Positions 1 through 64,000 of a stretch of 64,000 nt of DNA are shown one piece after another. The DNA lies in the NCBI RefSeq assembly GCF_018687495.1, contig NZ_CP061293.1:496001-560000 (forward strand), in the 5' to 3' direction. The first letter of the stretch is position 1. Every line of letters begins with the position of its first letter. Below the pieces are notes generated by a model. The model made no database searches. It saw only the letters and a list, made by a program, of their open reading frames with translations, and was not told where the DNA came from. The translations under genes and the position numbers were made by a program. The stretch is from Polynucleobacter sp. MWH-Svant-W18 (lineage in GTDB: Bacteria > Pseudomonadota > Gammaproteobacteria > Burkholderiales > Burkholderiaceae).

Positions 1-1
1 A

Positions 2-76
2 TTGGGATTTTTGTTATTGATTTCGTTATCGCTTCTGGCCTTGTTTAATGATTTACAACGTTATTTTTCACCTTGA
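2..76 (+). CDS. rseP: RseP site-2 protease, C-terminal end (partial)
   Basis: The reading frame is open from the window edge to a TGA and encodes 24 residues ending in NDLQRYFSP. The piece is a hydrophobic helix followed by NDLQR, which is how RseP-type intramembrane metalloproteases end; rseP also normally sits directly upstream of bamA in betaproteobacteria. Its stop codon overlaps the TTG start of bamA by four bases, so the two are probably translationally coupled. Only the last transmembrane helix is visible; the catalytic part lies outside the window. Confidence 0.75.
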   Translation: MGFLLLISLSLLALFNDLQRYFSP

Positions 77-2424
77 ATTTTCTGACTCCCTCTTTTCGCA
101 TTTCCCTTCGCCTAATTGCACAGCTTTTATTGATTGTTGCTGCAGTTCTTGGCAGCGTGAATTCCTATGCTGCAGAATCATTTGTGGTGAAAGATATTCG
201 CATTGAGGGATTACAGCGTGTAGAGCCTGGAACTGTATTTAGCTACCTACCTGTGCAAGTGGGCGATACCTTTACGGAAGAAAAAGGCACTGAAGCTATT
301 AAAGCTCTCTACAGCACGGGTTTTTTCAGGGACGTGCAAATTCAAGCTCAGGGTGATGTTTTGATCGTGATCATTGAAGAGCGCCCCACGATCTCACGTA
401 TTGAATTTACGGGTATGAAAGAGTTTGATCAAGAAATTGTTCGAAAGTCTCTCAAGGCAGTGGGTGTCGCCGAAGCCCGTTTCTATGACAAAGCCTTAAT
501 TGATAAAGCAGAGCAAGAATTAAAGCGTCAGTATGTAGGTAAGGGTATGTATGCGGCTGAAGTGGTTGCTACTGTCACCCCGGTAGAACGTAATCAAGTA
601 GCCATTTATTTCAATATTGATGAAGGCCCTGTTGCCAAAATCCAGGAAATTAATTTCATTGGGAATGAAGTATTCAGCGAAAGCACCCTTAAATCCCAAA
701 TGCAATTACAGACCGGCGGTTGGCTGTCTTGGTATAGCAAAGACAATTTGTATTCCAAGCAGAAACTAACAGCAGATTTAGAAACTATTCGCTCATATTA
801 TTTAAATCGTGGTTATCTTGAATTTGTGATCGAATCTACTCAGGTATCGATTACCCCAGATAAAAAAGGTGTTTATCTCACCATTAGTATTCGTGAGGGT
901 AAAAAGTTCACCGTTAAGGATGTCCGAATAGCTGGCGATACTCTCGGCAAAGAAGCGGAATTTATGCAGCTAGTTGTCTTAAAGCCTGGCGATACGTTTT
1001 CTTCTGCAAAGCTCACTGAGAGTACCAAGGCGATCGCTGAAATTCTGGGAACCTATGGATATGCCTTTGCCACCATTAATCCACAGCCAGATGTGCGTCG
1101 AGATTTAGCTGAGGTCGACCTCACTTTAGTGGTAGATCCTGGACGCCGGATTTATGTTCGTAATGTGGCTATCTCTGGGAATGCTAAAACACGTGATCTC
1201 GTTATTCGTCGCGAGATGCGTCAGTTTGAGAGCTCTTGGTTTGATAGTGACAAGATTGAGCTTTCCAAGAAGCGTCTGGGACGCATGGGCTATTTCACTG
1301 AAACCGATATCACTACCGAAGATGTCCCTGGGTCACCCGATCAAGTAGACGTGAAGGTTCAGGTAAAAGAAAAACCAACGGGTGCAGTAACTATTGGTGC
1401 AGGTTTCTCTTCTACAGAAAAACTTATTTTATCTGCTGGCATCAATCAAGATAATGCATTTGGAACCGGTACATCTGTTGGCTTGAACTTTTCTATGGGT
1501 AAAGTTAATCAAAGTTTAGCCCTCTCAAACTACGACCCCTACTTCACAGAAGATGGTATCAGCCGCTACACTGATCTTTTTTATCGCTCATCAAAACCGC
1601 TTTATTATGTAGGTGACCCCAACTATCAAATCAAATCTGTAGGATCAAACATCAAATTTGGCGTTCCATACACCGAGGTTGATCGAGTTTTCTTTGGAAC
1701 CGGTATTGAAGGTTATCAAATCCAGACCACTTCCAATACCCCAATTCCATATTTAACCTATGCCCAAAGTTATGGAGTACCTGCACCAGGTTATCCAGGT
1801 ACAGTCACGACCTATAACGTGCCCTTGACGGTTGGATGGTCGCGAGATGGTCGCGATAGTACGTTGATTCCATCTGATGGGTCTTTGCAGCAACTGTCTG
1901 GTGAAGTGGGTACACCTGTAGGAAATATGACTTTTTATCGTCTCTATGGCCAGTACCAAAAATATCACTCCTTCTCAAGAGGCAATATTTTGTCTTTTAA
2001 TGGCGAAGTTGGATATGGTCAAGCTTATGGAAATAATCCTTTCCCAATCACCAAAAACTACTATGTAGGTGGTATTGGATCGGTGCGAGGCTATGCCCCT
2101 GGATCACTAGGCCCAAATTATTACAACACCACTACGGGCAGCTACCAGCCTACTGGCGGCCAATCGAAAATTGTGGCTAACGTTGAGTACACGGTTCCGG
2201 TCCCAGGCTCAGGGGTGGATAAGACGCTGCGTACCTTTGCCTTTATCGATGGCGGTAATGCTTTCGGGCAAAACATGAATCTTGTATTAAATTACTCCTA
2301 TGGTTTGGGTATATCATGGATATCACCATTGGGACCACTGAAATTTAGCTATGGTATTCCGTACAATGCGGCTCCAACAGCTAACGTTCAGCGGTTACAG
2401 TTCCAAGTGGGTACTGCGTTTTAA
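73..2424 (+). CDS. bamA: Outer membrane protein assembly factor BamA
   Basis: BamA is the Omp85-family beta-barrel that folds and inserts other outer-membrane proteins as core of the BAM complex. The 783-residue product begins with a signal peptide (about residues 1-33, cleavage after SYA), then five POTRA repeats to about residue 430, then a 16-strand barrel. The lid-loop motif VRGY is visible (GSVRGYAPGS), and the protein ends in a phenylalanine, as barrel proteins do. The start is a TTG overlapping the rseP stop (TTGA); no in-frame ATG lies upstream of the signal peptide. It heads the bamA-skp-lpxD-fabZ-lpxA-lpxB-rnhB block. Length is typical for the family. Confidence 0.96.
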   Translation: MNFLTPSFRISLRLIAQLLLIVAAVLGSVNSYAAESFVVKDIRIEGLQRVEPGTVFSYLPVQVGDTFTEEKGTEAIKALYSTGFFRDVQIQAQGDVLIVIIEERPTISRIEFTGMKEFDQEIVRKSLKAVGVAEARFYDKALIDKAEQELKRQYVGKGMYAAEVVATVTPVERNQVAIYFNIDEGPVAKIQEINFIGNEVFSESTLKSQMQLQTGGWLSWYSKDNLYSKQKLTADLETIRSYYLNRGYLEFVIESTQVSITPDKKGVYLTISIREGKKFTVKDVRIAGDTLGKEAEFMQLVVLKPGDTFSSAKLTESTKAIAEILGTYGYAFATINPQPDVRRDLAEVDLTLVVDPGRRIYVRNVAISGNAKTRDLVIRREMRQFESSWFDSDKIELSKKRLGRMGYFTETDITTEDVPGSPDQVDVKVQVKEKPTGAVTIGAGFSSTEKLILSAGINQDNAFGTGTSVGLNFSMGKVNQSLALSNYDPYFTEDGISRYTDLFYRSSKPLYYVGDPNYQIKSVGSNIKFGVPYTEVDRVFFGTGIEGYQIQTTSNTPIPYLTYAQSYGVPAPGYPGTVTTYNVPLTVGWSRDGRDSTLIPSDGSLQQLSGEVGTPVGNMTFYRLYGQYQKYHSFSRGNILSFNGEVGYGQAYGNNPFPITKNYYVGGIGSVRGYAPGSLGPNYYNTTTGSYQPTGGQSKIVANVEYTVPVPGSGVDKTLRTFAFIDGGNAFGQNMNLVLNYSYGLGISWISPLGPLKFSYGIPYNAAPTANVQRLQFQVGTAF

Positions 2425-2441
2425 TTACAGAAGGAATGTTT

Positions 2442-2969
2442 ATGAAGTGCTCTCTATCTTCAAAATGGATTCAGTTAAGCTTAGTTGCAGTGCTTGCAAC
2501 TTTTTCCGCAACTCAAGCATTTGCGCAAGATGCTGGAACTCGGGTGGCGGTCGTAAACTCAGAGAAAGTATTCAATGAGTCCAACCTCGCCAAAGCAATG
2601 CAGACACGTTTGCAGAACGAATTTACTAAGCGACAAAATGATTTGCGTGACAGCGCTCTAAAAATTAAGACAGCTGCTGAAAAGTTGGATCGTGATGGTG
2701 CGGTAATGAATGAAGCCGAGCGCGTTCGTCGCCAGCGTGAATTGGCTGACCAAGATCGTGAACTCCAACGTAAACAACGTGAATTTACCGAAGATCTTAA
2801 TCAGCGTACATTTGAAGAGCGCGCAAAGATTGCTGAAAAAGCAAACTTAGTGTTACGTCAAATTGCTGAACAAAGAAAAATTGATGTCATTGTGCAAGAG
2901 GCGGCTTATGTTAACCCTAAAGCCGATGTAACTGATGATGTCATCAAGGCTTTGAATAGTCTCAAGTAA
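2442..2969 (+). CDS. skp: Periplasmic chaperone Skp/OmpH
   Basis: Skp holds unfolded outer-membrane proteins in the periplasm before delivery to BamA. The 175-residue product has a signal peptide ending TQAFA, a short beta segment ([12 protein letters not shown]) and then a long charged alpha-helical stretch (about residues 45-140) typical of the Skp tentacles. Two in-frame ATGs exist (2436 and 2442). I chose 2442 because the AGAAGGA ribosome site at 2429-2435 is six bases from it but would touch the earlier ATG. The gene lies 17 bases after bamA and five before lpxD, so it is in the same operon. Confidence 0.93.
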
Positions 2970-2974
2970 GTTTT

Positions 2975-4033
2975 ATGCCCACCGCCATCGAGCTGGCCGA
3001 ACAGTTTCAAGCAAGCTTGGTGGGGGAGGCTTCCTCCGTTTTTTCGGGTCTTGCGCCCCTAGAGCAAGCGCAAGCCAATCAAATCTCTTTTTTATCCAAT
3101 CCGCTTTATCGCTTACAGGCAAGTGAGAGTTCTGCTGGCGCCTTAATTCTGAGTCAAGCGGACCTTGAGCATCTCAATCAAAACCCAAGTGCCAGCGCCA
3201 TTAAGCGCGTTTATTTTGTTGCCAAAAATCCCTATGCAACTTTTGCCAGAATGGCTCAGTATTTTGCAAAAGTAAGTGCACCCATTTATGCGCCAGGAAT
3301 TCATCCGAGCGCAGTCATCGACCCCAGTGTGAAAGTTCCTGCTACTTGTCATATTGGCCCCTTTGTGCAAATCAGTGCAGGCGTCCAGTTGGGTGAGCGC
3401 GTAGCAATTTTGGGGAATACTACTGTTGCTTCGGGGGCTAAGATTGCAAGTGATACTTTGATTTATCCGAATGTCTCGATTTACCACGGCACGCAAATAG
3501 GGGAGCGCAGCATTATTCATAGTGGAGCAGTGATTGGTGCTGATGGATTCGGTTTTGCGCCTGACTTTTCTGCAGCCGGTGGTGAGTGGGTGAAGATTCC
3601 GCAAACTGGCGCAGTGGTGATGGGCGATGATGTAGAAGTTGGTGCGTCTACTTCGATCGATCGGGGTGCGATGAGTAATACCGTGATTGGTTCTGGGACC
3701 AAAATTGATAATCAAGTGCAAATTGCACATAACGTTACAGTTGGCCATTGCTGTGTGATTGCTGGATGTGCAGCCATCTCGGGCAGCACAAAGATCGGTA
3801 ACTTTTGCATCATCGGTGGCGCAGCCAATTTTGCAGGTCACCTGACGATTGCCGATAGAACTACCGTTTCCGGTAATACCTCGATTATTCGCTCTATTAC
3901 CGAGCCTGGCCAACACTTCACGGGGGTCTATCCCTCTATGCTCCATAGCGCTTGGGAGAAAAATGCCGCTATTTTGCGTGGCCTAGATAAAATACGTCAG
4001 CGCTTGCGTTTATTGGATAAGAGCAAGAGCTGA
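2975..4033 (+). CDS. lpxD: UDP-3-O-(3-hydroxyacyl)glucosamine N-acyltransferase
   Basis: LpxD adds the second 3-hydroxyacyl chain, from acyl-ACP, to the 2-amino group of the lipid A precursor. The 352-residue protein has an N-terminal uridine-binding domain (to about residue 105) followed by a left-handed beta helix made of hexapeptide repeats (I-G-x-x-x-x style, residues 110-310) and a C-terminal helix. The family signature [10 protein letters not shown] is present, and the catalytic His is expected in the [11 protein letters not shown] segment. Length matches the family. It sits between skp and fabZ. A weak GAGCC/GGCTC hairpin follows the stop, without a T-run, so transcription probably continues. 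Confidence 0.96.
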
Positions 4034-4081
4034 GCCTAAGGCTCTTTGGTAATTAAATAACAATTTTTTAGTGGGTAACTT

Positions 4082-4531
4082 ATGAGTACAGCCAATGCGA
4101 TTGATATCAATAAGATTCTGAAATTATTGCCCCATCGCTACCCATTTTTGTTGGTAGATCGTGTGCTTGAGATCACGCCACAAGTCAGTATCACCGCCTT
4201 GAAGAATGTCACAATGAACGAGCCATTTTTTCAGGGCCATTTTCCAGATTTTCCAGTCATGCCTGGCGTTCTCATTATTGAAGCTTTGGCTCAAACAGCG
4301 GCCTTGCTGACTTTTTCAGAAGAGCGTCCTGAAGGGTCAATCTATTACTTTGCAGGTATTGATGGCGCACGTTTTAAAAAACCGGTACTGCCTGGCGATC
4401 AGCTCATCATGACTGCGACTTTGGAGCGTGGGCGCGCAGGTATCTATAAGTTTGCAGTGCAAGCAACTGTTGATGGCGAGATAGCTGCTGAAGCAAATAT
4501 CACCTGTGCGGTTCGTACGAAAGGGGCATGA
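4082..4531 (+). CDS. fabZ: 3-hydroxyacyl-ACP dehydratase FabZ
   Basis: FabZ dehydrates 3-hydroxyacyl-ACP in fatty acid elongation and competes with LpxA/LpxD for the same acyl-ACP pool, which explains its place among the lpx genes. The 149-residue product has a hot-dog fold with the catalytic His in [13 protein letters not shown] and the catalytic Glu in [10 protein letters not shown], plus the [12 protein letters not shown] signature. A 48-base gap separates it from lpxD, and its TGA overlaps the ATG of lpxA (ATGATGA), implying translational coupling. Confidence 0.97.
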
Positions 4532-5328
4532 TGACTCGAATTCATGCATCTGCAGTAGTTGATAGCAAAGCTGAGTTAGCTAATGATGTTGAGATTGGCC
4601 CTTATTCAGTCATTGGACCGAATGTCAAAATTGGGGCTGGCTCTAAGGTTGGCTCACATACTGTGATTGAAGGCCATACAACTATTGGGAAAGAAAATAA
4701 CTTTGCGCATTTTGCTGCAATTGGCGGTGCTCCCCAGGATATGAAATACCGTGGCGAGCCAACGCAACTCATTATTGGCGATCGCAATACCATTCGAGAG
4801 TTCACAACGATCCATACGGGCACGGCTCAAGACGAAGGCATTACCCGCATAGGTAATGACAACTGGATCATGGCTTACGTTCATATTGCGCATGACTGCC
4901 AGGTTGGTAATCACACGATTTTTTCTAGTAATGCACAAATTGCTGGACATGTTGAAGTCAATGATTGGGCGATTATGGGTGGTATGTCGGGCGTGCATCA
5001 ATTTGTGCGTATTGGACAGCATGCAATGCTTGGCGGTGCTTCTGCACTGGTGCAAGACATTCCCCCATTTGTGATTGCGGCAGGTGACAAAGCCTCTCCC
5101 CATGGAATTAATGTGGAAGGCCTCAAACGCAGGGGTTTCTCCAGTGAAACCATTACCGCTTTGCGTCAGGCTTATAAGGTTCTCTACAAAGACGGCCTGA
5201 GTTTTGAAGAGGCTAAAGTAGAAATCCAAAATATGATTGTGGCAAGCGCAGCAGATGCCATGACAGTAGAAAAACTGACACAGTTTCATGACTTTATTGC
5301 CGCCTCTACACGCGGCATTATTCGCTAA
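4528..5328 (+). CDS. lpxA: UDP-N-acetylglucosamine O-acyltransferase
   Basis: LpxA makes the first committed lipid A intermediate by transferring 3-hydroxyacyl from ACP to the 3-OH of UDP-GlcNAc. The 266-residue protein is almost entirely hexapeptide repeats (about residues 1-185) followed by an alpha-helical C-terminal domain. The catalytic His region ([13 protein letters not shown]) and the [13 protein letters not shown] segment are visible. There are two adjacent ATG codons, 4528 and 4531; either would overlap the fabZ end. It is followed closely by lpxB, as in most Gram-negative bacteria. Confidence 0.97.
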
Positions 5329-5336
5329 GGTCTGCT

Positions 5337-6542
5337 TTGCCTAAGTTAGCGTGTGTTGCTGGTGAACCCTCTGGCGATTTGCTTGCGGCACCGGTCCTAA
5401 GCGCCTTAAATCAAATCCCAGATATGGCAGGTCTCGAGGTCTACGGCATTGGTGGGCCCAGAATGCAGGCTGAAGGTATGCGCTCGAATTGGCCGATGGA
5501 AACTTTGAGTGTTCGGGGCTACGTTGAAGCAATCCAGCAACTGCCTGCAATCCTAAAACTTCGTAAAGAACTCATTCAAAATCTGACGCACGAAGGTCGC
5601 CCTGATGTTTACTTGGGAATTGATGCGCCAGATTTCAATTTAGGGGTAGAGCATGATCTGCGTAAGGCGGGTATTCCTACTTTGCATCTAGTATCACCAT
5701 CGATTTGGGCTTGGCGGGGAAACCGCATCAAGAAAATTGCGCAAGCAGTTGATCGAGTGCTGTGCATTTTCCCTTTCGAAACTGAAATCTACGATCGTGC
5801 AGGAGTCGCCTCTACTTATGTAGGTCATCCGTTGGCCAGTGATATTCCACTTGAGCCCAATACTAATCAAGCTAGAGAAAAACTCGAACAACAATTAAAG
5901 ATTCCTAGGCATTCTTTTGACGGAGTAGTGATTGCCGTATTGCCAGGTAGTCGTAGCTCTGAGATTGAGCTTATTGCACCTGTTTTTTTCGACACTATGC
6001 AATTACTTTCCAAGAAGCTCAAAGGGCAAAAGCTGCACTTTCTCATTCCAATTGCAACACCAAGACTGCGTGCACCACTTGAGAGTCTGCTCCTTAAAGC
6101 CAAAATGCATAATCCTGATATTGACATTCATTTGCTCGATGGCATGGCAGATGAGGTTTTGGAGGCATCCGACGTTGTTTTGATTGCCAGCGGTACGGCA
6201 ACCTTACAAGCGGCCTTATGGAAAAAACCCATGGTGATTTCCTATAAGGTGCCTTGGCTCACTGCTCAAATTATGAAACGTCAAGGTTATTTACCGTATG
6301 TGGGCTTGCCTAATATTCTGTGTGGTGAGTTTGTTGTACCCGAGTTATTGCAAGATGACGCTACACCCGAAAAATTGGCTAATGCAATACAAGATTGGCT
6401 AGAGCATCCGAATCAGGTTGCTGAGCTGAAATCCCGTTTTACTCAAATGCATGAAACCTTACGCCGACCAACAGGCATATTGGTTGCCCAAGCAGTTGCG
6501 CAGACGATTAGCAATCATCGGAAACAGCGAGTAAATCCATGA
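5337..6542 (+). CDS. lpxB: Lipid-A-disaccharide synthase
   Basis: LpxB is a GT19 glycosyltransferase that joins UDP-diacylglucosamine and lipid X into the lipid A disaccharide at the inner membrane. The 401-residue product opens with the family hallmark AGEPSGD (residues 8-14) and has the GIDAPDFN and VSPSIWAWR motifs; the GSRSSEIE segment lies in the nucleotide-binding half. The start is TTG at 5337, eight bases after the lpxA stop; TAAGG at 5327-5331 can serve as the ribosome site. It overlaps rnhB by four bases. Confidence 0.96.
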
Positions 6543-7132
6543 GCATTATTTGGGTTTGCGGGGTAGATGAGGCAGGGCGTGGTCCGCTCGTTGGCGCTGT
6601 AGTAGCTGGCGCGGTAGTGCTTGATCCAGAAAATCCTATCGCGGGCCTGAGGGATTCTAAAAAATTATCAGCCGCACGCCGAGAATACCTCTATGAACAA
6701 ATCATGGAGAAGGCAAAAGCTTGGGGTATCGGTCAAGCCAGCCCAGCAGAAATTGATCATATGAATATTTTGCAGGCCACTATGCTGGCTATGCGAAGAG
6801 CAGTTGAAGATCTTGCAACCCGTATGGGTAGTTGGCCAAATAAAGCGCTGATTGATGGTAATCGTTGCCCCGAACTGCCGATTGCTGCAGAAGCAATTAT
6901 CAAAGGAGATGCAAAGGAGCCGGCAATTTCCGCAGCCTCTATCTTGGCCAAAGTGACGCGCGATCGTCAAATGCAAATCTTGCATGAACGTCATCCCCAT
7001 TACGGCTTTGCCCAGCATATGGGTTATCCAACTGAAGCCCACTTTGCTGCATTAAAAGAATATGGCGCTTGCGAAGAGCATCGTAAAAGTTTTTCTCCTG
7101 TAAGAAAAGTGCTTGAGTTACAAACCCACTAA
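6539..7132 (+). CDS. rnhB: Ribonuclease HII
   Basis: RNase HII cuts RNA in RNA-DNA hybrids and starts removal of misincorporated ribonucleotides. The 197-residue protein shows the N-terminal [12 protein letters not shown] motif with the metal-binding pair Asp10-Glu11, a further acidic site in ALIDGN, and the conserved [15 protein letters not shown] segment. The ATG overlaps the lpxB TGA by four bases. Placement directly after lpxB is the usual gammaproteobacterial and betaproteobacterial arrangement. Confidence 0.96.
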
Positions 7133-7135
7133 GTA

Positions 7136-7960
7136 ATGAACTTCGATCTAATCACCTCCAAAGAGAATCCTTTATTGAAGGAGATTCGACTCTTACAAGC
7201 TACTGGAGCAAAAGGTCAGAAGACCAGGATAGCTAGCGGACAAGCCTTATTAGAAGGCATTCATTTGGTGCAAACCTGGGTTGGTGACCCAGCCCTGAAA
7301 ACTTTACTGACTTCTGAAGTGGGCTTGCAAAATACCGAGATCTCCGTAGCGGTCTATGAGCATTTAGAAATTTGTCCCGATACTAAGGTATATCAATTGG
7401 ATAGCGCTCTTTGGGATTTACTGAGCGATTTAGTTAATGCCCCGCATATTGCTGGCTTATTGGATTTGCCTAAATCATGTTTAACGCCTCCACAATCGGT
7501 TAACACTTTTGGCGGTGATGTTGTGATCTTAGATCGCATCCAAGATGCAGGAAATCTGGGTTCTATTCTACGAACTGCCGCAGCTGCGGGTTTTACTCAA
7601 GTGATAGCCTTATCGGGTTGCGCGCATATCTGGTCAAGCAAGGTGTTACGTGCTGGTATGGGGGCGCATCGCTTACTAGATTTATATGAGGGCTGGTCAA
7701 ATCAGCAAGTGTTGAGTGCGGTAACTGCACCTTTACTTGCGGCAACAGCTGATGCAGAGCAAGACCTTTTTTCCCTCAAGAAAGAGCTGCTTCATCCGGT
7801 TGCATGGGTCATGGGTAGTGAAGGGCAGGGCGTATCACTAGACCTACTTGCTCAAGCTAAGGGGGTATCGATTCCGATTGACCCTAGAGTAGAGTCTCTC
7901 AATGTTTCAACTGCAGCAGCGGTCTGCTTATTTGAGACGATGAGGGTCAGACGTAGCTAA
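7136..7960 (+). CDS. TrmH/SpoU-family RNA 2'-O-methyltransferase
   Basis: This is a SPOUT-class methyltransferase that most likely methylates a ribose 2'-OH in rRNA or tRNA using S-adenosylmethionine. The 274-residue product has an N-terminal substrate-binding domain (residues 1-105, with LLEGIHLV) and a C-terminal knot domain with the three SpoU motifs: LDRIQDAGNLGSILRTAAA, WVMGSEGQGVS and SLNVSTAAAVCLFE. It starts three bases after rnhB and ends the rightward operon; ppsR converges on it 16 bases later. The exact RNA target cannot be read from the sequence. Confidence 0.87.
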   Translation: MNFDLITSKENPLLKEIRLLQATGAKGQKTRIASGQALLEGIHLVQTWVGDPALKTLLTSEVGLQNTEISVAVYEHLEICPDTKVYQLDSALWDLLSDLVNAPHIAGLLDLPKSCLTPPQSVNTFGGDVVILDRIQDAGNLGSILRTAAAAGFTQVIALSGCAHIWSSKVLRAGMGAHRLLDLYEGWSNQQVLSAVTAPLLAATADAEQDLFSLKKELLHPVAWVMGSEGQGVSLDLLAQAKGVSIPIDPRVESLNVSTAAAVCLFETMRVRRS

Positions 7961-7975
7961 ATCCCCCAACCTGAT

Positions 7976-8803
7976 TTAACCCAGAATTGTTCTATCCGAT
8001 TTAATCGCCTGCAAAACAGTGGTGGCGATTTCTTCAATCGATTTGCTGGTGGTTAAGACCCAAGGAATAGATTGTTTTTTCATCATTGCTGTAGCTTCAT
8101 TAATTTCATATCGACAGTTCTCGAGCTTGGCGTAATTGCTCCCTGGGCGCCGCTCATTCCGAATCTCTGATAGCCGCTCGGCATCAATCATCAAGCCAAA
8201 GATCTTTTGCCGGTAGGGAACCAGATCTTTTGGTAGTTGGCCACGCTCGAAGTCCTCTGGAATCAGCGGATAGTTCGCCGCTTTCAAGCCGTATTGCATT
8301 GCCAAGTACAGGCTTGTTGGAGTTTTACCAACCCGTGAGATCCCAATCAGAATGACGTCAGCCTCGGCTAGGTTTTGGTTTGACTGCCCGTCATCGTGGG
8401 CTAGGGAATAATTAATGGCCTCAATCCGGTTTTTATAGGCCTTGGTATCTGCATTGTGGTGCAGGCGGTTCATGGCATGGGTTGATTTCATGCCCAGGGC
8501 GGCCTCGAGGGGCGCCACAAAAGTCTGGAACATATCCAGGATCAGCCCATTGGCTTTGGCAACGATGGAATTGAGTTCAACGTTCACCAAAGTGGTGAAA
8601 ACAATCGGTTGTACCCCATATTTACTGAAAGCCTGGTTGATGCTACTCACGGCCTCATGGGCCTTATCGACGCTATCGACAAATGGGATCCGAATATGCT
8701 TAAAACTGGCCTCAAATTGGGCCAAAATTGACTGGCTGAAGTTCTCGGCGGTGATGCCGGTACCATCAGAAACAATAAAAACAATACGGGTTTCGGTAGA
8801 CAT
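7976..8803 (-). CDS. ppsR: PEP synthase regulatory protein (kinase/pyrophosphorylase)
   Basis: PpsR-type proteins (DUF299) switch phosphoenolpyruvate synthase off by ADP-dependent phosphorylation of a threonine and on by Pi-dependent dephosphorylation. The 275-residue protein has the P-loop-like segment IGISRVGKTPTSLYLA (around residue 150) followed by NYPLIPED, both characteristic of the family. It is transcribed divergently from ppsA, its expected target, across a 106-base gap that must hold both promoters. Confidence 0.94.
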   Translation of the reverse strand: MSTETRIVFIVSDGTGITAENFSQSILAQFEASFKHIRIPFVDSVDKAHEAVSSINQAFSKYGVQPIVFTTLVNVELNSIVAKANGLILDMFQTFVAPLEAALGMKSTHAMNRLHHNADTKAYKNRIEAINYSLAHDDGQSNQNLAEADVILIGISRVGKTPTSLYLAMQYGLKAANYPLIPEDFERGQLPKDLVPYRQKIFGLMIDAERLSEIRNERRPGSNYAKLENCRYEINEATAMMKKQSIPWVLTTSKSIEEIATTVLQAIKSDRTILG

Positions 8804-8909
8804 GGATTTGGCCTAAAGGGTCAGGGTCAGCACTACAATAGGGTTTATTGAAGTATGCCCCATTTTGAGTGGCCGCTTGACCAGTTTCTTTATCTTTTGA
8901 GAGTATTTT

Positions 8910-11315
8910 ATGTCCAACCAACAGCAACAAAATAGCAGCATGGCGGATGCCTATGTTTTACCATTTGAGCAGCTTCGGATGACAGATGTAGAGTCAGTCG
9001 GCGGTAAGAATGCATCACTAGGTGAAATGATTTCTCAGTTGGCTTCTACAGGAGTTCGGGTGCCAACGGGTTTTGCCACAACAGCATTGGCATTCCGTGA
9101 TTTTCTACAGCACAACAATCTCACTGAGCGTATTCAACAGCGTTTAGAGGGTTTAAATATTGATGACGTGCGTGCACTTGCTGAGGCTGGTGCCGAGATT
9201 CGTCATTGGATTGAGACTGCACCGTTTCAACCTAAATTAGAAGAAGAAATTCGTAAAGCATTTGCTGTATTGGATGATTCCGGTAAAGGTTCTTTTGCTG
9301 TACGTTCGTCTGCTACCGCAGAAGACTTGCCAGACGCTTCCTTTGCTGGACAGCAGGAGACCTTCCTGAATGTGGAAGGTATTGAAGATGTCCTGAAGAA
9401 GATTCGCGAAGTCTACGCATCGCTATATAACGATCGCGCCATCTCCTACCGCGTACACAAGGGTTTTGCCCATGCTGAAGTTGCTTTATCGGCCGGTATT
9501 CAGCGAATGGTGCGCTCTGATCTGGGCGCCGCAGGGGTAATGTTCACCTTGGATACTGAATCTGGTTTCGACGATGTAGTTTTCATCACCTCTAGCTATG
9601 GCTTGGGTGAGACTGTAGTGCAGGGTGCCGTAAATCCGGATGAGTTTTATGTATTCAAAACAACATTAGCGCAAGATAAGAAGGCCATTATTCGCCGCTC
9701 ATTGGGTTCTAAGCTCATTCAAATGCAATTTGCGCCTAAAGGTTCTGCTGAGAAAGTGCAAACAGTAGATGTCACCCCAGAAAAACGTAATCGCTTTTCT
9801 TTGGAAGATGCAGATATCACTGAGTTAGCTAAGTACGCTGTCATTATCGAAAAACACTATGGTCGTCCAATGGATATCGAGTGGGGTAAGGATGGTCAAG
9901 ATGGCCGTATTTATATTCTTCAAGCTCGTCCTGAGACGGTAAAGAGTCAAGCAGCTGGTCAAGCGGAGATGCGTTACAAGCTTAAGGGTAGCTCTAAGGT
10001 GCTAGCTAAGGGCCGCGCAATTGGTCAAAAAATTGGTGCAGGTCCAGTGCGCATTATTCGTGATCCAAGCGAGATGGATCGAGTTCAGCCCGGCGATGTA
10101 TTGGTAGCTGATATGACAGATCCGAACTGGGAGCCAGTTATGAAGCGTGCTTCTGCGATTGTGACTAATCGTGGTGGCCGTACTTGTCATGCAGCGATTA
10201 TTGCTCGTGAATTAGGCGTACCTGCGGTAGTCGGCTGCGGTGACGCTACTGATCAATTGCAAGATGGCATGATGGTGACGGTTTCTTGTGCGGAGGGTGA
10301 TGAGGGTCATATTTATGATGGTCTGATCGAGATGGAAGTAACCGAAGTATCTCGTGGTGTATTGCCTGAGATTCCGGTAAAGATCACTATGAATATTGGC
10401 AATCCTCAGCTGGCTTTTGATTTCTGCCAAATTCCGAATGCAGGCGTTGGTCTTGCTCGTCTTGAGTTCATTATCAACAACTACATTGGCGTGCATCCAC
10501 GTGCTGTGTTGGAATATCCGAATATTGATCCAGACCTCAAACGTGCTGTTGAGAGCGTTGCTCGCGGTTATGCAAGCCCACGACAGTTTTATGAAGATAA
10601 GCTGGTTGAGGGCGTGGCAACAATTGCTGCCGCTTTCTATCCAAAGCCTGTGATCGTGCGTTTATCTGACTTCAAATCCAACGAATACAAGAAATTGATT
10701 GGTGGATCACGCTACGAGCCGGATGAAGAGAACCCAATGCTTGGTTTCCGTGGCGCATCACGCTACGTTTCTGAGGATTTTGGTGAGGCTTTTGCTCTGG
10801 AGTGTGCCGCAATGAAGCGTGTTCGTGAGGACATGGGCTTGGATAATGTCGAGATTATGGTGCCATTCGTACGCACTATTAATCAGGCGAAACGTGTCAT
10901 CGATATGATGGAGAAGTTTGGTCTCAAGCGTGGCGTTAATGGTCTTCGCCTCATCATGATGTGTGAGATTCCGTCGAATGCTATCTTGGCCGATCAATTT
11001 CTGGAGTACTTTGATGGCTTCTCCATTGGATCTAACGATATGACCCAATTAACCCTGGGCTTAGATCGAGACTCCGGCATGGAATTGCTGGCTATTGACT
11101 TTGATGAGCGCGATCCTGCAGTTGAGTTCATGATTGCACGTTCGATTGATGCCTGCCGCAAGCAGAACAAGTATGTTGGCATCTGTGGCCAAGGCCCATC
11201 AGACCACCCAGACTTTGCGCGTTGGTTAGTCGAGAAGGGTATTACATCAATCTCATTGAACCCAGATAGCGTAGTAGAAACCTGGGAAATGTTGGGTAAG
11301 AACTTAAAGGCCTAA
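8910..11315 (+). CDS. ppsA: Phosphoenolpyruvate synthase
   Basis: PpsA converts pyruvate and ATP to PEP, AMP and phosphate, allowing gluconeogenic growth on pyruvate-level substrates. The 801-residue product contains an N-terminal ATP-grasp domain (about 20-350), the swivelling phosphohistidine domain with GGRTCHAAI (phospho-acceptor His427), and a C-terminal PEP/pyruvate TIM barrel (about 480-790) with [10 protein letters not shown] near the end. Length agrees with the family. It is divergent from its regulator gene ppsR and is followed by a strong hairpin terminator. Confidence 0.97.
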
Positions 11316-11342
11316 GCAAGTCATTCAGTAGTGCAGTATGTA

Positions 11343-11371
11343 AAAAGGCCTAGATTCAATCTAGGCCTTTT
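11343..11371. terminator. Bidirectional intrinsic terminator between ppsA and the Anbu operon
   Basis: The perfect inverted repeat AAAAGGCCTAG / CTAGGCCTTTT around a seven-base loop is flanked by A and T runs on both sides. It sits between the converging ppsA and Anbu genes and can stop transcription from both directions. Confidence 0.88.
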
Positions 11372-11374
11372 GTT

Positions 11375-12274
11375 TTACTTCCCCACTTTTTTCTTGGGAG
11401 TTGCTTTTTTGGTTATGACTTTCTGAGCGGGCTTGCTTGTTTTAGTAGATAACCGAGATTTGGCAAGAGTGGTTTTGCTTGGTGGATGATTGATGGGTAC
11501 GGCCCCCATTTTCTTGGCTGGAATAGAGATGTCGCTCGACTTATTGGCGCCGCTCCAGCTTGGCTCAGCAATCGAATTGAAAGCCTCTCGAAGCTTTTCT
11601 CCCCACGAGCGATGAATCATCGCAAAATAGGGATTGGAGTCATCAATGGTAACTAACTTGCTTGCTACAAAAGAGTTCTTCTCATAGACCAGCATATCCA
11701 AAGGTAGGCCCACAGAAATATTACTCTTGAGCGTCGAGTCCATGGAGATCAAGGCACATTTTGTTGCCAAGTTAAGGGGTGTGCTGAAGTTTAAGACACG
11801 ATCCAAAATCGGTTTACCGTATTTAGATTCACCAATCTGAAAGTAGCAAGTCTCGGGCGTCGCTTCAATAAAGTTCCCTGCGGAGTAGATATTAAAAAGA
11901 CGCGGCTTCTCACCTTTGACTTGGCCGCCAAAAATCATATTGCAATTGAATTCCAACCCAGATTGTTCAAGAGCCAAGTGATCACGCTCATAGACTTTTT
12001 TAATGGCATCCCCAACAACAACAGCAGCCTCATAGCAGCTCTTGGAGGTCCAGAGATTTTTGCCGTTAATGAGCTCACCTTGTTGAAGAATTTCTTTGAC
12101 AGATTGCGTAATTGCTAGATTTCCAGAACTCATAAATGCAAAAAAACGATCATTGTTTTTTTGGAAGACAGTCATTTTTCTGAAGGTGCCGATCTGATCA
12201 ACACCTGCATTTGTTCGGGTATCCGATAGAAACACCAAGCCGTCTTTTAAACAGAGTCCAACGCAATACGTCAT
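11375..12274 (-). CDS. Anbu, ancestral-beta-subunit proteasome-like protease
   Basis: Anbu is an N-terminal-nucleophile hydrolase related to HslV and proteasome beta subunits. After removal of Met1 the product would begin with Thr2; Asp18 (LSDTRT) and Lys33 (FRKM) sit where the proteasome Thr-Asp-Lys triad expects them. The Ntn fold covers about residues 2-240. Residues 250-299 are a lysine-, serine- and proline-rich basic tail ending TPKKKVGK, which is longer than the core fold needs. It is the last gene of a leftward set with transglutaminase, alpha-E and ATP-grasp genes, the partners Anbu is known to travel with. The substrate is unknown. Confidence 0.88.
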   Translation of the reverse strand: MTYCVGLCLKDGLVFLSDTRTNAGVDQIGTFRKMTVFQKNNDRFFAFMSSGNLAITQSVKEILQQGELINGKNLWTSKSCYEAAVVVGDAIKKVYERDHLALEQSGLEFNCNMIFGGQVKGEKPRLFNIYSAGNFIEATPETCYFQIGESKYGKPILDRVLNFSTPLNLATKCALISMDSTLKSNISVGLPLDMLVYEKNSFVASKLVTIDDSNPYFAMIHRSWGEKLREAFNSIAEPSWSGANKSSDISIPAKKMGAVPINHPPSKTTLAKSRLSTKTSKPAQKVITKKATPKKKVGK

Positions 12275-12335
12275 ACTAAAATCCCCTAGAGCCTTGAATA
12301 ATTTCTTGGAATTATCTCTTAATTATCGAAAACGG

Positions 12336-13136
12336 CTATGAAGGCAGTTGTTGAATAGAGATACTGGCGCTGAGTTCTTCACCGCCACCGCCTGAACGCA
12401 CCCCTTTTACTGGGGCTGCTGAGTAGTAGTCCCGACCAATAGCCAAGCGAATATGGCGAGCATCGATGAGGCAGGCATGGGTAATGTCTACGCTAATCCA
12501 AACACCTTTATCCAGGTCACTGCAAAAGTCGATCCAAGCGTGACTCGCTAGATTGGGTGACTCTTCAGCAAAGAAATAACCGCTGACATAGCGGGCTGGA
12601 ATATTAGAGGCGCGACACAACCCAAGCATGATGTGAGCATGATCTTGGCATACGCCAGATTTCATGGCAAAAGACTGGGCAGCTGTAGTTGCAAAGTTGG
12701 TTTGACCAGGCGAATACGTAATCAACCCCTGAATAGCTTCAGCTAATTTAAGTACTTGATCAACTGAATTTTTTTTCGGAAGACTGTATGAAAAATAATC
12801 CAGCATTTCTTCGGTAGGTTCAGTGAGATGGGTTTGCTGAAGCAGGTAATACGGCGATATGGCTTTAGGATCATCAATGAACTCAAAAGCATCTTGGGTA
12901 TGTACTTCGCCTTCTGCCTCGATCATCATCGAGGTGTAAGGGCTTTCTTGGACAAAAACATTGCACTGATTACCAAAGGCATCTGTTGAATTGCTAGCTT
13001 TAATGGGGGTGCTGATTTTCCATCGATTAATCTCCTGGCCCACTACGGAAGGCGGAGTGAGGCGCAGCTCCTGAATAGAGTAGCGCACAGGAGTTTCATA
13101 ACGATATTCAGTGCGATGCCGAATTTTTAAGTGCAT
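12336..13136 (-). CDS. Transglutaminase-like cysteine protease-fold protein
   Basis: The 266-residue protein has an N-terminal beta domain (residues 1-90) typical of bacterial transglutaminase-like proteins and a catalytic core with Cys163 (SGVCQDHAH), His199 (SHAWID) and Asp217 (SVDITH), the complete Cys-His-Asp triad. No signal peptide is seen, so it should be cytoplasmic. It is 15 bases from the alpha-E gene and 61 bases upstream of Anbu. Whether it is a protease, an amidase or a cross-linking enzyme cannot be told; the association with ATP-grasp and Anbu suggests processing of a peptide-like product. Confidence 0.85.
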   Translation of the reverse strand: MHLKIRHRTEYRYETPVRYSIQELRLTPPSVVGQEINRWKISTPIKASNSTDAFGNQCNVFVQESPYTSMMIEAEGEVHTQDAFEFIDDPKAISPYYLLQQTHLTEPTEEMLDYFSYSLPKKNSVDQVLKLAEAIQGLITYSPGQTNFATTAAQSFAMKSGVCQDHAHIMLGLCRASNIPARYVSGYFFAEESPNLASHAWIDFCSDLDKGVWISVDITHACLIDARHIRLAIGRDYYSAAPVKGVRSGGGGEELSASISIQQLPS

Positions 13137-13151
13137 ATTCTTTGCTAAATC

Positions 13152-14129
13152 TCAGTTAGTTGCTAATGGAATGAGGTAAGCGCTACTGAACTCATCGGCA
13201 ATATAGTTAATGCGCTCTAAGAATGACTCAATAAACTCTTCTAAACCCTGTTCAAATACTTCATCAATGTCAGAAAAATCTAGGCTTGCCTTGAGCTTTC
13301 CAAGCAGGCGCTCAATCTCTTTAGATTGTTGATTTTTCACTTCAGAGAGCAGAGGAATCAGCTCATTGACACAGCACACCAAAGACCTTGGCATTTGTTT
13401 ATTGAAGATGAGGAGTTGTGCAACCTGTTTAGGCGTGACTTGATCTGAATAGATTTGCCGATAGATCTCGAATGCAGACACTGAACGTAACAATGCTGCC
13501 CAGTGATAAAAGTCAAAGAACTCTCCATGGGTTCCTTCCTCCAAGACTTTTGCGGGGTTGAGAACTTTCAGTGTTGCTGGGTCTTCGTACTTTGTTTCCA
13601 AAATACGTGCCGTGTTGTCGGCGCGCTCAAGCAGCGTGCCCACATTAATGAAGTAGAAAGCTTCATTTTTGAGCATGGTGCCATATAGAACGCCTCTGAA
13701 GAGGTGGCAACGGTGCTTAACCCACTCCAGTAATCTACTGGGATCAGATTGATGTCTAGCCTCTAGAATGCGTTGCAATTCTAGCCAAGTAGTATTTTGG
13801 GTTTCCCATACTTCAGAGGTGATCTTGCCCCGAATAACGCGCGCATTTTCACGGGCGGCGAATAGACAAGAAACGATGCTGGAAGGATTGCTGGTCTCAT
13901 AGATCATGAAATCTAAGACATTTTCACGATTGACGATATCGTATTGACTATTAAACGCATCTTCTAACTTAGAAATCGTCAGCAATTTTTTCCAGCTTTG
14001 TTCTAAGAACTCAGCAGGCTGAGGAAGTAGGGAGGTTTGATGGTTGACGTCCAACATACGCGCAGTATTTTCTGCACGCTCTGTGTAACGAGCCATCCAA
14101 TAAAGACAATCAGCGGTGCGACTTAACAT
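13152..14129 (-). CDS. Alpha-E domain protein of the Anbu cluster
   Basis: This 325-residue, wholly alpha-helical protein begins MLSRTADCLYWMARYTERAEN, the hallmark of the alpha-E (DUF403) family. Such proteins occur next to circularly permuted ATP-grasp and transglutaminase genes, here 17 bases after the ATP-grasp gene and 15 before the transglutaminase. No catalytic function is established for the family. No signal peptide or membrane helix is seen. Confidence 0.86.
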   Translation of the reverse strand: MLSRTADCLYWMARYTERAENTARMLDVNHQTSLLPQPAEFLEQSWKKLLTISKLEDAFNSQYDIVNRENVLDFMIYETSNPSSIVSCLFAARENARVIRGKITSEVWETQNTTWLELQRILEARHQSDPSRLLEWVKHRCHLFRGVLYGTMLKNEAFYFINVGTLLERADNTARILETKYEDPATLKVLNPAKVLEEGTHGEFFDFYHWAALLRSVSAFEIYRQIYSDQVTPKQVAQLLIFNKQMPRSLVCCVNELIPLLSEVKNQQSKEIERLLGKLKASLDFSDIDEVFEQGLEEFIESFLERINYIADEFSSAYLIPLATN

Positions 14130-14146
14130 GTTTGCTCTTATTCCTC

Positions 14147-15559
14147 TTACTCTTCTAATACCCAGGTGTCTTTAGTGCCGCCACCTTGTGAGGAGTTCAC
14201 TACTAAAGAACCCTCTTTGAGGGCTACCCTTGTTAAACCGCCTGGCACCATCTTGATGGTTTTTCCAGAAAGTACAAAAGGTCGTAAATCGATATGTCTT
14301 GGAGCTACGCCGGACTCTACAAATGTTGGGCAAGTAGAGAGAGCCAAGGTCGGTTGAGCGATGTATTTATCTGGATTTGCAATTAGATGCACCCTAAATT
14401 CTTCTATCTCTGCTTTGGTGGAGGCTGGGCCAACTAGCATCCCGTAGCCACCAGCACCATGCGTTAATTTCACAACAAGCTTTTCTAAGTTTGCTAGGGT
14501 GTAAGCTAAATCATCTGCCTTGCGACACTGGAAAGTGGGAACGTTATTCAGAATCGGCTTTTCACCAAGATAGAACTCAATCATCTCAGGTACGTATGGA
14601 TAGATAGATTTGTCATCGGCAATACCTGTACCTATGGCATTGGCCAAAGTCACATTGCCAGCGCGATATGCGGAAAGCAAGCCCGCTACTCCTAAAGTAG
14701 AATCCGAGCGGAATGCCAATGGATCCAAGAAGTCATCATCAACGCGGCGATAGATCACATCTACTCGCTCAGGACCTTGAGTGGTGCGCATGAAGACCTG
14801 CTCGTTCTTCACAAACAAGTCCTTGCCTTCAACAAGTTCAACGCCCATTTGCTGGGCTAGATAGCTATGCTCAAAGTAGGCTGAGTTATACATGCCTGGT
14901 GTGAGTACCACTACATTGGGCTTCTTAACATCATCCGGCTTAACGGACTTTAAACATTCCAAAAGAAGATCTGGGTAATGCTCTACGGGAGCAATTCTAT
15001 ATTTTTGAAATAGATCCGGAAAGAGACGCATCATCATCTTACGGTCTTCTACCATGTATGACACACCTGAGGGAACCCGCAAGTTATCTTCTAGAACGTA
15101 GAACTCACCTTCACCTGCTCGCACAATATCAATACCAGCAATTTGTGCATAGATGTCACGTGGCACGCTGACGTTACGCATCTCTGGTCGATATTGCGCA
15201 TTGTTAAAGATTTGCTCAGCAGGAACAATACCTGCCTTGATAATATTTTCATCGTGGTACACGTCATAAATAAAGCAGTTCAGTGCTTTAACGCGTTGAC
15301 GTAAGCCAGCCTCTAATTGCTCCCATTCTTTCGCAGTGAAAATGCGCGGCACCTGATCAAATGGAATAGTTCTTTCGGAGCCAAGGTCATCTCCATAAAC
15401 AGCGAAGGTAATGCCTACTCGCCTAAAAATAAGATCGGCTTCGGCACGCTTGAGACCCATGAGGGTGTCGCTTTGCTGCTTAAGCCACTCATGGAAAATT
15501 TTGTAGTGGGGACGCGCTTTGCCTGCGGCGTCGAGCATTTCGTCAAAAGGCAATTTCAT
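14147..15559 (-). CDS. Circularly permuted type-2 ATP-grasp protein
   Basis: The 470-residue protein belongs to the circularly permuted ATP-grasp group that heads Anbu/alpha-E/transglutaminase clusters; it probably forms an amide or peptide bond at the cost of ATP, with unknown substrates. Family landmarks are VLEDNLRVPSGVSYM, the PNVVVLTPGMYNSAYFEH strand-loop and LVVKLTHGAGGYGMLVGP. An upstream GTG at 15628 would add 23 residues, but I prefer the ATG at 15559 because MKLPFDEMLD is where homologues start and the GTG overlaps the NtrC-like palindrome. First gene of the leftward four-gene operon. Confidence 0.86.
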   Translation of the reverse strand: MKLPFDEMLDAAGKARPHYKIFHEWLKQQSDTLMGLKRAEADLIFRRVGITFAVYGDDLGSERTIPFDQVPRIFTAKEWEQLEAGLRQRVKALNCFIYDVYHDENIIKAGIVPAEQIFNNAQYRPEMRNVSVPRDIYAQIAGIDIVRAGEGEFYVLEDNLRVPSGVSYMVEDRKMMMRLFPDLFQKYRIAPVEHYPDLLLECLKSVKPDDVKKPNVVVLTPGMYNSAYFEHSYLAQQMGVELVEGKDLFVKNEQVFMRTTQGPERVDVIYRRVDDDFLDPLAFRSDSTLGVAGLLSAYRAGNVTLANAIGTGIADDKSIYPYVPEMIEFYLGEKPILNNVPTFQCRKADDLAYTLANLEKLVVKLTHGAGGYGMLVGPASTKAEIEEFRVHLIANPDKYIAQPTLALSTCPTFVESGVAPRHIDLRPFVLSGKTIKMVPGGLTRVALKEGSLVVNSSQGGGTKDTWVLEE

Positions 15560-15613
15560 AGCTATAAAACTAAAGCCTTTAAAAGATTCTGTTGGGCGGA
15601 TTTGAAGCAGCTT

Positions 15614-15640
15614 GGTGCTATATTGCACCTTATTAGTGCA
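15614..15640. promoter_or_regulatory. NtrC-like palindrome upstream of the Anbu operon
   Basis: TGCAC-N7-GTGCA (15624-15640) has the half-sites and spacing of enteric NtrC sites. It overlaps a second palindrome GGTGC-N6-GCACC (15614-15629). It lies 55-81 bases upstream of the chosen ATP-grasp start. I found no convincing sigma-54 -24/-12 element between it and the gene, so nitrogen control is only a suggestion. Confidence 0.35.
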
Positions 15641-15700
15641 TAAATGCTCGGGGAGTCAGAAATTTCCCTTGGGGCTCAGTCTACTGCACTTTTGGCAGAT

Positions 15701-16153
15701 TTAACCGTTGAGATCACCTCTGGCGATACGTCCTTTTTGAACTTCCCATTCCCGTTCTTTGGTGGCGGCGCGTTTGTCATGTTGCTTCTTGCCCCTGGCC
15801 AGCCCAATTTCGCACTTCACATTACCCTTCGAGAAGTGCAGATTGAGTGGTACCAGGGTATAGCCCTTTTGTTCAACCTTGCCGATGAGTTTGCGAATCT
15901 CAATTGCATTCAGGAGTAATTTTCGTGTACGGGTACTGTCTGGAACAATATGGGTGGAGGCTGAGAGTAGTGGGGTAATGTGGCAGCCAATCAGGAAAAG
16001 CTCCGCCTGGCGAATGACGACATACGCTTCTTTGACGTGCACGCGACCTGCTCGGATGGCTTTGACTTCCCAGCCTTCCAGCACAAGCCCTGCCTCAAAG
16101 CGCTCCTCGATAAAATAATCGAAGAAGGCTTTTTTGTTATCGACGATACTCAT
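15701..16153 (-). CDS. smpB: SsrA-binding protein SmpB
   Basis: SmpB binds tmRNA and brings it to stalled ribosomes for trans-translation. The 150-residue product carries [25 protein letters not shown], the conserved OB-fold segment, and a basic C-terminal tail ([14 protein letters not shown]) that folds in the decoding centre. It is divergent from ratA with a 25-base gap, an arrangement also known from enterobacteria (smpB/ratA/ratB). Confidence 0.96.
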
Positions 16154-16178
16154 AGTTATTTAGCTTCCAAGATCGATT

Positions 16179-16610
16179 ATGGCAGACGTCTATAAGACCG
16201 TTTTAATTGGCCAATCAGCCGACCGCATGTATGGCTTGGTGACAGATGTGGCGCGTTATCCCGAGTTTTTGCCTTGGTGCGGCGGCGTAGAGATCTTTGA
16301 GCAGACTGAGACTGTTCTGGATGCCAAAATTAATATTCAGTTCAAGGGTATTACCCAGTTTTTTCATACTCGCAACATCAATCACCGCCCAGAAACGATT
16401 GATATGGTCTTTGTAGACGGCCCTTTCAAGCATTTTTCAGGACAGTGGAATTTCATCCCCTTAAGGGAGGATGCCTGTAAGGTGGAATTTAAGCTCCATT
16501 GGGAATTCAAGAGCGCCATTCTGGATAAGATCATTGGCCCTGTCTTTGGCCATATTGCCGGCACCTTTGTCGATTGCTTTGTGAAGCGCGCTGAAGAGCT
16601 CTATGGCTAA
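16179..16610 (+). CDS. ratA: RatA/Coq10-family START-domain protein
   Basis: The 143-residue protein is a START/SRPBCC-fold member with the opening VLIGQSADRMYGLVTDVARYPEFLPWCGGVEI. In E. coli the homologue RatA was reported as a toxin blocking 70S ribosome assembly; elsewhere the same family (Coq10) binds ubiquinone. The sequence does not decide between these roles. Its end overlaps the rnfH start by eight bases and it is divergent from smpB. Confidence 0.85.
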   Translation: MADVYKTVLIGQSADRMYGLVTDVARYPEFLPWCGGVEIFEQTETVLDAKINIQFKGITQFFHTRNINHRPETIDMVFVDGPFKHFSGQWNFIPLREDACKVEFKLHWEFKSAILDKIIGPVFGHIAGTFVDCFVKRAEELYG

Positions 16611-16953
16611 GCAAACCTTGGATCTCTTGCTATGCGATGCAAGGCAGGGTGAGCCTGTCATGAGGCCAATTCAACTGCAAATGAATGAGGATGAGTTGCC
16701 TACTGTGGGGCTTGCGCTCGTTCATGCGGGAATTGCGACAGGTGAGGATGATCCAGTCTTATCCAGAAAGGGCAGTTTTGGGGTCTTTGGCAAGCGCAAG
16801 GATTGGGATAGCCCCATTTACTCTGGAGATCGCTTGGAGCTCTATTCTCCGCTGCTAATAGACCCAAAGACCGTCCGGCGGAAGAAGGCGAATCAGAGTC
16901 AGGATGCCAAATTCCAGGCTGCCGCAGCCAAAAGAAAGGCTAGGAGGCTATAA
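16603..16953 (+). CDS. rnfH: RnfH-family ubiquitin-like protein (RatB)
   Basis: A 116-residue protein of the RnfH/RatB family, a ubiquitin-like beta-grasp fold. Landmarks are VGLALVHAGIATG and the SGDRLELYSPLLIDPKTVRR segment that ends the domain; a basic tail (residues 92-116, KKANQSQDAKFQ and KRKARRL) follows. It overlaps ratA by eight bases, so the pair is co-translated. Its molecular role is not known. Confidence 0.84.
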   Translation: MAKQTLDLLLCDARQGEPVMRPIQLQMNEDELPTVGLALVHAGIATGEDDPVLSRKGSFGVFGKRKDWDSPIYSGDRLELYSPLLIDPKTVRRKKANQSQDAKFQAAAAKRKARRL

Positions 16954-16954
16954 T
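16949..16954 (+). promoter_or_regulatory. Probable -10 element of guaB
   Basis: A perfect TATAAT overlaps the rnfH stop codon and lies 25 bases before the guaB ATG, a plausible distance for a short leader. No good -35 hexamer was found at the right spacing, so this rests on the -10 alone. Confidence 0.35.
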
Positions 16955-16970
16955 CTGTTTTTGCGACTAG

Positions 16971-18446
<1,476 letters not shown>

Positions 18447-18471
18447 GACTGAAATTAGGGTTGCTTCTTTC

Positions 18472-20079
18472 GTGCACGACAAAATACTGATTCTCGACTT
18501 TGGTTCACAAGTAACTCAATTAATTGCTAGACGTGTACGTGATGCGCGGGTGTATTCAGAGATCCATCCTTATGACTGTGATCCAGAATTTATCCGTAAG
18601 TTCATTCAAGAGCAGGGTGGCAAAGGCATCATTCTCTCTGGAGGGCCTAGCTCTGTCACTGAGGACGGAAGTCCACGTGCTCCTCAAATTGTTTTTGAAT
18701 TAGGTGTGCCGGTATTAGGTATTTGCTATGGCATGCAAACCATGGCAACCCAATTGGGGGGCGCTGTTGCTTCTGCGGAGTCATTAGGTAAAGCACGCGA
18801 GTTTGGTTACTCAGAAGTGCGTGCACATGGCCACACTGATTTACTTAAAGGTATTGAAGATTTTTCTAACAGCGAAGGCCATGGCATTCTCAAGGTGTGG
18901 ATGAGTCATGGTGACTCAGTAACGAACCTGCCTCCATCATTTAAGTTGATGGCTTCTACTGAGTCTTGTCCTATTGCTGGCATGGCAGATGAAGAGCGTC
19001 GCTTTTACGCGTTTCAGTTTCACCCAGAGGTCACTCATACCATTCAAGGTACTGCAATCTTAGAACGTTTCGTCCATGAGATCTGCCGTTGCAAGCCTGA
19101 CTGGGTGATGGGCGATTACATTAGTGAAGCTGTCGAACATATTCGCAAACAAGTGGGTGATGAAGAGGTCATTCTGGGTTTATCTGGCGGTGTAGATTCT
19201 AGTGTTGCCGCTGCTCTAATTCACCGTGCAATTGGCGATCAATTGACTTGTGTGTTTGTTGACCATGGCCTACTTCGCTTAAACGAAGGTGATATGGTGA
19301 TGGAGATGTTTGCGCGTAATCTCGGTGTGAAAGTGATTCGAGTTGACGCCAAAGACACGTTTATGGGAAAACTGGCTGGTGTTGCCGACCCAGAGGCAAA
19401 GCGCAAAATCATCGGCAAAGAATTTGTAGAAATTTTCCAAAGCGAATCGGGCAAGATAAAAAATGCGCAGTGGCTTGCTCAAGGGACAATTTACCCTGAT
19501 GTGATTGAGTCTGCTGGCAAAGGCAAGAAGGGCGCTCATACCATTAAGAGTCACCATAACGTTGGTGGCTTGCCTGAAGATATGCATTTGAAGTTGCTTG
19601 AACCTTTGCGCGAATTGTTCAAAGATGAGGTTCGTGAGCTTGGAGTGGCATTGGGCTTACCCCGTGAAATGGTGTATCGCCATCCGTTCCCAGGCCCAGG
19701 TTTGGGGGTTCGTATCTTGGGCGAGGTCAAAGCAGAATTTGCGAGTCTTTTGCAGCGAGCTGACGCAATCTTTATTGAAGAATTACGCAATACGATTGAT
19801 GAGGTAAGTCAGAAGTCTTGGTATGACTTAACTAGTCAGGCATTTGCAGTGTTCTTGCCAGTGAAGTCTGTTGGCGTGATGGGTGATGGCAGAACCTATG
19901 AGTACGTAGTTGCACTCAGAGCGGTGCAGACTCAGGACTTTATGACGGCACATTGGGCCCATTTGCCACATGAATTACTGGGCAAAGTTTCCAATAGAAT
20001 CATCAATGAAGTCCGCGGTATCAACCGTGTGGTGTATGACATCAGCGGAAAGCCACCTGCCACCATTGAGTGGGAGTAG
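18472..20079 (+). CDS. guaA: GMP synthase (glutamine-hydrolysing)
   Basis: GuaA aminates XMP to GMP using glutamine and ATP. The 535-residue product has a class-I amidotransferase domain with Cys85 (GICYGM), His184 and Glu186 (FHPEV), an ATP-pyrophosphatase domain with SGGVDSS (about 237), and a C-terminal dimerisation domain ending [12 protein letters not shown] at 18439 would give 11 extra residues and overlap guaB; I prefer GTG at 18472 because homologues start [13 protein letters not shown] and AGGG lies 11 bases upstream. The last 15 bases are the left attachment repeat of the island that follows; the present stop is TAG, whereas the copy at the other island end has TAA. Confidence 0.95.
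20065..20079 (+). repeat. attL: left direct repeat within guaA end
   Basis: ATTGAGTGGGAGTAG encodes Ile-Glu-Trp-Glu-stop of guaA. It matches 13 of 15 positions of the copy at 28197-28211, with an uninterrupted 11-base core ATTGAGTGGGA. The crossover should lie in or next to this core. Confidence 0.8.
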
Positions 20080-20119
20080 AAATCCAGACTTAAGTTGTTG
20101 TTCTGTAACGATATTTTAG

Positions 20120-20138
20120 TTACACAAAAGTTACACAA
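20120..20138 (+). repeat. Left copy of 19-bp arm-type repeat
   Basis: TTACACAAAAGTTACACAA is itself two TTACACAA-like units. An identical 19-mer is found near the other end at 28124-28142, and a further AGTTACACA occurs at 20191-20199. Spacing from the att core and repetition at both ends suit arm-type integrase binding sites. Confidence 0.65.
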
Positions 20139-20198
20139 CCCAAAATAAGTCGTTGATTTTACTAGTCAAAGAAGCTATAGTTTTACAAATAGTTACAC

Positions 20199-20212
20199 AT
20201 AGCTGTAGCTAT
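20199..20212. promoter_or_regulatory. Inverted repeat before the integrase gene
   Basis: ATAGCT-GT-AGCTAT is a perfect palindrome 21 bases before the integrase ATG. It could be an operator or a recombinase-accessory site; only position and symmetry support this. Confidence 0.3.
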
Positions 20213-20233
20213 TCAAAACAATAGCAACTCTAA

Positions 20234-21493
20234 ATGACTAAAAAACTAAGACAAAAAGAAGGCGAAATAGCAATATACGACGAAGCTATCATCTTCAAAA
20301 GAGGGGATGTATGGCAGTTCCGTTTATGGTTAGAAAATGAACGCAAGTATGTTAGGTTAAGTCTCAAAACTACAAAAGAGTCTTTGGCAATCGAAAAGGC
20401 TCAAAAACAGTTTGTCACTATAAAAGCACAACTAGGAGCAGGAAAAACATACTACTCACTTACGGCTAAAGCTGGAGTAGAGATGTACTTGGAGTATAGA
20501 AAAGGACATATAGGTAGAGAGACAACTAAAGGTATAGTAAAAGGTAGATACGGTACTATTAAAACTCATCTAGAACATTGGTTGGATTACATAGGAAGAG
20601 ATGTAAAACTAAAAGAATTAGAGAGACTAGACTGTATAGATTATTCAGTAGAAAGGGAAAAGCCAAATAGTAAGAGACCTATAAGTCTTTCTACTATAGT
20701 TAATGAGCAGAGTACTATAAACGGAATGATGAAGTGGTTACATAGCAGAGGTGAGACATATATATCTGCTTTTGAATTCGAGACCATATCTAAAAAGAAT
20801 AAGACAGAAGAAGATATAAGAAGGTCATCATTTACAGATCAGGAAGTAAGAGATATAACTGTACTGATACCAAATTATATTAGAGAAGCTAAGAAAGATA
20901 TGACTAACTTAGCTAACAGAGCAAAGGTACTAGCAGGATACTATCTACTAATAGCTTCTATATCGGGACTTAGAACTGGAGAGCAGAAACAGCTTAAATG
21001 GAAAGATATAAAGTTTGAACAGATAAAGAAGAACAAGATAAAGATAGATGTAGTCAATATAACAGTAAGAAAAGAAACATCAAAGGTACGGAAAGCTAGA
21101 GACTTTTTTGTTAGAGATAAAGAGTACTTTGATGATCTCTTTAATCTGACAACTCCTACTCATATTACTAAACCATACGCAAATAACTTTGTCTTTAGTT
21201 ATGATGGAAAAACAGTAGTAAGTCAAAGAGCAATTCTTTATCACTTTCATAAAATACTTAAAGAGGCAGAAGTTAGTTACAAAGGTAGAGAATTAGTACC
21301 ATATAGCTTTAGACACTACTTTATTACACATAGGATAAAGAGTGGATTAAGCTATAAAGATATAGCTGATATGTGTGGCACAAGTACTACTCAAATTGAA
21401 AAGACCTACTATCATATCGACAGAGACATAAAGATAACGCAAGCATTGGCAGACTATATAGTATCCGATGAAGGCATAATAGTACCTCAATAG
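20234..21493 (+). CDS. Island tyrosine integrase
   Basis: The 419-residue site-specific recombinase presumably moves the island into and out of guaA. An N-terminal arm-binding part (1-75) and SAM-like core-binding domain (about 75-190) precede the catalytic domain, where Arg247 (SGLRTGE), Arg360 (PYSFRHYF) and the nucleophile Tyr392 or Tyr393 (KTYYH) can be seen. The residue that is His in the usual H-x-x-R box is Tyr357 here, a variation also met in other phage-type integrases. It points away from guaA, directly beside attL, as expected. Codon use is AGA/ATA-rich. Confidence 0.9.
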   Translation: MTKKLRQKEGEIAIYDEAIIFKRGDVWQFRLWLENERKYVRLSLKTTKESLAIEKAQKQFVTIKAQLGAGKTYYSLTAKAGVEMYLEYRKGHIGRETTKGIVKGRYGTIKTHLEHWLDYIGRDVKLKELERLDCIDYSVEREKPNSKRPISLSTIVNEQSTINGMMKWLHSRGETYISAFEFETISKKNKTEEDIRRSSFTDQEVRDITVLIPNYIREAKKDMTNLANRAKVLAGYYLLIASISGLRTGEQKQLKWKDIKFEQIKKNKIKIDVVNITVRKETSKVRKARDFFVRDKEYFDDLFNLTTPTHITKPYANNFVFSYDGKTVVSQRAILYHFHKILKEAEVSYKGRELVPYSFRHYFITHRIKSGLSYKDIADMCGTSTTQIEKTYYHIDRDIKITQALADYIVSDEGIIVPQ

Positions 21494-21652
21494 TATTCTA
21501 GCTATGCCTCTCGTTGATGTGGTCATCTATCTGTAAAACAGTATAAAAAACAGTAAAAACCCCACGATTTTGGCTATATTTCGGTGTTTCAATATAGTGG
21601 GGGGTGTTAGATTAAAAGTGGTGGGGGTTAGGTTCTTGGGTATGCTTGAAAA

Positions 21653-21850
21653 CTACGCACCATTTTTTTTGTGGGTAGCATTGAAAATTTGTTGCTGGGC
21701 TGTAGCGATTTTCTGTCTATTCTTTTCTGCTTTATATGCTTTCTTCGCAGTATCAACATTACGCTTCAAACTAGCTACACGAGCCTGTTGGGGGTTAAGT
21801 GGCTTTATTGGTTTAATTGGCTTGAGGGTACTAAACTCTAAGAATCTCAT
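21653..21850 (-). CDS. Small lysine-rich coiled protein, unknown function
   Basis: A 65-residue product beginning MRFLEFSTLKPIKPIKPLNP, with a KPIKPIKPLNP spacer followed by a charged helix (ARVASLKRNVDTAKKAYKAEKNRQ) that may form a coiled coil. A TTG start at 21874 would add eight residues. It is read leftward behind two other small genes and ends 159 bases from the integrase stop, convergent with it. No family recognised. The opposite-strand frame is Phe/Cys-rich and unlikely to be coding. Confidence 0.5.
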   Translation of the reverse strand: MRFLEFSTLKPIKPIKPLNPQQARVASLKRNVDTAKKAYKAEKNRQKIATAQQQIFNATHKKNGA

Positions 21851-21863
21851 ACAACTATTTACC

Positions 21864-21941
21864 AGTACCCCCAAACAACTAAAGTACTACCCTATACTTA
21901 AAGCTAGTACCCCCACTTAAGTAAAGTACTACCCTATACTT
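21864..21941. repeat. Two-copy 42-bp tandem repeat
   Basis: AGTACCCCCA followed by TAAAGTACTACCCTATACTT occurs twice with a 42-base period (the 20-mer is at 21880-21899 and 21922-21941, identical). A CTATACT-TC-AGTATAG palindrome (21934-21949) overlaps the second copy. The block lies between two small leftward genes and covers the 3' end of the upstream one. Possible iterons or an operator; two copies are too few to decide. Confidence 0.6.
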
Positions 21942-22077
21942 CAGTATAGTTAAGTACATTACCTATTCCATATTGAGCCTCACCTAGCTGTTTGGCAGAG
22001 TAAGCATTATCAGCATATATCAAAGTGAATGCTGTTTGAGTTTGATTAATGCGTACCCATAGTTTGAATTGCTTCAT
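21934..22077 (-). CDS. 47-residue protein of unknown function
   Basis: The product begins MKQFKLWVRINQTQTAFTLI and continues with a YADNAYSAKQLGEAQYG segment before ending NVLNYTEV. Its ATG overlaps the TGA of the upstream gene (ATGA on the minus strand), a strong sign that it is real and translationally coupled. The pattern of a short beta hairpin followed by a helix suggests a small folded domain. Function unknown; no signal peptide or membrane helix. Confidence 0.65.
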   Translation of the reverse strand: MKQFKLWVRINQTQTAFTLIYADNAYSAKQLGEAQYGIGNVLNYTEV

Positions 22078-22517
22078 TTCTTGAATGCCAATTTAGTAGC
22101 ATTACTAACTTCACTAATACTTTCATCTAGCTCTCCATTTTCGATAGCTAACTTAATGTTCTTAAGCGTACTAATAAGCTCATCACCAGTACTTACTTCA
22201 ATAGCATTAGCACCTTTCTTATTAAGCATAAGAGTTTTAGAACCATATTTAATAGCAAGATTGATCTTGCCTGTCTCATTAATCCAAAACCATTCTTTAA
22301 CACGCTTTACGCTTTCAATAGTTTTTCTTTCACCAGTGTGCTTATCAGTGTAAGTTTTAAGCTGTTTAGGAGCATAAACATTACCATCTTTCTTAGCTAC
22401 ACAAAGATCAATTTGTTCTTGAATCTTAGAGATAATCTTATTACGGCGATGTAGTACTGGACTAATTGAAATATGTTTTTTACTAGTTACTAGTTTAAGT
22501 GTGGATAAAGTAGCCAT
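22074..22517 (-). CDS. Island protein of unknown function, 147 residues
   Basis: The product starts MATLSTLKLVTSKKH and contains HRRNKIISKIQEQIDLCVAK, YAPKQLKTYTDKHTGERKT and KRVKEWFWINETGKINLAIKYG. I chose the ATG at 22517 because GGAG lies nine bases upstream; an earlier start at 22571 has no such site. It resembles small proteins I have seen in other proteobacterial islands, but I cannot name the family with certainty. First gene of the leftward trio, divergent from the HUH-like gene at 22696 across a 178-base gap. Confidence 0.7.
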   Translation of the reverse strand: MATLSTLKLVTSKKHISISPVLHRRNKIISKIQEQIDLCVAKKDGNVYAPKQLKTYTDKHTGERKTIESVKRVKEWFWINETGKINLAIKYGSKTLMLNKKGANAIEVSTGDELISTLKNIKLAIENGELDESISEVSNATKLAFKK

Positions 22518-22695
22518 TCTATGCTCCAAAGTAGTTGTTGAAGTAGTTAATTTACTATCAATTACTGTCAAATCCTACCATTTGCCTAAAAATTAGGCAC
22601 CAGCAAACCCAATGAATATAAGGTTTTCAAGAAATTTTGTGGATAAAGTTAGGTAGCATAAATACTCCTGTAGTAAAAAATATAGGAGAAGTGGT

Positions 22696-23244
22696 GTGGA
22701 TTCAGTTAAAGCTAATGTAAAAGAACAGGTTGTTAAATGGCTATCGAATAAAGATGAGCTAGGTCTTACGCAAGGCTTAACCGTAATGCCTAAAAAAGTA
22801 TTCTACAAATATGTGCCTAAGTCTAGATATGCTGTAGATGGGAAGGTATATAGGCACTTGAATAAGGATGAGCTTGAAAAAGCAAATACTAGACTAGTAC
22901 ATCTAATCAATAAGCTGGTACTAAAAAATGCTTATACGAGAAATGGTAGAAAGCTGATAGCTGTAGCTAGTATTGAAGGAGACAACAGTAGCTGTATAGA
23001 TTTACACAGTCACTTTCTATTAGAGAAGCCAGATAGCTACACTAACAATGAGTTTCAAGAAAAAGTATATAAGGCAATAGAGTTAAGCGGTGAATTTGAG
23101 GTAAGAAATCCAAACTATAAAGAAGGTCGAGATAGTTTAGATAATCAGTATAGATTTAAGATTGAAGAAATAGACCAAGGTTGGTCAGGATACATTACAA
23201 AAAAGATTGATAAGTTAGAGTTAAACAGACTTTACTTCTACTAG
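22696..23244 (+). CDS. Putative HUH-like replication/nicking protein
   Basis: The 182-residue product shows three elements in the order expected for rolling-circle Rep or relaxase-like HUH enzymes: a hydrophobic strand with Thr (LTQGLTVMP, about residue 25), an H-x-H motif (His104 and His106 in DLHSHFLLEKP) and a Y-x-x-K motif (Tyr166 and Lys169 in GYITKKI). The start is GTG, seven bases after AGGAGA. If correct it would nick DNA at an origin on the island and link through Tyr166. It is smaller than most phage Reps, and the motifs are read by eye, so the call is provisional. No helicase domain. Confidence 0.5.
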   Translation: MDSVKANVKEQVVKWLSNKDELGLTQGLTVMPKKVFYKYVPKSRYAVDGKVYRHLNKDELEKANTRLVHLINKLVLKNAYTRNGRKLIAVASIEGDNSSCIDLHSHFLLEKPDSYTNNEFQEKVYKAIELSGEFEVRNPNYKEGRDSLDNQYRFKIEEIDQGWSGYITKKIDKLELNRLYFY

Positions 23245-23290
23245 TCTAAGCATTCCAGTCCTTAAGTGACGCTTGCGGTTAATGGTTGAT

Positions 23291-23309
23291 AAGCACTTCT
23301 AGAGTGCTT
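23291..23309. other. Perfect hairpin AAGCACT-N5-AGTGCTT
   Basis: A seven-base perfect stem with a TCTAG loop lies 47 bases after the HUH-like gene. There is no following T-run, so it is not a standard terminator. It could be a nicking-site hairpin for the protein upstream or an operator for the next gene. Confidence 0.35.
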
Positions 23310-23381
23310 AATTAGCGTAGCTTTGCCAAAAATAAGCTAGTTGTAATAGAATATCATCAACTACATAAAAGAGATGATGAT

Positions 23382-23834
23382 ATGGATAAAAGTAAGTTTG
23401 AATCAATATTATATAGACTATCAATAAAAGCTATTCACGCATTGAGTGGTGATACAAGAGATGCTATTACAGTACAAGAGGCTTTAGAGCATAATGCTTA
23501 CTTTAGACCGAATCTATATTGCGTTCAAATTTGGAAAATAGATTTCGGTGTAGATGAAAATTATTGTGATATTAAATTTATATTGTCACCGGATTTTATG
23601 ATTGAAAATATGGTTCTTACATTAAGACATTCTTTACATAATTTACATTGGAATTTTAAGATTAAGAGATATGACTATGGTGAAGATAGTAATGGCAATA
23701 AAATTTATGAAGAAGATGGTGTTGATGGTTGGTTAGTGAAGAGCATTTTAGATGTAAATTATGATGGAATTGATAGTAAAGATTTAGACTTGAAAGAATT
23801 CACACAAGCAATACACAATACAGAAAGCAACTAG
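23382..23834 (+). CDS. Island protein of unknown function, 150 residues
   Basis: An acidic 150-residue protein with no signal peptide or membrane helix. Visible features are NLYCVQIWKIDFGVDENYCDIKF (beta strands), RHSLHNLHWNFKIKRYDYGED (His- and Trp-containing) and an acidic end. AAGAGATG precedes the ATG. I recognise no family. Codon use (AGA, ATA, TTA) agrees with the island genes. It stands alone between the HUH-like gene and the second recombinase. Confidence 0.6.
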   Translation: MDKSKFESILYRLSIKAIHALSGDTRDAITVQEALEHNAYFRPNLYCVQIWKIDFGVDENYCDIKFILSPDFMIENMVLTLRHSLHNLHWNFKIKRYDYGEDSNGNKIYEEDGVDGWLVKSILDVNYDGIDSKDLDLKEFTQAIHNTESN

Positions 23835-24139
23835 AAGCATTAAAACAAGCTACAAACGCTTCAAACTGATAAGTGAATACTAGGACAGCAGATTAGCGTA
23901 TCAACAGCTTGTAGGGCTTGTAATTAAATCATTAAATATATGTGGCTTTAAGACAACAAGCAAATACTTGAATATAAGAAAACTAGATGTTTCATTATAT
24001 TTTGGTAGTTAAGCACAGCTAAGTCATTGAATATAGGAAGAAAATTACATATATGAAAGAGATTAAAAAAGAGGTAGGAAAAACAAATACAAGAAAATAT
24101 ACTAATAATGTTGAAACTATTACATTAGAGGTAGATAAA
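23835..24139. other. Non-coding stretch in the island
   Basis: AT-rich DNA with no convincing gene. If the recombinase that follows started at its earlier ATG (24053), the gene-free part would be 218 bases. Recurrent short words (TTGAATATA, ACTTGAATATAAG, AAGCACAGCTAAG) are present, but no clear hairpin terminator or promoter. Confidence 0.5.
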
Positions 24140-24715
24140 ATGGCAAAGCAAGCTAAGACACTAAATCAGCAAGAATTTAGACGAGTATTAGATTACATAA
24201 ACACAAGAAAGCATAGTGCTAGAAATAGGACTATGCTTTTTTTGATGTATTACGCAGGAACAAGGGTTGGTGAGACCAGTGCTTTGCGTATTGAGGATGT
24301 ATTGGATATTGATGGTGCTGTAAAGAGAGAGATATTGCTTACATCCGATATGACTAAGGGTAATGTAGCTAGAACTATATTTGTAAGTGACAAGCTACAT
24401 AAAGAGCTAGAGTTGTATTTGAAAATAATTAATACTACAGATAGAAAGCAAAAGCTATTTTATTCACAGAAAAAGAAGAGTGATGGTTTTAGTCCAAATA
24501 CACTAACACAGTACTGGCACTATCTATTTAAGAAAGTAGGTTTAGATCTTTGTTCTAGCCATTCGATGAGAAGATCATTTGCTACACAAATTAGCTCAAA
24601 AGGAGTAGGTATAAGAGTGCTTCAAAAGTTAATGGGACATCGTAGTCCGCAGACAACGATGGTTTATATTGATGCTAGTGATGATATGATGAGAAAAGCA
24701 GTAGAACTTGTTTAG
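24140..24715 (+). CDS. Minimal tyrosine recombinase (catalytic domain only)
   Basis: With the ATG at 24140 (GAGG nine bases upstream) the product is 191 residues and consists of little more than a tyrosine-recombinase catalytic domain: Arg42 (GTRVGE), His141 and Arg144 (SHSMRRSFAT), His167 (GHRSP) and Tyr176 (MVYIDAS). All catalytic residues are intact, but the SAM-like core-binding domain is missing. An upstream ATG at 24053 would add a 29-residue basic leader. Such short recombinases occur in other proteobacterial islands. It may invert or excise a segment, or assist the main integrase. Confidence 0.85.
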   Translation: MAKQAKTLNQQEFRRVLDYINTRKHSARNRTMLFLMYYAGTRVGETSALRIEDVLDIDGAVKREILLTSDMTKGNVARTIFVSDKLHKELELYLKIINTTDRKQKLFYSQKKKSDGFSPNTLTQYWHYLFKKVGLDLCSSHSMRRSFATQISSKGVGIRVLQKLMGHRSPQTTMVYIDASDDMMRKAVELV

Positions 24716-24717
24716 TG

Positions 24718-25266
24718 CTACCAGCTATTCTTCATATATTCTTTTATGTCATTAGTAGCTTGTTCTAGTAGTTGATTACCATACACTCTATCGTGTTCAA
24801 TAGCTAAACTAAAGTCGAGTGTAGTCATATCATAGCTATGTGCCACTTTGGTATTCTCAAACTGTTTAATTAAGCGATCGTGACTACCTAGAAAGTAATC
24901 AATGTTTCCCTTGCCATTATTAATTCCGTTATATAAATCAATAGCTAATTCAAGTTGATTGAACTTATCTTCAGTAAAGCTAATAGAAGCTATATAGTCA
25001 TCTTTTAGTGCGTAAAGTATAGAACTAGCTTTGTCATCAACTCTATAAATCCTAAATTTAGTGTAGTTATCAAACTTCCCAGCTACACGAAAGCCCTCGC
25101 TAATCATTCTGCTGAAATAGTTATCATCCCAGTTCGCTTTAGTATCCTTTACTTCTTCAGCTATGCTACTTTGAGTAAGTCTTTTTATTTCAACTTTATT
25201 ACGCTTCGTAAATTCATCAACTAGTAGAAATTTGCCATACTGGTAATTTTTCATTCTGTTGTACAT
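24718..25266 (-). CDS. Island protein of unknown function, 182 residues
   Basis: A leftward gene convergent with the recombinase, only two bases apart. The product has basic N-terminal segments (KNYQYGKFLLVDEFTKRNKVEIKR), a central beta-rich part (NYTKFRIYRVDDKASSILYAL) and a helical, Asp/Asn-rich C-terminal part. No catalytic motif, signal peptide or membrane helix is recognised. Codon use is island-like. It could be defence, toxin or regulatory cargo; nothing visible decides. Confidence 0.6.
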   Translation of the reverse strand: MYNRMKNYQYGKFLLVDEFTKRNKVEIKRLTQSSIAEEVKDTKANWDDNYFSRMISEGFRVAGKFDNYTKFRIYRVDDKASSILYALKDDYIASISFTEDKFNQLELAIDLYNGINNGKGNIDYFLGSHDRLIKQFENTKVAHSYDMTTLDFSLAIEHDRVYGNQLLEQATNDIKEYMKNSW

Positions 25267-25384
25267 ATTATTGATCCCTAGAGCAGTAAAGTAGGCTTGA
25301 TTCTTACAAATTTTAGTATTATTGACAATAGTTTTATGTTTTAATGGTTTTATCTTGGAAGTACTTACTTAAAAGGAGAGGCAA

Positions 25385-25753
25385 ATGGGATTTTTTGACG
25401 AGTTTGGAACACCATCGGACATAAAGCCAAATAAGAAGTTAGGCACAAAGGAAATGTTGACGAATGGAATTAAAGATCAATTAGCTTTGCTAAATGGTGA
25501 AGAGGTACTCAACAATAAAGGTGAGCTGATCAGAAGTTGGTTTAGAGACGGAAGATTCATGCCGACAGTTGGTATTTTTGGTTTATTTGATGGTAAAGCT
25601 CTATCTTTCAAAAAAGGTGGAGAGATTGCTATGTTAGAAAAATTTCAAAAAGCATTTGAAGCTGGTGAGTTTGATAAAATGGTCTCAGTTGTTGATAAGA
25701 AGCGCCAGGCTAATGCAGAAAAATTAACGCAAGCTAGGGCTAAGAAAAAGTAA
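25385..25753 (+). CDS. Island protein of unknown function, 122 residues
   Basis: The ATG follows a strong AAAGGAGAGGCA ribosome site. The product starts MGFFDEFGTPSDIKP, has a middle beta-rich part (RSWFRDGRFMPTVGIFGLFDGKAL) and ends in a basic helix (VDKKRQANAEKLTQARAKKK). It is 67 bases upstream of the methyltransferase-like gene and in the same direction, so it may belong with that pair. No helix-turn-helix typical of restriction controller proteins is evident. Confidence 0.65.
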   Translation: MGFFDEFGTPSDIKPNKKLGTKEMLTNGIKDQLALLNGEEVLNNKGELIRSWFRDGRFMPTVGIFGLFDGKALSFKKGGEIAMLEKFQKAFEAGEFDKMVSVVDKKRQANAEKLTQARAKKK

Positions 25754-25820
25754 AAATATTATTGATGGAATTGGGTGTAAATCATATGCCCAATTTCATT
25801 ACAAAATATAGAAAGTAAAA

Positions 25821-27020
25821 GTGATATACAAAAGCTGGGACGAAATACCAATAGTAAGTAATGATCAACATGATCAAAAATACCTCGATATACTTAAAAA
25901 ACATAATTTAGACAAGATAGAAATTGTAGTGCCCTTAAAAGGCAGATATACAAAATCAAGAAGGTGGGAAGAGTCTGAGCTAGAAGAGATAATAAACGCA
26001 TGGATTAATAAGACAAGCATCACATTTGTTTCAGCTTGCCTTAATAGAAATCCACAAGATATGATTTACAAGTTATTGAAATATTGTAAAAGTAAAGGCA
26101 TACCATTTACTCAAAAGGAAAGATCTGAAAGTAGTAAAAATTGGACAGAGCAAGTAAAAAATTGTGCTGTAGAGTTATTTGAGTCAGGGTTGCCAGCTTG
26201 GAAAATAGCGACAACCTTTAGGGTTGATTTCGAACATGTAGAAAAAGAGTTGTTCTTAAAGAGAAATCATTATGGACATGATAAGAAAAATCCATTTGGA
26301 ATTAATACTGACCATAAGCAACTTGTTAATGAAGAATATATAGAAAATTCTAATATTCAAATTAAAAGAGTTTTTGAACCTTACGCAGGTGAAGGAAGAT
26401 TCACAAAGATATTGCTTACTTGTAGCACAATTAAAGAGATTATTTGTATTGAAAGCAACAAGGAGACTGCCGATGTTTTCAGATCATCTGTAAGGGATAA
26501 AAGAGTCAAATTTATAGAAGACGATAACCTTACTTATTTTCAAGACAAATCTTTAGGTAAATTTGATCTAATAGACTTAGATCCATTTATTACATGTAAT
26601 GAGCAATTAAAATATGTATGGGACAGACTGAATAATAAGTCTCTTCTTTGTGTTACTTTTGGTGGTGAATATAGAAGAAGTTTTATTTCTACAAATAGGA
26701 AATCAATTAGTAATAGATATGGTTTTACAAACTTTGAGATTCCTAATAAGGACTATCTTGAGATCGTACCTAGTTACTTCATTGGTTATGTAGCAAAAAT
26801 GGCAGTGGAAAACAATTTTTACTTTGATATTGTTCGAGCAGTTAGATACGCTAATAATTGTCGATTTTGGTTGCGTACTACAAAAAGCAATTCAATTTAC
26901 TGTACTAATTGGCTCTCATCAGTAGCTAGAGTTGAAGATGGAGGGACTTTATTCAAGAGTCTTCAAATGCCTAGATTTAAGGAAGTTAGAAGTGAAATTG
27001 ATAACGCAAGGTTATTATGA
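25821..27020 (+). CDS. Putative SAM-dependent methyltransferase with N-terminal DNA-binding-like region
   Basis: The 399-residue protein starts at GTG. Residues 184-194 read VFEPYAGEGRF, a class-I methyltransferase motif I (SAM binding), and residues 252-256 read DLDPF, in the place of catalytic motif IV. Residues 45-165 look like two helix-turn-helix or Myb-like segments (WEESELEEIINAWI; WKIATTFRVDFEHVEKELF). DLDPF differs from the DPPY/NPPY of adenine methyltransferases and is closer to the motif of Trm1-type tRNA guanine methyltransferases, so DNA versus RNA as target is open. It overlaps the nuclease-like gene by four bases. Island codon use. Confidence 0.6.
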   Translation: MIYKSWDEIPIVSNDQHDQKYLDILKKHNLDKIEIVVPLKGRYTKSRRWEESELEEIINAWINKTSITFVSACLNRNPQDMIYKLLKYCKSKGIPFTQKERSESSKNWTEQVKNCAVELFESGLPAWKIATTFRVDFEHVEKELFLKRNHYGHDKKNPFGINTDHKQLVNEEYIENSNIQIKRVFEPYAGEGRFTKILLTCSTIKEIICIESNKETADVFRSSVRDKRVKFIEDDNLTYFQDKSLGKFDLIDLDPFITCNEQLKYVWDRLNNKSLLCVTFGGEYRRSFISTNRKSISNRYGFTNFEIPNKDYLEIVPSYFIGYVAKMAVENNFYFDIVRAVRYANNCRFWLRTTKSNSIYCTNWLSSVARVEDGGTLFKSLQMPRFKEVRSEIDNARLL

Positions 27021-28039
27021 ATAAAAGTACTCTATATCAACATGCTACATTAGTAATGAAAGTAATTATCGATAAAATGATATTACTTTCAGAGGAAACA
27101 CTTAACTTCAATACACCATTAGATAAGCATTGGCTAGATTTAGATTCAGCAATAATTCTATTAACTGGCAAAGGTTATTCTATAGCTGAGATTCCAAGTG
27201 ACATTCAAGGAAGAAAAAACTTCTGGCTATCTAGAAGTGCGATTGCTTTTGGAATAGAAAGAGCTTCTACTGGATTGCTTTATCAAAATATACAGCCTTT
27301 TATTGATGAATTAGTTTCAAGTGCTTTTATCCAAACTGATAATTTCAATAAAGTTAGTGATCAGTGGATATATGAGAATCCACACTACTTGCCAGTTCTA
27401 ATGCATGCTATAGGAGCCTTCAGCAAAAGAGATCTTCAAAAAGATATAGGTACTGGTACGGCTAGTGATACTGGAATATCAAAACCAGTAAGCAAAAAAT
27501 TAGCCGCATTAATAGATGTTGTAGATAAAAAAACTATCCCAAATCAAGTTCAAATTAAAGAGCGAATTAAATCTACAACAGAAGGAATTGTTAGGGACTT
27601 AGTAGGAAGATTATTACTAGAGGATTTTGTGGCTCAAGCACTTAAGAAAGAGAAAGTACCTTTTCTTAGAGAAGATGAGTACGATGGAATAACTGGTGTT
27701 GTATATGATTTTAGAGCTGATTTTGTTATACCTGAACCAACCAATCCTAAGGCATTTATAGAGGTTAGAAAAAGTAGTGCTGGGCATGCTAGTTTATATG
27801 CTAAAGATAAGATGTTTTCTGCTATCAATTGGAAGGGTAAACATAAAGATTGTCTTGGGATAATGATTGTTGAGGGTCCTTGGACTCAAACTACGCTTGA
27901 GACTATGTGTAAAGTCTTTGACTATGTTATTCCTGTGGAAAGATCTTATGAAGCGGCAAAAAAAATAAGAGCATATCTAGATGGTGACTTATCAGTAAGG
28001 CGCTGGTTAATACAGTTTGAAATTAAGAAGTCAGAATAG
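27017..28039 (+). CDS. Putative PD-(D/E)xK-fold nuclease, possible restriction enzyme
   Basis: The ATG overlaps the stop of the methyltransferase-like gene (TTATGA), so both are made together. The 340-residue product is helical over about 1-200 and then has an alpha-beta core: Asp235 (DFRADFVIP), Glu249 with Arg251-Lys252 (AFIEVRKSS), then HASLYAKDKMFSAINWKG. This looks like a PD-(D/E)xK nuclease core in which the usual lysine position is Arg251, with Lys252 beside it. Adjacent methyltransferase and island setting suggest a restriction enzyme. Family not recognised with certainty. Confidence 0.55.
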   Translation: MNKSTLYQHATLVMKVIIDKMILLSEETLNFNTPLDKHWLDLDSAIILLTGKGYSIAEIPSDIQGRKNFWLSRSAIAFGIERASTGLLYQNIQPFIDELVSSAFIQTDNFNKVSDQWIYENPHYLPVLMHAIGAFSKRDLQKDIGTGTASDTGISKPVSKKLAALIDVVDKKTIPNQVQIKERIKSTTEGIVRDLVGRLLLEDFVAQALKKEKVPFLREDEYDGITGVVYDFRADFVIPEPTNPKAFIEVRKSSAGHASLYAKDKMFSAINWKGKHKDCLGIMIVEGPWTQTTLETMCKVFDYVIPVERSYEAAKKIRAYLDGDLSVRRWLIQFEIKKSE

Positions 28040-28048
28040 TTACGCGAT

Positions 28049-28142
28049 GTGTAACCACATTAGAAATATTGTTTAATACAATAAGGTTCACTTTGAAAGT
28101 CAAAACTTACAGTATTGGTTTACTTACACAAAAGTTACACAA
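28049..28142. repeat. Right arm-type repeats of the island
   Basis: TTACACAAAAGTTACACAA at 28124-28142 is identical to the left copy at 20120-20138. An inverted GTGTAAC unit lies at about 28050, just after the nuclease-like gene. Together these mirror the left-end arrangement and suit integrase arm sites. Confidence 0.6.
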
Positions 28143-28196
28143 ATGAAAAAGTCACCTATATCTTATTGTTCTATAAGTGGTTTTTTTAATGTAACT

Positions 28197-28211
28197 ATTG
28201 AGTGGGAATAA
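28197..28211 (+). repeat. attR: right direct repeat, remnant of original guaA end
   Basis: ATTGAGTGGGAATAA would encode Ile-Glu-Trp-Glu-stop, the same as the guaA end. It is therefore probably the displaced original 3' end of guaA; the island brought its own copy of these codons (with TAG) that now completes guaA. Confidence 0.8.
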
Positions 28212-28235
28212 ATCAGATTTGGTTTGTACTGGTAT

Positions 28236-29033
28236 ATGCCTGAATTACGTCAAACCGCACTTGAACTTTTAGCTGTCATAGACCCCGCAAGAAAAGTGGC
28301 GGGTGTTCAGGAATTATTTGCTGATTACCATCAGCAAAAGATAGAACTCAACACAACAGAAGTTTTTAATGCCCAAGGTCTTGAACTTCCTGGCAGACCA
28401 GTAAAACCTCAATTAATTCCTCCTTTAGAGGTTCCTAAGCGATCGATGGCAACTCCGGAGGGAAGAGTTTCTTTACTGCATTCCCTTGCCCATATTGAAT
28501 TTAATGCGATGAATCTCGCTTTGGATGCGATTTGGCGCTTCCCTGAGATGCCAGCGCAATACTATGCAGATTGGCTCAAAGTTACCAAGGAAGAGGCATA
28601 TCACTTTAGTTTGATAGAGGGGCACCTACAGTCGCTGGGTTTTGCTTATGGCGACTTCCCAGCTCACAACAGTCTGTGGGAGATGGTTGAGAGAACGTCT
28701 GACGCAATCATTGCCAGGATGGCGCTTGTTCCAAGAACCATGGAGGCAAGAGGTTTAGATGCGGTTCCAGCGATTCGAGATCGCTTCAAGCAAATTAAAG
28801 ATATTCAGGTAGTTGAAATTTTAGAAATCATCCTGAGGGATGAAGTTGGTCACGTATTGATAGGCAATCAATGGTTTAATTTCTTGTGCGCAAAAGAAAA
28901 TATTTCTCCAATTCAAGCATATCGGGAATTGGCGAGGGCTTATCGCGCCCCTACCATGCGAGGCCCTTTTAATTTGGAAGCACGCAAACGTGCAGGTTTC
29001 ACCCAAGAGGAATTAAGTTTGCTGGGTACGTAG
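28236..29033 (+). CDS. DUF455 ferritin-like diiron protein
   Basis: The 265-residue protein (MPELRQTALELL start; a TTG at 28224 would add four residues) is helical, with candidate carboxylate/histidine metal ligands in LAHIEFNAMNLALD, EEAYHFSLIEGHL and ILRDEVGHVLIG, the pattern of ferritin-like diiron proteins of the DUF455 family. The family is related in fold to MiaE-type hydroxylases, but its substrate is not established. It was probably the gene directly after guaA before the island inserted. A lipoprotein gene follows after 27 bases. Confidence 0.82.
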   Translation: MPELRQTALELLAVIDPARKVAGVQELFADYHQQKIELNTTEVFNAQGLELPGRPVKPQLIPPLEVPKRSMATPEGRVSLLHSLAHIEFNAMNLALDAIWRFPEMPAQYYADWLKVTKEEAYHFSLIEGHLQSLGFAYGDFPAHNSLWEMVERTSDAIIARMALVPRTMEARGLDAVPAIRDRFKQIKDIQVVEILEIILRDEVGHVLIGNQWFNFLCAKENISPIQAYRELARAYRAPTMRGPFNLEARKRAGFTQEELSLLGT

Positions 29034-29060
29034 TATGAATATCCATATTGAGGAGGTTTT

Positions 29061-29768
29061 ATGAATCTAGCGCTTCGCGTATTTGCTGCAGTATTCCCAT
29101 TGATATTGACAGCCTGCATCTCCTCTCAACCCTATCCAGAGGGAGCGGTCTTGCCTGCGCCAATAACTCCTCCAAAAGTTCGGGCTCCAAAGGTTGGTCA
29201 AGAATGGGTTTATACGGTGAGGAATGTTTTTAATCAAGCCGTAGTCGATACCGTGACTGAACGAGTAGTGTCGGTTGGTAAAGAAGTTCGCATAGAGCGC
29301 ATTGGAGAAAAAGCCGGACGCCTGCCAGATGAAATTCAGTCTCCTTGGGGTTATGTTTTACAGGACCCACATTGGAGTCCACCACAGGTATTTCAGCAGG
29401 CAATGCCTTTATGGCCGGAGCAGTTAGTTCCTGGATGGTCGGGTTTCTACCGAACTCGCTATCAGGCTCTTGGCTATCCTGACTCCAGTTACTACTGGGG
29501 GCTCAATGTTAATGCTATTGAATGGGAGCGAGTTTCAGTACCAGCTGGACAATTCACCACTCTCAAATACCAAAATGGGGCGCCCTATTTTGAGAGTAAC
29601 GATGTTTTTAGAATTGCGAATTATCGTCAAGAAGACGTCTGGCTTTCCCCGGAGATTGGCCGCTGGGTGATCCGCAGAGCTTATGGGCGTTACATTACTG
29701 CAGGCGTATATTGGGCTAACGCATATTGGGAAGATTATCTGGAGTGGGATCTAGTCTCCTGGAAGTAG
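29061..29768 (+). CDS. Lipoprotein of unknown function
   Basis: The 235-residue product has a lipoprotein signal peptide with lipobox LTAC (Cys19 anchoring; MNLALRVFAAVFPLILTAC). The mature part has a proline-rich linker (PAPITPPKVRAPKVGQ), then Trp- and Tyr-rich beta strands (VGQEWVYTV; DVWLSPEIGRWVIRR). A strong GAGGAGG ribosome site precedes the ATG. No enzymatic motif is visible. It lies 28 bases before queE. Confidence 0.75.
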   Translation: MNLALRVFAAVFPLILTACISSQPYPEGAVLPAPITPPKVRAPKVGQEWVYTVRNVFNQAVVDTVTERVVSVGKEVRIERIGEKAGRLPDEIQSPWGYVLQDPHWSPPQVFQQAMPLWPEQLVPGWSGFYRTRYQALGYPDSSYYWGLNVNAIEWERVSVPAGQFTTLKYQNGAPYFESNDVFRIANYRQEDVWLSPEIGRWVIRRAYGRYITAGVYWANAYWEDYLEWDLVSWK

Positions 29769-29796
29769 CTAAAGCGCTTAAAATAGGTATATTGCT

Positions 29797-30450
29797 ATGT
29801 ATACCGTTAAAGAACTTTTCCCAACACTTCAAGGTGAAGGCGCCCAAGCAGGGCGTGCTGCGGTATTTTGTCGTTTTGCTGGTTGTAATTTATGGAGCGG
29901 ACGCGAAGAAGATCGTGCGACCGCAGTCTGTCAGTTTTGCGATACCGATTTTGTAGGCAGTGATGGTGTTGGTGGAGGCAAATTTGAGACTGCCCAAGAT
30001 TTAGCGGATGCAATAGAGGCTTCCTGGAAAAGCACTTCAGCTGGACCACAGCAGCGCTACGTTGTATTTACTGGAGGCGAGCCACTGCTGCAATTGGATG
30101 ATGCGTTGATTGCGCAGCTTCATCTCAAGGGTTTTGAGATCGCGATAGAAACTAATGGCACCATTAAGGTTCCTAAAGGTATTGATTGGGTTTGTGTTAG
30201 CCCCAAAGCGGGTTCTGATTTGATTGTGTTGCAGGCAAATGAGCTCAAGTTAGTTGTCCCACAGGAAGCGGAAGAATCATTAGAAAAATTAATGGCGCGC
30301 TTTGAGAAGATGGATTATCGCAATCGATTCTTGCAGCCGATGGATGGACCTAACCTCAAAAGCAATACGCAATTAGCGGTTAGCCTCTGTCAAAGGCGCC
30401 CCCTTTGGAGGCTGAGTCTCCAATCCCATAAACTAATAGGTATTCGCTAG
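29797..30450 (+). CDS. queE: 7-carboxy-7-deazaguanine synthase
   Basis: QueE is a radical SAM enzyme that makes 7-carboxy-7-deazaguanine for the queuosine tRNA modification. The 217-residue protein has the N-terminal FPTLQGEGAQAGR and the cluster cysteines in a spread form (CRFAGCNLW then VCQFCDTDF), the insertion type known in many betaproteobacteria, then the SAM-binding FTGGEPLLQ and ETNGT. It ends SLQSHKLIGIR. queD follows immediately. Confidence 0.93.
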   Translation: MYTVKELFPTLQGEGAQAGRAAVFCRFAGCNLWSGREEDRATAVCQFCDTDFVGSDGVGGGKFETAQDLADAIEASWKSTSAGPQQRYVVFTGGEPLLQLDDALIAQLHLKGFEIAIETNGTIKVPKGIDWVCVSPKAGSDLIVLQANELKLVVPQEAEESLEKLMARFEKMDYRNRFLQPMDGPNLKSNTQLAVSLCQRRPLWRLSLQSHKLIGIR

Positions 30451-30466
30451 AACGTGATTGAGCTTA

Positions 30467-30931
30467 ATGACCAGTAAACAACCTGCAATTTCTATTACCC
30501 GCCGTCTTGAATTTGATTCGGGTCACCGTATTCCTAACCATGACGGCCAGTGTAAACACTTGCACGGACATCGCTATGCTATTGAAGTCACTTTAACGGG
30601 AGAGGTGGCTGATCATCCTGGAAAAGCGGATGATGGTATGGTTCTCGACTTTGGCGATATCAAGCGTTTGACCAATCAATATATTGTTGACGTTTGGGAC
30701 CATGCATTTCTTGTGGCAAAAGAAGATGAGGGCTTAGTTGCCTTCTTGGCCACCTTGCCTAATCACAAAACTGTAGTGATGGAACATGTGCCTACTGTTG
30801 AGAATCTAGCCAACACTGCATTTGCTATTTTGAAACCTGTTTTTGTAAAAGCTTTCGGCGGACGCCTCGAACTTTCTGCGCTTCGTTTATATGAGACACC
30901 CAATTGCTGGGCTGATGTACATCGGTCCTAA
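30467..30931 (+). CDS. queD: 6-carboxytetrahydropterin synthase
   Basis: QueD converts dihydroneopterin triphosphate to 6-carboxytetrahydropterin, the substrate of the QueE step. The roughly 154-residue product shows the zinc-binding histidines and catalytic Cys in DSGHRIPNHDGQCKHLHGHRY and the catalytic DHAFL and TVENLANTAF motifs. A TTG at 30458 would add three residues; ATG 30467 is preferred. Located between queE and tadA; its stop abuts the tadA ATG. Confidence 0.92.
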   Translation: MTSKQPAISITRRLEFDSGHRIPNHDGQCKHLHGHRYAIEVTLTGEVADHPGKADDGMVLDFGDIKRLTNQYIVDVWDHAFLVAKEDEGLVAFLATLPNHKTVVMEHVPTVENLANTAFAILKPVFVKAFGGRLELSALRLYETPNCWADVHRS

Positions 30932-31390
30932 ATGAGTCAAGCTGAGCTCGATCGCCAGTTTATGCAGCAGGCTCTAGAGCAAGCTAATTTAGCTGCTCTT
31001 GCAGGCGAAGTGCCTGTGGGCGCAGTACTTGTGCGTAATGGTCAAGTCATTTCCAAGGGGTTTAATCAGCCCATTACCCATCATGATCCTAGCGCCCATG
31101 CTGAAATGCTAGCTCTGAGACAGGCAGCTTTATCTGAGAAAAATTACCGCTTACCTGGCACCACTCTATATGTGACTCTTGAGCCATGCGTGATGTGCGC
31201 TGGTGCGATCTTGCATGCGCGGGTTGAGCGTATCGTGTTCGGGGCTACTGACCCCAAGACCGGTGCTGCTGGGAGCGTTTTAGATGTATTCTCATCAAAA
31301 CAAATCAATCATCAGACTACTGCAGAGGGTGGAGTGATGGGCGAAGAGTGCGGTCAATTATTGCGGGATTTCTTTAAGGAGCGGCGTTGA
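30932..31390 (+). CDS. tadA: tRNA-specific adenosine deaminase
   Basis: TadA deaminates A34 of tRNA-Arg(ACG) to inosine and is essential in most bacteria. The 152-residue protein has the zinc-deaminase motifs HAEM (AHAEMLALRQA) and PCVMC (LEPCVMCAGAILHAR). Its ATG follows the queD TAA without a gap, and its TGA overlaps the TTG start of ldcA, so the block is translationally coupled. Both queuosine synthesis and TadA act on anticodon position 34. Confidence 0.95.
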   Translation: MSQAELDRQFMQQALEQANLAALAGEVPVGAVLVRNGQVISKGFNQPITHHDPSAHAEMLALRQAALSEKNYRLPGTTLYVTLEPCVMCAGAILHARVERIVFGATDPKTGAAGSVLDVFSSKQINHQTTAEGGVMGEECGQLLRDFFKERR

Positions 31391-32331
31391 AAGCGATTCA
31401 CTTGATTGCACCTTCTGGAGCGAGCTTGGATGATAAAAGTCCTTTAGCAGGTATCGACTGGCTGAAGCATCAAGGTATAGCCATTGAGAATGCAGAGTGT
31501 GTAAAGCGAGTGCATGAGCGCTTTGCTGGAACTGACGAGGCACGCTTAAATGAATTAAATGGCCTATCCAAATTAAATCCAAAGTCAGTTGTAATGGCGA
31601 TGCGTGGAGGCTATGGCATTCATCGTTTACTTCCGAAAATTGATTGGGCCGGGATCGCCAAGTCGATTGAAAATGGCTTACAAGTTTGTGGACATAGTGA
31701 CTTCACAGTCTTTCAGTTGGGTTTGCTTGCAAACACTGGCGCTATGACTTTGGCTGGCCCAATGCTCAATTATGATTTTGGAAAGCTAGACGAAAGTGCT
31801 AATCCTATTGCTCCTGACACATTCATGTGGGAGCACTTTCAAAGTGCCATTCAGGAACGAAAACTGGATTGCACTGTATCGGCCCCCCAATCCTTTTTAG
31901 GAAAATCAAGTTCTGGTTCCCTTTCAGGGATCTTATGGGGCGGCAATCTCACTGTATTGGCTGGCTTAGTCGGAACCCAATATTTGCCATCTGAGCAGCA
32001 AACAAAAAATGGCATTTTATTTTTAGAGGATGTAAACGAGCACCCCTATCGGATTGAGCGGATGCTCATGCAATTGCTAGATGCAGGTGTGCTGAGTAAT
32101 CAGTCTGCAATTCTATTGGGGGGCTTTTCTGCCTATCGTTTGTACGATAACGATCGGGGCTACTCATTAGAGCGGGCAATCGAGGCGATTCGCACCCGCC
32201 TCTCTGACGCTATCCCCATCTTGACGGAATTGCCGTTTGGTCATCAAGCCAATAAGCTAACTTTGCCCGTTGGTGCAGGCGCTAGCCTCAATTACAGTGC
32301 TACTGGATTTACTCTTAAGGCCAATTGGTAG
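31387..32331 (+). CDS. ldcA: LD-carboxypeptidase (S66 family)
   Basis: LD-carboxypeptidases trim the terminal D-Ala from recycled murein tetrapeptides in the cytoplasm. The 314-residue product has the S66 landmarks MAMRGGYGIHRLL, the nucleophile Ser in CGHSDFT, the Glu in FLEDVNEHPYRIERML and the His in LPFGHQANKLTLPVGAGA. The start is TTG at 31387, overlapping the tadA TGA by four bases. The related MccF immunity proteins share this fold, but the context favours murein recycling. Confidence 0.88.
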   Translation: MKAIHLIAPSGASLDDKSPLAGIDWLKHQGIAIENAECVKRVHERFAGTDEARLNELNGLSKLNPKSVVMAMRGGYGIHRLLPKIDWAGIAKSIENGLQVCGHSDFTVFQLGLLANTGAMTLAGPMLNYDFGKLDESANPIAPDTFMWEHFQSAIQERKLDCTVSAPQSFLGKSSSGSLSGILWGGNLTVLAGLVGTQYLPSEQQTKNGILFLEDVNEHPYRIERMLMQLLDAGVLSNQSAILLGGFSAYRLYDNDRGYSLERAIEAIRTRLSDAIPILTELPFGHQANKLTLPVGAGASLNYSATGFTLKANW

Positions 32332-32967
32332 ATGGCTCTTATGCGCCCCTTGATCAGAGGTACACTATTTCTGATTGTGATTCTATTTGCAGGAGCTGTG
32401 ATGGCAATTGAAGAGCCGCAATTTACTGTTTTGGAAAAAACAGCCCCATTTGAGCTGAGATCTTATGCACCAATGATCTTGGCCGAGGTTCAGGTCGAGG
32501 GCGACTTAGATGAAGCCTCAAGTCAGGGCTTTCGGTTAATTGCAGCCTATATTTTTGGGCAGAATCAGGTCAGCGAGAAAATTGCGATGACTGCACCAGT
32601 AGCGGTTGAAGAGCAATTACCTAAAAGCGCCAAGATTGCTATGACTGCGCCAGTCAATATCGAAGCCAATTCTGGGAAATGGACTGTTTCATTTGTCATG
32701 CCTTCTGAGTACACCATGGAAAGTTTGCCAAAACCGCTAAACCCGAAGGTTCAGATTCGTCAGATACCTGCAGTAAAGCGTGCTGTAATCAATTTTTCTG
32801 GTTTTTACAACGAGAACAAGGTCGCTGAAAGAACTCTAGAGCTTGAGCAATGGATGAAAACTAGAAATCTCCAGCCGATAAGTGCGCCCAAATTTGCTCG
32901 CTACAATCCGCCCTGGACTTTGCCATTTCTGCGTCGTAACGAGATCATGATTGATGTTCGTGACTAA
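32332..32967 (+). CDS. SOUL-family heme-binding protein
   Basis: The 211-residue protein begins with a membrane or signal segment (residues 9-24, IRGTLFLIVILFAGAVMA), then the SOUL domain opening EEPQFTVLEKTAPFELRSYAP. Two copies of IAMTAPV occur about 20 residues apart, and GFYNENKVAERTLELEQWM closes the domain. Bacterial SOUL proteins are proposed to bind heme, with no firm role. Its ATG follows the ldcA TAG directly. It ends 12 bases from the convergent rlmJ. Confidence 0.83.
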   Translation: MALMRPLIRGTLFLIVILFAGAVMAIEEPQFTVLEKTAPFELRSYAPMILAEVQVEGDLDEASSQGFRLIAAYIFGQNQVSEKIAMTAPVAVEEQLPKSAKIAMTAPVNIEANSGKWTVSFVMPSEYTMESLPKPLNPKVQIRQIPAVKRAVINFSGFYNENKVAERTLELEQWMKTRNLQPISAPKFARYNPPWTLPFLRRNEIMIDVRD

Positions 32968-32978
32968 AATGAGCAGCT

Positions 32979-33848
32979 CTAAGCTTCAAAACTCTTCAGT
33001 AAGAACTGAGCCCCACCACCGATACCTAAGGCCTTAGTCAAGACGGGTAGCGCTTCTGCTAATTGTTTTTCTAGAGTCCACGGCGGGTTAATAATGAACA
33101 TACCACTGGCTTGTAGCCGCCTTTCACCAGGTGCATTTTCAACCCGTAATTCAGTATGAAGCCATGAGCGTTTATGGCTGCTTGCAATCTTTTTGAGACG
33201 ATCTGGTAGCGCAGCCGACTCTCTTCTGGAAAGAATCGGATACCAAATAGCATAACAACCGGTAGCAAAACGTTGCAGAGCTTCTTCCATCGCTGTTTCG
33301 AGATACCGATAGTCTTGTTTGTCTTCATAAGACGGATCAATCAAGACCAAGCCGCGTCTGCTGGGAGGCGGCAATAGACCTTTAAGTCTTGCAAAGCTAT
33401 CTTCAGCATAAACATCAATCTGTTTGGCTTGTTTTAGTTGGCCAATATTGTGACGCAGAATATCAATTTCTTTTGGGTGTAGTTCAAACAGCTTGAGTCT
33501 GTCTTGCGGCCTAAGTAGGCGCGCCAAAATAAAAGGGGACCCTGGATAGGTATCAAGTGCATTCCCGCTGCTTTCTGCTTGAATGAGGTCGAGATATCTC
33601 TGAACACCCTCAGGAATAGAGTTGCCATCTTTAATGAACTTGAGGAGTCGAATAATTCCACCTTCAGCTTCCTTGCTTACCGCTGCAAAACCATCCTTCA
33701 GGCTATATACGCCAGCACCAGCATGAGTATCGACAATGGTGAGTGCGCCAGGCTTTTCTTGTAGGTACTCAACTAGATGAATTAGGGTCAGATGCTTCAG
33801 TATGTCTGCATGACTGCCAGCATGAAAAGCATGTCGATAACTAAACAT
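32979..33848 (-). CDS. rlmJ: 23S rRNA (adenine2030-N6)-methyltransferase
   Basis: RlmJ methylates A2030 of 23S rRNA. The 289-residue product starts MFSYRHAFHAGSHADILKH, the family signature, and has motif IV as DPSYE (LVLIDPSYEDKQDY) rather than DPPYE, a substitution that keeps the backbone geometry. FIINPPWTLE near the end is also conserved. It is the last gene of the leftward operon behind the PAP2 phosphatase, six bases away. Confidence 0.92.
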   Translation of the reverse strand: MFSYRHAFHAGSHADILKHLTLIHLVEYLQEKPGALTIVDTHAGAGVYSLKDGFAAVSKEAEGGIIRLLKFIKDGNSIPEGVQRYLDLIQAESSGNALDTYPGSPFILARLLRPQDRLKLFELHPKEIDILRHNIGQLKQAKQIDVYAEDSFARLKGLLPPPSRRGLVLIDPSYEDKQDYRYLETAMEEALQRFATGCYAIWYPILSRRESAALPDRLKKIASSHKRSWLHTELRVENAPGERRLQASGMFIINPPWTLEKQLAEALPVLTKALGIGGGAQFLLKSFEA

Positions 33849-33854
33849 ATTGAA

Positions 33855-34646
33855 TTACTTTGACTTTGGGGAAGTGAAATTCAATTGCGCTTTAATGAAT
33901 AGGGCTAGCGTGATGAGCAAAATGACTACCGATGCGTATTGCAATGGTAGATTTAATTCATGATCCATGATTTGTGTCAGATGCGCATAAATTGCAACTA
34001 CACCGCCTATGGCAACTAGGCGAAGCCATAACCCATTAAATAATAAGTATCGGTTGGGTATTAAATTAGTCAGAATTGCTCCAAGCATTCCGCACCACAT
34101 ACCAAATCCTGCACCACCAAGCACATCAGTAAGCCAGTGTGCTCCCACTGCATTGCGCGATAGACCAACTAAAGCTGCAATCACAAATAAAATCAGCATC
34201 GGTCTGCGCTTATCTTTTTCGCAAGAAAAATACAGAGCAGTAGCGATAGCAAAGGCTGTGAGAGTGTGGCCTGATGGAAAGGCTTTTTGGAGCAGGGGTT
34301 CACCCAGGCGATGGAAACTCCCATCTAGCAATACTCCTGCAGGCCTTGGCAAATCAAAAAAGTTTTTAAGCGAAGTACTTGCAAGTGCAGAAATTGCGCC
34401 AGCAATGATACCTGCTGTTAAAGCGCGAGGCGCTAACAATATCAATGGGAATGCAATGGCAAATGTGCCCCAACCATTACCCAAAAAGGTGAACCATGCC
34501 CACAGAGTATCAGGTAGAAACTGGGTGTAGTGGTTGATAAATAGAAAAGTGACGCTCTGAAACTCACCCAAATAGATTGCCAAGGCAAGCGCCAATGGCA
34601 GTAGCGGAATCAACCAAGCATATACAGAAACGACCCGATTGCGCAT
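33855..34646 (-). CDS. PAP2-family membrane phosphatase
   Basis: The 263-residue integral membrane protein has six or so hydrophobic helices and the three phosphatase motifs: KNFFDLPRPAG, PSGHTLTAF and SRNAVGAHWLTDVLGG. Such enzymes remove phosphate from lipid pyrophosphates, lipid A or phosphatidylglycerol phosphate. It stands directly after the GT9 gene in an envelope-glycosylation operon, so a lipid-carrier or lipid A role is likely. The exact substrate is not readable. Confidence 0.87.
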   Translation of the reverse strand: MRNRVVSVYAWLIPLLPLALALAIYLGEFQSVTFLFINHYTQFLPDTLWAWFTFLGNGWGTFAIAFPLILLAPRALTAGIIAGAISALASTSLKNFFDLPRPAGVLLDGSFHRLGEPLLQKAFPSGHTLTAFAIATALYFSCEKDKRRPMLILFVIAALVGLSRNAVGAHWLTDVLGGAGFGMWCGMLGAILTNLIPNRYLLFNGLWLRLVAIGGVVAIYAHLTQIMDHELNLPLQYASVVILLITLALFIKAQLNFTSPKSK

Positions 34647-34651
34647 TCGGT

Positions 34652-35911
34652 TTAACGACCTTTTGCCTGATCGGCCGCTTGTAGTTGAATATTCACCTTC
34701 TCCAAAACTTGAGTCACGCTAATTGCTTGCATGCAAACATTATCGTGACAGGGGGTTTTGCGATGATTGGCTGCACTGACGCAGGGTGAACAGGCCAAGT
34801 TCGCAGTGATTGCAATCGAGTTACCAATTGAGCCATACAGGGCTGGTGTTTCTGGGCCAAAGAGGACCACTGTTCTTAGTGCTGTAACAGCTGAGAAGTG
34901 ACCCGGACCAGAATCATTGGTGACCATCACATCAGAAAGGGTGTAAAGCGGGGGCAATTCTGCAAAGCTTACTTGTCCTGCAAAGTTCAATGCATTTTTG
35001 ACATTGGCAACCACGCGTACCTTTTCAACGTAAGCCAATTCAGCAGGGGAGCCAGTGATCAATATCAGATCATGCGGATATTGCTGATGAACGCCTTGAA
35101 TTAACTCCGAGAAACGCTGCTGCGCCCAGCGCCGTTGTGGCAATAGATCGCTAGCATTGGGATTAATCAAAATTAAGCGATGCTTGCCATAAACATATTC
35201 AATGCCAGCCTCTTTGGCCAATTTCTCAATCCGCTCACGAACCTTTTCTAGTGCTACTGGATTAATCACAGCTTGCTCTAAACGTACTTCAGAATCCGGA
35301 ATCTGAATTTTGCTGAATGGCACTTCAATCTTGTCAGCAAATGCCGCATGAATTAACGACAAAAAGTTCTTAGTGATATGGATGTGTGGGTTGTAATGTA
35401 CTTTGCGAGTGAGCATGCAACCACGCCATAAACCCTCACCGTGAAAGATATGGTATCCCACGCGACGTCTTGCACCGCATAAGCCAGTGAGTAAAGCGGT
35501 AAATCGGGAGAACAACTCCAAATCAATCACAGTGTCAATGCGATGACGGCGGGCAACGATTAGAAAGCGGAGAGTATCTTTAATCAAGCCACCTAAGCTA
35601 GATGAATCAATTGTGAAAATATTCTCAGGTTTAACAGTATTTAATAAAGTCAGACTCGCGCGATTGCTTTTGAAGATCAAAAAGAAGAGTTCAGCTCCAC
35701 GCGCTTGGGCATTACGCATCGCAGGATCAACCAAAATAGCACTTCCCATTTCTGAGAGCTCAATAAACAGTAGTTTTTTGGGGGCCTGAGGCTCACGACT
35801 CAAAAGATTCCGGGCGCTATCCATGAGCGCTACCAGCGGAGTGGCGATCGCACAAAGCGGTACGCCGACCCAATGATCAATGGCACGCATGGTATTGACG
35901 CTAATAGTCAT
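34652..35911 (-). CDS. Glycosyltransferase family 9 (heptosyltransferase-like)
   Basis: The 419-residue protein has the GT9 fold of LPS heptosyltransferases: an N-terminal Rossmann half (about 45-220) and a C-terminal half with LILINPNASDLLPQRRW, YTLSDVMVTNDSGPGHFSAV and FGPETPALYG. The C-terminal CSPCVSAANHRKTPCHDNVC segment is typical of a GT9 subgroup. It probably adds a sugar to an LPS or lipid-linked acceptor. It lies between a flippase-like and a PAP2 gene, all leftward. Confidence 0.85.
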   Translation of the reverse strand: MTISVNTMRAIDHWVGVPLCAIATPLVALMDSARNLLSREPQAPKKLLFIELSEMGSAILVDPAMRNAQARGAELFFLIFKSNRASLTLLNTVKPENIFTIDSSSLGGLIKDTLRFLIVARRHRIDTVIDLELFSRFTALLTGLCGARRRVGYHIFHGEGLWRGCMLTRKVHYNPHIHITKNFLSLIHAAFADKIEVPFSKIQIPDSEVRLEQAVINPVALEKVRERIEKLAKEAGIEYVYGKHRLILINPNASDLLPQRRWAQQRFSELIQGVHQQYPHDLILITGSPAELAYVEKVRVVANVKNALNFAGQVSFAELPPLYTLSDVMVTNDSGPGHFSAVTALRTVVLFGPETPALYGSIGNSIAITANLACSPCVSAANHRKTPCHDNVCMQAISVTQVLEKVNIQLQAADQAKGR

Positions 35912-35928
35912 ATTTTTATTCTGAAGAA

Positions 35929-36972
35929 TTATTTTCGTTTTAGTAAAAAGTATGCGCCAGGTAATACCGATAAAACAGTGATGGCGCCATAACTAATGGA
36001 TGCAATTACAGTGAGGGAAGGATTGACGCCCCATAAGGCTAGCACTGAAGAGAGGGTGGCCTCACGTAATCCCCAGCCAGAAATACTAATAGGTAACATC
36101 AGAAGTAGGCTGAGTGCTGGTAGGCCAATCATTAAGCTGGAGATAGGTGCTTCCGCACCATAGGCTCTGAGACAAAAACTAAATGCCAGAATAATGAAAC
36201 TGTGGATGCCAATTCCAAACAGGGCCTGAGCAATATTCATTGGCCATGAAAATGCCAACTGAATTCCTGGCATGGCTTTGTTCATATGTAATCGGTCTAA
36301 AAGTTTTTGTAGCAATTGTCGGCTAGGAGTCCATGCTAATACTAAGGCAATGATCACTCCAGCGAAGAGCATGACAGCCATGACTGCATAACCTAAATCT
36401 TGACCCCAGGCGGCTAAAGTAGCGCCTCCAAGAATCAGGCCTAAACCACCAAGTAGATTATTTCCAGCCAGGCCAAGAAGTCTGTCTACTAGCGTCATTG
36501 CAAAACTCAAGCGTAGTTTAGGTGTTGCATGCCCCAAATCTACTGAATGATGCAATTCTTCATCTAACGCTTTTGTTTCGGCGAGCTTATCGCTATTCGT
36601 AAAGTGGGTAGCTGTGATTGCGCGATAACTATCGCCCCCTAGAGTACTTGGCAAACCTTGGTTAATAAGTCCGCCTGCAAAATACAGAGCGACATAACTT
36701 TTTAGACTTCCGTGAAAGCCAACACTGCGCATTAAAAATCCCCAGCGAAGACCACCACAAATAAAAGCGCAGCAGATTGCTACTGCAGCAGCAATTAACC
36801 AAGCTGGCTCCATCTTGATTTCTGAATGGAGCAGGGTATGCCAATCAATTCCACTAGTTGCCTTCCAGAGTAGGGCAATCGATAACAGAATGCGGATGGT
36901 TGGCCATGCACGTTTCAGAATTGATTTCCACCCGGAAGGGGTTTTGGGGGTGGTATTGGCTGATGAACTCAT
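35929..36972 (-). CDS. Flippase-like integral membrane protein (LPG synthase TM domain)
   Basis: The 347-residue protein has about eight hydrophobic helices and belongs to the lysylphosphatidylglycerol-synthase membrane-domain family (UPF0104), without the soluble catalytic domain. Landmarks are LYFAGGLINQGLPSTLGGDSYR and ISGWGLREATLS. Members are thought to move lipids or lipid-linked sugars across the inner membrane. An acidic loop (DEELHHSVDLGHATP) is inserted between helices. It lies between GT39 and GT9 genes. Confidence 0.82.
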   Translation of the reverse strand: MSSSANTTPKTPSGWKSILKRAWPTIRILLSIALLWKATSGIDWHTLLHSEIKMEPAWLIAAAVAICCAFICGGLRWGFLMRSVGFHGSLKSYVALYFAGGLINQGLPSTLGGDSYRAITATHFTNSDKLAETKALDEELHHSVDLGHATPKLRLSFAMTLVDRLLGLAGNNLLGGLGLILGGATLAAWGQDLGYAVMAVMLFAGVIIALVLAWTPSRQLLQKLLDRLHMNKAMPGIQLAFSWPMNIAQALFGIGIHSFIILAFSFCLRAYGAEAPISSLMIGLPALSLLLMLPISISGWGLREATLSSVLALWGVNPSLTVIASISYGAITVLSVLPGAYFLLKRK

Positions 36973-37021
36973 AGGCGTAAGGATAATGGTTTGGGCGCCT
37001 AAGGTCCTGAATTTACGCTAA

Positions 37022-38518
37022 TTACTTGCTCGCCGGGGGTCCCTGCCAGTTACTACAAAGGCTAAAGTCAAATTTTGACAATACCTGGCCAAAGCGCTCG
37101 ATTTCTAAGGCCTCTAAAGGTTCGCAACGCTCAAAGGCTGACTGATTACCAACAGGGGGTGGGAAGGCCATCCCAGACCAGTTGATTAAGAGGATATTTG
37201 CCCCCTTTGGTAACTCCCCGAACCAGAGGTCGAATTGATCTTTTCTTTCATCTAATACAAATACTGGCGTAGGTTTTGCATACCAAGCAGCTCGACTTCC
37301 GAGCGTCCAATTCTGCACGGCAATGCCCTCAGCTTTATTCGCTTCTACTAAGTTGGCAGCTTTTTTTCCGGCAATTTTCCAGCCATACAAATCTGCAATA
37401 GGATTTGCTTTGACGACAGTTGAGGAAATGCCACCAGACAAAACAAATCCAAAGCCAATGAGGCATAGTGCAATCTGAAAGATGAATAGAGCTCGAATGA
37501 TTTTTCGGTGTTGCACCGACCATGCTTTAGCTAAACCAATTCCGGCAAAGGGCGCTAGACAAAACCATGCTGGTGTTGTCCAGTGAGGTAAGCCACCACC
37601 ACCAGAAAGACTCGCAAAGACCACAAAGGGAATAAAAAAGAATCCCAGCAATGACAGCAAAGAAAGTTTTGTTGCGTGCATGCAATCTTTGAGAAAGAGG
37701 TAGCTGCCTACGATCAATAGTGGGCCGAAAGCAATAATCTGAATGCCAAGGAAAGCTGCCAATCGACGCCATAACCAAGTACCACCACTTCCATGGGCAA
37801 TTTGGTATTTAAATGAAATCCAATCATTGACCCAGTTCCAGTACAGCACCGGAGCAATAAACAATAGTGCCAGCAGGATTGCCAACCACAACCCAAGTCT
37901 TCCTATCCAAGGTTTTCTGCGGGCACTAATAAAGACAAGCAATAGAGCAAAAGCAGTAAAGATGGCGGTGTATTTACTTAAGCCTGCCAAGCCCAATAAA
38001 GCACCAGTCAATAGCCAGTCTCCGATAGTGAAGTGGTCTTGAATCAACCAACGCAGCGCCATATACATGAGACCAAGACTCAGGGGTGCAAGCAAGGTAT
38101 CGGGTAATAGACCAATTGCTAGAACATGTGGCATTGGCGCAGCGATGATTGCAAGCACTGCCATTAGTCCACAAGTATTGGCTGATGGGAGTGCGCTGGT
38201 GAGGTATCCCGAATTACGCCCCTGAATAAAGTGGTGAATTTCCAGTGTGACTTGAAAAACCAATAAACAGGAGATGATCCAGAGTAGCTCGGGAATAATA
38301 CGGATGAGGCCCTCTGTTGAGGTGAGAACTACTAATGGCCACTGAATCCATCCGACTAGGGGTGGGTGATCAAAATAACTCCATGCCAGATGTTCGGCAT
38401 ACAGGGCATAGTGCGCTTCGTCGACTGAGAATTCAATCGAAAACCCTAAGCCAAAATGCACAATCGCTGCTAAACAGATGCAGATTGCAGCCCAGCTTGT
38501 AGGTGATTGATGGCGCAT
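37022..38518 (-). CDS. GT39/ArnT-like membrane glycosyltransferase
   Basis: The 498-residue protein has many membrane helices and the N-terminal periplasmic motif SVDEAHYALYAEHLAWSYFDHPP, whose acidic residue is catalytic in GT39/GT83 enzymes that use polyprenyl-phosphate sugars as donors. A soluble C-terminal domain follows (about residues 380-498). It starts the leftward operon GT39, flippase-like, GT9, PAP2, rlmJ, which looks like a pathway that decorates LPS or another envelope glycan. Acceptor unknown. Confidence 0.85.
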   Translation of the reverse strand: MRHQSPTSWAAICICLAAIVHFGLGFSIEFSVDEAHYALYAEHLAWSYFDHPPLVGWIQWPLVVLTSTEGLIRIIPELLWIISCLLVFQVTLEIHHFIQGRNSGYLTSALPSANTCGLMAVLAIIAAPMPHVLAIGLLPDTLLAPLSLGLMYMALRWLIQDHFTIGDWLLTGALLGLAGLSKYTAIFTAFALLLVFISARRKPWIGRLGLWLAILLALLFIAPVLYWNWVNDWISFKYQIAHGSGGTWLWRRLAAFLGIQIIAFGPLLIVGSYLFLKDCMHATKLSLLSLLGFFFIPFVVFASLSGGGGLPHWTTPAWFCLAPFAGIGLAKAWSVQHRKIIRALFIFQIALCLIGFGFVLSGGISSTVVKANPIADLYGWKIAGKKAANLVEANKAEGIAVQNWTLGSRAAWYAKPTPVFVLDERKDQFDLWFGELPKGANILLINWSGMAFPPPVGNQSAFERCEPLEALEIERFGQVLSKFDFSLCSNWQGPPASK

Positions 38519-38565
38519 GCTTGGATTTTAGACTTACTTGGACGATTCTTTGGGACAATTGAGTC

Positions 38566-39363
38566 ATGCTGAAATCCCTTTGTTATCTCTTCTTGACTTA
38601 TCTTATCGCGACCTTGCTTGGCTGTGCAGGCCCTGGAGGGAGCTCCGTTCAAGATGAGTCAGGTCAGGCATTGAATATCAATCAGTTGCCGGCCCAGGAA
38701 GAGCTGCCTAAATTTTCTGCTGAGACGGCCCGCGAAGGGATGCCAAACGGTTGGAATTTTTACCGAATAGCCCCCTACAAAAAGAATACTGTCTATCGTC
38801 TGGAGAACTATCAAGGCAGAACGGTCTTGAGTGCTAACTCTAAAACATCTGCCTCTGGATTGGCGGTAAAGCTGCGGCCACGTTCAGCAAGCAATTTATG
38901 GCTGCAATGGGAGTGGAAAGCAACCAATGCAATTCCTAATGCAGACAATGCTGATGGTCCAAGTGACGATGCGCCTTTGAGAATCTTAGTGGCTTTTGAT
39001 GGAAACAAATCGAAGCTCTCACTTAAAGAGCGTCTGAACTTTGAGATGGCCAATTTAATTAGTGGTCAAGAAATGCCATACGCAACCCTGATGTATATCT
39101 GGTCTGGTAAAACCCCAGTTGATACCATCATCACCAATGCACATACCAGCCGCATCAAGATGATTGTGGTCGACTCGGGTTGGGATGGCCTGGGCCAATG
39201 GCATCAGCATCAACGCGATCTGGCAGCTGATTACAAGCGCGCTTATGGTGAAGCACCTGGCGAAGTAATTGGTATTGCATTACTCACTGATACCGACAAT
39301 ACCAAATCAGAGACCCGTGCTTTTTATGGTGATATAGAGCTGGTCCGTAAAAACTCAAAATAA
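38566..39363 (+). CDS. DUF3047 lipoprotein
   Basis: The 265-residue product has a lipobox (LLGC, Cys20) and a mature part with the DUF3047 landmarks LWLQWEWKATNAIPNADNADG, LMYIWSGKTPVDTIITNAHT and KRAYGEAPGEVIGIALLTDTDNT. The acidic repeats could bind a metal ion. The family is widespread in proteobacteria but has no assigned role. It is divergent from the GT39 operon (47-base gap) and convergent with copA. Confidence 0.82.
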   Translation: MLKSLCYLFLTYLIATLLGCAGPGGSSVQDESGQALNINQLPAQEELPKFSAETAREGMPNGWNFYRIAPYKKNTVYRLENYQGRTVLSANSKTSASGLAVKLRPRSASNLWLQWEWKATNAIPNADNADGPSDDAPLRILVAFDGNKSKLSLKERLNFEMANLISGQEMPYATLMYIWSGKTPVDTIITNAHTSRIKMIVVDSGWDGLGQWHQHQRDLAADYKRAYGEAPGEVIGIALLTDTDNTKSETRAFYGDIELVRKNSK

Positions 39364-39375
39364 GCACATCAAAGT

Positions 39376-41658
39376 CTAACGTTGAGTAGGATGCCAGCGC
39401 TTAAGCAATAAGGCATTGCTGAGTACACAAAAGCTTGAGAGGGCCATTGCGCTTCCAGCAAGCATTGGAGAGAGATAGCCTAAAGCGGCTAAAGGTATCC
39501 CGGTTGCATTGAAGATAAATGCCCAGAATAAGTTCTGCTGAATCTTTTTCCAAGTTCTCTTAGAGATATCAATCGCATCTGCAACTAAGGTAGGATCACC
39601 GCGCATCAAGGTGATGCCAGCTGCTTGCATAGCTACGTCAGTCCCAGTAGACATTGCCATTCCCACATCAGCTGCAACTAGAGCAGGAGCATCATTAATT
39701 CCATCGCCAATCATGGCTACCCATGCTTGCTTTCCATCAATCCCAGAAGATTGCAATTTGCGAATGATGTCAGCTTTGTTGCTAGGTAGGATCTGCGCAA
39801 AGACTTCATTGATTCCAATGGATTGACCTACACGATTTGCAGCAGCAGTGTTATCTCCCGAGATCATGACTGTACGGATCTGCATTTGTTTTAAAGAAGT
39901 AATTGCAGCTTGAGCATGATTTTTGAGTTCATCACCAAAACCCAAAATAGCAATTGGTGACGAAGTGAGTTCGTTCATCAAAATAGAAACGGTTTGTCCA
40001 TTCTCAAGACAGGACTGCGCTTTAGCTAATATCAGTTTGTAGTGTGGATTAGATTCCAAAGAAGCAAGACTTTGTAGACATAAGTTTTGACCAACCCAGG
40101 GTCCTGAGCTGGGTTTGCCACAGATGCCTACGCCCGAAATTGCTTTGCTTTCAGTAGGTGAAATTGGGGTAACCCCTTTTTGTTTGGCCGTATCCAATAA
40201 GGCCTTTGCTAATGGGTGCTCGCTACCCATCTGCAAGCCCGCTGCACTGGCCAAAATGGCATCTCGAGCGGCGCTATTCATCATCTGATCAAGCGGAATA
40301 AGCTCGAGTAAGTGTGGCTTGCCAATGGTGAGTGTGCCGGTCTTATCAAAGGCCACAATATTTAAGCGATGCGCTAGCTCTAATACCTGAGGATCTTTAA
40401 TCAAGATACCAAAGCGTGCCGCAACTCCAGTACCTGCCATGATGGCAGCAGGCGTTGCCAAACCCAGAGCACAAGGGCAGGCAATCACTAGGACTGATAC
40501 TGCGCGTAAGATCCCAATCGCCGCTGAATCCCAATACAGCCAGTTTGTAATTCCGGTGATCAGGGCAATAACAAGTACGCTCGGAACAAAAATAGCGCTT
40601 ACCTGATCTACCAACTTTTGGATTGGCGCTTTTTGGGTTTGCGTGTCTTCAACTAAAGAAATGATTTTTGAGAGAACACTCTCTACGCCAACAGCTTGTG
40701 CCTCAATAACTAATACACCTTCACCGTTTAAAGAGCCGCCTATTACTTTGTCGTTGATCAATTTTTTAAGTGGAATACTTTCTCCAGTAAGCAAAGATTC
40801 ATCCACGTGACTACTGCCTAAAAGGATTAAGCCATCCACAGGAATGCGCTCTCCTGGTAAAACCAAAATACGATCTTGAGGAAATACATGTTCTAAGGGC
40901 AGATCGCGATATTGATCTAGGGCCACTCCATCTTGAATAACAAGTTCCGGGTGAAGCACCTTGGCATGTTCTGGCCATAGCTTTTGTAATGCACTAATTG
41001 CTTCACTGGTTTGCTGCTTTGCTCTGGCCTCTAACCACTTTCCTAGAAGAACCATGCAAATGATCACCGCAGAGCCTTCAAAATACAACTCATGGCTGGT
41101 AAGGGGATTGGCGATCATTTCATATACGCTCAAACCATAAGCGGCGCTGGTGCCTAGCGCAACTAGTAAATCCATATTGCCCACACCGGACAGAAGCGCT
41201 TTAAAGCCAGACTTATAAAAGCGCCAACCTAAAAAGAATTGCACTGGACTTGCCAATAGAAGTTGCCATTTTGGAGAGAGTGACCAATGAATGCCAAATG
41301 GCATGAGAAGCATAGGTAAAAATAATGGGGTCGACAAGGCAAAGCTGAGTAATACTCTGCCGAGACCATCGCTACCCCAAAAATTTTGTGCAGGTTTTAT
41401 TTGTGCACTTTGATGGGGAGAGCTTAAATGTGCCTCATAACCTGTTTTTTTCACCGCAGCGATAACATCCTCGATTTTGCTCAAAGAGGATGTATTCAGG
41501 CGAACTCTAGCTTGTTCGGTAGCCAGATTGACACTCGCCGCCTCTACTCCGGAAATTTTGCTGAGGGCTTTTTCAACGCGACCGACACAAGAGGCACAAG
41601 TCATTCCGCCAATGTCTAGGGTGAATAAGTCTGAGGAGTGCTCTTTTGGGATACTCAT
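39376..41658 (-). CDS. copA: Copper-exporting P-type ATPase
   Basis: A P1B-type ATPase that exports Cu(I) from the cytoplasm. The 760-residue protein has one N-terminal heavy-metal domain (GMTCASC, Cys21/Cys24), eight expected membrane helices, the TGES actuator motif (LLTGESIPL), the transport motif CPC (VIACPCALG), the phosphorylation site DKTGT and the hinge GDGINDAPAL. It is divergent from a small heavy-metal-binding protein gene (52-base gap), as in copper homeostasis pairs. No MerR-type regulator gene is seen in the window. Confidence 0.95.
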   Translation of the reverse strand: MSIPKEHSSDLFTLDIGGMTCASCVGRVEKALSKISGVEAASVNLATEQARVRLNTSSLSKIEDVIAAVKKTGYEAHLSSPHQSAQIKPAQNFWGSDGLGRVLLSFALSTPLFLPMLLMPFGIHWSLSPKWQLLLASPVQFFLGWRFYKSGFKALLSGVGNMDLLVALGTSAAYGLSVYEMIANPLTSHELYFEGSAVIICMVLLGKWLEARAKQQTSEAISALQKLWPEHAKVLHPELVIQDGVALDQYRDLPLEHVFPQDRILVLPGERIPVDGLILLGSSHVDESLLTGESIPLKKLINDKVIGGSLNGEGVLVIEAQAVGVESVLSKIISLVEDTQTQKAPIQKLVDQVSAIFVPSVLVIALITGITNWLYWDSAAIGILRAVSVLVIACPCALGLATPAAIMAGTGVAARFGILIKDPQVLELAHRLNIVAFDKTGTLTIGKPHLLELIPLDQMMNSAARDAILASAAGLQMGSEHPLAKALLDTAKQKGVTPISPTESKAISGVGICGKPSSGPWVGQNLCLQSLASLESNPHYKLILAKAQSCLENGQTVSILMNELTSSPIAILGFGDELKNHAQAAITSLKQMQIRTVMISGDNTAAANRVGQSIGINEVFAQILPSNKADIIRKLQSSGIDGKQAWVAMIGDGINDAPALVAADVGMAMSTGTDVAMQAAGITLMRGDPTLVADAIDISKRTWKKIQQNLFWAFIFNATGIPLAALGYLSPMLAGSAMALSSFCVLSNALLLKRWHPTQR

Positions 41659-41710
41659 ATATAGAAGATAATCTACTGCATTGACCTACATTTACTACAA
41701 AAGGGCTTAT

Positions 41711-41905
41711 ATGTTGAGTTTAAAAGTGTCTGGCATGACCTGCGGTGGGTGCATCAACGCAATTACTAGGGCAATTCAGGCTCAAGATCCACGGGCTCAG
41801 GTTCAAGCAGATTTGGTATCTCAAATCGTAAATTTGGAGACATCCCTATCATCTGCACAGGCTAGCGAATTGATCACTGAAGCGGGTTTCCCGGTTTCCC
41901 AGTAA
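41711..41905 (+). CDS. Small heavy-metal-associated (CopZ-like) protein
   Basis: The 64-residue product is a single HMA ferredoxin-like domain with the metal-binding SGMTCGGCINAIT loop. It probably hands Cu(I) to the divergent CopA. I start it at the ATG of MLSLKVSGMTC, preceded by AAAAGGG; an upstream in-frame start at 41681 would overlap the promoter region. A GTG-started apbC follows after 116 bases. Confidence 0.85.
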   Translation: MLSLKVSGMTCGGCINAITRAIQAQDPRAQVQADLVSQIVNLETSLSSAQASELITEAGFPVSQ

Positions 41906-42021
41906 ATCCTAGTCCGCCTCAGCAATTTTTCGTGGGTGCGGTTAATCTAAGCGGTATTCAATAAAAATAGACTCAGCAGTTCCGGGATCGCTCCTGGATT
42001 TGCGTATCAAAGGAGAAGGTA

Positions 42022-43110
42022 GTGTCCGTTACTGTAGAAGCTGTGCAAGGTGCCATCAAAGGCTTGGTTGATCCAAATACTCAGGTCGACTTTGTAAGCG
42101 CTAAAAACCTAAAAAATTTACGTGTGGATGATGGCGACATCTCTTTAGATATTGTTTTAGGATATCCAGCCAAAAGTCAGTTTGATGCTATTCGTAAGTC
42201 TGTCATTAACGCCGTCCGTGAATTACCTGGCGTAAAAAATGTCAGCGTTAATGTCAGCAGTCAAATCTTGGCGCATGCTGTGCAACGTGGCGTAAAGCTT
42301 TTGCCAGGCGTGAAGAATATTATTGCTGTGGCTAGTGGCAAAGGTGGTGTTGGTAAATCCACTACTGCAGTGAACTTGGCTTTGGCGCTCTCCGCTGAGG
42401 GCGCTCAAGTTGGCATCTTGGATGCAGACATTTATGGCCCAAGTCAGCCGATGATGCTGGGCATTACTGGCAGACCAGAGTCTGTTGAAGAAAATACTAT
42501 CGAACCAATGGAAGGTCATGGCCTGCAAGCCAGTTCAATCGGTTTCTTGATTGAGGATGATGCACCGATGGTATGGCGTGGCCCTATGGTTACCTCAGCT
42601 TTAGAGCAGTTACTTCGCCAAACCCGCTGGCGCGATTTAGATTATTTAATTGTCGATATGCCACCAGGCACTGGTGATATTCAACTCACGCTTTCGCAAA
42701 AAGTTCCTGTCACGGGTGCAGTCATTGTTACCACTCCGCAAGATATTGCTTTGCTCGATGCGCGCAAGGGCCTAAAGATGTTTGAAAAAGTTGGAGTACC
42801 CATCGTTGGCATTATTGAAAACATGAGCACTTATGTTTGTACGCAGTGCGGCCATGAAGAACATATCTTTGGCAGTGGTGGCGGTGAAAAAATGTGTCAA
42901 GAGTATGAGGTTGATTTCTTGGGCGCATTGCCACTCAATCTGTCCATTCGTGAGCAAGCTGATGCTGGACGTCCGACTTTAGTAGCGGACCCTGATGGAG
43001 CAATCAGCGGTATTTATAAAAACATTGCTAGACAAGTCGCTATTCGGATTGCTACTCTATCGAAAGATATGAGCAGCAAATTCCCGAGTATCGTGGTTCA
43101 AAATACCTGA
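42022..43110 (+). CDS. apbC: Iron-sulfur cluster carrier ApbC/Mrp
   Basis: ApbC/Mrp is a P-loop ATPase that carries and delivers Fe-S clusters. The 362-residue protein has an N-terminal DUF59-like domain (1-95), the deviant Walker A ASGKGGVGKSTT, Walker B LIVDMPPGTGD, and the cluster-binding CxxC in STYVCTQCGHEEHIFGSGG. The start is GTG, after AAGGAGAAG. It stands just before the Fe-S-rich formate dehydrogenase locus, but as a housekeeping gene it need not be part of it. Confidence 0.94.
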   Translation: MSVTVEAVQGAIKGLVDPNTQVDFVSAKNLKNLRVDDGDISLDIVLGYPAKSQFDAIRKSVINAVRELPGVKNVSVNVSSQILAHAVQRGVKLLPGVKNIIAVASGKGGVGKSTTAVNLALALSAEGAQVGILDADIYGPSQPMMLGITGRPESVEENTIEPMEGHGLQASSIGFLIEDDAPMVWRGPMVTSALEQLLRQTRWRDLDYLIVDMPPGTGDIQLTLSQKVPVTGAVIVTTPQDIALLDARKGLKMFEKVGVPIVGIIENMSTYVCTQCGHEEHIFGSGGGEKMCQEYEVDFLGALPLNLSIREQADAGRPTLVADPDGAISGIYKNIARQVAIRIATLSKDMSSKFPSIVVQNT

Positions 43111-43124
43111 GGTCCTGAGCCGTT

Positions 43125-43664
43125 ATGCGCTTTGCAGTAATCATGCGTAAGCAAAATTTGGATAACCCATGGGTGTCACATCGCTGGGTTCCGCAGGAGG
43201 TATTGCCTGATTTTGGTCAATTTCATTCTCAGGATAATTCTAGCAATGCGATCTCTGGTCAATTTCTGGGGCGTGACAAAGATGGTGAATCTTGGTTATT
43301 TACTGGATTTGAGCTAAATCTTTTTCTTGATGAAGCTGAGGGCTATTACCTCAACGTTTCCGCAACCACTCCTTGCTGGTTCGTGATGTGGCGCCTAGAG
43401 GAAGATATCGCCCGCTATATTGACCCGCAATCACTCTCAGTTGCTCAAGAGGAAAACACTATTGCAGTACCGCATCGCATTTGCGTGAGCTATAACGAAG
43501 CTGCTCGCTTGCTTGATGGTGGTGAATCTGTAGATACGATCGCGATGAGTGATGAACATGCTTCTTGGCTACAAGAGTATGTCAATGAGCACTATCGACC
43601 TGAACCCAAGAAGCGTCATAAACCAGCCTCATTCAAAGGCGCAGAACGGCCAGTGGAGGAATGA
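43125..43664 (+). CDS. DUF3305 protein of the formate dehydrogenase locus
   Basis: A 179-residue cytoplasmic protein starting MRFAVIMRKQNLDNPWVSHRW, followed by LNLFLDEAEGYYLNVSATTPCWFVMWR; these are features of the DUF3305 family found beside formate dehydrogenase genes. Probably an assembly factor; no enzyme motif is visible. It lies 14 bases after apbC and overlaps the DUF3306 gene (ATGA). Confidence 0.84.
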   Translation: MRFAVIMRKQNLDNPWVSHRWVPQEVLPDFGQFHSQDNSSNAISGQFLGRDKDGESWLFTGFELNLFLDEAEGYYLNVSATTPCWFVMWRLEEDIARYIDPQSLSVAQEENTIAVPHRICVSYNEAARLLDGGESVDTIAMSDEHASWLQEYVNEHYRPEPKKRHKPASFKGAERPVEE

Positions 43665-44176
43665 TGGCAGATGGCTTTCTCAGTCGTTGGTCGCGCCGCA
43701 AAGTTCAAGCAGATAAAGCGGACGAGCCTATGCAGCCAGCCAAAGAGCTTGCTGAGAAGTCAGTCCCTCCGGCCGAAGAGGAAGAAGCGCCCCCACTTGC
43801 AACGCTCGAGGATGTGGAAAAGATTGATCGTTTTGCTCCCGACTTCTCCGCATTTATGCAGCCTAATGTTGATCCGGCGGTACAGCAGGCAGCCCTTAAG
43901 AAAATGTTTACAGATCCACACTTCAACATCATGGATGGTTTAGATATCTATATTGACGACTATTCCAAACCAGATCCTTTGCCTCCGGGAATGCTAGAGA
44001 GAATGGCGCAAAGTGATATGCTCAAGCTCTTTCAGAAGCAGGCTGAGCCCTCAAAGTCTGAAGGGCAGAAAAGTACTCAGCACCTGACTTCCCAAGATCA
44101 AACTGATTTAACATCCACTCCAACTGTAGAGCCTGACGCTGCACAAGCTGAGCCAGTACACAAGAAAAACACATAA
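43661..44176 (+). CDS. DUF3306 protein of the formate dehydrogenase locus
   Basis: The 171-residue product opens FLSRWSRRKVQADKA (DUF3306 signature), has a long acidic linker (residues 20-55, EEEEAPPLATLEDVEKIDRF) and the conserved LKKMFTDPHFNIMDGLDIYIDDYSKPDPLP core. The C-terminal 50 residues are polar and of low complexity. GGAGGA precedes either of two adjacent ATGs (43661, 43664). Like DUF3305 it is probably an accessory protein. Confidence 0.83.
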   Translation: MMADGFLSRWSRRKVQADKADEPMQPAKELAEKSVPPAEEEEAPPLATLEDVEKIDRFAPDFSAFMQPNVDPAVQQAALKKMFTDPHFNIMDGLDIYIDDYSKPDPLPPGMLERMAQSDMLKLFQKQAEPSKSEGQKSTQHLTSQDQTDLTSTPTVEPDAAQAEPVHKKNT

Positions 44177-44187
44177 GAAGATCTTCA

Positions 44188-46278
44188 ATGAGTCAAAAAT
44201 TAGTTTGTAACTGCAATGGCACTATGCCTCTAGATCAAAAGGCTTTGGGTGTTCCAGTACACCAATCTTTGTGTAGGCAAGAGGTCGGCTCATTTTTAAA
44301 AGCACTAGATGGCGCGGATTCTATTGTTGTCGCCTGTACACAAGAAGGTGCTTTATTTACTGAGTTGGCAGAACAATCAGAGAAACCATTGGTAGCACCC
44401 TTACGTTTTGTCAACATTCGTGAGGTAGCCGGTTGGACTCAAGAAGCGAAATCTTCAGGACCGAAGATAGCTGCTTTACTTGCTTTAGCCGATATGGCTG
44501 AGGCTGAACCCGTACCTGTAGTGAATTATGAAAGCCAGGGTAGGTTACTCATTATTGGGGCAGGCTCTCAAGCTCTGCCTTGGGCAGAAAAGCTGAGCCA
44601 ATCCTTAGATGTATCGGTTTTATGCACAGAGCCTGGGGACCTTCCTTTGGCGCGAAGCTATCCGATTTATAGCGGCGAGGTGACAAAGTTAGATGGTTAT
44701 CTTGGGAATTTCCTAGTTGCTTGGGATTTACAAAATCCCATCGATCCAGAGATGTGTACTCGTTGTGGCGCATGCGTGGTGGCGTGCCCAGAAAATGCAA
44801 TCAATCTTTCTTATCAAATCGACCTTGATAAATGCCAGTCTCACCGCGCTTGTGTCACAGCATGTGCAAGTATTGGCGCTATTTCTTTTGAGCGTACTGA
44901 ACGGGCACGTGATGCTGAATTTGATTTGATACTCGATTTGCGTACAAACCCCAAAATGCGCATGAGTCAGACTCCAAAGGGGTATTTTGCTCCAGGTAAT
45001 GATCCGCTTGAGCAGGCTTTACTAGTAAATCAATTGGTAGAGATGGTTGGCGAATTTGAGAAGCCAAAATATTTTATTTATCAGGACAAGATCTGTGCTC
45101 ATGGCCGTAACGGTAAAGTGGGTTGCAGCGCTTGTATTGATGTTTGCTCTACTGGTGCTATTGCTTCAATATTTAAGAACGGTCAAGGTAGTGTTGAGGT
45201 CAATCCCAACCTGTGTATGGGTTGTGGGGCATGCGCAACCGTTTGTCCATCAGGAGCGATGCGCTATAACTACCCCAGCGTATCGCATCAAGGTAAAGAG
45301 TTAAAAAACCTAGCCAGTGTATTTAGTGCTGAGGCCAAGAAACTTCACCTCACCACTGCACCTAGTTTACTTTTGCATACTTTGACAGCGGGCACTCAGA
45401 TGATTGATGCCCTTGGCCGATCTGCGCATGTCATGCCAAAGCAATTTGAAGGCTTGCCTGCATTTGTGATTCCATACGCCATTGAACACATCGCATCCAC
45501 AGGGTTGGATTTATGGCTGGGTGCACTTAGTTATGGCTTCTCTGAGGTAGTGCTCTTATTAAGTGGCGATGAAGATCCGGCTTACCGCTTGGCACTGGAG
45601 GAGCAATCCCAATTAGCCAATGCCATCTTGCAGGCTTATGGCTTTGATGATCGGGTTCATCTGGTGATGGCAAATTCTGTAGATGACTTGCAAACCGTTT
45701 CAAATGCAATGGGTTCACTGCGCCAGCGAGGTGCTTTGAAGGCGATTTGTACTCCAGCTAGCTTTGGCTTGTCTGATCAAAAACGGGAGGCTCTAGAAGC
45801 GGTTTTGGAACATCTAGAAAAACAGGCTAAGACAACATTGCCAGAAGCAGGAGCGCCACTTCCAAAAACTTCATTGCTCGGTGGTCTCGCGATGAATGCG
45901 GAATCTTGCACTTTATGTATGTCTTGTGTAAGTAGTTGTCCTGAGGGTGCACTCTTGGATAACCCTGATGAGCCGATCCTGTCTTTTATTGAAAAGCAAT
46001 GCGTGCAATGTGGCATCTGCGTACAAACTTGTCCTGAGCAGGCTTTAGCCTTAGATCCACGTTTACGCAAAGTAGAGCAACGCAAACAAAAGGCTGTGTT
46101 GAATGAGGCCCAAGCGTTTCATTGCATTAGTTGCGGTAAACCATTTGGGACCTCAAAGATGATTGATCTGATGCTTGCTAAGCTAGGCGCTCATGGTGCT
46201 TTTGCAGGGGCGGCGATGGATAGACTCAAGATGTGTGGTGATTGTCGAGTGGTAGATATGGTGAAGAAAGAAACATGA
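44188..46278 (+). CDS. Poly-ferredoxin-like 4Fe-4S protein of the formate dehydrogenase locus
   Basis: The 696-residue cytoplasmic protein carries many ferredoxin-type cluster motifs: CTRCGACVVACP, CQSHRACVTAC, CAHGRNGKVGCSACIDVC, CMGCGACATVCP, CTLCMSCVSSCP, CVQCGICVQTCP and a C-terminal CISCG plus CGDCR pair. At least five 4Fe-4S clusters can be expected. An N-terminal CNCNGTM segment and a Rossmann-like LLIIGAGSQALPWA stretch are also present. It may pass electrons during cofactor assembly or sulfur transfer. It overlaps the TorD-like gene by four bases. Confidence 0.87.
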   Translation: MSQKLVCNCNGTMPLDQKALGVPVHQSLCRQEVGSFLKALDGADSIVVACTQEGALFTELAEQSEKPLVAPLRFVNIREVAGWTQEAKSSGPKIAALLALADMAEAEPVPVVNYESQGRLLIIGAGSQALPWAEKLSQSLDVSVLCTEPGDLPLARSYPIYSGEVTKLDGYLGNFLVAWDLQNPIDPEMCTRCGACVVACPENAINLSYQIDLDKCQSHRACVTACASIGAISFERTERARDAEFDLILDLRTNPKMRMSQTPKGYFAPGNDPLEQALLVNQLVEMVGEFEKPKYFIYQDKICAHGRNGKVGCSACIDVCSTGAIASIFKNGQGSVEVNPNLCMGCGACATVCPSGAMRYNYPSVSHQGKELKNLASVFSAEAKKLHLTTAPSLLLHTLTAGTQMIDALGRSAHVMPKQFEGLPAFVIPYAIEHIASTGLDLWLGALSYGFSEVVLLLSGDEDPAYRLALEEQSQLANAILQAYGFDDRVHLVMANSVDDLQTVSNAMGSLRQRGALKAICTPASFGLSDQKREALEAVLEHLEKQAKTTLPEAGAPLPKTSLLGGLAMNAESCTLCMSCVSSCPEGALLDNPDEPILSFIEKQCVQCGICVQTCPEQALALDPRLRKVEQRKQKAVLNEAQAFHCISCGKPFGTSKMIDLMLAKLGAHGAFAGAAMDRLKMCGDCRVVDMVKKET

Positions 46279-46919
46279 CAGACTCAACTAATGCAAAAGA
46301 AAATTCAGTAACTGAAGTGGGTGAGGTGGGTTTGCCGGAGGATCTAGCAAGAGCAGATCTATATGGATTGATTGCCAGATTGTTTCATTTGCCGCCAGAT
46401 CAAACGCTTCTAGATCAAATTGCTGCCACTGCTGATCAGCAAGATGCAGCCGACAGCGCTCCTTTGGCGAAAGCTTGGATGGATCTTGTCGAGGTGGCCA
46501 AAAATAACCCCGCCAAAGCCTGGCACGATGAATTCGACCTCAACTTCGTTAGTGTGGGTAAGCCGAATGTGGTGCTTAATGGATCTTTTTATATGGCAGG
46601 ACACTTGAATGAGCGGCCATTAGTCAATATTCGGAGGGCGCTTGAGGAATTTGGTCTTGAGGCCTCAGAAGAAGTGACTGAGACCGAAGACCATATCTCA
46701 GCCTTGTGTGAAGTGATGCGCTATCTCATTGCTGGAGATGACGTGGAGGTATCAAACCTTACTAACCAAAGGGTTTTTTTCAATGAGCATATTCGCCCTT
46801 GGTATGACGATCTTTGTAATGCAATTGAAGATATTCCAGAGATGCATCTCTACCGCCCAATTGCCGTTTTAACAAGAGAATTCATGGCAATCGAAGGGCA
46901 AAGTTTTGACATGATTTAA
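46275..46919 (+). CDS. TorD/DmsD-family molybdoenzyme chaperone
   Basis: The 214-residue helical protein (start MTDSTNAKENSVTEV; ATG overlaps the previous TGA) has ARADLYGLIARLFHLPPDQ and EDHISALCEVMRYLIAGDD, the TorD-family landmarks. Such chaperones bind the Tat signal peptide of the molybdo- or tungsto-enzyme and hold it until the cofactor is loaded. The partner should be FdhA, three genes on. Confidence 0.87.
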   Translation: MTDSTNAKENSVTEVGEVGLPEDLARADLYGLIARLFHLPPDQTLLDQIAATADQQDAADSAPLAKAWMDLVEVAKNNPAKAWHDEFDLNFVSVGKPNVVLNGSFYMAGHLNERPLVNIRRALEEFGLEASEEVTETEDHISALCEVMRYLIAGDDVEVSNLTNQRVFFNEHIRPWYDDLCNAIEDIPEMHLYRPIAVLTREFMAIEGQSFDMI

Positions 46920-46996
46920 TGTTGCGGCGCAATATTAAATATCGATAATTGCATAGTGTTACACCTATATGTCAAAAGTGCGAATTCCTATTACAC

Positions 46997-47010
46997 TTGA
47001 CGAAGATCAA
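46997..47010. promoter_or_regulatory. FNR/ANR-like palindrome before the Tat gene
   Basis: TTGAC-GAAG-ATCAA differs from the TTGAT-N4-ATCAA consensus by one base. It lies 24 bases before the start of the small Tat gene, which is too close for a normal activator of that gene, so it may repress, serve fdhA farther on, or be chance. Confidence 0.3.
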
Positions 47011-47033
47011 GAATAATTTATTAGGAGCAAGCC

Positions 47034-47255
47034 ATGAGCACTAAATCCAAAGCTGCTTTAAGCGAAGAGAACAAGCCGTCACGCCGCAAGTTTTTTGTAG
47101 GCGCAGGTGCCGCAGTCGGTGCTGTTGCCGTCGCTTCACAAACTTCCATTGGTAAAGCTGTGATTCAAGAGATTGGCAGCACTGTAAAGAGCAAGGCTGA
47201 TGGGCAATCTATTACAGCCCATATGCGTAAATATTACGAAAGCACCATGATTTAA
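47034..47255 (+). CDS. Small twin-arginine protein of the formate dehydrogenase locus
   Basis: The 73-residue product has a Tat-type signal (SRRKFFVGAGAAVGAVAVASQT) and a short C-terminal part ending HMRKYYESTMI. Small Tat proteins of this kind are regular members of formate dehydrogenase loci and are probably exported with, or anchor, the catalytic subunit. TTAGGAGCAAG precedes the ATG. Confidence 0.86.
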   Translation: MSTKSKAALSEENKPSRRKFFVGAGAAVGAVAVASQTSIGKAVIQEIGSTVKSKADGQSITAHMRKYYESTMI

Positions 47256-47311
47256 CTGTTGCTACATTGATAAAAAACTAAATAGATAAAAAACTTTCTC
47301 AGGGACAACAT

Positions 47312-50290
47312 ATGAGTCTGACTCGTAAATCAAATACCCCACAAAGCAGTCGTTCCGCAACACGCCTGATTGGTAGTTTGTCACGCGGCTTAAAAGCTGC
47401 CGTGCCTACCATGGACCGTCGCACGTTCTTAAAGCGTTCTGGTGTTGGTGTTGGTGCAGGTATTGCTGCTAGCCAATTAAGTTTGGTGCAAAAAGCATCG
47501 GCTGAGCCAAGCAAGGCAATGCTTGATGGCAAGGGCAAGATTGAAGTTAAACGATCGATTTGTACTCACTGTTCAGTGGGTTGCGCGGTTGATGCCACTG
47601 TTGAGAATGGTGTTTGGGTTCGTCAAGACCCGGTGTTCGACTCTCCAATTAATATGGGCGCTCATTGTGCCAAGGGTGCTGCTTTGCGTGAGCATGGTCA
47701 TGGAGACTATCGTTTGCGCTACCCAATGAAGTTGGTCGATGGCAAGTACCAGCGTATTTCTTGGGATCAAGCTCTCACTGAAATTACTGCTCAGATGAAG
47801 AGCATACGAGAGAAATACTCTCCGGATGCGATGTTCTTTATCGGATCATCAAAACACAACAATGAACAGGCCTACTTGCTCCGTAAGTGGGTCTCTTTCT
47901 TTGGAACAAACAATACAGACCATCAGGCTCGTATTTGTCACTCAACTACAGTGGCCGGTGTAGCAAACACCTGGGGCTATGGTGCGATGACCAATAGCTA
48001 TAACGACATGATGAATGCTAAGGCAGCTTTGTACATTGGCTCCAATGCTGCTGAAGCTCACCCAGTTTCCATGTTGATGTTATTGCATGCAAAAGAGAAT
48101 GGTTGCAAAGTGATTGTGGTGGATCCACGTTACACCCGCACTGCTGCGAAGTCAGACCAGTACGTGCGTATCCGCTCAGGAACTGATATTCCTTTCTTGT
48201 TTGGCGTGCTTTATCACATCTTTAAAAATGGTTGGGAAGATAAGAAGTACATCAATGACCGTGTTTATGGCATGGAAGAGATTCGCAAAGAAGTCATGGA
48301 GAAGTGGACTCCTGCTGCTGTTGAAGAGGCTTGCGGCGTTCCAGAGGCACAGGTTTATCAAGTAGCAAAAACCATGGCCATGAATCGTCCGAGCACGGTT
48401 GTGTGGTGTATGGGTCAAACCCAGCACACCATCGGTAATGCCATGGTTCGTGCATCGTGCATCTTGCAGCTGGCTTTGGGCAACGTTGGTAAGTCTGGCG
48501 GCGGTACGAATATTTTCCGTGGTCACGATAACGTTCAAGGAGCGACTGACGTTGGTCCTAACCCAGACTCGTTGCCTGGTTACTATGGTTTAGCGGCGGG
48601 TTCATGGAAACACTTTGCAACAGTTTGGGGTGTTGACTACGAGTGGATTAAAGGTCGTTATGCACCAGACATGATGGAGAAATCTGGTACGACAGTATCT
48701 CGTTGGGTTGATGCTGTCCTCGAAAAGAACGACATGATTGATCAGCAGACTAACGTTAAAGGTTTGTTCTTCTGGGGTCATGCGCCTAACTCACAAACTC
48801 GTGGCCTCGATATGAAGCGTGCGATGGATAAGTTGGATCTCTTAGTGGTTGTAGACCCATATCCAAGTGCAACTGCGGCAATGGCAGCGATGCCCCCAGC
48901 AGAAGGTCAATCCGTTAATAAGAATCGCAACGTTTATTTATTACCCGCAGCTACGCAGTTTGAAACTTGTGGAACAGCAACCGCATCTAACCGCTCGTTG
49001 CAGTGGCGCGAAAAAGTCATCGATCCATTATTTGAATCTGTCCCTGACCATGTGATCATGCAAGCGTTTGCAGACCGCCTTGGTTTTGGCCAAGAGCTGT
49101 CTTTGAATTACAAGATGTTGAGCTCTAAGTTCGCTGGCAAGCAGTGGAGAGAGCCACAAATTGAAGACATCTTGCGCGAGATTAATCGCTCTTGCTGGAC
49201 CATTGGTTATACCGGTCAAACTCCTGAGCGCTTGAAGGCGCACATGAGAATGGTTGCGACATTCGATCCGAAGACACTGAAGTCCCGTGGAGGCGTTGAT
49301 CCAGTAACTGGTTATGACACCACAGGCGACTACTATGGATTGCCTTGGCCTTGCTATGGAACAGCGGCAATTAAGCATCCTGGTTCACCAAACCTCTATG
49401 ACACGAGCAAGAGTGTCATGGAAGGCGGCGGTAACTTCCGTGCCAACTTTGGTGTTGAGCGTGACGGAGTGAGTTTGCTGGCTGCTGACGGCTCTTGCTC
49501 TAAGGGTGCTGCGATCACTACTGGTTACCCAGAGTTTGATCATGTATTTATGAAGAAGCTGGGTTGGTGGGATCAGTTGACTGACGATGAGAAAAAACTC
49601 GCTGAAGGTAAAAACTGGAAGACTGACTTGTCTGGCGGTATTCAGCGGGTTGTGATGAAAAATGGTTGTCATCCTTTTGGTAACGCTAAAGCGCGTGCGA
49701 TTGTGTGGAACTTTCCTGATCCAATTCCAATTCACCGTGAAGCCCTTTACAGTACCAACGCACCAATGATGCGTAAGTACCCGACCATTGACGACAAGAA
49801 AAATTTCTGGCGTCTACCAACTCTGTATAAGACTGTTCAAAATCAGAACTTGAATAACAAGTTGTATGAGAAGTTCCCAATTATTTTGACCTCAGGTCGT
49901 TTGGTTGAGTATGAGGGTGGTGGAGACGAAACCCGGTCTAACCCATGGTTGGCTGAGTTGCAACAAGAAAACTTTGTCGAAATTAATCCTAAAGCGGCTG
50001 CAGATCGCGGTATTAAGAACTGGGATTACGTTTGGGTGAAGTCACCTACAGGTGCCAAGATCAAAGTGCGCGCATTGGTGACTGAACGCGTAGATCAAGG
50101 AACTGCTTTTGTGCCATTCCACTTCGCTGGTTGGTGGCAGGGTGAGGATATTCGTAAGTACTACCCAGAGGGTGCTGCACCAGTAGTACAGGGTGAGGCG
50201 GTCAATACGGCCACTACTTATGGTTATGACATGGTCACAATGATGCAAGAGACCAAGACCACCATGTGCCAAATCGAAAAATTTGCCTAA
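47312..50290 (+). CDS. fdhA: Formate dehydrogenase catalytic subunit (molybdopterin/tungstopterin)
   Basis: The 992-residue enzyme oxidises formate to CO2 in the periplasm. A long N-terminal region with the Tat motif DRRTFLKR (residues 35-42) is followed by a 4Fe-4S site (Cys84, Cys87, Cys91, Cys119) and the bis-MGD domains. The metal ligand is Cys209 (ARICHSTT) encoded by TGT, so the enzyme does not need selenocysteine. GHAPNSQTRG and SGRLVEYEGGGDETRSNPW lie in cofactor-binding regions. Next come FdhB and FdhC, completing a respiratory, quinone-linked enzyme. Confidence 0.95.
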   Translation: MSLTRKSNTPQSSRSATRLIGSLSRGLKAAVPTMDRRTFLKRSGVGVGAGIAASQLSLVQKASAEPSKAMLDGKGKIEVKRSICTHCSVGCAVDATVENGVWVRQDPVFDSPINMGAHCAKGAALREHGHGDYRLRYPMKLVDGKYQRISWDQALTEITAQMKSIREKYSPDAMFFIGSSKHNNEQAYLLRKWVSFFGTNNTDHQARICHSTTVAGVANTWGYGAMTNSYNDMMNAKAALYIGSNAAEAHPVSMLMLLHAKENGCKVIVVDPRYTRTAAKSDQYVRIRSGTDIPFLFGVLYHIFKNGWEDKKYINDRVYGMEEIRKEVMEKWTPAAVEEACGVPEAQVYQVAKTMAMNRPSTVVWCMGQTQHTIGNAMVRASCILQLALGNVGKSGGGTNIFRGHDNVQGATDVGPNPDSLPGYYGLAAGSWKHFATVWGVDYEWIKGRYAPDMMEKSGTTVSRWVDAVLEKNDMIDQQTNVKGLFFWGHAPNSQTRGLDMKRAMDKLDLLVVVDPYPSATAAMAAMPPAEGQSVNKNRNVYLLPAATQFETCGTATASNRSLQWREKVIDPLFESVPDHVIMQAFADRLGFGQELSLNYKMLSSKFAGKQWREPQIEDILREINRSCWTIGYTGQTPERLKAHMRMVATFDPKTLKSRGGVDPVTGYDTTGDYYGLPWPCYGTAAIKHPGSPNLYDTSKSVMEGGGNFRANFGVERDGVSLLAADGSCSKGAAITTGYPEFDHVFMKKLGWWDQLTDDEKKLAEGKNWKTDLSGGIQRVVMKNGCHPFGNAKARAIVWNFPDPIPIHREALYSTNAPMMRKYPTIDDKKNFWRLPTLYKTVQNQNLNNKLYEKFPIILTSGRLVEYEGGGDETRSNPWLAELQQENFVEINPKAAADRGIKNWDYVWVKSPTGAKIKVRALVTERVDQGTAFVPFHFAGWWQGEDIRKYYPEGAAPVVQGEAVNTATTYGYDMVTMMQETKTTMCQIEKFA

Positions 50291-50317
50291 GTTAAAAAAT
50301 AAAGTCAGGAGAACACA

Positions 50318-50974
50318 ATGGCAAGAATGAAATTTATCTGCGACACAGAGCGATGCATTGAATGCAATGGCTGTGTCACTGCTTGTAAAAATGATAATGA
50401 AGTGCCTTGGGGCGTGAACCGCCGCCGCGTTGTTACGGTAAATGACGGCATCATTGGTCAAGAAAAATCTGTTTCAGTAGCTTGCATGCACTGTACAGAT
50501 GCGCCTTGCATGGCCGTATGTCCAGTAGACTGCTTTTATCGTACCGATGAAGGTGTAGTTCTGCATGACAAAGATATTTGTATCGGTTGTGGCTATTGCT
50601 CCTTAGCTTGCCCATTTGGTGCGCCTCAGTTCCAGAGTAAAGGAGCATTTGGCTCACGTAGCAAAATGGATAAGTGCACATTCTGTAGCGGTGGCCCTGA
50701 AGAGAATGGTAGCGTTGCTGAGTTCGAAAAGTATGGTCGTAACCGTTTGGCAGAAGGTAAGTTACCTTTGTGCGCAGAGATGTGTTCAACCAAGGCGTTG
50801 ATTGGTGGTGATAGCGATATTATTTCCAGCATCTTTAATAATCGTGTAGCTACTCGTGAGAAAAACGGCAAGTATCCTGGCTCCAAAGCATTTGGCTGGA
50901 ATACTGCTTACGGCGGACCTGATACTCCAGCGCCGACCCCAACGCCTGCTGCAAAAATTCCAGGAGCTCAATAA
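50318..50974 (+). CDS. fdhB: Formate dehydrogenase iron-sulfur subunit
   Basis: The 218-residue protein carries four 4Fe-4S motif groups, starting CDTERCIECNGCVTACKND and including CMHCTDAPCMAVCPVDC and CIGCGYCSLACPFG. It passes electrons from FdhA to the cytochrome b subunit FdhC. It has no signal of its own and would be exported as a complex with FdhA. The C-terminal 15 residues are Pro/Ala-rich. Its stop overlaps the following lipoprotein start (TAATG). Confidence 0.95.
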   Translation: MARMKFICDTERCIECNGCVTACKNDNEVPWGVNRRRVVTVNDGIIGQEKSVSVACMHCTDAPCMAVCPVDCFYRTDEGVVLHDKDICIGCGYCSLACPFGAPQFQSKGAFGSRSKMDKCTFCSGGPEENGSVAEFEKYGRNRLAEGKLPLCAEMCSTKALIGGDSDIISSIFNNRVATREKNGKYPGSKAFGWNTAYGGPDTPAPTPTPAAKIPGAQ

Positions 50975-51213
50975 TGAAACTGACTTTCAAAACCTTGGGT
51001 TTATGTTTTGCAGCAGTCGCTTTGTTGGCTGCGTGCTCTGAGCCTCCAGAAATTGCAGCTAAAAAAGCCAAGCGTCCTGACGTTGCTCCTTATATGGGCG
51101 CAAACAATGGCTTTATGACAAAAAATTGGACGCCTGGAAATCAGGCAAGCTGGACTGAATCGATTGATAAGCGCAATCAAGGTCAGAACGAATACAGTCG
51201 TATTAAGAATTAA
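50974..51213 (+). CDS. Small lipoprotein of the formate dehydrogenase locus
   Basis: The 79-residue product has a lipobox (LAAC, Cys21) and a mature part with DVAPYMGANNGFMTKNWTPG and QGQNEYSRIKN. It overlaps fdhB by one base, so it is made together with the enzyme. Its role is unknown; it may anchor or stabilise the complex at the periplasmic side. Confidence 0.8.
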   Translation: MKLTFKTLGLCFAAVALLAACSEPPEIAAKKAKRPDVAPYMGANNGFMTKNWTPGNQASWTESIDKRNQGQNEYSRIKN

Positions 51214-51256
51214 CTAAACAATAATAAATAAAACGAAAACGTTTAAGGACATGTGT

Positions 51257-52312
51257 ATGAAACGATCATTCTCTAAAGTTCTACGCACTTTGGTAGTGGC
51301 GGCTGGGTTGTCACTCACATTAGCTAGTGGAATGAGCTTTGCTGAGCGTGCGCCGATGGCACCCCTACCTTCCCCAAGTGGAGTAGACGTGCCTCCTAGA
51401 TCAGTGCCTGCCGATCCCAGCGCTTTAGCGAATGGTACTCAGGCTCAGTCCCAGCCTGCCAATCCTTCCATCTTTATTGCACCAAATAGTGATCCACAAA
51501 ACTATGTGAGCATCCCAGATAAACAGGCAGGTGTTTTGATTCAGCGCGCTGGTCAAGAGTGGCGTGTGATTCGTAACGGCATTATTACTGTTTACGGTGG
51601 TTGGCTATTGGCAATTGCTTTCTTTGGCATTGTTGCGATGTACACCCTAAAAGGTTCTATTAAGTTGCACGAGCCATTGTCAGGTATCAAAGTGAAGCGT
51701 TTTAGCGCCTTTGATCGCTTTACTCACTGGGCAATGGCTTTTAGTTTCTTGGCCCTTGCGTTTACAGGCTTGATGATTTTGTACGGCAAATACTTTGCGA
51801 TGCCGCTCATGGGTGGTGTCGCCTATGGTTCATTCCTCATGGTTTGCAAAAATATTCATAATTTCACTGGCCCACTATTTACTTTGAGCATTGTGATTTT
51901 CTTCTTACTCTTTGCTGGTAAAAATATTCCTGAAAAGGGCGATTTAAATTGGCTCCTAACCTTTGGTGGGATGCTTAGCGGTAAGCATGTGCCTGCTGGG
52001 TTTTTCAATATGGGTGAAAAGTTCTGGTTCTGGTTTGGTATGACCTTCCTAGGTTTGATAATTTCAGCTTCAGGCTTTGTACTCGACATGATTGTGCCGT
52101 TTATGCAAATGGAATATTTACGTGGCACGATGCAAATTGCGAACGTAATTCATAGCACTGCTGCAATCCTGATGACGACGATGGCTATGGGCCATATCTA
52201 CATCGGTACGATTGGTATGCAGGGCTCAATTGATGGTATGAAGACTGGTTATGTCGATGCAACATGGGCTAAAGAGCACCATGAGCTCTGGTACGACAAA
52301 CTCAATAAATAA
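51257..52312 (+). CDS. fdhC: Formate dehydrogenase cytochrome b subunit
   Basis: The 351-residue membrane subunit anchors the complex and reduces quinone. An N-terminal signal-like helix (to about SFAERAP) and a Pro-rich periplasmic stretch precede four or five transmembrane helices with heme-ligand histidines in FDRFTHWAMAFSF, NIHNFTGPL and ANVIHSTAAILM. I chose the ATG at 51257, seven bases after AAGGA; the ATG at 51251 is too close to it. Confidence 0.92.
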   Translation: MKRSFSKVLRTLVVAAGLSLTLASGMSFAERAPMAPLPSPSGVDVPPRSVPADPSALANGTQAQSQPANPSIFIAPNSDPQNYVSIPDKQAGVLIQRAGQEWRVIRNGIITVYGGWLLAIAFFGIVAMYTLKGSIKLHEPLSGIKVKRFSAFDRFTHWAMAFSFLALAFTGLMILYGKYFAMPLMGGVAYGSFLMVCKNIHNFTGPLFTLSIVIFFLLFAGKNIPEKGDLNWLLTFGGMLSGKHVPAGFFNMGEKFWFWFGMTFLGLIISASGFVLDMIVPFMQMEYLRGTMQIANVIHSTAAILMTTMAMGHIYIGTIGMQGSIDGMKTGYVDATWAKEHHELWYDKLNK

Positions 52313-52321
52313 GGACAAGCC

Positions 52322-52612
52322 ATGAAAAAGATCATTGCTTTTACACTCTGCGCATTTGCTTCGGCCGCAGTTTTCGCAACCTTGCCGCCATTGAGTTCTG
52401 AGGCGCAAGAAGCTGCTAATTTGGCAAAAGCCAAAACGGCATATGGCGATAAAGTGGGCGCCTACAAGTTATGTTTAGCGCAAAATAAAGTTGCCGATCA
52501 ATATCGGGTTCCCGGAACGGCTGCTCCAGCCGCTTGTACTGCGCCGCCACCATTTGTACCGCCAGTTGCTGCTGCTCAAGCTGCACCCGCAGCTCCAACC
52601 GCTGCGAAGTAA
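52322..52612 (+). CDS. Small exported Ala/Pro-rich protein
   Basis: The 96-residue product has a signal peptide (MKKIIAFTLCAFASAAVFA) and a mature part containing two Cys (YKLCLAQNKV, PAACTAPPPF), then an Ala/Pro-rich tail. It follows fdhC by nine bases with AAGGACAAG before the ATG, so it belongs to the operon. Function unknown. Confidence 0.75.
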   Translation: MKKIIAFTLCAFASAAVFATLPPLSSEAQEAANLAKAKTAYGDKVGAYKLCLAQNKVADQYRVPGTAAPAACTAPPPFVPPVAAAQAAPAAPTAAK

Positions 52613-52620
52613 TAGCGAAG

Positions 52621-53328
52621 CTAGCCGTTTAATAATTCTTGATGTAGGAAGCGTTTAGCGGCTTGTGTTTGCGGATCAGAAAAGAAGGGGCCTACGGGTC
52701 CCTTTTCTTTTATTTCGCCCTGATCAATAAAGATGATGTGCTGTGCAAGTCTTTGTACTTGAGCAAGTTGGTGCGAAGAAAAAATGACATCCGATCCCTG
52801 GTGATTAAATTGACGAATCATATCTTCTACTTGTTCAGTGGCATTTGGATCAAGGTTGGCTGTTGGCTCATCTAGTAAAACTAAGTTGGGCCTTTGTAAG
52901 ATGGCCCTTGCCAGACAAAGCTTTTGTCTTTCACCGGCAGAGAGTTTGTGTGCGGGGCTGTCTTGTAGTTGTCCAAGTCCAACTTGGCGAATGACTTTAT
53001 CAATATCAGCTTCCGTAATGCTGCTATCTGCATCACGCACGATGGCCAGATTGGTTTTAGTTGATGCTTTAATTAATGGAGTGTGATGTAAAACTAAGGC
53101 AGTTTTGCGAGTAAATGAAAAGCTGACCGTGCCAGTGTCTGGTTTGATTAGCCCATCTAATAGCTTGAGAAGAGTGGTTTTGCCCGCTCCATTGGGGCCG
53201 ATGCAAGCAGTGATCCGGTCGGCTGGAATGAGGGCGTGGGGGATATTGAGAATCACTCGGCCATTGCTTTGGACGGTGACATCTCGAAGTTCAATGGAGC
53301 GCTCAAATGAATTGCTTGAATTAGCCAT
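52621..53328 (-). CDS. tupC: Tungstate-type ABC transporter ATPase
   Basis: The 235-residue protein has Walker A GPNGAGKTTLLKLL, the signature LSAGERQKLCLARAI and Walker B LVLLDEPTANLD. It overlaps the permease gene by eight bases. Tungstate importers of the Tup type often sit near tungsten-using formate dehydrogenases, which is the case here; molybdate is the alternative. Confidence 0.82.
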   Translation of the reverse strand: MANSSNSFERSIELRDVTVQSNGRVILNIPHALIPADRITACIGPNGAGKTTLLKLLDGLIKPDTGTVSFSFTRKTALVLHHTPLIKASTKTNLAIVRDADSSITEADIDKVIRQVGLGQLQDSPAHKLSAGERQKLCLARAILQRPNLVLLDEPTANLDPNATEQVEDMIRQFNHQGSDVIFSSHQLAQVQRLAQHIIFIDQGEIKEKGPVGPFFSDPQTQAAKRFLHQELLNG

Positions 53329-54016
53329 AGCGACGCTCCGCTACTTGTCGCACTGCGTGAGTAAATAAATTGGCACACAACACAATTCCAAGGAGAACGA
53401 TTCCTAAGGCAAGTGCTAATGGAAGATCCCCCTTGCTAGTCTCTAGTGCAATTGCAGTTGTCATGGTTCTAGTGGAGTGATCAATATTTCCGCCAACGAT
53501 CATGACGGCGCCCACCTCAGAAATTGCTCTTGCAAGTCCAGCAAGGATGGCAATCGTTAGGGAGAAGCGGCAATCCCAAATAAGCCACTTAAATCGTGCA
53601 AGAGCAGGTAATCTGAGGCTCAAGAAGGTATCTCGATGGATTCTCCAAGAATCCTCTAGGATTTGGCGGCTTAGGGCTGCAATTAAGGGGGTTGTGAGCA
53701 GGATTTGGGCGACGATCATGCCCTTCACAGTAAATAGCCATCCCCAGGCTCCTAGGGGCCCTGTGCGAGAGAGTATTAGGTAAACAATGACACCAATGAT
53801 GACGGTGGGAACCCCCATGAGGGTATTGAGGACCACAATAATCCATCGTTTGCCACTAAATTCTTCGGTCGCCAAGAGGGCGCCAATGGGCAGACCAAGG
53901 AATGTGCCAATCAATAAGGCAGTCAAGCTAACCTGTAGGGAAACCAAGACGATGCCCAATACTCCAGCATTTAAATTGGCAAGTAAGTTCAAGGCGTCTT
54001 GAAAAGCGGTCAACAT
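53321..54016 (-). CDS. tupB: Tungstate-type ABC transporter permease
   Basis: The 231-residue permease has about six helices and the Tup/Wtp-type features GLPIGALLATEEFSGKR, NTLMGVPTVIIGVIVYLILSR and the EAA-like coupling loop (RLPALARFKWLIWDCR). SEVGAVMIVGGNI is characteristic of tungstate permeases. No TupA-like binding-protein gene is found on either side; the upstream neighbour is an unrelated gene in the opposite direction. Confidence 0.83.
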   Translation of the reverse strand: MLTAFQDALNLLANLNAGVLGIVLVSLQVSLTALLIGTFLGLPIGALLATEEFSGKRWIIVVLNTLMGVPTVIIGVIVYLILSRTGPLGAWGWLFTVKGMIVAQILLTTPLIAALSRQILEDSWRIHRDTFLSLRLPALARFKWLIWDCRFSLTIAILAGLARAISEVGAVMIVGGNIDHSTRTMTTAIALETSKGDLPLALALGIVLLGIVLCANLFTHAVRQVAERRYG

Positions 54017-54083
54017 GCGCTTGATTCTATCAAGTCAATGGCAAAATGGCTCTAATGAGATTTTTAGGCGTATTTTCCGACTA

Positions 54084-54284
54084 ATGGCTGAAGTAGTTTG
54101 CCTCTGTAATGAGGTCCTCGATGTTGACTTGCGAGAGTATCTCGACACCCATCCCATCGACTCGATAGAAGAGTTACGGGAGCAAGCATCTATTTGCAAT
54201 AAATGCATGCAATGCCAGGATTTGGTTGAGGGTGAAATCTATCTGGCACGTGTCCGGCGACAACGAGCAGCAGGACAGTTCTAA
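54084..54284 (+). CDS. BFD-like [2Fe-2S]-binding protein
   Basis: The 66-residue protein (start MAEVVCLCNEVLD) has Cys in the C-x-C ... C-x2-C arrangement (CLCN and CNKCMQC) of bacterioferritin-associated-ferredoxin domains. Its role may be electron delivery to a ferritin or an assembly function. An earlier in-frame start at 54015 would add 23 residues and overlap the tupB start. It overlaps the next gene by one base (TAATG). Confidence 0.78.
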   Translation: MAEVVCLCNEVLDVDLREYLDTHPIDSIEELREQASICNKCMQCQDLVEGEIYLARVRRQRAAGQF

Positions 54285-55036
54285 TGATGGAATATAGCGG
54301 CACTCGCTTTACGGTGATGAGTATGAATGTGCATAAGGGCGTATCTGCCCTGCACAGACATTCGACCATATATCAATTGCGCCAAAAAATGCGCAATCAC
54401 TACCCAGATCTCCTTTTTCTTCAAGAGTTGCAGCAAGAACATCGTGGCCGAGTGCGGCGCTATGGCCAATGGCCTATGACAGAGTTAACCCATTTTCTTT
54501 CTGAAGATTTTTGGCATGACTGGCACTATGGAAAAAATATGGAGTATCCAGAGGGTCATCATGGCAATGCAATTCTTTCAAAGTATGCATTGCACAAGGG
54601 CTTGAATTACGACATCTCTGCATATCGATTTGAGAGGCGGGGATTGCTACACAGTGTGACCCAGTTCAATGGTATGGATCAGCCAATACATTGCTTTTGC
54701 GTTCATCTTGCTTTATTTGAGCGGGGGAGAGAGCGCCAGCTAGAGCAAATTATTGGATATATTGAAGCATTGGCTCAAAATGGACCAACCATTGTGGCTG
54801 GTGACTTTAATGATTGGCGTAATCGAGTGAGCGCCCCAATGAAGGCGGCCGGTTTTGATGAGGTCTTTGAGGCATTAACTGGCGCGCCAGCGAAAACGTT
54901 TCCAAGCATGAAACCGATTCTAGCGATGGACCGAATTTATGTGCGCGGTTTAAAAATTCACTCTGCCCAAATTTTGCATGAGTGGATGCAATTATCAGAT
55001 CATTTAGGCATTACTGCGGAACTGGAAATCGAATGA
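54284..55036 (+). CDS. Endonuclease/exonuclease/phosphatase-family hydrolase
   Basis: The 250-residue protein has the metal-dependent phosphodiesterase fold: MSMNVHKG, LFLQELQQEHR, FCVHLALFERGRERQ, VAGDFNDWRN and SDHLGITAELEI, with the usual Asn, Glu, His, Asp and His active-site residues. It overlaps the cardiolipin synthase gene by four bases, a pairing often seen in proteobacteria and possibly concerned with phospholipid turnover. Confidence 0.87.
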   Translation: MMEYSGTRFTVMSMNVHKGVSALHRHSTIYQLRQKMRNHYPDLLFLQELQQEHRGRVRRYGQWPMTELTHFLSEDFWHDWHYGKNMEYPEGHHGNAILSKYALHKGLNYDISAYRFERRGLLHSVTQFNGMDQPIHCFCVHLALFERGRERQLEQIIGYIEALAQNGPTIVAGDFNDWRNRVSAPMKAAGFDEVFEALTGAPAKTFPSMKPILAMDRIYVRGLKIHSAQILHEWMQLSDHLGITAELEIE

Positions 55037-56511
55037 ACAATTTATTAATCGCTTTACTACCTTCAGCACTGCAGTTGAATTTAGATTTCATACTGTTCAT
55101 CCATTTTATTTTAGTCACCATATTTATTGGTGTGATTATTTCCGTGCGCAGACCGGTGGGTGTGGCATTTGCCTGGATTTTTATTGTCGTGACATTCCCA
55201 GTGTTGGGTATTAGTCTATACATACTCATAGGTGATCGTCCAGTAGGGCGTAGTCTTACTCGAAAAATCAAGCGAATGAATCATGAATACGCTCAGATCA
55301 CTGAAGAGATGCGACAGGCCTATGCAGGCGATCGAGAGCAGTTGCCGCCAGAGAGTAGGGCCATTAGTCTCCTAGCAGAATCAAAAAACGGTACTCCAGT
55401 CGTTGCTGGAAATCTACTGGAGCTGCATACCGATTCATTAAAAATATTGCAGTGCTTTATTGATGAGATCAATCAAGCCCAAAAAAGTTTGTATCTAGAG
55501 TTCTATATTTGGGCTTTAGGAGGCGACGCCGATCTGGTTGGAGAGGCATTAATTGCTGCCGCAAAACGGGGCGTAGTTTGCAAGGTACTACTGGATTCAT
55601 TGGGTAGTAAAGATTGGTTCAAGTCAAAATGGCCAGCCCGTTTTCGTAATGCCGGAATTCAGGTTACTGAGGCAATGCCTATTCAGGTTGGACGCTTCCA
55701 GTTTCGCCGTGCTGACTTGCGTTTGCATCGGAAGATTTTTGTAGTGGATGGCGCCATTGTTTGGACTGGCAGTATGAATATGGTGGATCCACGAACATTT
55801 AAGCAAGATTCAGGCGTAGGTAAGTGGGTCGATGCCATGGTGAGGGTCGAGGGGCCGATTGCCTCGCAGTTTGAGCTCACTTTCTCTTTTGACTGGAGCG
55901 TTGATAACCCCAAAGTCACTCACTTTAATGATCGCAATCCACCAGCAACCCCAATTGCAGGCGCAGCAATTGCTCAACAGCTTGCCTCAGGGCCGGTTTA
56001 TCGTGACGATATTTTGTATCAGGTAATGCTATCGGCCATTATTGATGCCCGGGAAGAGTTAATTATCACAACACCGTATTTCGGCCCCGATGATGGTTTG
56101 TTGCAGGCCATGATGGCCTCTGCAAGACGGGGCGTCAAAGTGACTCTCATCGTGCCAAAACTCAATGACTCCACCTTGGTTGCTTGGAGCAGTAAAAGCT
56201 ACTACGCTGATCTGATGGATTCAGGAGTGAGGATTGCTGAATTTCATGGTGGATTACTGCATACGAAGAGCTTGCTGGTAGATAAAAAAGGAGCTATCTT
56301 TGGATCCGTTAATTTTGATCAACGCAGTCTACGTTTGAACTTTGAGATTAGCCTCATGGTATACAACGTAGATTTTTGTACCAAGCTTGAGAAATTAATT
56401 GAATCCTATCTAGCCCAATCAGATTATGTAGACCCAATTCAATGGGCTAAGCGACCACGCTGGATGCACTATTTAGAAAATGCAGCCCACTTAAGCTCGC
56501 CACTACTCTAA
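55033..56511 (+). CDS. Cardiolipin synthase (phospholipase D family)
   Basis: The 492-residue protein (start MNNLLIALLPSALQLNL) has two N-terminal membrane helices and two HKD catalytic motifs, LHRKIFVVDGAIVWTGSMN and LHTKSLLVDKKGAIFGSVN. It joins two phosphatidylglycerols (or PE and PG) to cardiolipin. An ORF start at 54982 is possible, but the ATG overlapping the previous stop is preferred. Its end overlaps the convergent CoA-transferase gene by four bases. Confidence 0.9.
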   Translation: MNNLLIALLPSALQLNLDFILFIHFILVTIFIGVIISVRRPVGVAFAWIFIVVTFPVLGISLYILIGDRPVGRSLTRKIKRMNHEYAQITEEMRQAYAGDREQLPPESRAISLLAESKNGTPVVAGNLLELHTDSLKILQCFIDEINQAQKSLYLEFYIWALGGDADLVGEALIAAAKRGVVCKVLLDSLGSKDWFKSKWPARFRNAGIQVTEAMPIQVGRFQFRRADLRLHRKIFVVDGAIVWTGSMNMVDPRTFKQDSGVGKWVDAMVRVEGPIASQFELTFSFDWSVDNPKVTHFNDRNPPATPIAGAAIAQQLASGPVYRDDILYQVMLSAIIDAREELIITTPYFGPDDGLLQAMMASARRGVKVTLIVPKLNDSTLVAWSSKSYYADLMDSGVRIAEFHGGLLHTKSLLVDKKGAIFGSVNFDQRSLRLNFEISLMVYNVDFCTKLEKLIESYLAQSDYVDPIQWAKRPRWMHYLENAAHLSSPLL

Positions 56512-57692
56512 ATTGCGCCACTTGCGCGCATGGTGGCAATATCAGAGTCGGCTAAACCCAGTTCTTTCAGAATGGCATCAGTGTGCTGACCTACAGCGGG
56601 TATGGGATCCATACGATAGTCGTAACTATCGTTTAATCCTGGAGGCAATAGGGCGGCAATGGGACCATTGGGAGTGGCTACCTCTGTAAATCGCTCACGC
56701 GCCTTCAGTTGCTCATGTTTCCACAAGCCTTCCATGTCATTCAGATGCGCATTCGCAATTTGCGCTTGATCTAATCTGGCGATGAGTTGTTCGGAAGTGA
56801 GCTTACTAAAGCAGGCATCAATAATTTGCAAGAGTTCCGCCCGTTTTTCATTGCGCTTAAAGTTTCTGTCAAAGCGTTTATCTTTTGCAAGCGCTACATT
56901 CTCTAATACGATCTCACAAAACTGCACCCACTCACGTTCATTTTGTAAACCCAACATCACCGTCTTCCCATCGCCCGCCTTAAAGGGGCCGTAAGGATAA
57001 ATAGTGGCATGCGACGCCCCATTTCTGGGAGGTGGGTTTGCACCTTGATAGGCGTAGTAGAGCGGAAAGCTCATCCACTCACTCAGCGATTCCAACATCG
57101 AGATATCAATCACGCTGCCCTTGCCGGTTTTGCCTCTTTGCAATAACGCAGCCAGAATATTGGTATAGGCATACATACCCGCAGCGATATCTGCGATGGA
57201 GTTACCGGCTTTACTGGGGGTTTCTGGAGTGCCAGTCACAGATAAAAAGCCTGCCTCGCTCTGAATTAATAGATCGTAGGCCTTTTTATCGCGATAAGGA
57301 CCATTGTTGCCGTATCCAGAGATGTCACACAAAATAAGCCCTGGGTTATCTTGATGTAATGCCTCTGGAGTCAGCCCCATTCGTGCTGCTGCACCGGGCG
57401 CTAGGTTTTGTACCAAAACATCTGCAGTTTTAAGCAGTTTCTTGAGGGCAGCAATGGCTGGAGCTTGCTTTAAGTCCAGAGTGAGACTTTCTTTAGAGCG
57501 ATTGACCCAAACAAAGTGAGAAGAGAGTCCCTCTACTTGCGTGTCATAGCCTCTGGCAAAGTCACCACCACCAGGGCGCTCTACTTTAATAACACGTGCA
57601 CCTAAGTCAGCCAGTTGGCGAGTACAAAAAGGCGCGGCAATCGCATGCTCCAGCGAAACAACGGTAATGCCATCTAATGGACGAATGCTCAT
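56508..57692 (-). CDS. CaiB/BaiF-type (family III) CoA-transferase
   Basis: The 394-residue protein has the family III start LDGITVVSLEHAIAAPFCTRQLADLGARVIKVERP and the catalytic-Asp region NSIADIAAGMYAYTNILAAL. It moves CoA between carboxylic acids without a covalent thioester intermediate of family I type. It follows an acyl-CoA dehydrogenase gene in the same direction with a 9-base gap, so they probably act together on an acyl-CoA of unknown kind. Confidence 0.9.
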   Translation of the reverse strand: MSIRPLDGITVVSLEHAIAAPFCTRQLADLGARVIKVERPGGGDFARGYDTQVEGLSSHFVWVNRSKESLTLDLKQAPAIAALKKLLKTADVLVQNLAPGAAARMGLTPEALHQDNPGLILCDISGYGNNGPYRDKKAYDLLIQSEAGFLSVTGTPETPSKAGNSIADIAAGMYAYTNILAALLQRGKTGKGSVIDISMLESLSEWMSFPLYYAYQGANPPPRNGASHATIYPYGPFKAGDGKTVMLGLQNEREWVQFCEIVLENVALAKDKRFDRNFKRNEKRAELLQIIDACFSKLTSEQLIARLDQAQIANAHLNDMEGLWKHEQLKARERFTEVATPNGPIAALLPPGLNDSYDYRMDPIPAVGQHTDAILKELGLADSDIATMRASGAI

Positions 57693-57701
57693 GGGGATGT
57701 A

Positions 57702-58871
57702 CTAGAAGGATCTTGGTAAGCCAAGTACATGCTCAGCAATGTATGAATAGATCAAGTTGGTGGAAATCGGAGCCACTTGATACAAGCGTGTTTCTCTAAA
57801 CTTGCGTTCAACATCATATTCATTTGCGAATCCAAACCCACCATGTGTTTGTAGGCAAACGTTTGCCGCTTCCCAGGAGGCTTTAGCAGCCAAGTATTTC
57901 GCCATATTAGCCTCGGGACCGCAGGGGAGATGTTGATCAAAGAGTTCGCAAGCTTTAAAACGCATGAGATTTGCCGCTTCCGTTTCAATATAGCTATCGG
58001 CAATCGGAAATTGAATCCCTTGATTCTTGCCAATAGGACGATCAAACACCACGCGGTCATTAGCGTAGCGCCGGGCACGATCGATAAACCAATAGGCATC
58101 CCCAATGCATTCTGCGGCAATCAATACCCGTTCTGCATTGAGCCCATCAAGAATGTATTTGAATCCCTGACCCTCAGTGCCAATTAAGTTTTCTGCTGGA
58201 ATCTCTAGATGATCAAAAAACACTTCATTGGTTTCGTGATTCACCATATTGGCGATGGGTCGAACTTCCATCCCTTTACCAATCGCATCTGCGAGATTGA
58301 CGATAAAGATCGACATGCCTTCAGACTTGCGATTCACTTCATTGATCGGCGTGGTGCGAGCCAATAAAATCATCAGATCAGAATGTTGAATACGAGAGAT
58401 CCAAACTTTCTGACCATTCACAATGTACTTGTCACCTTGTTTGACTGCTGTCGTTTTTAGCTTAGTGGTATCTGTTCCGGTAGAGGGCTCAGTAACCGCC
58501 ATACTTTGTAGTCGTAATTCACCGCTGGCAATTTTCGGGAGGTACATTGTTTTCTGTGCCTCAGAACCATGACGCAGTAATGTCCCCATGTTGTACATCT
58601 GCCCATGGCAGGAACCAGAATTACCACCGGAGAAATTAATCTCCTCCATGATCACGGAGGCTTCCGCTAAGCCTAACCCTGAACCACCATATTCCTCTGG
58701 AATTAAAGCAGCTAACCAGCCCGCTTCAGTCATGGCATTCACAAACGCTTCAGGGTAAGCCCGCTCATAATCAATTTTTTGCCAGTAGGCAGAATCAAAA
58801 TGGCTGAAGAGGTCTCGCAAGGCCTCACGCATATCCTGATATTGGTCAGGCTTGGGAATGGGGTGATTCAT
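57702..58871 (-). CDS. Acyl-CoA dehydrogenase
   Basis: The 389-residue FAD enzyme has AVTEPSTGTDTTKLKTTA, the flavin-binding INGQKVWISRIQHSDLMILLAR region and the C-terminal QTHGGFGFANEYDVERKFRETRLYQVAPISTNL. Probably the oxidising step of an acyl-CoA pathway with the adjoining CoA-transferase. Chain length or substrate cannot be told. Confidence 0.92.
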   Translation of the reverse strand: MNHPIPKPDQYQDMREALRDLFSHFDSAYWQKIDYERAYPEAFVNAMTEAGWLAALIPEEYGGSGLGLAEASVIMEEINFSGGNSGSCHGQMYNMGTLLRHGSEAQKTMYLPKIASGELRLQSMAVTEPSTGTDTTKLKTTAVKQGDKYIVNGQKVWISRIQHSDLMILLARTTPINEVNRKSEGMSIFIVNLADAIGKGMEVRPIANMVNHETNEVFFDHLEIPAENLIGTEGQGFKYILDGLNAERVLIAAECIGDAYWFIDRARRYANDRVVFDRPIGKNQGIQFPIADSYIETEAANLMRFKACELFDQHLPCGPEANMAKYLAAKASWEAANVCLQTHGGFGFANEYDVERKFRETRLYQVAPISTNLIYSYIAEHVLGLPRSF

Positions 58872-58993
58872 GACAGTCTCGATTAATAGTGATCTTCTTA
58901 TTTGGATACTAGTTTAAGCAAGAATGGAAATTTCTGGAAAATAGGCAAAATAGGGTGAAAATAGGCTACACACTAGCTCAGATCGATATTGAC

Positions 58994-59077
58994 ATGCAAA
59001 GCAATCACCAGGCCATCTCCATCAACCTTCTTCAAGCCCAGCTCACCAATTTGCAACAATTTGGAGCGCTGGTTTAA
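58994..59077 (+). CDS. Possible 27-residue leader peptide before yqaA-like gene
   Basis: A short frame, MQSNHQAISINLLQAQLTNL and seven more residues, ends in a TAA that overlaps the next ATG (TAATG). This is suitable for translational coupling, but no ribosome site is evident. It may be chance. Confidence 0.25.
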   Translation: MQSNHQAISINLLQAQLTNLQQFGALV

Positions 59078-59580
59078 TGGACCAAGCACTTCATCACTTT
59101 TTTGGGTGGTTCGGCTTACCTTCCGTTGGGTTACCGGCAGTTTTTATTAGCGCCTTTGCTTCTGCAACTTTGCTACCAGTGGGTTCAGAGCCCATCCTGT
59201 TTGGATATATCTCGATTAATCCGCAGATGTATTGGGCGGCTATCTTGCTTGCTACGGTTGGCAATACTTTGGGTGGAATGTTGGATTGGTGGTTGGGGTT
59301 TGTTGCTAGCAAGAAAATTCAGGCTATTAAAGTAAGTACCGAAGGGCGTCTACGTTTTTGGCTAAAAGAATGGGGGCCAAAGCTATTACTGCTATCTTGG
59401 CTACCTGGCTTTGGTGATCCTTTGTGCGTAGCCGCAGGCTGGCTTGGCCTAGCTTGGTTCCCCTGCATGATTTACATGTTTATTGGTAAATTACTGCGCT
59501 ATTTGACAATGACGTGGCTCCTCACTTTAGTGCCTGACAGTGTTTGGCATCAATTGGGGCGCTGGTTACATTTGATCTAA
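59077..59580 (+). CDS. YqaA-like small DedA/SNARE-associated membrane protein
   Basis: The 167-residue protein has about four hydrophobic segments and landmarks FISAFASATLLPVGSEPIL, GNTLGGMLDWWLGF and LSWLPGFGDPLCVAAGWLG, as in YqaA-type DedA-superfamily members. DedA proteins are linked to lipid scrambling and membrane homeostasis. The gene is preceded by a 205-base gap that also holds the promoter of the divergent acyl-CoA dehydrogenase. Confidence 0.83.
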   Translation: MDQALHHFFGWFGLPSVGLPAVFISAFASATLLPVGSEPILFGYISINPQMYWAAILLATVGNTLGGMLDWWLGFVASKKIQAIKVSTEGRLRFWLKEWGPKLLLLSWLPGFGDPLCVAAGWLGLAWFPCMIYMFIGKLLRYLTMTWLLTLVPDSVWHQLGRWLHLI

Positions 59581-59634
59581 ATACATTCGTTGTATGCTAC
59601 GTTTTTTATTCCCTAACATGGCGAGACTATTGAT

Positions 59635-60411
59635 ATGACTTATTTAAAAGGCAAAACAGCTTTGGTAACTGGATCCACGAGTGGTATTGGTTTGGGTATG
59701 GCAATTGCTTTGGCTAAACAGGGTGTCAATATTATGGTCAATGGTTTCGGTGAAAAGGATGCAGCCATTGCATCGATCAAGGCACATGGTGTTGAGGTGG
59801 ACTATCACGGTGCAGATATGAGTAAACCTGCGGAGATTGAAGATCTCATCAAGCAAACTGAAAAGCGCTTTGGTTCATTAGATATTTTGGTCAACAATGC
59901 TGGCATTCAGTACACGGCAAACATCGAAGATTTCCCAACAGAAAAATGGGATGCCATTATTGCGATCAACTTGAGCTCAGCATTTCACACGAGTCATCAT
60001 GCGTTACCTGGAATGAAGAAGCGTAACTGGGGTCGTATTATTAACATTGCATCAGTTCATGGCTTAGTAGCTTCCACGCAAAAAGCGGCCTATGTTGCAG
60101 CGAAACACGGTATTGTTGGTTTGACTAAAGTGACTGCATTGGAGAATGCACACACTGGCGTGACCTGTAATGCGATCTGCCCAGGCTGGGTCTTAACGCC
60201 GCTTGTGCAACAGCAAGTAGATGCTCGTGCTGCTCGCGAAGGAATTTCGAATGAAGCTGCTAAGAAAGCACTGGTTTCTGAAAAGCAGCCATCCGGTGAG
60301 TTTGTCACCCCTGAGCAATTGGCTGCTTTAGCAGTATTCCTGTGTGGCCCAGATGCCTCCGAAGTCCGCGGTGTTGCTTGGAATATGGATGGTGGCTGGA
60401 CCGCGCAATAA
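59635..60411 (+). CDS. bdhA: 3-hydroxybutyrate dehydrogenase
   Basis: The 258-residue short-chain dehydrogenase has the NAD-binding TGSTSGIG, NNAGIQ and the catalytic YVAAK motif, and ends WNMDGGWTAQ. The sequence closely follows the family that oxidises 3-hydroxybutyrate to acetoacetate during poly-3-hydroxybutyrate use. No PHB genes are present in the window. Length is typical. Confidence 0.93.
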   Translation: MTYLKGKTALVTGSTSGIGLGMAIALAKQGVNIMVNGFGEKDAAIASIKAHGVEVDYHGADMSKPAEIEDLIKQTEKRFGSLDILVNNAGIQYTANIEDFPTEKWDAIIAINLSSAFHTSHHALPGMKKRNWGRIINIASVHGLVASTQKAAYVAAKHGIVGLTKVTALENAHTGVTCNAICPGWVLTPLVQQQVDARAAREGISNEAAKKALVSEKQPSGEFVTPEQLAALAVFLCGPDASEVRGVAWNMDGGWTAQ

Positions 60412-60518
60412 GAGCTAAAGCGTTGTTTTAAAAGGGATTTCTGAAAATTTGCTGGATGAAACAAATTCACTAGAATCGTTTATAGTTAAACCCATCATCA
60501 CACATTGGAGATTCATTC

Positions 60519-61112
60519 ATGGCATCAATCTTGACCTCTTTGGGACGCACCGTATTGGCTGGTTTTGTGCTTCTCATTCTCATCATCTTCGCTTTAGGTG
60601 GCAACTTTAGTTCTGCTGAATTGCCTTTCATGTTCCGTTGGCTGCACGTGATGTTTGGTGTGATGTGGATTGGCTTGCTCTGGTACTTTAACTTTGTACA
60701 AATTCCTTCTATGCCAAAGATTCCGGATGAGCAAAAGCCTGCGATTGGTAAAGTGATTGCACCAGCAGCCTTGTTCTGGTTCCGTTATGCAGCACTCTTT
60801 ACAGTATTGACTGGTTTGATCCTTGCGGTAGTGAATGGCTATGCTCATCAAGCATTTACATTACAAGCACCATTCCGCGCAATTGGTTTGGGTATGTGGA
60901 TTGCCTTGGTAATGGCTTTCAACGTTTGGTTCATTATTTGGCCAAACCAGAAGCGTGCCCTAGGTATTGTGACTGTTGATGCTGATGTAAAAGCCAAATC
61001 TGCTCGCATTGCTATGCTGACATCCCGCCTCAATACATTGCTCTCTATTCCAATGTTGTTCTTGATGGTTGCTCAATCACACAATACAACTTGGTTTGTG
61101 ATCGTTTCATAA
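60519..61112 (+). CDS. puuD: PuuD-type membrane domain protein (urate hydroxylase-like)
   Basis: The 197-residue protein has about five membrane helices and the PuuD opening LPFMFRWLHVMFGVMWIGLLWYFNFVQIPSMPKIP. In urate-oxidising PuuD this domain is followed by a C-terminal cytochrome c domain, which is absent here. It is thus either a shortened enzyme that uses a separate electron acceptor or a protein with another role. A strong terminator follows. Confidence 0.78.
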   Translation: MASILTSLGRTVLAGFVLLILIIFALGGNFSSAELPFMFRWLHVMFGVMWIGLLWYFNFVQIPSMPKIPDEQKPAIGKVIAPAALFWFRYAALFTVLTGLILAVVNGYAHQAFTLQAPFRAIGLGMWIALVMAFNVWFIIWPNQKRALGIVTVDADVKAKSARIAMLTSRLNTLLSIPMLFLMVAQSHNTTWFVIVS

Positions 61113-61140
61113 TCATTGCCGCGTTTTAAACAAAAGACAC

Positions 61141-61167
61141 AAAAAGGCCCGCAATGCGGGCCTTTTT
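61141..61167. terminator. Intrinsic terminator after puuD
   Basis: The repeat AAAAAGGCCCGC / GCGGGCCTTTTT with a three-base AAT loop is a strong hairpin with A and T tracts on both sides. It lies between the converging puuD-like and rubredoxin reductase genes and should act on both. Confidence 0.92.
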
Positions 61168-61193
61168 GCTTGCTTAAACAAGAATATTGAGCG

Positions 61194-62357
61194 CTACAAA
61201 AGCGGGGGAAGCTCTTTTGTCAGTACTGCGCGTTGTACAGTAGCTGTTCCCATTAAGGCGAATCCTAAGAGCTTGCCATCGACAGACTCAAAACGTGCTT
61301 CAACCCCACCTTCAATTGCGGTCGTAGTCCATTGACCAACAGCGGCTTTGGCCGGGGGTGATACAACAGTGGGAAGGGCAGGGGTCTTTACCATCACTGG
61401 CATTGCTGGATAGCTGACCGGTGTTGGCTGACCAATTAAAGTGGGTGCTAGCGCTCTTGCTGCCTGCATGATGGGCATCACATAAGGAAGTACTAATCCC
61501 TCAACTTCTGCGCAATCGCCTAAGGAGTACACATTACTGGCGCTGGTTTGTAGGTCACGATTGACTTCAATGCCAACACCAGTCTGAATCCCAGCTGCTT
61601 TCGCTAAATCTAATCTAGGCTTTAGGCCAACTGCAGACAGTACAACATCACAAGTAATCGTATGACCATTGGTTAATGTGATTTCCAGTGCAGTGCCATT
61701 CCGATTGACGGTTTGAACGGTTGTCGAGAAGTGCCAGTTCACGCCTGCTTGACCAAGTTTATCTTGCAAGGCTTTAGCGGCAGCCTCTGGTAATAGTCGG
61801 CCTAATACTTGTGGGGCTAAGTCAATCACATCTACTGCGTAAGCACCGAGCACTAAATCATTCGCAAACTCACAGCCTATTAAACCTGCACCCAGAATAG
61901 CGACTTTCTGTTTGCCTGCTATCGCTGTTCGAAACTTTACATAATCTTCCAGGTCATTCACTGTAAGTACTTCATTTACCGCATTTCCTTCCAATGGAAT
62001 CCGAATTTGATCTGCACCTAAAGCCAATACTAATTTTCCATAAGCAATTTCACCCTTGCTAGTTTGAATAACTTGCTTGGCGGTATCTATTGCATTGACT
62101 TCTGTTTCTGAGAGCAGGTCGATTTCTAATTGAGTTGCCATTGCTTCCGCGCTAGTCGAGATTAATTGCGCAGCATCTTTTTTTCCTGCAAGGGCAGTCG
62201 AAAGCATCGGCTTAGAGTAAAAGTATCCTGGCTCGCGAGTAATTAAAGTGATTGGTGCTGATTTATCAAGCTTGCGGATTTCACGAACAAGAGTGTAGCC
62301 AGCTAGACCGCTGCCAATAATGACGATGGCGGAGGATGGATTGGTATGTAGAGTCAA
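61194..62357 (-). CDS. Rubredoxin reductase-like FAD/NAD oxidoreductase
   Basis: The 387-residue flavoprotein has an FAD-binding IIGSGLAGYTLVREIRK, an NAD-binding AILGAGLIGCEFAND and the C-terminal FAD motif YSLGDCAEVEG. It probably passes electrons from NAD(P)H to the rubredoxin encoded 54 bases upstream. The start is TTG at 62357; I see no ATG that would keep the FAD motif. Confidence 0.85.
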   Translation of the reverse strand: MTLHTNPSSAIVIIGSGLAGYTLVREIRKLDKSAPITLITREPGYFYSKPMLSTALAGKKDAAQLISTSAEAMATQLEIDLLSETEVNAIDTAKQVIQTSKGEIAYGKLVLALGADQIRIPLEGNAVNEVLTVNDLEDYVKFRTAIAGKQKVAILGAGLIGCEFANDLVLGAYAVDVIDLAPQVLGRLLPEAAAKALQDKLGQAGVNWHFSTTVQTVNRNGTALEITLTNGHTITCDVVLSAVGLKPRLDLAKAAGIQTGVGIEVNRDLQTSASNVYSLGDCAEVEGLVLPYVMPIMQAARALAPTLIGQPTPVSYPAMPVMVKTPALPTVVSPPAKAAVGQWTTTAIEGGVEARFESVDGKLLGFALMGTATVQRAVLTKELPPLL

Positions 62358-62411
62358 GGAGGGATCCCGTAGTAAGACTACTAAAAATGAAGATGGCTAA
62401 AAGCGAAAGTA

Positions 62412-62579
62412 TTAGCTTACCTGAACCATTTCAAAGTCAGATTTGGACACGCCACAATCAGGGCACTCCCAGCTCTCTGGAATGGCCGCCCAGGGGGTAC
62501 CAGGGGCGATGCCGTCATCAGGTAGTCCCTGAGCCTCGTCATAGATGAAACCGCATACGATGCATTGCCAAATTTTCAT
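62412..62579 (-). CDS. rubA: Rubredoxin
   Basis: A 55-residue protein with both iron-binding knuckles, [10 protein letters not shown] and [12 protein letters not shown], and the [10 protein letters not shown] stretch between them. It is an electron carrier, here directly followed by a rubredoxin reductase-like gene. Typical partners are alkane hydroxylases and peroxide or oxygen defence enzymes; none is visible nearby. Confidence 0.93.
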
Positions 62580-62732
62580 ATTGGATCCTTATTATCAATC
62601 TTTTAATTTTAAATTTATTCTCAGTTTTTTTCTTGCGAGGGTAGATTTCTCATCATCAGCAAAATTACCTAATTCTTGTTACAGTAAGCCTCCCATATCC
62701 TTAATAACTACTTTCCAAATAAAGGTCTTTCA

Positions 62733-63833
62733 ATGTCCGGCAAAGAAATCATGTTTACCCCAGTGAGCCTTGGCTCAATTCAACTGAAGAATCGTTTGGT
62801 AATGGCGCCATTAACCAGAATGCGCGCAGTTGCGGGTGATGTGCCCAATCCTTTGGCAAAGACTTACTATGCGCAGCGCGCAAGTGCAGGATTAATCATT
62901 ACTGAAGCAACCCAAATTTCTCCGCTCGGCATGGGCTATCCAGCTACCCCCGGTATTTATTCTGCAGAGCAAACTGCTGCTTGGAAAGAAATCGTTGAGA
63001 CAGTCCATACAAAAGGCGGTTCAATCGTTGCGCAGTTGTGGCACGTTGGCCGTATTTCTCATTCCTCTTTACACCCAGAGCAAGGTCTGCCAGAAGCGCC
63101 TTCAGCAATTGCGCCTGCAGGACAAACTTATGGTGCCGATTGGAAGTTGCACGACTATGAAACTCCAAAAGCCATGACTCTCGATGATATTGTGCGTCTC
63201 CTGAAAGAGTTTGAAGCTGCAGCGCAAAATGCCAAGGCTGCTGGTTTTGATGGGATTGAAATCCATTCAGCGAATGGTTATTTGTTGGATCAGTTCCTGC
63301 AAGATAAAACCAACCAACGCACCGATCAATACGGCGGCTCAGTTGAAAATCGTCTGCGTTTGTTGGGTGAGGTAATTGAAGCGGTCAGTAAGGTATTCGC
63401 TAGCGATCGTATTGGTGTGCGTTTGTCTCCATACGGAACATTTAATGATATTGGTGATAGCGATCCAGTTGGACTATTTAGTGCGGCGATTCAAAAACTC
63501 AACGCTTATAACTTGGCTTATGTGCACATGATTGAGCCACGAGCTACTAGCGCAGGTGGCGGTGAGCAAGTCAACGAAGAAGCACCAATTACCTCTGAGC
63601 TCTTCAGAGCCGCTTATCAGGGCAAGTTCATCACTGCTGGTGGTTACGATCAAGCCTTGGGCGAGAAGGTCTTGGAAGAGGGCTTGGCTGACGCTGTAGC
63701 TTATGGCCGTCTCTATATTTCAAATCCGGATCTTGCGGAGCGCTTTCAGAAAAACGCACCCTTAAATCCTTATTACCGCGCTACTTTCTATGGCGGTCAA
63801 GAGGCAGGCTACACCGACTACCCAACTCTTTAA
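62733..63833 (+). CDS. Old Yellow Enzyme family alkene reductase
   Basis: The 366-residue FMN enzyme reduces activated C=C bonds at NAD(P)H cost. Features are LKNRLVMAPLTRMRA (FMN-binding), AQLWHVGRISH, the substrate-binding HSANGYLLDQFLQD (His and Asn) and the C-terminal GRLYISNPDLAERF. The ATG at 62733 has AAAGG seven bases upstream. Transcribed alone, away from the rubredoxin gene, and followed by a terminator. Confidence 0.92.
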   Translation: MSGKEIMFTPVSLGSIQLKNRLVMAPLTRMRAVAGDVPNPLAKTYYAQRASAGLIITEATQISPLGMGYPATPGIYSAEQTAAWKEIVETVHTKGGSIVAQLWHVGRISHSSLHPEQGLPEAPSAIAPAGQTYGADWKLHDYETPKAMTLDDIVRLLKEFEAAAQNAKAAGFDGIEIHSANGYLLDQFLQDKTNQRTDQYGGSVENRLRLLGEVIEAVSKVFASDRIGVRLSPYGTFNDIGDSDPVGLFSAAIQKLNAYNLAYVHMIEPRATSAGGGEQVNEEAPITSELFRAAYQGKFITAGGYDQALGEKVLEEGLADAVAYGRLYISNPDLAERFQKNAPLNPYYRATFYGGQEAGYTDYPTL

Positions 63834-63851
63834 AAGAACTCGAGTTCACAG

Positions 63852-63887
63852 ATAATCCCCACACCTCGGTAGTGGGGATTATTTTTT
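63852..63887. terminator. Intrinsic terminator after the Old Yellow Enzyme gene
   Basis: ATAATCCCCAC / GTGGGGATTAT forms an 11-base stem with a nine-base loop followed by T-run. The stem also covers the stop codon of the leftward gene at the window edge. Confidence 0.87.
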
Positions 63888-64000
63888 GTCTTCAGAATCT
63901 TTGATCAGCCCGTATTGATTGGCAATCAGTATGAGGGCAATGGAGATGATGCCTAAGGCAAAAAACTGCCATTGATGCAATATTGCCGTTCCAATCACTG
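63879..64000 (-). CDS. C-terminal end of a membrane protein (partial)
   Basis: The last 40 or so codons of a leftward gene encode FFALGIISIALILIANQYGL, a transmembrane helix, and a polar tail KDSEDKK. The rest lies beyond the window, so no function is assigned. Its stop codon is inside the terminator hairpin. Confidence 0.6.
   Translation of the reverse strand, partial: VIGTAILHQWQFFALGIISIALILIANQYGLIKDSEDKK

Follow-up and report, generated by a model that had tools for sequence, protein, structure and literature searches.

Trm1, the tRNA (guanine26-N2) dimethyltransferase (PF02005; 3axs, 2dul), is described in PMC4033218 as methylating G26 of tRNA twice, with m2G as the intermediate. According to a 2025 review, host enzymes that modify DNA are in their great majority methyltransferases writing 5mC, 6mA or 4mC; it also names a 7-deazaguanine derivative and phosphorothioate (PMC12707154). 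N2-methylguanine is only named, in PMC6547721, among DNA base modifications that possibly disturb pairing, and the available portion of PMC10608323 holds nothing on the motif under study. Our search of the open-licence literature turned up neither a DNA methyltransferase of the Trm1 type nor a restriction system based on N2-methylguanine. Here we describe two overlapping genes in the window (the whole 64,000-nucleotide stretch of Polynucleobacter DNA that was analysed) that we take, with a probability of roughly 0.83, to be a Type II-like restriction-modification system with a Trm1-derived modification enzyme. The predicted PD-(D/E)xK endonuclease would cut unmodified DNA, and the predicted Trm1-fold methyltransferase, replacing the usual DNA methyltransferase, would methylate the same target sites and so protect the host. 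That is, the methyltransferase would act on DNA, the nuclease would cut DNA at a specific site, and methylation would block this cutting.

The features of the locus are listed in Table 1. The two reading frames overlap by four bases as the original prediction had it, and the ATGA stop/start overlap may couple translation of the two genes. Chance reading frames are ruled out because the methyltransferase has 110 homologues at E <= 1e-3 and the nuclease has 797, the best 120 of the 797 being listed.

Table 1. Positions in the window of the gene pair and of the island that carries it.
Feature	Position	Strand	Details
Trm1-fold SAM-dependent methyltransferase (predicted) gene	25821..27020	+	399 aa, GTG start
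PD-(D/E)xK restriction endonuclease (predicted) gene	27017..28039	+	340 aa
ATGA stop/start overlap of the methyltransferase and nuclease genes	27017..27020	+	4 bases, read in sequence
Island extent	about 20079-28210		guaA repeat, empty sites, GC
Tyrosine integrase of the island, after guaA	20234..21493	+	full-length; Pfam, PHROGs
Left attachment core (predicted from repeat), 3' end of guaA	20062..20078	+	
Right attachment core (predicted), second guaA-end copy	28194..28210	+	17 nt, 88% identical

The pair sits at the right-hand end of an AT-rich, integrase-bearing island of ~8.1 kb in the 3' end of guaA. This location, also proposed earlier, is borne out by GC content, which from about 20 kb to 28 kb is 0.31-0.35 as against 0.47-0.48 outside, by the tyrosine integrase after guaA, by the repeat of the guaA end, and by an empty site in six of the 20 other genomes that match the flanking gene, all six belonging to the same genus. 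In these six (L041, L042, L046, L048, L049 and the genome of L053/L062) no island intervenes, the guaA stop and the flanking gene being separated by a few tens of bases; in the remaining 14 of the 20 the guaA-end motif is absent from the stretch examined, and these are uninformative either way. Several other elements were observed in the island. A 31-nt repeat, 87% identical and containing AGTTACACAA, is found immediately inside both ends of the island (20115-20145 and 28119-28149), and these copies are possibly arm-type integrase sites. There is a second tyrosine recombinase of 220 aa (24053-24715, + strand) with a Pfam match over residues 36-210 only, a DUF6641 protein (22074-22571, - strand, E 5.8e-12), and, following the integrase gene, a tandem pair of 42-nt repeats with 81% identity (21864-21947). 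Near the pair is a protein of 182 aa (24718-25266, - strand) that has a weak match to the PADLOC candidate PDC-M01B (E 0.0036) and no match in Pfam, NCBIfam or PHROGs.

The methyltransferase has a helical N-terminal part (about residues 1-150) followed by a Trm1-like domain (about 153-398). SAM motif I (VFEPYAGEGRF, residues 184-194) and DLDPF (252-256) are where they had been read from the sequence, and G190, G192, D252, D254, P255 and F256 are invariant among 65 aligned methyltransferases. The suggested closeness of DLDPF to Trm1 proved correct, with the predicted Trm1 fold covering the whole catalytic part. The structure comparison, named beforehand as one way in which the prediction could fail, keeps the protein among methyltransferases, and a BFVD search returned general methyltransferases. 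The D-x-D-P-F motif is kept in 36/36 Trm1-type partners, 31 of which were assigned to their nucleases by equal contig sizes, and (S/T/N/D)PP(Y/F/W) occurs in 0/36. The window protein falls below the curated family cut-offs, scoring 21.3 bits with PF02005 (Pfam cut-off 27) and 19.4 with TIGR00308 (cut-off 280.65). The only sign contrary to placing it outside every known DNA methyltransferase class is a weak match of residues 180-250 to a PHROGs DNA methyltransferase family (E 0.003). Hints of DNA binding in the N-terminal part consist of weak matches to GcrA in 2/65 and to HTH_38 in 2/65 members. Two other ideas were set aside. A housekeeping Trm1 was rejected, the genome's sole PF02005 match at E <= 0.01 being this very gene, which is below the cut-off. 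Loss of the Trm1 C-terminal domain was dropped because only the last part of the Trm1 chain is clearly uncovered in VIA, where the alignment reaches Trm1 residue 316 of 392. A more distant Trm1-type set (P0207, P0211, P0213-P0217, P0219-P0223, P0225 and P0226) is about 37-44% identical, and P0217 and P0225, which are in the methyltransferase alignment, differ at the C-terminus.

The nuclease has a helical N-terminal part and a predicted core at about residues 190-306 that includes D235, E249, R251-K252, H257 and K263-D264-K265. The PD-(D/E)xK-like core that had been proposed from D235, E249 and R251-K252 is conserved among 66 aligned nucleases: D235 and R251 are invariant, E249 and K252 are kept in at least 90%, and H257 and K263-D264-K265 are also invariant. 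The expected position of the catalytic lysine is held by Arg251, which Lys252 adjoins. Structure comparison, the other way in which the original prediction could have failed, leaves this protein among nucleases at modest significance. Specifically, its best structural match in VIA is PspGI, over model residues 1-324, followed closely by CARF-type nucleases (Cdn1 9.2, Can2 9.1, Card1 7.4) and even by folds unrelated to it, namely receiver-like proteins (up to 8.9) and GTPases (about 7.5); Foldseek gave no match at E <= 0.001 for the nuclease model, and the sequence had no significant match in the PDB. As modelled, the protein would thus combine a restriction-enzyme fold with PD-(D/E)xK-type residues, as is expected of a Type II endonuclease.

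We next consider the linkage between the two proteins. Nuclease loci were collected from genome contigs of many phyla (29, from a scan built on two peptide patterns, which is not exhaustive) and from viral contigs (five), which with the window makes 35; removal of two identical copies (L033, of L032, and L035, of L007) left 33 distinct loci. A methyltransferase gene is adjacent in 31 of the 33, and it comes first and on the same strand in 30/30 measured pairs, the window not counted, with a gap of -79 to +70 nt under two estimates of the nuclease start. The 120 best nuclease homologues and 108 methyltransferase homologues have 32 contig sizes in common, an indirect test of two genes being on one contig, whereas lists shifted by 1-50 either way share 1.2 on average and never more than five. 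One Trm1-type relative, P0232, is a natural fusion of 729 aa in which residues 1-334 are methyltransferase and 366-704 nuclease in one chain; it has a weak match to PADLOC mads_2 (E 1.5e-4). The two proteins also diverge together, with a rho of 0.74 over 35 pairs of the Trm1 type and 0.77 over 26 pairs of the SPPY type, and 0/999 permutations were as high in either case. The fusion and the co-divergence tie the methyltransferase and the nuclease together, and homologues that never occur together, which would have spoken against the original prediction, are not what the loci, the equal contig sizes and P0232 display. Chance neighbourhood was considered and rejected against the constant gene order, the co-divergence and the 32 equal contig sizes versus a mean of 1.2. 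A separate chimera of 277 aa, P0238, joins a methyltransferase N-terminus to a nuclease C-terminus and reflects either an internal deletion or faulty assembly.

This linkage also bears on a different view of the nuclease, namely that it is a modification- or signal-dependent enzyme (Type IV-like or a CARF-type effector) whose methyltransferase neighbour has some other purpose. Can2, Cdn1, Card1 and MspJI are indeed among its structural matches. However, the upstream methyltransferase is of two kinds across those 31 loci, the natural fusion and the co-divergence bind it to the nuclease, and the window nuclease is without any Pfam domain, and we regard such an effector as highly improbable.

The strongest argument for a Type II-like restriction-modification system comes from the identity of the partners, which were typed by profile searches of all six frames at each nuclease locus. 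An SPPY-type methyltransferase lies directly upstream of the nuclease in 26 of the 33 distinct loci and a Trm1-type methyltransferase in five (the window, L001, L028, L031 and L032). Neither type was found in L002, which starts at a contig edge, or in L027, which has a shortened nuclease, and none of the 33 loci has both. All SPPY-type partners carry the [TF]SPPY motif (26/26). Four of them were scanned, and all four hit Type II methyltransferase models of PADLOC, with best E from 2e-32 to 7e-43, and Pfam N6_N4_Mtase (PF01555) is above its cut-off in the scanned partners. On the nuclease side, the predicted core residues are identical in the two partner clades at a mean between-clade identity of 43% (36-54%). 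Partner type needs a single change on the nuclease tree (support 88/85) as compared to a mean of 19.6 for shuffled labels; of the 34 Trm1-type labels five were read at loci and 29 came by way of equal contig sizes, and the tree, which is unrooted and has L028 on a very long branch of unsure placement, gives no direction of exchange.

A nuclease lineage that goes with either partner type, but at none of the loci examined with both, makes most sense if the two methyltransferases do the same job, and if that job is protecting DNA from the nuclease then the pair is a Type II-like restriction-modification system. The role that the original prediction had proposed is thus supported by regular pairing and partner exchange, and it is a role that we infer: order, overlap, pairing, exchange, fusion and co-divergence are read from sequences, and both folds are predicted. 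The two partner clades may also cut the same site, since the predicted core is common to both. The alternative that had been raised at the outset, an RNA-targeting pair in which a Trm1-like methyltransferase shields host tRNA or another RNA from an RNA-cutting toxin (as toxin-antitoxin or abortive infection), draws on the predicted fold and on DLDPF, which are those of a tRNA methyltransferase. It is nevertheless disfavoured because the same nuclease family stands beside SPPY-type enzymes of the Type II kind in 26 of its 33 distinct loci, and partners of this DNA methyltransferase type speak against a pair that targets RNA; moreover, structure comparison matches the nuclease best to a restriction enzyme, and the two clades do not differ in its predicted core. 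We therefore judge an RNA-targeting pair to be improbable.

Within the restriction-modification reading, the target of methylation is expected to be an exocyclic amino group (guanine N2, adenine N6 or cytosine N4) because of the analogy with Trm1 and with SPPY enzymes. Methyltransferases of exocyclic amines have a similar motif IV geometry, and SPPY-type enzymes are often m4C enzymes. A Trm1-type enzyme may have switched its target to adenine N6 or cytosine N4, and that such an enzyme, its base preference changed, produces one of the ordinary marks m6A and m4C has in our estimate a little under an even chance. The similar motif IV geometry, the sister clade with SPPY-type enzymes and the weak PHROGs match mentioned above point in this direction, whereas the Trm1 motif in all 36 Trm1-type partners, none of which has the (S/T/N/D)PP(Y/F/W) motif, points away from it. 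More tentatively, and with the odds somewhat against it, the Trm1-derived enzyme may write N2-methylguanine or N2,N2-dimethylguanine in DNA at the sites of its partner endonuclease, which would constitute a restriction-modification system with a minor-groove mark that falls outside m6A, m4C and m5C, in an endonuclease lineage whose other members go with SPPY-type DNA methyltransferases. If the Trm1 chemistry were kept in this manner, guanine N2 would carry the methyl group, in the minor groove, and methylome callers for m6A, m4C and m5C are presumably not aimed at such a mark. The pair may thus mark DNA in an undescribed way, and a Trm1-fold restriction partner, if true, would represent an independent derivation of a DNA-modifying enzyme from a fold that modifies RNA. 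The occurrence of one endonuclease family with both partner types makes shared-site protection directly testable.

The distribution of the pair was also followed in other collections. The plasmid collection gave nothing with the methyltransferase or the nuclease as query, nor did the phage collection with the methyltransferase, the E. coli genomes with the DNA of the pair, or the viral contigs with a single nuclease sequence. When alignments were used as queries, the viral contigs gave five loci (nuclease alignment) and three loci. Among 274 genomes drawn from the same class, the window's own genome was the sole match at E <= 1e-10. The window nuclease matches no model in Pfam, PADLOC, NCBIfam or PHROGs, and the pair would accordingly add a family that is missing from defence annotation.

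When set against known systems, the methyltransferase resembles Trm1 in its predicted fold over residues 153-398 and in its DPF motif. It differs from Trm1 in having 14% identity in the VIA alignment, in falling below the Pfam cut-off, in its about 150 further helical N-terminal residues, and in being paired with a nuclease. The nuclease has a predicted fold in common with its best structural matches, PspGI, Ecl18kI, the EcoRII C-terminal domain, Bse634I, SgrAI and NgoMIV, but is only 11% identical to PspGI in the VIA alignment, and its family is set apart from this group by the invariant R251, H257 and K263-D264-K265. The PspGI-like group carries the signature K-x3-R-(D/E)-R, which is not seen at K252 of the window nuclease by eye in the sequence alignment. 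Finally, in regards to Type II restriction-modification (PADLOC MTase_II; PF01555 partners), the modification gene here is predicted to encode a Trm1 fold, carries DLDPF and is without (S/T/N/D)PP(Y/F/W), and no PADLOC Type II model covers the window pair because neither protein is matched by any PADLOC model at E <= 1. By its motifs, its predicted fold and the PADLOC models, the modification enzyme falls into no known DNA methyltransferase class (m6A, m4C, m5C), for which reason we call the system Type II-like instead of filing it as a member. What it has in common with Type II systems is the adjacent, co-oriented arrangement of a methyltransferase gene and a restriction-enzyme-like nuclease gene, a pairing that recurs across genomes, and a nuclease whose sister clade goes with enzymes of the SPPY type that, in all four cases scanned, are MTase_II matches.
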